The position numbers and the translations under genes are program-made. A stretch of DNA of 22,168 nt from a virus: IMG/VR virus record IMGVR_UViG_3300046517_000897, positions 1-22,168 of that record; one strand, given 5' to 3'. Shown here one piece after another: positions 1-22,168 of this stretch. The notes below the pieces were generated by a model. That model was not told where the DNA came from, made no database searches, and was given only the letters and a program-made list of their open reading frames with translations. Positions within the stretch are counted from its first letter, which is position 1, and every line of letters begins with the position of its first letter.

Positions 1-71
1 CGAAGTGCTTTGCCTCGGGGAATCAGGCGTTCATGACCACTGCGTTTACGATTGAAGGGCAAGTTCCGTAG
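1..71 (+). CDS. 3' end of an upstream gene (partial)
   Basis: An open frame enters from the left edge and stops with TAG at 69-71, one base before the ATG of the lysis gene. The visible 22 residues end in the sequence FTIEGQVP. They carry no motif I recognise. The tight junction with a lysin suggests the end of a late structural or lysis operon, but this is inferred from position only. Confidence 0.5.
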   Translation, partial: KCFASGNQAFMTTAFTIEGQVP

Positions 72-548
72 ATGACCCCGCTCGCCGCGCAGACCATCGC
101 CAACGCGCGCCGATGGGCCACGGGCGTGTCGCTGGAGATCGACGGCCCCAACGACGGGCCAGAGATCCGCGAGTGGCTGCTGAGGCGCGGCATCCATCAG
201 CCGAAGCCGTGGTGCGCAGCCTGGGCGTGCGCAATGATCCAGGACGCCGCCCATGCGCTCGGCATCGTCCCCGAGCTGCACTACAGCGCCGGTGCGCTGC
301 GCCTGCTGGCCTTGAACGAGGCGCTCCGCACCTGGGAGCCAGACGCGGGTGATCTCGTCGTGTGGGACCACGGAGGCGGCTTGGGGCACGTCGGCATCGT
401 GACCGAGGTAGCGATGATGCCGGTCAGCTTCGACGCGATCAGCGGAAACACCTCGTCCGATGGGCACAGCCGCAACGGGGACCGCGTGGCGGAACGGGTG
501 GTGCTGCTTCCGGTCGCGCAACTGGCTGGGTATCTACGAGTCGGCTAG
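72..548 (+). CDS. CHAP-type peptidoglycan amidase/peptidase (endolysin candidate)
   Basis: This 158-residue protein has the order of motifs expected of a CHAP (NlpC/P60-like) cysteine peptidase. The probable nucleophile is Cys48 in PKPWCAAWACA, the GDLVVW strand lies near residues 93-98, the probable general base is His106 in GHVGIV, and Asn126 in ISGNTS is the likely third residue. Enzymes of this family cut peptide or amide bonds in peptidoglycan, so the likely role is host lysis at the end of infection. No signal peptide or cell-wall-binding domain is seen, so it would need a holin; none is recognised next to it. The ATG follows the preceding stop directly. The 3' end overlaps the convergent nuclease gene by 15 bp. 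A virion-associated lysin is an alternative role. Confidence 0.82.
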   Translation: MTPLAAQTIANARRWATGVSLEIDGPNDGPEIREWLLRRGIHQPKPWCAAWACAMIQDAAHALGIVPELHYSAGALRLLALNEALRTWEPDAGDLVVWDHGGGLGHVGIVTEVAMMPVSFDAISGNTSSDGHSRNGDRVAERVVLLPVAQLAGYLRVG

Positions 549-833
549 CCCTCTCCGCGCCAGTTCCACTCGCGCCTTCGCCACGGCTTCCTCGCCGCTG
601 TACGCCACGATGCACGGGCCAGCCCATGTGCGGTGAAACGTCTCCTGGCCTGGCGACAGCTTGCCGCGCTTCGACTTGACCTCGACCAGCAGGTTGATCC
701 CAGGCTGGGACGCGATGATGTCGGGGAAGTCTTTGCCCACCGAATGCAGGTCGCGCGTCTGCCAGCCGTCGGTGCGTAGCGCAAGGTCAACGGCTGCGTG
801 GTTGCCGTCGCGCTTGGTCGAGTGGTTGCTCAC
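534..833 (-). CDS. VRR-NUC-like PD-(D/E)XK nuclease
   Basis: A 99-residue protein with the compact layout of phage VRR-NUC nucleases: KDFPDIIAS supplies the Asp, LLVEVKSKRGKL supplies the E-x-K pair, and SPGQETFHRTW supplies the conserved Gln helix. The family is linked to nicking or resolving branched DNA; stand-alone phage copies are mostly uncharacterised. I chose the GTG at 833 because it overlaps the upstream TGA as GTGA, the same coupling used elsewhere in this block, and a GGAGG lies about 10 nt upstream. An ATG at 863 would add ten residues. It is the last gene of the leftward operon and converges on the lysin gene. Confidence 0.8.
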   Translation of the reverse strand: MSNHSTKRDGNHAAVDLALRTDGWQTRDLHSVGKDFPDIIASQPGINLLVEVKSKRGKLSPGQETFHRTWAGPCIVAYSGEEAVAKARVELARRGLADS

Positions 834-1873
834 GGCTTCTCGCCCTCCGTCTTGAACCGCCACTCAATGTCCCGCAGCCGAGCCTCGTGATCATCCAGCG
901 TCGCGTCTACGAAGTTGTCGCGCACCGCCGGGTCGTCCCAGTGACGCTTGATCTCGCTGACGAACGGGCGTGGCGGCGGCGAGGTGATGCGGTCGAGACG
1001 GGCGGTCAGCGCCTCTACCCGCTTGGCGAGCGCGGCGACCTGGCTTTCGAGCGCAACCTGTTTGTTCACGCGAGAGCGACAACGCTCGCAGAAATGGTCC
1101 TCTGTCCCGGGGTCGCACTCATCTCCCTCCTTCGGCAAGTCGACGGCGCCGCCGTGCCCACGGAGCGCCGAGCACATTCCTCCGTCCATTGCGCACTCCT
1201 CGCAGGGGAATGAACACCGAGGGAACTCGACTCCAGTCGGCTTCGCCCCCTCCCCCTGCGCCTGCTCGGCTGGCGTCGCTGCGAGTTGCTTACGCAGCGA
1301 AACGATGACCGCCTCTTTCTCCTTTCTCCACTGCCGTTCACGATCCAAGCAGCCTTCGAGCGCTTCGACTTCGTCCAGCGATTCGGTAAGTTCGCTCTGA
1401 TACTGCCCACTAGCCCGCTGCGCCTCGGCCAGCTCGCTCTTGAGCCGATACAACGTCTTATCGTAGGCGTTGCGCTCCATCGAAAGCTCGCCCTTGAGCC
1501 GGTCCCGCTCGGCATACAGGTCATCGAGCCTAACCGCCAGGCGATGCCCTTCGGCCCAGCCCTTCTCATCGCTCTGACGCAGAATCTCCATGTCGAACTT
1601 GAGCCGGTCAGTCTCGGTCCGCGCTTCCTCCGCAGCAGCGCCGACCGCGAGCAAACGAAACTGTGCCTCGTTACTCACGCGCCTTGTCTCGGCCTGCGCT
1701 TCCTCGACGAGACGGCGCAGGTCGCTGTCGTGCGTTTCGTAGCCGACAACGGCCGCGCCGAGCAGTGCCGCCGCGATGTCGTCGACTAGCCCCCGGCGCG
1801 CGGTCATGTGCGCCGGCACCCAGCGCGTTGCGATCGATTCGGCCTCGGCCTTCGCGGTCTCCAGCGTCTTCAT
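830..1873 (-). CDS. Coiled-coil protein with a Cys cluster, unknown function
   Basis: A 347-residue protein I do not recognise. Residues from about 50 to 210 are rich in Glu, Arg, Ala and Leu with heptad-like spacing (for example RLVEEAQAETRRVSNEAQ), indicating a long coiled coil. Residues around 220-275 contain many cysteines (CSFPCEECAMDGGMC and HFCERCRSR), a probable zinc-binding module. A second short helical stretch follows (LESQVAALAKRVEALTAR). The ATG at 1873 overlaps the preceding stop as ATGA. Length and layout suggest a dimerising scaffold or DNA-associated protein, but no enzymatic motif is visible. Confidence 0.72.
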   Translation of the reverse strand: MKTLETAKAEAESIATRWVPAHMTARRGLVDDIAAALLGAAVVGYETHDSDLRRLVEEAQAETRRVSNEAQFRLLAVGAAAEEARTETDRLKFDMEILRQSDEKGWAEGHRLAVRLDDLYAERDRLKGELSMERNAYDKTLYRLKSELAEAQRASGQYQSELTESLDEVEALEGCLDRERQWRKEKEAVIVSLRKQLAATPAEQAQGEGAKPTGVEFPRCSFPCEECAMDGGMCSALRGHGGAVDLPKEGDECDPGTEDHFCERCRSRVNKQVALESQVAALAKRVEALTARLDRITSPPPRPFVSEIKRHWDDPAVRDNFVDATLDDHEARLRDIEWRFKTEGEKP

Positions 1874-2586
1874 TTGCCCTGCCCTCCAGGGCGGCGAGCG
1901 ATGGCGTCGGCGAGCGATGCCAGCTCTTCGGCCAAGTCAGCAGTTGCGCTGTAATCTGCGTTCTCTCCCATGCGCGCCTTGATGCGGTCGGCCTGTTGCC
2001 TTCGGATCTCGCCCGCCACACGCGCCAGTTGTTCGCACGCATCCCGCTCATCCCTTGCCCCGAGAGCGCGGCCACGTTCGAGGCCGGCTCGTGCGATTGC
2101 CGCAAGGTCAAACGAGCTGACGCCTGGCAGCCTGTCAAGCCACCCTTCGATGATGGCTGTTATCTCATTGCCATCGCCCGAGACGGGAGGGGCGGCAGCT
2201 CCCAGTGCCGGGGCTATGTGATTGTCAGCTAGAATCGGCGGCACCGGTGACTCAGCGCTTCGATTGAACTCCAACTTCGTCGCCGCGTCGGCTGGCGGTT
2301 GGGGCGCGGGCTCGACGAATGGGTGATGATACTTCGACCGTGGGTTATGGACGAACCAGTCGCGGTGCAACCCGCACCCGTCGCGCGCGCATACCGGCGC
2401 ACCGTCTCCGCGCGTCACCGTGTCGGTTGGCTCGAACTTCACCTCCCACGACACCACGCGCCCATGCTCGACCGTCGCTTTGGCTGGTGGCTTAGGAGAT
2501 GGATCGTTGCTCCAATAGCACCCTGGAGAATGCGTCGGTGCGTCAGCGGGGCAGCCGCATAAGTCGTCGATGCTCACCGCGCACAT
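1870..2586 (-). CDS. Cys/His-rich hypothetical phage protein
   Basis: About 238 residues, function unknown. The N-terminal half has Cys/His motifs: LCGCPADAPTHSPGCYW near residues 10-25, then VCARDGCGLHRDWFVH and YHHPF, resembling small zinc-binding segments of phage hypothetical proteins. The C-terminal half is helical (EQLARVAGEIRRQQADRIK) with a variable Pro/Ala-rich link. Start choice: the ATG at 2586 overlaps the upstream gene by 13 bp, while a GTG at 2577 would give the GTGA overlap used by its neighbours; neither has a strong Shine-Dalgarno. The stop overlaps the next gene by 4 bp. Confidence 0.68.
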   Translation of the reverse strand: MCAVSIDDLCGCPADAPTHSPGCYWSNDPSPKPPAKATVEHGRVVSWEVKFEPTDTVTRGDGAPVCARDGCGLHRDWFVHNPRSKYHHPFVEPAPQPPADAATKLEFNRSAESPVPPILADNHIAPALGAAAPPVSGDGNEITAIIEGWLDRLPGVSSFDLAAIARAGLERGRALGARDERDACEQLARVAGEIRRQQADRIKARMGENADYSATADLAEELASLADAIARRPGGQGK

Positions 2587-3392
2587 CCAATCAAGTCGTC
2601 GTCGTGTGACCCCGCGACGTGCGCCATCGGCGGCTTGACGATGCGCTCGGGGGTGGCGGGGTCGCGCAGGATGCCGGCGGCTTTCTTGCCGACCCATCGC
2701 TCGAAGTCAACGCGCCACATGGGGCCGACTGTGCCGCATTCCCGCACTGGCGTGGTCTCAAACGTCCCGCAGTCAACGCACAGGCGCACCACGGCGCCCT
2801 CGTATCGTCGCGCGCAATACGGGTCGCTGAAGTCGTGAGCCTTCGCCGCCGGCTTGGGTTGCTTGGCGGGCTTGGGTATCGCCTTCGCGGCGGCAATCTG
2901 TGCCGTTATCTTCACGCCGCACTCGGCGCATACCTTCCAGGCTGGCCGATCGAACGTGCCGACATTCTCCATGCACTGACCCATGCATCGCTTCACCCCG
3001 GCCGGCTGCGCTGCGAGCGGGGGAAGATTGGCATGGAAGCACGCCTGCGAGCACCATCGTACGTCTTCGCATCCGAGGCAGCCGCGGGCCCTGGCCCTGA
3101 ACTCCGTATCCTTAACGTCCCTGCAGCGCATCCCGCACCACGCCTTGCACGCCCTGCCGACCACGGGCGCGCTCGGCTGCGGGGTGGCGGGAGCGTCGGC
3201 ATGACCGGGGCACAACGCCTCGCCCGCTTTCATTCCGGTTGAAACGCCATCATTCCATAATTTCCAACCGTCCTCTCCCTCATCGTGGGCAGGGCACCAC
3301 GGGCCACCTGGTTTGTCCCCGTAGGTGCATCCGTAGCCTGTTGCCGTTCGCTGCCCCGCACGTCGCTCCGGATGCCTCGTCTCGTCGCTCAT
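2574..3392 (-). CDS. Multi-cysteine, zinc-cluster-like hypothetical protein
   Basis: A 272-residue protein with roughly two dozen Cys/His residues. Blocks include GYGCTYG...WCPAHDE near the N-terminus, ACKAWCGMRCRDV followed by GCLGCEDVRWCSQACFH, RCMGQCMENV...VCAECGVK, and a late LCVDCGTFETTPVREC. These look like several successive zinc ribbons or knuckles. A Lys/Pro/Ala-rich hinge (PKPAKQPKPAAKA) separates the last one. The ATG at 3392 is preferred over the ATG at 3440 because GGAG sits 7 nt upstream and the start overlaps the preceding stop as ATGA. I know no family for it; nucleic-acid or protein binding is a guess. Confidence 0.7.
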   Translation of the reverse strand: MSDETRHPERRAGQRTATGYGCTYGDKPGGPWCPAHDEGEDGWKLWNDGVSTGMKAGEALCPGHADAPATPQPSAPVVGRACKAWCGMRCRDVKDTEFRARARGCLGCEDVRWCSQACFHANLPPLAAQPAGVKRCMGQCMENVGTFDRPAWKVCAECGVKITAQIAAAKAIPKPAKQPKPAAKAHDFSDPYCARRYEGAVVRLCVDCGTFETTPVRECGTVGPMWRVDFERWVGKKAAGILRDPATPERIVKPPMAHVAGSHDDDLIGCAR

Positions 3393-3562
3393 TGTCGCTC
3401 CTCTCGTTTCGCCATCTCGAAGTTTCTCTCCCACTCGCACACGCGTCGTTCGATCAGTTCCAGCAGCGTGATGCCCTCAGCCCTGGCCGATGCGAGCGCT
3501 GCCCGCCACGCCCGGTTGCCCTCGTCCCACAGGCGGTTCGCAATGACGGCGGCGCGGGTCAT
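3389..3562 (-). CDS. Small hypothetical protein (57 aa)
   Basis: A short helical protein beginning MTRAAVIANRLWDEGNRAWR and ending AKREERQ. It contains LWDEGNRAWRAAL and ITLLELIERRVCEWE, and appears mostly alpha-helical with Trp/Glu/Arg content. The evidence that it is real is positional: its ATG overlaps the upstream TGA as ATGA and its own TGA overlaps the ATG of the next gene the same way, so it fills the gap between two genes exactly. Function unknown. Confidence 0.65.
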   Translation of the reverse strand: MTRAAVIANRLWDEGNRAWRAALASARAEGITLLELIERRVCEWERNFEMAKREERQ

Positions 3563-3756
3563 GCGGAACGCTCGCTCTTTGCCGGCGGCTGTTCACCGTC
3601 CCACTCGCAATTGCAGCATGACCACTCGTCGGTGGTCTCGTCGACTGGCAGGAAGTCCCAGTCCTGGCATTCGTGCGCCCATTTGCCGTCCAGCACCCGG
3701 CCTCTCCAGTGCATGCAGGACGCCTCCCATTCTTCCAGGGTGTCAGTGCCGGCCAT
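3559..3756 (-). CDS. Small Cys/Trp-rich protein, first gene of the leftward operon
   Basis: A 65-residue acidic protein with ASCMHWRGR, HECQDWDF and EWSCCNCEW, giving five cysteines, two histidines and five to six tryptophans. It is a likely small zinc-binding protein of unknown role. A G-rich GGGGGA lies about 9 nt before the ATG. The stop overlaps the next ATG as ATGA. It is the first gene after the candidate leftward promoter at 3930-3958. Confidence 0.65.
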   Translation of the reverse strand: MAGTDTLEEWEASCMHWRGRVLDGKWAHECQDWDFLPVDETTDEWSCCNCEWDGEQPPAKSERSA

Positions 3757-3774
3757 CTGCTATCGTCCCCCGCC

Positions 3775-4221
3775 GTGAAGCGACCGCTCGATGCCGAAGT
3801 CACCCGCGCTCGCCGACGGCGCGACCGACTCGCCGCGCAGCTGGCAGCCGAGGATGCGGCTCTGGAGGCGCTGCTTCGGGCGCAGCGGGAGTTGCTCGAG
3901 GCGGTCGTTCAGTATCAACACGGGAAAGAAGTCTTGCACAATCAACACAGCGGTGCAAAGCTTATCGACACAATGGATGCAGAAACCGCAGTCAGAGGCG
4001 CTCGGCTCGAAACGAAACACCCAGCGGCGCTGAAGATCCGCAAGGTGAACGGTTCGATAGCTCGGTTCGCCGACAAGCACGGCCTGGAATCCACGACGGT
4101 TCGCAGCTGGTACGCCACAGGGACCGCCGCCCGCAAGATTCCCAAGAAGTACATGGAACTGCTGGCCAAGCCCCCCTATTCGATCGCCGTCACGGCCTGG
4201 CGCAACGGCGTCTCAGAGTAG
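3775..4221 (+). CDS. Cro/CI-like helix-turn-helix regulator, possibly with N-terminal coiled coil
   Basis: The C-terminal 80 residues look like a small phage repressor. SIARFADKHGLESTTVRSWYATG fits a helix-turn-helix in which helix 3 carries TTVRSW, followed by ARKIPKKYMELL, the IP-x-x motif common after Cro/YdaS-type domains. The preceding part (AAQLAAEDAALEALLRAQRE and on) predicts a coiled coil, perhaps for dimerisation. Start is uncertain: GTG at 3775 gives 148 residues and keeps a strongly coding codon pattern from 3775 to about 3912, while ATG at 3973 gives 82 residues and lies just after the operator cluster. No good Shine-Dalgarno precedes either. It sits between two mirrored promoter candidates, so it is the probable immunity or early regulator and likely autoregulates. 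Confidence 0.68.
   Translation: MKRPLDAEVTRARRRRDRLAAQLAAEDAALEALLRAQRELLEAVVQYQHGKEVLHNQHSGAKLIDTMDAETAVRGARLETKHPAALKIRKVNGSIARFADKHGLESTTVRSWYATGTAARKIPKKYMELLAKPPYSIAVTAWRNGVSE
3914..3971. repeat. Operator-like repeats ATCRACAC and a TTGCAC/GTGCAA dyad
   Basis: Three copies of ATCRACAC lie in the same orientation at 3914-3921 (ATCAACAC), 3941-3948 (ATCAACAC) and 3964-3971 (ATCGACAC). The middle copy is framed by a perfect inverted repeat, TTGCAC at 3934-3939 and GTGCAA at 3953-3958, 13 bp apart. The segment is clearly AT-richer than its surroundings. Matching inverted copies lie beyond the helix-turn-helix gene at 4236-4277. This is how a phage repressor operator region is expected to look; binding itself is inferred. 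Confidence 0.6.
3930..3958 (-). promoter_or_regulatory. Candidate leftward promoter under operator control
   Basis: Read on the minus strand, a TTGCAC -35-like hexamer (3958-3953) is followed by 17 bp and an AAGACT -10-like hexamer (3935-3930). The spacer contains GTGTTGAT, the reverse complement of the operator word. The hexamers match the consensus only 3 of 6 each, but the arrangement mirrors the rightward candidate at 4250-4278. Transcription would start near 3923 and give a leader of about 165 nt before the gene at 3756. Confidence 0.4.
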
Positions 4222-4245
4222 AAATCGACCGGACTGTGTCGATTT
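4222..4245. repeat. 24-bp perfect dyad after the regulator gene
   Basis: AAATCGAC at 4222-4229 and GTCGATTT at 4238-4245 are perfect inverted copies separated by 8 bp, starting directly after the regulator's TAG. The right arm contains GTGTCGAT, the inverted form of the operator word. It could be a repressor operator or a short transcript-ending hairpin; a T-run after it is lacking, so an operator is favoured. Confidence 0.5.
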
Positions 4246-4249
4246 AGTC

Positions 4250-4278
4250 TTGTGCTGTCTGTGTTGATTGTGTAGATT
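4250..4278 (+). promoter_or_regulatory. Candidate rightward early promoter with operator in the spacer
   Basis: TTGTGC (4250-4255) and TAGATT (4273-4278) are separated by exactly 17 bp. They match the sigma-70 hexamers 3/6 and 4/6. The spacer holds GTGTTGAT (4261-4268), and GTGTAGAT (4270-4277) overlaps the -10. The 14-mer CTGTGTTGATTGTG at 4259-4272 also occurs inverted at 3937-3950. The predicted start is near 4285, on the ATG of the next gene, so the first message may be leaderless. Confidence 0.5.
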
Positions 4279-4284
4279 AGGTTC

Positions 4285-4473
4285 ATGAGCAAGCCAATCA
4301 AGTCCTACGACCCGCGCAAGCCTGCCATCGTCGCCGCGATCAAGAAGGCGTCCAACTGCCGCAAGGTCACCAACGTTCGCGAGGACGCTCCTGGGATCTA
4401 CTCGGGTGACTGCATGAACCCGAATCCCGGCGCAACCGAGACCGGTCGCCGCGTCCAGGTGGAGGTCAAGTAG
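4285..4473 (+). CDS. Small basic hypothetical protein, first gene of rightward operon
   Basis: 62 residues beginning MSKPIKSYDPRKPAIVAAIK, with two cysteines (SNCRK and GDCMN) and an N-terminal basic stretch. No family recognised. It is the first gene after the operator-controlled promoter, so it would be expressed immediately after derepression; Cro-like or anti-host roles are possible but not shown. There is no clear Shine-Dalgarno, consistent with the leaderless start proposed for this promoter. Confidence 0.6.
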   Translation: MSKPIKSYDPRKPAIVAAIKKASNCRKVTNVREDAPGIYSGDCMNPNPGATETGRRVQVEVK

Positions 4474-4475
4474 CC

Positions 4476-4694
4476 ATGGCCACCGAAGCCGTCACCCGCA
4501 CCGCCGCCGCCCCGCTCGACTCGGGGGTCATAGACAACGCGCTGCTGTGCGCTACCAACAAGTGGCTGCGCGACCGCCTCGACCGCGCGACCTGGCAGCT
4601 CCAGCGCGCCTTGAAGCTGCCCAAGACGTCAGTGCGCCGCGACGTGCACCTGAACCTGGCGATCAAGGCCCTCGGCGGACTGGGGGCGTCGTGA
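4476..4694 (+). CDS. Small helical hypothetical protein
   Basis: 72 residues, mainly helical and basic (NKWLRDRLDRATWQLQRALK). A strong GGAGG lies about 11 nt before the ATG, inside the end of the previous gene. Its TGA overlaps the next GTG as GTGA. No recognised domain. Confidence 0.65.
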   Translation: MATEAVTRTAAAPLDSGVIDNALLCATNKWLRDRLDRATWQLQRALKLPKTSVRRDVHLNLAIKALGGLGAS

Positions 4695-4891
4695 GCTACC
4701 TCGACGAGTACGAGGGCCAGGGTGAGCCTGCGCCGGCATGCCTCGAGTGCCGCGAGCCTCTCGATGAGGATGGCGGCTGCTGGTACTGCGAAACGAAGGC
4801 GTGCGACCAGTGCGGCGACGTCAAGCCGGCGAAGCTGCTGCTGACGTCGGGCATCTGCCGCGACTGCTGGCGGTGCGAGGAGGCAGCGTGA
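4691..4891 (+). CDS. Small double zinc-ribbon-like protein
   Basis: 66 residues from a GTG that overlaps the previous TGA as GTGA. Cysteine pairs occur as ACLECREPL, GCWYCETKACDQCGDV and GICRDCWRCEEA, four to five C-x2-C pairs in about 50 residues, so binding of two zinc ions is likely. Small proteins of this kind often bind nucleic acid or a host protein; no specific role can be read. Confidence 0.65.
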   Translation: MSYLDEYEGQGEPAPACLECREPLDEDGGCWYCETKACDQCGDVKPAKLLLTSGICRDCWRCEEAA

Positions 4892-5052
4892 CCTGCCGCT
4901 GGTGCGACGCAACGACGGGCGGCCTCTGCTGGAAGCACCTGGCCGAGCGCGAGGCGCGCCGCCGCAAGTGGGCGCCGCTGCGAATCGCTGGGATGGTGGC
5001 GCTGGTCATCGTCGCAGAGGTGCTGATGCGACTGGCGGGGTGGCACCGATGA
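4888..5052 (+). CDS. Small single-pass membrane protein with N-terminal Cys motif
   Basis: 54 residues from a GTG overlapping the previous stop as GTGA. The N-terminus has TCRWCDATTGGLCWKH, a possible metal-binding knuckle, then a strongly basic ERE-ARRRKW segment, then a hydrophobic helix (IAGMVALVIVAEVLM). The positive charges before the helix predict a cytoplasmic N-terminus. First of three consecutive tiny membrane proteins. Role unknown. Confidence 0.6.
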   Translation: MTCRWCDATTGGLCWKHLAEREARRRKWAPLRIAGMVALVIVAEVLMRLAGWHR

Positions 5053-5165
5053 GGCTCACGCTGAACATCCTCGGCGTGCTGCTGGGGCTGGCAATCCTCG
5101 TCGCGGGCAGCACCGGCTACGCGGCGAAGGTCGTGTGGGAGCTGAGGGGACTGGTGGGACGATGA
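5049..5165 (+). CDS. Tiny membrane protein (38 aa)
   Basis: Begins MRLTLNILGVLLGLAILVAG and is almost entirely one hydrophobic helix with a short charged tail ending RGLVGR. The ATG overlaps the preceding TGA as ATGA and its own TGA overlaps the next ATG likewise. The size would suit a holin-like, spanin-like or exclusion peptide, but the position in an early operon makes lysis less likely. Confidence 0.55.
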   Translation: MRLTLNILGVLLGLAILVAGSTGYAAKVVWELRGLVGR

Positions 5166-5272
5166 CGTTTGCAGACTTTCTCAACCAGCATTGGAGCTTC
5201 TTCGAGAATGCCGCCGAGTTTATTGGCGTGGTCGTGGTGCTCTGGTTGGCAGATCGAGCGGTGAGCAAGTGA
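5162..5272 (+). CDS. Tiny membrane protein (36 aa)
   Basis: Begins MTFADFLNQHWSFFENAAEF and then has the hydrophobic segment IGVVVVLWLADRAVSK. An amphipathic Phe-rich N-terminus precedes a single membrane segment. It is coupled to both neighbours by ATGA and GTGA overlaps, the main support for its being a real gene. Function unknown. Confidence 0.55.
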   Translation: MTFADFLNQHWSFFENAAEFIGVVVVLWLADRAVSK

Positions 5273-5478
5273 CGTTGCCGCACTCGATGCTGGCCGGCGT
5301 GGCGAAGCTGATGGCGCTGCAGTACGCGCAGACGCTCTACGTCGGCGCGACCGTCGATGAAACCGACCTGAAGTATTGCGAGCCGTTCGCGCACGAGTTG
5401 CCGGCGGCGTTGGAGGCGCACGGGCTGCGGCTCGTGAATGGAGTCGTTGAACGAATCGAAAAGGAGAACGCAGCATGA
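5269..5478 (+). CDS. Small hypothetical protein
   Basis: 69 residues from a GTG that overlaps the previous stop as GTGA; ends VVERIEKENAA. Likely a soluble alpha/beta protein (HSMLAGVAKLMALQYAQTLY). Its stop overlaps the ATG of the following conserved gene, and a Shine-Dalgarno-like AAGGAG for that gene lies within its last codons. No domain recognised. Confidence 0.6.
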   Translation: MTLPHSMLAGVAKLMALQYAQTLYVGATVDETDLKYCEPFAHELPAALEAHGLRLVNGVVERIEKENAA

Positions 5479-5888
5479 GCACCGACGTTCGCAGCATGTT
5501 CGACAAGGCGTTCCTGTACCACTTCGACCTTCAGGGGCGGGACGTCACTGTCGTGATCGCGAAGGTCACGCAGGGCAAGGTCATGGGGACCGACGGCAAG
5601 GCGCAGAAGAAGCCCGTGATCTACTTCAAGGGCAAGGAGAAGGGCCTCGCGCTGAACATCACCAACGTGCGCACCATCGGATCCATCTACGGCACGTTCG
5701 TGGCTGACAAGTGGGTCGGCAAAACGATCACTTTGTATCCGACCACGACGTCGATGGCTGGCCGTACCGTAGAGTGCATCCGCATCCGCCCGACGAAGCC
5801 CGGCAAGGACGCGCCGATCGACGAGACGCCCGACACCGAGGCGCCGCGGGAGCCTGGTGCCGACGACAGCGACGAGGCGGCGGTATGA
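5475..5888 (+). CDS. Conserved phage protein paired with the RecE-like nuclease
   Basis: 137 residues. The central part, KPVIYFKGKEKGLALNIT followed by GKTITLYPTTT and CIRIRPTKP, is a beta-rich pattern that I recall from phage hypothetical proteins next to PDDEXK exonucleases; no catalytic motif is present. The tail is acidic (DETPDTEAPREPGADDSDE), like tails of DNA-metabolism accessory proteins such as single-strand binding proteins. The gene overlaps the nuclease gene by ATGA, so the two products are probably made together. A beta-barrel DNA-binding or nuclease-accessory role is an inference. Confidence 0.65.
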   Translation: MSTDVRSMFDKAFLYHFDLQGRDVTVVIAKVTQGKVMGTDGKAQKKPVIYFKGKEKGLALNITNVRTIGSIYGTFVADKWVGKTITLYPTTTSMAGRTVECIRIRPTKPGKDAPIDETPDTEAPREPGADDSDEAAV

Positions 5889-6652
5889 GCCTCGAACCTC
5901 TGCGCCACAGCGCGCTCAAGCGCATCGGTCAGTCCCCCGCCCACTTCGCTGCGCACGTCGATGCCTCGGCGAAGTGGCTCGACAAGGGCAGCGGCGCGCA
6001 CTCGGCCATTCTGAGTGGCAAGCGTCTGACGGTGTGGGACAAGAAAAGCGAGGCCGGCAACCAGTGCCCCCGCCGCGGCAAGGACTGGGACGCCTTCAAC
6101 GCCGAGAATCGCGACGCCCTGATCTTGCTGCCCGACGAGTACGAGCAGGTCCAGCGGATCGCCGAGTCTGTTCACCGATGCCCCGAGGCGGTTCGCGTGC
6201 TCCAGGGCGTTCGCGAAACCACCGTGCTCTGGGACGTGCTGGGCCGTCCTTGCCGCGGCACGCCCGACGTCGATGGCGGCGACTTCGTGACCGAGCTGAA
6301 GACCACGAAGTGCGCTGACCCGCGCAAGTTCATGTGGGACTCGCTGCGCTACTCGTACCACGGCGCCCTGGCCTGGTACATGGACGGCCTGGCGATGCAG
6401 CGCGGGCGCAAGGAGATGCCCGAGTCGGCATTCATCGTCGCGGTCGAGTCGTCGGCGCCATTCGCCGTGACGGTGTTCAGGCTGCCAGAGCGGGCGCTTG
6501 AGGCGGGGCGGCGAATGAACCGCCTGTGGCTGGAGCGCCTGCTGGTCTGCGAACAGTCGGGAGAGTTTCCGCCCTACTCGCAGTCGGTCGTGGAGCTCGG
6601 CTTCCCCGAGGACGAGCCGGCGCTGGTGTTCGGCGAGGAGGAAGCGGCGTGA
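5885..6652 (+). CDS. RecE-like PDDEXK exonuclease
   Basis: 255 residues with the layout of the DUF3799/RecE-type PD-(D/E)XK exonucleases. GSGAHSAIL near residue 39 is the N-terminal His motif, GTPDVDGGDFVTELKTTKC supplies Asp128, Glu137 and Lys139, and YSYHGALAWYMDG near 156-168 matches the conserved Q/Y helix. Such enzymes resect double-stranded DNA 5' to 3' to feed an annealing protein in phage recombination. No RecT/Beta/Erf annealase is recognised in the window. The ATG at 5885 overlaps the previous stop as ATGA. Confidence 0.82.
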   Translation: MSLEPLRHSALKRIGQSPAHFAAHVDASAKWLDKGSGAHSAILSGKRLTVWDKKSEAGNQCPRRGKDWDAFNAENRDALILLPDEYEQVQRIAESVHRCPEAVRVLQGVRETTVLWDVLGRPCRGTPDVDGGDFVTELKTTKCADPRKFMWDSLRYSYHGALAWYMDGLAMQRGRKEMPESAFIVAVESSAPFAVTVFRLPERALEAGRRMNRLWLERLLVCEQSGEFPPYSQSVVELGFPEDEPALVFGEEEAA

Positions 6653-6849
6653 CCGCCGTGACGTGCCCCCGCTGCAACGGAACGGGCTTTGAGCCGCTGC
6701 CAGAAGGGCTGACCGATGACTCGTGCGTTCAATGCAGCGGCGCCGGGATCATCGAGCCGCAGACGCGGCTATGCGAGGTCTGCGCTGGTCTGGCCGACGT
6801 TGGCCATGGGATGTGTACGCGCTGCCGGGCGGGGAGCGACGAGCCATGA
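6649..6849 (+). CDS. Small DnaJ-type zinc-cluster protein
   Basis: 66 residues from a GTG (GTGA overlap with the nuclease gene). It has CPRCNGTGFE and CVQCSGAGII, both in the C-x2-C-x-G-x-G form of the DnaJ central zinc domain, then LCEVCAG and MCTRCRAG. Four C-x2-C pairs would bind two zinc ions. It lacks a J domain, so it is not a complete chaperone. The same motif recurs in other proteins of this window. Confidence 0.68.
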   Translation: MTAVTCPRCNGTGFEPLPEGLTDDSCVQCSGAGIIEPQTRLCEVCAGLADVGHGMCTRCRAGSDEP

Positions 6850-7049
6850 GCAACCCGATGCTCGGAACGCTCAAGGCGATCCGCGCCGATCTCGCTCGCA
6901 TCGAGGAGAACACGCGCAAGGAATTCGAGCACCTGAGCACCGCCCTGGGTGATGTCCTGAGAGACCTCGATCACATCAAAACGCAGGTGGCAGGTCGCAA
7001 GGTGGGACGCCGCGTCGTGCATCGAAACACCAAGGCTTTGAAACCGTAA
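6846..7049 (+). CDS. Small coiled-coil hypothetical protein
   Basis: 67 residues: an N-terminal amphipathic helix (LKAIRADLARIEENTRKEFE, then STALGDVLRDLDHIKTQV) with heptad spacing, and a basic tail (GRKVGRRVVHRNTKALK). It could form a coiled-coil dimer that binds nucleic acid. Coupled to the previous gene by ATGA and last in the rightward operon before the integrase promoter. Confidence 0.62.
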   Translation: MSNPMLGTLKAIRADLARIEENTRKEFEHLSTALGDVLRDLDHIKTQVAGRKVGRRVVHRNTKALKP

Positions 7050-7066
7050 CACCTGATCCTGATATC
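7038..7066 (+). promoter_or_regulatory. Candidate integrase promoter
   Basis: TTGAAA at 7038-7043 matches the -35 consensus in 5 of 6 positions and is followed after exactly 17 bp by GATATC at 7061-7066 (3 of 6). The predicted start near 7073 leaves about 45 nt before the TTG start of the integrase. The promoter overlaps the 3' end of the previous gene, letting the integrase be expressed apart from the early operon. Confidence 0.45.
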
Positions 7067-7116
7067 GACGCTGTTGCCCGCTGGACAACACTGCTCGTTC
7101 GACCTGGGGGGATTCG

Positions 7117-8073
7117 TTGGACGATGCCGAGCTGCGCGCGATCCTCGCTGCGCAGGCGCGATTGATTGCAGAGCTATCGGAACGCCTTGCGCCTGCGCGC
7201 AAGACCGTGCCGCTGGGAGAGCTCTACGCGCGGTACGAGGTGGCGCAGCAGCACCGGCCCGGCTGGCGGTCGGCCAAGTGCATGCTGGGGCCTATCGTGG
7301 CGCAGCTGGGCACCCATGACGTCGCCAGCCTCCAGGTTGCCGACTGGACGGCATACCGCGTGCGCCGTAGCGACCTGGCGCCGTCGTCGCTCAACTACTC
7401 CATGCGCGTGCTGAAGGCGCTGCTGCGGTGGGGGAAGGCCGAGGGGCTGGTGGAAACGTTGCCGCAGCTGCTGGAGGCGAAGAAGCAGAAGGCGAAGCGC
7501 CACCGCGAGACGGCGCCGACGCAGGCCGAGGTTGGCCGGCTGCTCGATGAGGCCGACCGGGCGCGGGACCGGGTCATCGTGCTGTGCGCCTGCGATGCCG
7601 GCATGAGGAACACCGAGATCCGCAAGCTTGAGCGGGCATGGGTCGACCGGGCGCGCATGGAGATCCGCCTGCCCGACACCATCACGAAGGGCCACAAGAG
7701 CCGCGTGGTGCCGATGACGTCGCGGCTGCTGGCGGCCATCGATGCGATCCCTCGTGATATCCGCTCACCGCTTGTGCTGGTCTCGCCGCGCAGCGGAGGC
7801 CCGTACTCGCAAGGGCACATGACGATCATGTGGCGACGGCTGGCCGAACTCGCGCAGCTTGAGGCAGCACCGGGCGAGCGTCGCGTGCGGCTTCACGACG
7901 GTCGCCACGGCGCCGGGACGAACATGGCCGAGGCGGGCGTGCCTATAGAGATCATCCAGCGCATCCTCGGCCATGCCTCGCTCGACCAGACCGCCGACTA
8001 CGTCCAGCGCCGAAGCGGAGACCTGCCGAGGGCCCGCGCGCTCCTCGAAGCCGTCATCAAGCGCGACAGCTAG
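7117..8073 (+). CDS. int: Tyrosine recombinase / phage integrase
   Basis: 318 residues with a core-binding SAM-like domain (about residues 30-125) and a C-terminal catalytic domain. Catalytic residues read as Arg164 in DAGMRNTEI, Lys191 or Lys194 in TKGHKSR, His260 and Arg263 in LHDGRHG, His286 in LGHASLDQT and nucleophile Tyr295 in ADYVQRR. The usual box II LHDLRH is LHDGRH here, a mild variation. The TTG start is chosen because GGGGGGA lies about 5 nt upstream and no better in-frame start exists. It would integrate and, with a directionality factor, excise the phage. The gene-free stretch after it is the natural site for attP. Confidence 0.93.
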   Translation: MDDAELRAILAAQARLIAELSERLAPARKTVPLGELYARYEVAQQHRPGWRSAKCMLGPIVAQLGTHDVASLQVADWTAYRVRRSDLAPSSLNYSMRVLKALLRWGKAEGLVETLPQLLEAKKQKAKRHRETAPTQAEVGRLLDEADRARDRVIVLCACDAGMRNTEIRKLERAWVDRARMEIRLPDTITKGHKSRVVPMTSRLLAAIDAIPRDIRSPLVLVSPRSGGPYSQGHMTIMWRRLAELAQLEAAPGERRVRLHDGRHGAGTNMAEAGVPIEIIQRILGHASLDQTADYVQRRSGDLPRARALLEAVIKRDS

Positions 8074-8087
8074 TCATAGCGGCTAGG

Positions 8088-8105
8088 GACTTCTACCGAG
8101 AAGTC
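8088..8105. repeat. Perfect 7-bp hairpin after the integrase gene
   Basis: GACTTCT, a loop of ACCG, then AGAAGTC. It starts 14 bp after the integrase stop. No T-run follows on the plus strand (the sequence turns A-rich), so it is not a standard intrinsic terminator. It may be an attP core inverted repeat or a message-stabilising hairpin. Confidence 0.5.
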
Positions 8106-8174
8106 AAGAGGGGACAAAAGAAAAAAGCAGCGCGTCAGCACTGAACAAGTGTGCGCCGCGATTCATGTTTCCGG

Positions 8175-8203
8175 TTGAGCCGTAGCGCAAACGCACATGT
8201 AAG
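8175..8203 (+). promoter_or_regulatory. Candidate promoter for the middle operon
   Basis: TTGAGC (8175-8180) and TGTAAG (8198-8203) are separated by 17 bp and match consensus 4/6 each. A start near 8210 would give a leader of about 160 nt before the ATG at 8373. The leader would contain the 11-bp inverted repeat at 8252-8312, which could fold as a stem. Confidence 0.38.
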
Positions 8204-8372
8204 CAAAAACACAGCGTCGACAGCGCGGTTCGTTCGCGTCACAGTGGATTCGCTGGCAATGCGCTCCTTGAACCTCGAAGCCGCCGTCTCGCTCCCCGCA
8301 TGCATTGCCAGCACTCTGCGTGAGTTGCAGCGGGACGTCGCCTTCGGGGTTTCAGGAACGGAGTAGGTTCTC

Positions 8373-8684
8373 ATGGCCATTGCTCACGTTGGTTTACACG
8401 GAGGAAACTGTCATACATCTCCTGACGCTGCCGAGCTGATTTCCTCCAGAAATCCCGGCACCGTCCGCGTCGCCGCCGCCATGCGGGAGACCTTCCGCGC
8501 TGCCCTGGCTGCCGGGCTGAGCCGCAGCGAGGCGGCTGACCTGGTGATGTCGACGATGCTGGCGGGCGTCGTCGGGGCGCACCTGGGCGAGGCCGACCGG
8601 GCGCGGTTGACGATGTCGGTGCAGGCCGAGACGCGCAACCTGGTCGTGGGCATCCAGGCGGGACGCGCGCGGAGGGCAGCGTGA
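8373..8684 (+). CDS. Hypothetical protein, first gene of middle operon
   Basis: 103 residues, helical, with RETFRAALAAGLSRSEAADL in the middle and a basic end (QAGRARRAA). The segment LSRSEAADLVMSTML resembles a helix-turn-helix but is too short to call. Purine-rich AGGAACGGAGTAGG lies upstream of the ATG. Its stop overlaps the next GTG as GTGA. Function unknown. Confidence 0.6.
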   Translation: MAIAHVGLHGGNCHTSPDAAELISSRNPGTVRVAAAMRETFRAALAAGLSRSEAADLVMSTMLAGVVGAHLGEADRARLTMSVQAETRNLVVGIQAGRARRAA

Positions 8685-9292
8685 TCACCGCCGAGGCCAT
8701 TGCTGCTTTCCCGGTTGGTTATCACGACAGGGTCAAGTGGCCGATCCGCGTGGGTGACTGGCTCTGTGGGCCGGCCTGGGCATATCGCGGCGGCGATGAG
8801 TTCCTTGCCTTGGCCAAGGAGACAAAGGATACGAACCGCGCAACGCTCGATGGCTTTGAGGGCCAGATGCCTGGCGAGCCGACGACCGAAAATGCGGCCC
8901 TGCGAATCCCCTTCGTGGTCGGCGTCGAGGACATCACCAAGACGTGCAGCAACTGCGGTGGTGACGGCGGGCATGACTGTGACTGCGATTTCTGCGAGGT
9001 CGGCTGCAAGACCTGCGACGGCGCAGGCGAGATCGTCGTAACCGCGGGGCGGCGCGAGGAGCCAGGGCAGCGCGTCTACATCGGAGGCGGCGTGACGTCC
9101 ATCGCAAATGAGAGACTCGGCACTCTCTTCGATGGACTGCGCGTGGTTCGCCTGGGAGCCACCAATATCTCTCCGCTTGGTGGCGTAGACGGATCAGGTC
9201 GCCTTGTCGCGATCGTGATGCCGATCAGGGGCGATGTGCGCCAGCCCGTTGCCGAACATGAAACCGGCGCACTCGAAGGCGTGCGCCTGTGA
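8681..9292 (+). CDS. Hypothetical phage protein with DnaJ-type zinc cluster
   Basis: 203 residues from a GTG (GTGA overlap). The N-terminal part has PIRVGDWLCGPAWAYRGG. The middle holds TCSNCGGDGGHDC, then CDFCEVGCKTCDGAGE, a Cys-rich double zinc cluster of the DnaJ type. The C-terminal part ends with a hydrophobic strand in RLVAIVMPIRGD. I recall similar domain order in phage hypothetical proteins near ParB-like genes but cannot name a function. Its stop overlaps the next GTG. Confidence 0.65.
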   Translation: MITAEAIAAFPVGYHDRVKWPIRVGDWLCGPAWAYRGGDEFLALAKETKDTNRATLDGFEGQMPGEPTTENAALRIPFVVGVEDITKTCSNCGGDGGHDCDCDFCEVGCKTCDGAGEIVVTAGRREEPGQRVYIGGGVTSIANERLGTLFDGLRVVRLGATNISPLGGVDGSGRLVAIVMPIRGDVRQPVAEHETGALEGVRL

Positions 9293-10374
9293 AGACCTTC
9301 ACGGCCCCTATCGCCAGCATCAGACGAGACGGCGGCACGCAGATCCGCGCGGCCCTCGACGAGGCGACGGTGGCTGCCTACGCGGAGGCCATCAAGGCTG
9401 GCGTGAAGCTGCCGCCGGTGCGCGTGTGGGACGACATCAAGACGTTGTGGCTGTCGGACGGATTCCACCGCGTCGAGGCAGCCCTTCGTGCGGGACTGGA
9501 GCGCATCAACGTCGAGCGGGTCAATGGTGGCCAGCGAGACGCCCTGCTCGACGCCATCGGGGCCAACGCCGCGCATGGGCTGCCTCGCAGCAACGCCGAC
9601 AAGCGCCGCGCCATCGAGGCCATGCTGGCCGACCCCGAGTGGGTGACATGGACAGACCGCCGCATCGCCGCCGCCGCCCACGTCGGGCACGAGCTGGTGG
9701 CGCGCGTCAGGGAGGAGAGCATTGGCGGAAACGCCATTGCTCCAACCCGCAAGGCGGCCGACGGGCGCCAGTTCCCGGCCTCGCGAGGCAAAGATTCGTC
9801 GCCGGGACAACCAACCGCCGTCCCTCCTGCTCCCGCGGCGAACCCGGCACCGAAGGACGAGGGGGCGGGCGTCACGGGCGCCGCGCAACCAGCGGCGATG
9901 CACCCAGCGCCCGCCCCCGATGAGCCGCCACCGGTCGACATGCTCGGCCTCGAAGTCTCTGGCATGTGGATGGACACGGTACGCGTCGTGGTCAGCACCT
10001 GCGAGGCGATCGACCGAGAGTTGCGCCAGCTCATGGCCTCGGCGCGGTCTCTGCCGCAACCGACGCAGCAACGGCTCTGGTCGGCGCTGCATGACGCGGC
10101 GGCTTGCGCCAGGGCGGTGCGGCCGGCGGTGGCGTGCCCGTTCTGCAAGGCGGCGGGCGGTGACTGCCTGTCATGCGCGGGCAACGGCTGGCTGAGCGAG
10201 GAGGGCAAGGGCGGCGTGCACCCGGCGGTGTTACGGGGGGAGACACCGCCGGCGCAGCGCGACCGCTACAAGCCGATCGAGAAGGTCGGGCGGTACGCGC
10301 CGACGACGAAGACGCTGACGATCGAACTGGTCGACGACGTGCCCGATCTGACGGACGACGACCTTGCGTTCTGA
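9289..10374 (+). CDS. ParB/Srx-fold protein with C-terminal zinc cluster
   Basis: 361 residues. The N-terminal 100 residues match the ParB/Srx fold: GGTQIRAALDEATVAAYAEA, PPVRVWDD, then LSDGFHRVEAALRAG, the D-G-x-H-R box of phage ParB-like proteins. RSNADKRRAIEAMLADPEW and RRIAAAAHVGHELVARV (about 100-145) are a helical DNA-binding candidate. A Pro/Ala linker follows (about 165-215), then CPFCKAAGGDCLSCAGNGW near 284-302, a DnaJ-like zinc motif. Chromosomal ParB proteins bind DNA and CTP; phage versions are also proposed as nucleases or regulators. No ParA partner is present, so plasmid-style partition is unlikely on this evidence. GTG start by GTGA overlap. Confidence 0.75.
   Translation: MKTFTAPIASIRRDGGTQIRAALDEATVAAYAEAIKAGVKLPPVRVWDDIKTLWLSDGFHRVEAALRAGLERINVERVNGGQRDALLDAIGANAAHGLPRSNADKRRAIEAMLADPEWVTWTDRRIAAAAHVGHELVARVREESIGGNAIAPTRKAADGRQFPASRGKDSSPGQPTAVPPAPAANPAPKDEGAGVTGAAQPAAMHPAPAPDEPPPVDMLGLEVSGMWMDTVRVVVSTCEAIDRELRQLMASARSLPQPTQQRLWSALHDAAACARAVRPAVACPFCKAAGGDCLSCAGNGWLSEEGKGGVHPAVLRGETPPAQRDRYKPIEKVGRYAPTTKTLTIELVDDVPDLTDDDLAF
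9721..9738. repeat. Dispersed GNRA-hairpin repeat, copy 1 (variant)
   Basis: An 18-nt sequence, ATT-GGCG-GAAA-CGCC-ATT, that folds as TGGCG/CGCCA with a GAAA loop. It differs from the identical copies at 17066-17083 and 19171-19188 only in having ATT at both ends where they have AAT. It lies in the reading frame of the ParB-like gene, in the linker, reading IGGNAI. Confidence 0.65.
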
Positions 10375-10381
10375 GGCGCTG

Positions 10382-12079
10382 ATGTTCGAGTTCGCTGGGA
10401 CGGGCGGGGCGGTGGCAGAGGCGGGGGACCAGGACGGACTCCGCAGCTACCAACGCGAGTGCGTCGAGTCGGTGCGTCGCGAACTGCAGACGGTTCGGTC
10501 GACGCTGGCGGTGCTGTTCACCGGCGCCGGCAAGACGCAGATCGGCGGGACGCTGGTCAAGCACTGGCCTGGGCGCGTGCTCTGGCTGGCCCACCGTGAC
10601 GAGTTGATCCGTCAGGCAGCGGCTCGGATCCACCAGATGGCAGGCGAGCAGCCGAGTATAGACATGGCCGGCGAGTACAGTTGGGGCTCGCGCATCGTAG
10701 TTGGCAGTGTCCAGACGCTGCAGCGCAAGCGGCTGGAGCGGCACCCGGCGGATCGCTTCTCGCTGGTCGTCATCGATGAGGCCCACCACGCGCCGTCGAA
10801 GTCATACCGCGCCATCCTGGACCACTTCGCGGACGCCAAGGTGGTCGGCATCACCGCGACGGCCGATCGCCTGGACAAGCTCGCGCAGGGCAACGTGTTC
10901 GAGTCGGTGGCGTTTCGCAAGGACATCGACGCCGGCATCGAGGAGGGCTACCTCGTCCCGATTCGGCCGATCGCGAAGCTGATCGAAACGGTCAACCTCG
11001 CCGGCATCAAGACCGCCGCCGGCGACCTGGCCGAGGGCGCGCTGGAAGAGGAGATGCTCAAGAGCGTCGCGGCCATCGCGCGCGCCACCTTCGACACGGT
11101 AGGCGACCGGCGGACGCTAGTGTTCACGCCCGGCGTCGGATCGGCCCATGCCGTGGCGGATGCGCTGAACCAGATGCGGCCCGGTTCGGCGCGCACGGTC
11201 GACGGGACGACCGACAAGGACGTGCGGAAGCGCATCCTCCGCGACCACAAGGCAGGGGAGTTCCAGTTCCTGACGAACTGCCTGGTGTTCACCGAGGGCT
11301 ACGACGACCCGCAGGTGAGCGCCATCGTGAACGCGCGGCCCACCAAGTCGAGGGCGCTCTATGTCCAGGTCGCCGGCCGGGGACTGCGCGTGCTGCCTGG
11401 CATCGGCGAGTTGGCGACGGTAGAGGAGCGGCGCGCGGCGGTGGCGGCTAGCTCGAAGCCTGACTGCCTGCTGGTCGACATCACCGGCCACGCGGGACGG
11501 CACTCGCTCATCGCGCCGGCTGACCTGCTCGGCGGCAAGTACACCGAGGCCGAGGTGACGCTCGCCAAGGAGCTGCTGGCCAAGGATGGCGGCGAGCTGG
11601 TCGAGACGCTCGACAAGGCGCGCGGGCAACTCATCAAGCAGGCGGCCGAGGTCGAGCAGAAGCGCAAGGCCGATGCTGCGCGGGCCGCGGCTGCTGATGT
11701 GAGGCACCGGACCGCGACGTTCGACCTGTTCGGCAAGTACGGCGTGCCCGAGATGGGGGACGATGCCGGCGGGCAAGCTGGAGACCCGCCGACCGGCGAT
11801 GACCTGCAGTGGCTCGGCGCCAACAAGCTGCCCGTAGCCGGCTTGTCGCGCGCCGACGTGCAGAAGCTGCAGCGCACGGCCGCAGTGTGGCGTCGGCACG
11901 GCTTCGCGACGTTCAAGCAGCGGCGCACGCTCGGCACCGTCGGCATCCCGACGCCGCACAACCTGTCGTTCGCGACGGCCTCGACGCTGATTCAACACGT
12001 CATCGACACGCGGTTCCGCCCCAATCGCGAGTACGTCGCTGGGTTCTTTAAGGGGCGTGATGTGGGGGCAGAAGGATGA
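10382..12079 (+). CDS. Superfamily 2 DEAH-type helicase
   Basis: 565 residues. Motifs in order: Q-like motif LRSYQREC (20-27), Walker A TGAGKT (47-52), HRDEL motif Ia, DEAH box (132-135), motif III TATADR (158-163), then a second RecA domain with TLVFTPGVGSAHAVADAL, motif V TEGYDDP and motif VI QVAGRGLR with its arginines. The last 150 residues hold a helical coiled coil (AAEVEQKRKADAARAAA) and a C-terminal domain without a known motif. Such enzymes unwind or remodel nucleic acids with ATP, and here probably support replication or recombination. ATG at 10382 is chosen over TTG at 10364 because GAGG lies 6 nt upstream. It ends by ATGA overlap with the next gene. Confidence 0.88.
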   Translation: MFEFAGTGGAVAEAGDQDGLRSYQRECVESVRRELQTVRSTLAVLFTGAGKTQIGGTLVKHWPGRVLWLAHRDELIRQAAARIHQMAGEQPSIDMAGEYSWGSRIVVGSVQTLQRKRLERHPADRFSLVVIDEAHHAPSKSYRAILDHFADAKVVGITATADRLDKLAQGNVFESVAFRKDIDAGIEEGYLVPIRPIAKLIETVNLAGIKTAAGDLAEGALEEEMLKSVAAIARATFDTVGDRRTLVFTPGVGSAHAVADALNQMRPGSARTVDGTTDKDVRKRILRDHKAGEFQFLTNCLVFTEGYDDPQVSAIVNARPTKSRALYVQVAGRGLRVLPGIGELATVEERRAAVAASSKPDCLLVDITGHAGRHSLIAPADLLGGKYTEAEVTLAKELLAKDGGELVETLDKARGQLIKQAAEVEQKRKADAARAAAADVRHRTATFDLFGKYGVPEMGDDAGGQAGDPPTGDDLQWLGANKLPVAGLSRADVQKLQRTAAVWRRHGFATFKQRRTLGTVGIPTPHNLSFATASTLIQHVIDTRFRPNREYVAGFFKGRDVGAEG

Positions 12080-12363
12080 AGACCAGCGCCGAATACGCGA
12101 AGGCTCGATACCAACGTCTGCGCGCCGCAGGCCTGTGCGGCAAGTGCGGCACGAAGGCAGCGCTGGGTCGCTCGTTGTGTCAGTCGCATCTCGACGCGCA
12201 CCGAAGCTGGCAGCGCGAGAAGATGGGCTACTGCAAGCCGCAGCCCGAGGCGCCAATTGTGGTGGTGGCGCCGTTTGTGCCAAAGCCCAGCTGCGCGTGC
12301 GGCAACGCACCGATGACCGGGAGTGACATCTGCTGGTGCTGCTCGCAACGGAAGGCCGCCTGA
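12076..12363 (+). CDS. Small Cys-rich hypothetical protein
   Basis: 95 residues. RLRAAGLCGKCGTKAALGRS followed by LCQSHLDAHRSWQRE resembles the short C-x2-C...C-x2-H zinc motif seen in many phage and fungal-type small proteins. A second cluster, SCACGNAP and ICWCCSQRK, closes the protein. The ATG overlaps the helicase stop as ATGA and a GGGGGCAGAAGG stretch precedes it. Likely DNA- or RNA-binding; unproven. Confidence 0.65.
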   Translation: MKTSAEYAKARYQRLRAAGLCGKCGTKAALGRSLCQSHLDAHRSWQREKMGYCKPQPEAPIVVVAPFVPKPSCACGNAPMTGSDICWCCSQRKAA

Positions 12364-12731
12364 TGGCTGGCCCTGCGAACCTGACCGAGCTCTACGCCGA
12401 GGCCAAGGAGGACGTTGGCGAATCGCTAGCGACCTGGGCGTTCAGGTTGGCCAAGGCGCGGGGGCGCGTCGTGGTGGCCGAGAAGGCGCTGGCGCACCTG
12501 CAGGGGCTGCAGCGAGACGCGCACGCCGCGGCGTTCGGCGTGGCCTACAACGAGAGCATGAAGGCCGCGGTGCTGGCGACCGAGCCGCACCCGACGGCGG
12601 TGGGAAACGCGGTGGACATGCTGACGGAGGCCGTCGAGTGGTGCACGGCATGCGAGACGGTGCTGCGGCTGCTGGAGGCGCGACCTGCCAGCGCGGCGCC
12701 GCTGCGGACGGTGCAGGGGGGGCGGCGGTGA
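12363..12731 (+). CDS. Helical hypothetical protein
   Basis: 122 residues, Ala/Glu/Leu-rich, mainly alpha-helical (FRLAKARGRVVVAEKALAHL). It includes EWCTACETVLRLLEA near the end. The ATG shares one base with the preceding stop (TGATG) and the stop overlaps the next GTG. No domain recognised. Confidence 0.6.
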   Translation: MAGPANLTELYAEAKEDVGESLATWAFRLAKARGRVVVAEKALAHLQGLQRDAHAAAFGVAYNESMKAAVLATEPHPTAVGNAVDMLTEAVEWCTACETVLRLLEARPASAAPLRTVQGGRR

Positions 12732-12862
12732 GCTGCTTCAACCTCACGGGCAAGCCGCAGACCACCGCGGAGCGCAGCGCGGCCAGGAAGGCAGCGACCA
12801 TCAGGGCGGCCCGCATCGCAGCAGCCATCCGCCGGCTGGAATACGCCAAGGTGAAGCGATGA
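12728..12862 (+). CDS. Tiny basic hypothetical protein (44 aa)
   Basis: Starts at a GTG overlapping the previous TGA as GTGA; ends EYAKVKR with its TGA overlapping the next ATG. It contains TTAERSAARKAATIRAARIA, an Ala/Arg amphipathic helix. It is supported mainly by exact stop-start coupling on both sides. Function unknown. Confidence 0.5.
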   Translation: MSCFNLTGKPQTTAERSAARKAATIRAARIAAAIRRLEYAKVKR

Positions 12863-13212
12863 AGCGCACCAAGCACCAGGAGAAGAACGCCGAGCAGCAC
12901 GAAGCCTACCGCTCTTGGCTCGCCACGCAGCCGTGCTGCCTGTGCGGCATCGAGGGCGTCCAGCTCGCTCACGTTGGCGTAGGCGGCATGGGGCTGAAGC
13001 ACGGCGACGACGACTGCTGCATCCCGCTGTGCCCGCACTGCCGCCGCGACCACGACAGCACCGACGGGGTGTTCAGGCGGCCCAAGTGGTTCCCGCGCGA
13101 CCCATGGCGGCAGGCGATGCGCGAGTGGGACGAGACGCAGATTGCCGCGCACCGCGGGCGGTTCGAGGCGCGCAGGCTCGTCACTGACGACGGCTTCGGG
13201 ATTCCGTTCTAG
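12859..13212 (+). CDS. HNH-like / NinG-type zinc protein, putative nuclease
   Basis: 117 residues. PCCLCGIEGVQLAHVG (C26-x2-C29, His38) and IPLCPHCRRDHDSTDG (C58-x2-C61, His65) form the metal-binding betaBA-Me arrangement of small phage HNH proteins such as the DUF968/NinZ type. The intervening MGLKHGDDDC carries the acidic residues expected between the strands. Members are thought to act on branched DNA in recombination, though most are untested. The ATG is coupled to the preceding stop as ATGA. Confidence 0.72.
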   Translation: MKRTKHQEKNAEQHEAYRSWLATQPCCLCGIEGVQLAHVGVGGMGLKHGDDDCCIPLCPHCRRDHDSTDGVFRRPKWFPRDPWRQAMREWDETQIAAHRGRFEARRLVTDDGFGIPF

Positions 13213-13215
13213 CCC

Positions 13216-13374
13216 ATGGTCTGCGGCTGCCAAAAGGAACCGGTGTCCATTCGTTCGCTGCCGCGAGAGAAAGGCCACGTCAGCTGCAAGGTGTGCGGTG
13301 GCTACTGCGGCGGCGCGGGGCCGAAGAAGAAGCGAACGAGCAAGTCTAAGACGCTTAGGAGCAAGAGGCCATGA
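13216..13374 (+). CDS. Small basic zinc-knuckle protein (52 aa)
   Basis: Begins MVCGCQKEPVSIRSLPREKG and has SCKVCGGYCGGAG, a C-x2-C-G-G-x-C motif, then a Lys/Arg/Ser tail (KKKRTSKSKTLRSKRP). The layout suggests a metal knuckle followed by a nucleic-acid-binding tail. Its stop overlaps the next ATG as ATGA. A 3-bp gap separates it from the HNH gene. Confidence 0.58.
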   Translation: MVCGCQKEPVSIRSLPREKGHVSCKVCGGYCGGAGPKKKRTSKSKTLRSKRP

Positions 13375-13556
13375 GCAGGCGCGTCTACGTCATCGAATGG
13401 CGCGACAAGAACGGCGTCGCCTATCGAACCGCTCCCGCTGCTGAGCCGACAGACGAGTGGATGAAGTCGGGAGCACGGAAAGCCTTCGAAGCGATGTGCA
13501 AGCCGATACTCCGCGAGCTGGAAGAAAACGACGACGGTTACCTGGTAGAGCCATGA
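13371..13556 (+). CDS. Small hypothetical protein (61 aa)
   Basis: Begins MSRRVYVIEWRDKNGVAYRT with two probable strands, followed by a helix (GARKAFEAMCKPILRELEE). It resembles the generic small alpha/beta phage proteins of early operons. Coupled at both ends by ATGA overlaps. No role assigned. Confidence 0.6.
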   Translation: MSRRVYVIEWRDKNGVAYRTAPAAEPTDEWMKSGARKAFEAMCKPILRELEENDDGYLVEP

Positions 13557-13732
13557 TCCGCACCTGCCTCTACAACGCCTGCAACACGCTGCTGCTGACC
13601 ACGGCGGGCGCTACCGTCACACGCCACTGCAGCGCGCACCGGGACAGCCGCAACGCCGAGGAGAGCGACGAGGAGCGCATGGAGCGCGTCTGCAGGGAGA
13701 TGGGCTGGCGGCGGACGAAGGAGCGGCGGTGA
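13553..13732 (+). CDS. Small Cys/His protein (59 aa)
   Basis: MIRTCLYNACNTLL, then TRHCSAHRDSR, has the C-x4-C and C-x2-H spacing of a compact zinc site, followed by an acidic-basic helix (DEERMERVCREMGWRRTK). Similar to the small zinc proteins earlier in this operon. ATGA overlap at the start and GTGA at the end. Confidence 0.6.
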   Translation: MIRTCLYNACNTLLLTTAGATVTRHCSAHRDSRNAEESDEERMERVCREMGWRRTKERR

Positions 13733-14070
13733 AGCGCATATTCGCTGTCGACCCGTGGCCAAAGGATCGCCCGCGCTGGGTCACATTCCCGGCCGACAAC
13801 GATTACCTGCGAAGCGTCGCTGTCCTGGCCAGGGACATCGCTGACCTCGCTGAAGAGATGTGTCGTCTTGTGGGGATGCCGAATGGCCCACACGTGCAAA
13901 CGCCAGCCTCAGACTCACGGGCGCCGGGAGCCACGCATCTCCCGGTAGCTGGCGGCCACCACCAGGTCAGGGGCGTCCCTGGAACTGGAGTCAGGCGCAT
14001 GCAGGTCCCGTCAGAGCCGCATGATGTGCATGCCTCGCCATCGGGCAAGGCCACCCGGACCGTGCGGTAG
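13729..14070 (+). CDS. Hypothetical protein with doubtful C-terminal half
   Basis: 113 residues from a GTG overlapping the previous stop. Residues 1-50 (KRIFAVDPWPKDRPRWVTF, then VAVLARDIADLAEEMCRLVG) look like an ordinary folded protein. From about 13885 onward the translation becomes Pro/Ser/Gly/His-rich with no periodic codon bias, so the natural gene may have been altered by a frameshift or insertion and read into non-coding sequence. No domain known. It is the last gene of the middle operon. Confidence 0.5.
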   Translation: MKRIFAVDPWPKDRPRWVTFPADNDYLRSVAVLARDIADLAEEMCRLVGMPNGPHVQTPASDSRAPGATHLPVAGGHHQVRGVPGTGVRRMQVPSEPHDVHASPSGKATRTVR

Positions 14071-14189
14071 CAGCTCGGACTACACACCCAGCCTCGGAGA
14101 GGACCAGTCAGATGCACGGGTCCGGTAGTTGCGGTGCACCTGAATACCCTACTAAACCGATAGACTAAGTAGATTGCTCGTGCTAGACC
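14071..14189. other. AT-richer gap before the late module
   Basis: This 119-bp gap separates the middle operon from the packaging genes. Its second half (about 14141-14177) is clearly AT-richer than its neighbours. It contains the palindrome GGTGCACC at 14133-14140, matched by CCGTGCACGG at 14194-14203 just beyond it. No convincing sigma-70 promoter is present (TTGCGG at 14129 has no good -10 at 17 bp). A late promoter needing a phage activator is plausible. Confidence 0.4.
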
Positions 14190-14693
14190 TTGACCGTGCA
14201 CGGGGAAGAAACGGCACACTGGGAACGGGTGCTTGAGGCTGACGGCCTGGGCGTCGCGAGCAAGCGCAATGCGCTGCCGAGCAAGTTCCGCGCGATGACC
14301 GCGGTGGAGCTCGAGGCCCACGTTGACGCCGTCGAGACGTGGCAGACCTGGGCGTACCGGGTGCTGCGCGACCATCGGTGGCGCGACGGGAGGCACCGGG
14401 AGATCTGGCGCCTCTACGCGCAGGGCATGTCTACCCGCAAGCTCTCGGCCGTGGTGGCGCGCATCGCGACCCGCCCGCAGCTCCACGACAGCGAGACGAA
14501 GCGCTTCAGCTCGGGAGGATGCCCAGGCTCGCGCTCGAAGATCATGGCGCTCATCGCCCGGGTCAGCGCCGAGCACCCCGGGCCGCCGAACCCGTGGACA
14601 GGACGCGCTGAATGTCGGCCAACCGAAGGCGAGCTGAGCGCCCGACCGTCCACCAACAAGCTACGCAGGCGTCGCGAGACAGACGCCGTCTGA
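14190..14693 (+). CDS. Putative helix-turn-helix protein at head-module start
   Basis: 167 residues. ETWQTWAYRVLRDHRW, then EIWRLYAQGMSTRKLSAVVA, is a likely helix-turn-helix, similar to sigma region-4-type or terminase-associated small proteins. The C-terminal part is basic and Pro/Arg-rich. Start is unsure: TTG at 14190, GTG at 14196 or GTG at 14229 all lie in frame and none has a clean Shine-Dalgarno. Its position before the packaging genes would suit a late-gene activator or a DNA-recognition subunit. Confidence 0.6.
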   Translation: MTVHGEETAHWERVLEADGLGVASKRNALPSKFRAMTAVELEAHVDAVETWQTWAYRVLRDHRWRDGRHREIWRLYAQGMSTRKLSAVVARIATRPQLHDSETKRFSSGGCPGSRSKIMALIARVSAEHPGPPNPWTGRAECRPTEGELSARPSTNKLRRRRETDAV

Positions 14694-14706
14694 AGAAAGG
14701 AACCCG

Positions 14707-14913
14707 ATGAAGTCCTTGCCGTACCACTACAAGCTGATCCAACTGCGCTCTGCCGAGCGCCCGCCCAACCGCGGCATGCCAACCGACCACCTGACCGACA
14801 TCGACGGCACGCCGCACACCGGCGGCATCGATGTGCGGTACGGCGACGTCATCAGGACCATCACATGGGGCAAGATCGCTTTCGCTGACCGCGTGCAGCC
14901 GCAGGAGGCGTGA
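14707..14913 (+). CDS. Small hypothetical protein
   Basis: 68 residues, no known motif. The ATG has AAAGGA about 8 nt upstream. Contains DGTPHTGGIDVRYGDVIRTI, a probable beta structure, and ends with its stop sharing one base with the next ATG (TGATG). Role unknown. Confidence 0.62.
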   Translation: MKSLPYHYKLIQLRSAERPPNRGMPTDHLTDIDGTPHTGGIDVRYGDVIRTITWGKIAFADRVQPQEA

Positions 14914-15050
14914 TGCCGCTCGTCAACCTGTCGTCGAATAAGGCGCGCGCGGAGAACACGCGGCGTGAGATCGCCGCCGGTCGCCCGGTGAAGCAGGCGG
15001 TGGCCATCGGCTACAGCAAGCAGCGCCAGGCGAAGAAGAAGGGCAAGTAA
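14913..15050 (+). CDS. Small conserved phage Lys/Arg-rich protein (45 aa)
   Basis: MPLVNLSSNKARAENTRREI, then GRPVKQAVAIGYSKQRQ and a KKKGK end. It matches the pattern of the tiny phage proteins with consensus N-x-x-x-E(I)-x-x-G-x-P-x-K-Q-A-V-A-I-x-x-S that are often found near structural or packaging genes. Function of that family is not established. GGAGG precedes the ATG inside the previous gene, and the stop overlaps the next ATG as TAATG. Confidence 0.75.
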   Translation: MPLVNLSSNKARAENTRREIAAGRPVKQAVAIGYSKQRQAKKKGK

Positions 15051-15259
15051 TGGACGCCGTCTACATTGGCCATGGTTATGACTGGCGGCCCGGCGCGGCC
15101 GGACCGAATCACCCGGTTGTGCTCTACGCGATTGACGGCGGATTCGTTGCCGAAATTGGAGCGCTCTTTGGCGGCGGCGTAGTCGGTCAGTGGGAAGAGA
15201 CGCAGCGCGCAGCTATCGACAGCGCAGCCGACTCATGGATCGTGCTCTATGCCGCTTGA
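15050..15259 (+). CDS. Small hypothetical protein
   Basis: 69 residues beginning MDAVYIGHGYDWRPGAAGPN. A predicted beta/alpha fold with hydrophobic strands (HPVVLYAIDGGFVAEI). Its ATG overlaps the previous stop as TAATG, and it overlaps the following gene by 11 bp. No family recognised. Confidence 0.58.
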   Translation: MDAVYIGHGYDWRPGAAGPNHPVVLYAIDGGFVAEIGALFGGGVVGQWEETQRAAIDSAADSWIVLYAA

Positions 15260-15587
15260 TCCTACCGGCCGACAATCGGAGCATCCCAACCTGCGCCCCA
15301 ACCCGGCTTGGGTAAAGGGCGGGCCATCGCCAAACCCAACCGGCGGCGAGAGCCCATACCACCGCAAGCTGCGGCTGGCCATCGAGAAGCAGGAACCGGT
15401 CGAGAATGTGTGCGCCGTGGTTGCAGCGATGCGGGAAGACGCCATGGCTCACGAGAAGCACAGCGCCGCGGCAGCCAAGGTCTACTTCGCGGCTGTCGGC
15501 CTGCCCATGAACCGCGAGCCGCCCAAGGTCGACCTGTCAAAGGCGCCTGACGACGTCGTGAACTGGCTCGCTGACAACGTGCAGTAA
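15249..15587 (+). CDS. Small terminase subunit candidate (DUF5681-like)
   Basis: 112 residues. The N-terminus (PNPAWVKGGPSPNPTGGES) is the Gly/Pro/Asn-rich entry seen in DUF5681-type phage proteins, followed by a helical bundle (HRKLRLAIEKQEPVENVC, then AMREDAMAHEKHSAAAAKVY). Such proteins bind DNA ends or pac sites and hand them to the large subunit. The gene directly precedes, and overlaps by TAATG, the large terminase gene. The assignment rests on position and this N-terminal pattern. Confidence 0.6.
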   Translation: MPLDPTGRQSEHPNLRPNPAWVKGGPSPNPTGGESPYHRKLRLAIEKQEPVENVCAVVAAMREDAMAHEKHSAAAAKVYFAAVGLPMNREPPKVDLSKAPDDVVNWLADNVQ

Positions 15588-17053
15588 TGGCCGAGAGCGC
15601 AGCGCAGTTGCAGGCGCGCGCCAAGGCTGAGCGAGAGCGCCGCAGGCCACCAGGCGCGCGCAGCATCGACCTGGACCGCGTCTGCCACCGCCGGCAGGCG
15701 TCGCTGGTGCGGACGCTCGTCCTGCGCAAGGTACGCAACGTCTGTGCGCTGGCGGGCCGGCAGAGCGGCAAGAGCCACGGCGGTGCGCTGGCCTGCGCTC
15801 TCATCGCCGCCGACACGCCCCAGGTGAACGTTGTCTACGTGACCAGTACCTACGCCAGCTGCAAGCGCATGGCGTTCCTGCCAGCGGTGGAGCACAACCG
15901 CGTTCACGCGCTCGGTGGCGACCCGAACTACGCCGAGATGACCATCGGCTTCCCGAACGGGAGCCGCGTCTACTTCATGGGCGCCGACACGGACCGGTTG
16001 ATCGACCGGCTGCGCGGCATCCCGAACCTGGTGCTGGTGCTCATCGACGAGGCGGGCATCTACGGCAGCGACAAGCTCAAGACCATGATCGAGGCGGTGC
16101 GTCCCGGCCTGCGCCCGATGTCGGGGACGCTGTGCGTGATGGGCACGCCTTCGCTGGCGGGCCGCGCGGGGACGTGGTTCGAGATCACCGAGAATGCCCA
16201 CTTCGAGCAGCACCGATTCGACTACCGCGACAACGACCGCGTGCCATCGTTCGCCGCGGTGGAGACGCTGATCGACGACGAGCTCGCGGCGATGGGGCTC
16301 ACGCGGGAGAGCGCGTACTTCAAGCGCGAGTACCTGGCCCTCTTCGAGGTAGACCTGAGCGAGAGCGCGTTCCGCTACGACCGCGCGCGCGCCGGCTATG
16401 AAGGCGACCCGCCCGAGGGCCTGAGCATGTTCGCGGTCGGCATCGACCCGGGCACACGCGACCGCACGGCAATCCAGGTATGGGGCTGGGGCGAGCAGGA
16501 ACACGCCGTCTACCACGTCTACGAGTGGGTCACCGAGCGCAACGCCGGCACGACCTGGGCGCAGATTGGCGCCGAGCTGGGGCGCATCCGAGAGCGCTGG
16601 GACCCGCATGCCTGGTACTACGATGCAGGCGGCTCGAAGATGACGCTGGACCTGTTCGCACGCGACTATGGCATCCCCGTCATCAAGGCGGCGGTGAAGG
16701 CGGACCTTCCTGGCCAGGTGTCTCGGTTCGCCGACCTGCTGGCCAAAGGGCAGGCTCGCATCCGCATCGGCTCGGCGCTCGAGCACGACCTGCAGCGCGC
16801 GCAGTGGGACCGAGACGCGCGCATTCAGGGCCGCTACAGCTGGTCGGCCATCTGCCACCCTGACGCCGCCGACGCCGCACGCTACGGGCTGCAGGCGTAC
16901 TTCGACTCGTTCCGCCCGCCGCTGACCGACCATGACCGGTACCTCGAAGGCATCCGCCGAGCTGAGCAACTCGCCCTTGAGAACCGCGCCGTGCAGCACG
17001 AGTACAGCGGCGACGACGAGTTTCAAAATGACGAGTACAGCGATGTCGCGTAG
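15587..17053 (+). CDS. terL: Terminase large subunit
   Basis: 488 residues. ATPase motor: Walker A GRQSGKS (57-63), Walker B LVLIDEAG (Asp154, Glu155), coupling motif MGTPS (185-189). RNase H-like nuclease: Asp287 in VGIDPGTRDRTAI, Asp346 in YYDAGGSKM, and late acidic residues in HPDAADAARYG. It packages DNA into the procapsid and cuts concatemers. The length is normal for the family. The tail is Asp/Glu-rich (SGDDEFQNDEYSDVA). It is preceded by the probable small subunit and followed by the portal gene. Confidence 0.94.
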   Translation: MAESAAQLQARAKAERERRRPPGARSIDLDRVCHRRQASLVRTLVLRKVRNVCALAGRQSGKSHGGALACALIAADTPQVNVVYVTSTYASCKRMAFLPAVEHNRVHALGGDPNYAEMTIGFPNGSRVYFMGADTDRLIDRLRGIPNLVLVLIDEAGIYGSDKLKTMIEAVRPGLRPMSGTLCVMGTPSLAGRAGTWFEITENAHFEQHRFDYRDNDRVPSFAAVETLIDDELAAMGLTRESAYFKREYLALFEVDLSESAFRYDRARAGYEGDPPEGLSMFAVGIDPGTRDRTAIQVWGWGEQEHAVYHVYEWVTERNAGTTWAQIGAELGRIRERWDPHAWYYDAGGSKMTLDLFARDYGIPVIKAAVKADLPGQVSRFADLLAKGQARIRIGSALEHDLQRAQWDRDARIQGRYSWSAICHPDAADAARYGLQAYFDSFRPPLTDHDRYLEGIRRAEQLALENRAVQHEYSGDDEFQNDEYSDVA

Positions 17054-17065
17054 TTAGCTCGAAGC

Positions 17066-17083
17066 AATGGCGGAAACGCCAAT
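17066..17083. repeat. Dispersed GNRA-hairpin repeat, copy 2
   Basis: AATGGCGGAAACGCCAAT, with stem TGGCG/CGCCA and loop GAAA, 12 nt after the terminase stop. It is identical to the 18 nt at 19171-19188 and differs from 9721-9738 at two positions. Here it is outside any annotated gene, although a short frame from 17067 reads MAETPMLVPWDRLG before a TAA at 17109. Confidence 0.7.
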
Positions 17084-17117
17084 GCTCGTCCCGTGGGACC
17101 GCCTGGGCTAAGGACGA

Positions 17118-17339
17118 ATGGATCCGTCCGAGGTCGCAGCGCTACTCGACGTCCTGCGGGACCGGGGCGCAACGTCGGCCGAGGTGCCCACCGCGCTGGG
17201 GCTGTTCAAGGTGACGCTCGGCCCTGCGCAAGCCGCCGCGCTGGTGGACGACGACACCGACAAGCCCGAGCCTGAGGAGCCGTTGCCACCGGGCGCCTTC
17301 GACCCGATAGCGCGCCGCAAGCAGGCCGCCAGTGGCTGA
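17118..17339 (+). CDS. Small acidic hypothetical protein
   Basis: 73 residues between terminase and portal. MDPSEVAALLDVLRDRGATS is helical, and the end (EPEEPLPPGAFDPIARRK) is Pro-rich. It lies at the place where small head proteins are often found. AGGA is very close to the ATG. Its stop region overlaps the portal GTG by 8 bp. The leader before this gene resembles that before the scaffold gene. Confidence 0.6.
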   Translation: MDPSEVAALLDVLRDRGATSAEVPTALGLFKVTLGPAQAAALVDDDTDKPEPEEPLPPGAFDPIARRKQAASG

Positions 17340-19230
17340 AGCTGGCGTGCAGTCCCTGGCGCTCTGGGAGGAAGACCTCGAGCCTGACGAGCGCGCGCGC
17401 CGCATGATCGCCACGAAGAAGCTGATCAGCCAGCTGTCCAGCGAGAAGGACCGTCGCGACTACGACCTGTTCAACCTGCGGCTCTACTCGAAGAACAACG
17501 ACCTGATGTTGTACGATTTGTTCAACGAGCAGTTCGTAGACAGCGGCCGGGGGGCGGTGGCACCGACGGAGAACAGCAAGAACAACCGGGCCAAGGCAGC
17601 GATCGACACGCTGGCGTCGCAGGTGGCCAGCACCGACACGCGGGCGCGCTTCGAGGTCATCAACGGCGACTACAAGACCCGCAGGCGGTCCCGCAAGATG
17701 CAGAACTTCAGCGATGGCCTCGCCGACGAGCTGCAGTTCTCGAGGCTCAAGCGACGCATGTTCATGGACAGCGCCGTCTTCGAGAGCGGCGTGGGCATCT
17801 GGCAGTTCTTCCGCCGCGGCAACAAGGTGGACGGCCAGCGCGTGCTGCCGACCGAGCTTGCGATCGACCCGTCAGACGGCTTCGTCGATGGCGTTCCGCG
17901 CACCATCTACCGCGAGCGGCCCATGCCGCTGGCGAACATCATCGCCGACTTCGGCGGGACACCCGAGCTGGACGCCAAGATCCGCGCCGCCAAGGAGGTG
18001 CGCACCAGCGGGACGCCCATCGACCAGCGGCTCGTGTTCGAGAGCTGGACGCTGCCCACGGGACCCGAGGCCGAGGATGGCTGGCACATCATCGCCATCG
18101 ACACCGAGGGTGGCGACCTGGTCGTCGAGCAGTACGAGAAGAACTTTCACGAGCTGGTGTTCTTCGCTGTCGAGGAGCGCTTCACCGGCGCGTGGGGCAA
18201 CAGCCTCATGACGCAGGCGCGCGACCTGCAGATCCGCATCAACGCGAACGACTACCGCATCGAGCGCAGCACGAAGCTCGGGCACGCGCCGCACCTGTAC
18301 GTCGACAAGAACGCCCAGATGAAAAAGGGGCAGTTCTCGAACGAGATGTGGACGGTATGGGAAGGCATGGGGCCGAACCCGCCGCAGCAGATCATGTTCC
18401 GCCTGGCCTCGCCCGAGCTCTACCAGCAGATCAAGGACGACGGCGAGCGCATCTTCGAGGACCTGGGCGTCAACCTGCAGTCGTCGCAGGGCGCGTCAGA
18501 GGCCGGCTTGGATGCGTCAGGCGCTGCACGACGCGAGGCCAAGAAGAGCGTCGATGGGCGCAACAGCCTGCGTCAGCAGCGCTACGAAGACCTCCACATC
18601 GACCTGATGAAGGTGGCGCTCTCCATCGCCAAGGACATCGCCGAGGAGCCCGACGACGAGGTTGCCAAGAAGCGCGGCGAGAAGGCCGAGAAGAAGCGCG
18701 GCTACCAGGTGGTGGCGCGCGTCGACCGATCGCTGAAGCGCCTCGACTGGGAAGACGTCGCCATCGATGAGGGCGACTACAAAATCAGCGTCAAGCCCGC
18801 GTCGCCGGTGCCGATGACGCCCGAGGGGCTCAAGGCCGAGGGGCAAGACATGGTCGACATGGGCGTGTGGACGCCCGACCAGCTCGCGGAGGCGTGGCAA
18901 GACCTCGACATCGACGGGCGCACGAACGCCACCGTCAGCGCGCGCCGCAACCTGGAACGCAAGATGGACGAGGCGCTGTACGAAGGCGCCGCGCTCACGC
19001 CCCCCGACGAGTTCACCAACTACAAGCTCGCCATGGAGATTGGCCTCGAGCTGCTCAACCAGGCTGAGGAAGACGGCGTGCCCGACAAGAACGTCGAGAA
19101 ACTGCGCCGCTACCTGCGTCAGGTGAACCGCGCCAACGCCGCGATTGCCTCGCCACCACCGGCGGCGACCAATGGCGGAAACGCCAATGGTCCACCGTCC
19201 GCCCCGGCGCCACAGGCCGCAGCAGCATAG
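17332..19230 (+). CDS. Portal protein
   Basis: 632 residues. Position between terminase and scaffold, and the sequence features support a phage portal: an N-terminal helical part (YDLFNLRLYSKNNDLMLYD), the conserved-looking NSKNNRAKAAIDTLASQVAS, the mixed middle with DSAVFESGVGIW and PTELAIDPSDGF, and a helical C-terminal part (KNVEKLRRYLRQVNRANA). Portals form the dodecameric ring at the capsid vertex through which DNA moves. It is longer than HK97-type portals and closer to P22-type or podovirus portals. GTG start. The end (GGNANGPPSAPAPQAAAA) is low complexity and encodes hairpin repeat copy 3. Confidence 0.85.
   Translation: MAEAGVQSLALWEEDLEPDERARRMIATKKLISQLSSEKDRRDYDLFNLRLYSKNNDLMLYDLFNEQFVDSGRGAVAPTENSKNNRAKAAIDTLASQVASTDTRARFEVINGDYKTRRRSRKMQNFSDGLADELQFSRLKRRMFMDSAVFESGVGIWQFFRRGNKVDGQRVLPTELAIDPSDGFVDGVPRTIYRERPMPLANIIADFGGTPELDAKIRAAKEVRTSGTPIDQRLVFESWTLPTGPEAEDGWHIIAIDTEGGDLVVEQYEKNFHELVFFAVEERFTGAWGNSLMTQARDLQIRINANDYRIERSTKLGHAPHLYVDKNAQMKKGQFSNEMWTVWEGMGPNPPQQIMFRLASPELYQQIKDDGERIFEDLGVNLQSSQGASEAGLDASGAARREAKKSVDGRNSLRQQRYEDLHIDLMKVALSIAKDIAEEPDDEVAKKRGEKAEKKRGYQVVARVDRSLKRLDWEDVAIDEGDYKISVKPASPVPMTPEGLKAEGQDMVDMGVWTPDQLAEAWQDLDIDGRTNATVSARRNLERKMDEALYEGAALTPPDEFTNYKLAMEIGLELLNQAEEDGVPDKNVEKLRRYLRQVNRANAAIASPPPAATNGGNANGPPSAPAPQAAAA
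19171..19188. repeat. Dispersed GNRA-hairpin repeat, copy 3
   Basis: Identical over 18 nt to copy 2 at 17066-17083. It lies inside the last codons of the portal gene, reading NGGNAN, 42 nt before its stop and 70 nt before the scaffold ATG. Like copy 2, it precedes a gene start with a similar GGGACC...GGGC leader. Confidence 0.7.
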
Positions 19231-19257
19231 CCGCGGGACCACTTGGGCCTTGGGTGA

Positions 19258-20268
19258 ATGGCCACCCAAGCCGCGAATGCAGCGCCGCCGGCCGGCGAAG
19301 AAGAAGAGGCGCCCGAGGTTGACGAGCCCGAGCCCGCCGAGGACGAAGTCGTCGTCGATGACGAGGCCGAGGCCGTCGCAGCCGCCAAGGCCGCGAACGA
19401 GGCCGAGGGCGCCGTCGAGGAGAAGCCCGAGGACGAGGAGGCCGAGGAAGGCGAGAAGCCGCCGGCCGACGAGCCGCCCAAGGCGCTGAAGGACCAGACG
19501 GTCGACGAGCTGGCCAAGCAGCTCTCGGACGACCAGCTGCGCCGCCTCGGCCAGAAGTTCGCCAACAAGACCATGGCCGCCGCGCGGCGCAGCGAGCGCG
19601 AGGTGGGCGACGTTCGCGCGCAGAGCCAGCGCATCACCGCCGAGCTGACGACCTACAAGGAGTTCGCGGCGCAGTTCAAGACCGAGCCGATGACCGCGCT
19701 TCGCCGCGTGCTGGGCGCCGACCTGACGTTCAAGCAGTTCGCCGAGATGGTTGCCAAGGACCCCGGCACCGCCGAACCGCCCCGCGTCGACCCGCAGGTC
19801 GCCGAGCTTCGGCGCCGCCTCGACGAGAAGGAGCAGCGCGAGCGCGAGCAGACGGTCGCCGAGAACACGCGCCGCTCTCAGGCCGCCGTGCAGGACGCGC
19901 TGGCCAAGGACCCCGAGCGCTTCGACCTGGTGCTCACCGACATCGGCCGCACGCAGCTGTGGGACGCGATCGTCGCCTACCACGGCAAGTACGGATCATG
20001 TCCCGACGACAAGGTGTTCGCGATGGCGGACCTGATCGAGGGACGGCTGACCGAGCAGGTCGCGAAGTCGAAAAAGTTCACCGCTCGCCCGAGCGTAAAA
20101 ACGGGCACTCCTCCGGCGGCGAAGCCCAACGCCGGAGTGAAGGGCAAAACCATCACGAACCGATCGAGCTCGGCGGCCCCGTCGAAACGGGAGAACGCGA
20201 CCGAGACCGAAGAGGAACGTGACCGCCGGATCAACGCAGAGATGCGACAGGCCGGCGAGCTGAGCTGA
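19258..20268 (+). CDS. Capsid scaffolding protein
   Basis: 336 residues between portal and capsid genes. The N-terminal 80 residues are extremely acidic (for example GEEEEAPEVDEPEPAEDEVV), the centre is helical and coiled-coil (VAELRRRLDEKEQREREQTV), and the C-terminus is basic (GVKGKTITNRSSSAAPSKRE). This composition and position are typical of phage scaffolds, which shape procapsid assembly and are then released or degraded. The ATG directly follows a TGA (19255-19257) and no strong Shine-Dalgarno is present. No protease motif is seen in it. Confidence 0.8.
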   Translation: MATQAANAAPPAGEEEEAPEVDEPEPAEDEVVVDDEAEAVAAAKAANEAEGAVEEKPEDEEAEEGEKPPADEPPKALKDQTVDELAKQLSDDQLRRLGQKFANKTMAAARRSEREVGDVRAQSQRITAELTTYKEFAAQFKTEPMTALRRVLGADLTFKQFAEMVAKDPGTAEPPRVDPQVAELRRRLDEKEQREREQTVAENTRRSQAAVQDALAKDPERFDLVLTDIGRTQLWDAIVAYHGKYGSCPDDKVFAMADLIEGRLTEQVAKSKKFTARPSVKTGTPPAAKPNAGVKGKTITNRSSSAAPSKRENATETEEERDRRINAEMRQAGELS

Positions 20269-20297
20269 GCGCGTAGCGCCGGCCAGGAGGCTCGCAG

Positions 20298-21566
20298 ATG
20301 CTTACCGAAACCGCATTCGCCGCTTACATCAAGCGGAAGTTCGACGCGAAGTACATCGACAACTCCATGACGTCGCGAACGTCCCCGTCGTTCAAGGCGG
20401 TGACGAAGAGCACCGACGGTGGTGGCGACTTCCTGACGTACCTGGAAGACGACGACGACGACTTCGGCGCCTCGGCCGACTTCACCGTCTCGCAGAACCA
20501 GGCGATCAACACCAGCCCGACGATCGGCAACCAGTACCAGTTCCCGTGGATGCCGGCGTACGAGGTCGCGCAGCTGACCACGGCGGTCATCAACAAGACG
20601 CGCAACAACGACAGCGCCTGGCAGTCGGCGATCAGCGTCAAGATGAAGAAGAAGCTCGCCGCGATGGCGCACTTCAACGGCGTCCTGTTCCAGGGACAAG
20701 GCTGGGGCGAGGTCTGTCAGCTTGCGGGCGTCTCGGGCTCGACGTTCACCGTCGCGAACCGCGTCACCGGCAATCTCTCAGATGCCCCGAAGATCGTCCA
20801 GGGCATGCCGCTGGTCTTCTCCTCGACGCTGAACACCGCGGTCCTGCGTTCGGCGACCATCCGCACCGTGCTGTCGGTGGACTACACCAGCGGCCTCGTG
20901 ACCCTGGACGGCACCCTCGCGGGCGTCTCGGCGGTCAACGGCGACTTCGCCTTCCTCGCGGGCTGCCGCCAGAACAGCGCCACCCCGACCCGCCTCGTGT
21001 GGATCGGCATGGACGCGCACATCCCCGACCGCCAGTCGGCCATCTCCGATGCCACGGTCATCACCCTGGGCGGTGTCAACCGCTCCACCAACCCGCGCAC
21101 ATACGGCACCTACTTCGACGCCAGCTCGGGTGGGTCTCTGCTGGGCGCCATCATCAACGGCGTCCAGGAGTCGAGCACCATCGGCGGGGCCACGCACCTC
21201 GAGCTGTTCTGCTCGCGGGCGAACTTCGCGGCCTTCGCGCTCGACATGCAGAACGCCGTTCGCTACGACGGCGACACCAAGGAGCGCGTGGTCGGCAACG
21301 CGAAGCGCGTGCACTTCTACAGCGACGGCACCTGCGATGCGTACCTGAACGTCGACAAGCTGACCAACGACCTGCAGGTCTGGGGCTTCGACCCCGCGAA
21401 CGTCGTGTTCCGCTCGATCGGCGATGCCCCGATGATCGACAACTTCGGGGACAAGAACCAGATGGGCCGCGTCTCGAACGCTGCGGCCTGGGAAATCCGC
21501 CTCTTCCAGCAGGCGGCGCTGAAGATCAGCAACCACCCCGCGTGCCTGCGGATCCGCGCGGCCTGA
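20298..21566 (+). CDS. Major capsid protein (HK97-like fold likely)
   Basis: 422 residues with a strong AGGAGG ribosome-binding site. It follows the scaffold gene. Features fit phage major capsid proteins: an N-arm with an acidic patch (TYLEDDDDDFGASADF), PWMPAYEVAQLTTAVINKTR resembling the spine helix region, an inserted beta domain (SGLVTLDGTLAGVSAVNGDF), TRLVWIGMDAHIPDRQ, GVNRSTNPRTYGTYFDASSG, and a final region with AAALKISNHPACLRI. It probably forms the shell. The family could not be confirmed without structure-based comparison. Confidence 0.87.
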   Translation: MLTETAFAAYIKRKFDAKYIDNSMTSRTSPSFKAVTKSTDGGGDFLTYLEDDDDDFGASADFTVSQNQAINTSPTIGNQYQFPWMPAYEVAQLTTAVINKTRNNDSAWQSAISVKMKKKLAAMAHFNGVLFQGQGWGEVCQLAGVSGSTFTVANRVTGNLSDAPKIVQGMPLVFSSTLNTAVLRSATIRTVLSVDYTSGLVTLDGTLAGVSAVNGDFAFLAGCRQNSATPTRLVWIGMDAHIPDRQSAISDATVITLGGVNRSTNPRTYGTYFDASSGGSLLGAIINGVQESSTIGGATHLELFCSRANFAAFALDMQNAVRYDGDTKERVVGNAKRVHFYSDGTCDAYLNVDKLTNDLQVWGFDPANVVFRSIGDAPMIDNFGDKNQMGRVSNAAAWEIRLFQQAALKISNHPACLRIRAA

Positions 21567-21608
21567 GCCGGCTGCTGGCGGTGGCGCTCGCAAGGGCGCT
21601 CCGCCGGC
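21567..21608. repeat. Strong hairpin after the capsid gene
   Basis: An outer self-complementary GCCGGC pair (21567-21572 and 21603-21608) and an inner GGCGG/CCGCC plus GCGC/GCGC stem overlap in a possible stem-loop. No T-run follows, so it is not a standard terminator. It could adjust how much message passes from the abundant capsid gene to the next gene. Confidence 0.45.
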
Positions 21609-21631
21609 ACCGCCTCTGAAAGAGGACGAAC

Positions 21632-22018
21632 ATGGCAGTCAGGCAAAAGCAACCACAGCGCGGCACGGGCCGACGCTCCGAGGTCTCGATCACCGGGACG
21701 ATCCTCATCGGCGCCGCGGGCGCGATCACCAGCCAGGTCAGCGAGCTGGCGGTCGCGGTCAAGAACGCCGCGGCGGGCCGCTACGACCTGACCTTCGATC
21801 GGGTCTACAAGGCGGGAAGCGTGCGCTTCCTGAGCGCGATGGTCATCCGGCCCGACACGACGTCGTTCGGCAACACGAACGCCAACCTAGTGCAGGGACA
21901 GGCGGGCGCCAACGCGGGGACCGCCACGCTCCAGGCCATCCTGGCATCCAGCGGAGTCGATACCAACGTCGGCTCCGGCCTGAGCATCCACTACGAGTTC
22001 GCGGCCCAGGAGTTCTAA
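21632..22018 (+). CDS. Small head protein candidate (decoration or head-associated)
   Basis: 128 residues. The N-terminus is basic (MAVRQKQPQRGTGRRSE) and the rest is beta-rich (VSITGTILIGAAGAITSQV, then LSIHYEFAAQEF). The size and place directly after the capsid gene would fit a capsid decoration or fiber protein, but no family motif is recognised. AGAGGA lies about 6-7 nt upstream of the ATG. Confidence 0.6.
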   Translation: MAVRQKQPQRGTGRRSEVSITGTILIGAAGAITSQVSELAVAVKNAAAGRYDLTFDRVYKAGSVRFLSAMVIRPDTTSFGNTNANLVQGQAGANAGTATLQAILASSGVDTNVGSGLSIHYEFAAQEF

Positions 22019-22168
22019 ATGAAGGGTCACGACATCGCAGTACTGGTGGGGCCGCCCAAGTCGTCCAAGAAGTCGGGCGACATGGAGAGCCCCGAGGAAG
22101 ACATGGGCGAGGACTCCGAGGGCGGCGACGAGGAGGCCGAGGTGGGCGCCATGGAGGAGTTCCAGGGC
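22019..22168 (+). CDS. Acidic protein, 5' part only
   Basis: ATG follows the preceding TAA directly, with AGGAG 7 nt upstream. The visible 50 residues begin MKGHDIAVLVGPPKSSKKSG and then become strongly acidic (EDMGEDSEGGDEEAEVGAME). The reading frame runs off the window. Position suggests a head-completion or structural protein; function cannot be stated. Confidence 0.55.
   Translation, partial: MKGHDIAVLVGPPKSSKKSGDMESPEEDMGEDSEGGDEEAEVGAMEEFQG

Follow-up and report, generated by a model that had tools for sequence, protein, structure and literature searches.

The sequence analysed, hereafter the window, is IMG/VR virus record IMGVR_UViG_3300046517_000897, a stretch of 22,168 nt with a GC content of 67%. 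It is a fragment, and megablast found no GenBank phage resembling the whole of it. In the list of open reading frames, leftward genes lie below about position 3756 and rightward early genes above 4285, with a gene for a helix-turn-helix (HTH) regulator between them (Table 1). The rightward early genes include an integrase gene, which suggests that the phage is temperate. No relatives were found for the 62-aa protein encoded by the first rightward gene. The first clear leftward gene is preceded by a purine-rich GGGGGA. Another leftward open reading frame (3760-3921) was not adopted as a real gene, as it is antisense to the conserved coiled-coil frame described below.

Table 1. Features in and around the control region (positions in the window; promoter ranks are among all positions on both strands)
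Feature	Position	Strand	Remarks
First clear gene of leftward operon	3559-3756	-	From ORF list and sequence; putative operon assignment
Regulator gene, full-length frame from GTG, 148 aa	3775-4221	+	Based on relatives' frames; start codon inferred
HTH part or alternative short product from ATG 3973, 82 aa	3973-4221	+	Gene of the first-pass annotation
Left operator word ATCAACAC	3914-3921	+	Predicted operator
Candidate leftward promoter PL, TTGCAC-N17-AAGACT	3930-3958	-	Rank 26, local p 0.035
Weak candidate rightward linker promoter, TTGCAC-N17-AAAGCT	3934-3962	+	Rank 56, p about 0.06
Left core operator (predicted), 14-nt arm CACAATCAACACAG	3937-3950	+	In linker codons
Left operator word (predicted) ATCGACAC	3964-3971	+	Ends one base before ATG 3973
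Right operator word, GTGTCGAT on + strand	4236-4243	-	Predicted operator
Predicted rightward promoter PR, TTGTGC-N17-TAGATT	4250-4278	+	Rank 2 in window
Right core operator, mirrored 14-nt arm	4259-4272	-	Predicted operator
Right operator word (predicted) GTGTAGAT	4270-4277	-	Overlaps -10; 9 bp after GTGTTGAT (tandem)
First gene of rightward operon, 62 aa	4285-4473	+	Message probably leaderless
RecE-like exonuclease	5882-6649		Rightward early gene
Tyrosine integrase	7117-8073		Rightward early gene
Helicase	10364-12079		Rightward early gene
Terminase	15587-17053		After helicase

Related contigs were found through RecE and a neighbouring conserved protein, and two more through the regulator of one of them, L009. 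A homologous regulator near homologous early genes is present in five (L003, L008, L009, L019 and L021; the last three are referred to as the L009 group), and no convincing member of the regulator family was found in L004 and L011-L017. One of these more distant relatives with the same early genes has, close to the end of its contig (L011:3-785), oppositely directed genes for two HTH-like proteins, which resemble an ordinary divergent CI/Cro pair.

The first-pass annotation placed the regulator in a small HTH gene, 3973-4221. This describes the HTH part of the protein and was rejected for the gene as a whole, as relatives have a homologous open frame upstream, and that of the window reaches GTG 3775. 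Homologous full-length frames of 156-166 aa, with the coiled coil first and the HTH C-terminal, occur in L008 and the L009 group, and the window frame is likewise open from GTG 3775. L003 has an in-frame stop that truncates the N-terminal part; its N-terminal frame is lost and the HTH kept. The L003 remnant ALLRAQAELIDAVVEE still matches ALLRAQRELLEAVVQY of the window, and differences between the two fall 3, 1 and 10 times at the three codon positions, a third-position bias (binomial p 0.004). Thus, the full-length regulator probably consists of an N-terminal coiled coil, a linker and a C-terminal Cro/C1-type HTH. AlphaFold models residues 5-62 of the window protein as a long helix (pLDDT about 95) and the C-terminal HTH region as helical, the latter with only moderate confidence.

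The window regulator shows 23 to 35% identity to those of its relatives and its HTH part matches L009 in tblastn (E 2e-7). The L009 regulator scores 23.6 bits against the Pfam HTH_3 model (curated cut-off 23). Against HTH models the window protein has no match on its own; its link to the HTH family is homology to L009. Searches of GenBank phages and IMG/VR proteins with the 82-aa protein found nothing, and neither fold comparison of the regulator model with solved structures nor a profile search of solved-structure sequences gave a significant match.

Two clusters of a short word flank the HTH-coding part of this gene. As originally reported, ATCRACAC occurs exactly at 3914, 3941 and 3964 on the + strand and as its complement at 4236 and 4261, with the one-mismatch copy GTGTAGAT at 4270. 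The 14-nt inverted repeat built on the core words, CACAATCAACACAG at 3937-3950 (+) and 4259-4272 (-), is also exact, and the window holds no further copy with two or fewer mismatches. Of nine exact ATCRACAC octamers in the 22-kb window, five fall within 355 nt (p ~8e-6, corrected for how many such stretches the window contains, for a word chosen post hoc). In 3000 local dinucleotide shuffles a 14-nt inverted repeat never arose and a 13-nt one arose once. As several other exact 14-nt inverted repeats exist elsewhere in the window, the evidence lies in position and clustering, not in length. Neither ATCRACAC nor CACAATCAACACAG is self-complementary, so the predicted operators are non-palindromic, and both clusters point outward. 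Overlooked before was a tandem of 9-bp period formed by the words at 4261 and 4270; this GTGTTGATT-GTGTAGATT tandem covers the -10 box of PR (4261-4278). Since the regulator frame runs upstream to GTG 3775, it is the linker codons of the regulator gene itself that hold the left cluster (3913-3972).

Promoters were scored with sigma70-type weights from textbook E. coli frequencies, which may not be those of the host. Both promoter-like pairs named in the first-pass annotation, PR and PL, are present. A strict consensus scan found no promoter at the locus, and AT-rich patches inflate promoter scores in a genome of such high GC content. At the right cluster, scores are locally high in every lineage. 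Support is good for the right-hand promoter, whereas the left-hand one is no more than plausible. The mirrored L003 counterpart of PL (TTGCAT-N17-CAGAAT) ranks third. TTGCAC...GTGCAA around 3934-3958 yields a weak rightward match too, which had escaped notice; two opposite candidates therefore overlap in the linker, both weak in the window. L008 and the L009 group combine a weak leftward promoter with a rightward linker promoter that scores far better (TTGACT-N17-TATCGT, rank 1 in L009 and L019; TTGACT-N17-CACACT, rank 2 in L008). These sequences are made of codons homologous to those at 3934-3962 of the window. The linker may also, or instead of the leftward promoter, hold a rightward one, and the left cluster may not serve the same role in every phage.

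The top promoter-like score of the window belongs to TTGATT-N16-TAATCT at 4301-4274 (-), antisense to the regulator and overlapping the PR -10 box. Its counterparts in L008 and L003 are weaker, and it was not adopted as part of the scheme, which leaves it unexplained.

The PR -10 box ends 6 nt before ATG 4285, another feature missing from the first-pass annotation, and the gap between this box and the ATG of the next gene is 6-7 nt in the window, L003, L008, L009, L019 and L021. With the usual distance between -10 box and start point, transcripts would start on the ATG or right beside it, which makes a leaderless early mRNA probable. In contrast, leftward genes with - strand starts at L003:4322 and L009:3332 have a strong AAGGAGG ribosome-binding site, and the two operons seem to differ in their mode of translation.

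The overlapping candidates in the linker allow a different reading, which we regard as unlikely yet worth keeping in view: one gene gives two products. A rightward linker promoter would drive a leaderless HTH-only protein and an upstream promoter the full coiled-coil protein; the balance between these forms would be set by the linker operators, with the leftward promoter secondary or absent. The high ranks of the rightward linker promoter in L009, L019 and L008 point this way, as do an in-frame GTG or ATG 7 nt past the rightward candidate in L003, L008 and the L009 group and the retention of the HTH in L003 despite the loss of its N-terminal frame. However, the window's own rightward candidate is weak and 10 nt away from ATG 3973 instead of 7. 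A literature search on internal promoters yielding truncated phage repressors found nothing. Slightly less likely still is a version in which the one gene would provide both arms of a lysis-lysogeny switch, with long coiled-coil-HTH and short HTH-only forms, nested promoters, leaderless starts and an operator in the linker codons that also commands the opposite operon. Were this so, the shared operator word, being written into linker codons, would evolve under protein-coding constraint while changing with the HTH.

The arrangement of the window is repeated in its relatives with different words. Each related lineage (L003, L008 and the L009 group) carries a repeated word of its own in the two positions that the words of the window occupy around the HTH gene, and these words are almost absent elsewhere in the contigs of 36-38 kb. 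The L003 word, AGWATGTGMA, has five sites, two around the start of the HTH gene and three past its end, and no other with one mismatch or fewer in the 36-kb contig. In L008, the arms of a 21-nt inverted repeat (81% complementary) lie in the linker and upstream of the next gene, respectively; the L008 word is confined to these clusters in 37 kb. In the L009 group, CGTATCNNCNGTATC occurs in the linker and ahead of the next gene (at PR), and the words form a CGTATC tandem with the 9-bp period of the window. The longest-exact-repeat test works for the window and L003 and is not significant for L008 and L009; as the repeats of the latter two are imperfect or tandem, the evidence there is the genome-wide confinement of the word. 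The mirrored arrangement described by the first-pass annotation is found in the window, L003 and L008, but the words of the L009 group are in direct orientation, and mirror symmetry was rejected as a general rule.

Two of the three L009-group phages have a third CGTATCNNCNGTATC site. It lies in a promoter of TATCAT-6 nt-ATG geometry that precedes a lipoprotein-like gene transcribed oppositely to the late genes on either side. The small genes concerned, L043:1472-1921 (+) and L044:801-568 (-), lie among late genes on the opposite strand and carry the operator word of their own phages. The L043 protein has a HEMAH motif, suggestive of a metallopeptidase. VACG-type lipoprotein signals in L003:1166-1804, L043 and L044 might hint at a myxobacterial or related host.

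The left words could be codons that are alike by chance or through an old duplication, with the right cluster alone a working operator. PL is weak in the window, the left cluster is in coding sequence and the L009-group words are not mirrored, all of which such a reading would explain. It is nevertheless improbable, because every lineage has a linker cluster, made up of a word of its own, and the 14-nt identity was not reached in local shuffles. Furthermore, GC3 of the linker is depressed in four lineages (30/59, compared with 437/533 in the rest of the genes). In the L009 group, synonymous codons of the linker are more conserved than others (13/14 and 69/109, respectively; p 0.03).

The repeats, their positions, the layout conserved in relatives, the coding frame and the promoter-like sequences with their fixed -10 to ATG spacing can be read from the sequences; beyond these, we infer that the regulator recognises the words, represses rather than activates, controls its own gene and acts in lysogeny. 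Judged from sequence, the locus is likely to control the early genes of a temperate tailed phage, probably as its immunity region, with the HTH regulator acting at both word clusters. The Cro/C1-type protein, with an N-terminal coiled coil when full-length, would bind the short asymmetric words. On the left these lie in linker codons of the regulator gene, over the candidate leftward promoter and over or beside the possible internal rightward promoter; on the right they lie just past the gene, over the predicted rightward promoter of the early genes (exonuclease, integrase and helicase). Bound protein would silence both outward operons. With one cluster inside the regulator's own gene, the simplest model is that the regulator limits its own expression, blocking either the internal promoter or the passage of RNA polymerase through the linker. 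The rightward mRNA, with its 5' end at or beside the ATG, would be translated without a leader. That one regulator serves both outward operons, much as first proposed, is the best-supported reading, and the layout recurs in three other lineages; its weaker part is the leftward promoter, which scores poorly in the window.

The main argument that the regulator reads these words is that HTH protein and word change together among relatives, as a repressor and its operators should. The pairing of word and regulator is drawn from sequence, and a host protein might bind the words in place of the neighbouring phage protein. This seems very improbable: word and HTH protein differ together between phages, and apart from one extra promoter in two phages the word is confined to the surroundings of the HTH gene. 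If the hosts are shared, a host factor would tend to maintain a single word common to all the phages.

Whether the protein is the repressor itself is a separate matter. It could activate, or regulate lytic growth in the manner of Cro or Cox, with the true repressor elsewhere, on missing sequence or from another family. The window is a 22-kb fragment, weak PHROG matches of its protein include both Cox-like excisionase and repressor models, and the families searched in the relatives, whose contigs may be incomplete, were HTH_3 and S24. Against this, the three 38-kb L009-group contigs carry an integrase and hold no HTH_3 protein besides the regulator and no S24 protein, and words overlapping -10 boxes and spacers are usual for repressor sites. 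We therefore hold a lytic regulator or activator to be a lesser possibility, and keep to a repressor acting on both clusters. No S24-type CI (PF00717) was found in the window, itself a fragment, and six related contigs, and an integrase is present in the window and four of five relatives. The sole HTH_3 protein of the L009 group, the lack of a detected S24-type CI and the integrases fit a lysogeny repressor without proving one.

The locus appears to be a compact phage control region: the predicted left operators sit within the codons for the linker of the probable repressor itself, and the early genes are, as indicated by the spacing, probably leaderless. As the layout is kept while operator word and HTH protein change, the relatives offer natural pairs for studying the evolution of repressor specificity. 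The predicted operators can be tested directly by gel shift.

The proposed scheme would work like lambda OL/OR, P2 C or L5, yet it departs from each in at least one defining feature. In lambda, outward early promoters are overlapped by related operators of CI and Cro, with the repressor gene between them. In the window and L003, promoter-like pairs with predicted operators point outward to left and right; the leftward member is weak in L008 and the L009 group. In contrast to lambda, with its palindromic operators and divergent CI/Cro pair, the words here are asymmetric, there is a single regulator gene, the left operators are inside its coding linker and no S24 domain was found.

P2 C is a small HTH repressor that binds non-palindromic direct repeats around the -10 box of the early promoter; these direct repeats are 8 bp long, and 22 bp separate their centres (PMC4752584). 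The predicted operator around the PR -10 box (4261-4278) and the CGTATC tandem of the L009 group are similarly non-palindromic direct repeats. However, the locus described here combines a 9-bp tandem with individual words in two clusters, and its protein carries a coiled coil; a search of the window protein gave no significant P2 C-like match. In addition, regulator and next gene are co-directional, whereas C and cox are divergent in P2.

The repressor of mycobacteriophage L5 (cluster A) binds asymmetric sites oriented with transcription (PMC9283540). Sites in the window are also asymmetric, and both clusters point outward. In contrast, L5 has a monomeric two-domain repressor and more than 20 operators and stoperators across its genome, whereas the sites described here are concentrated at only two or three places.
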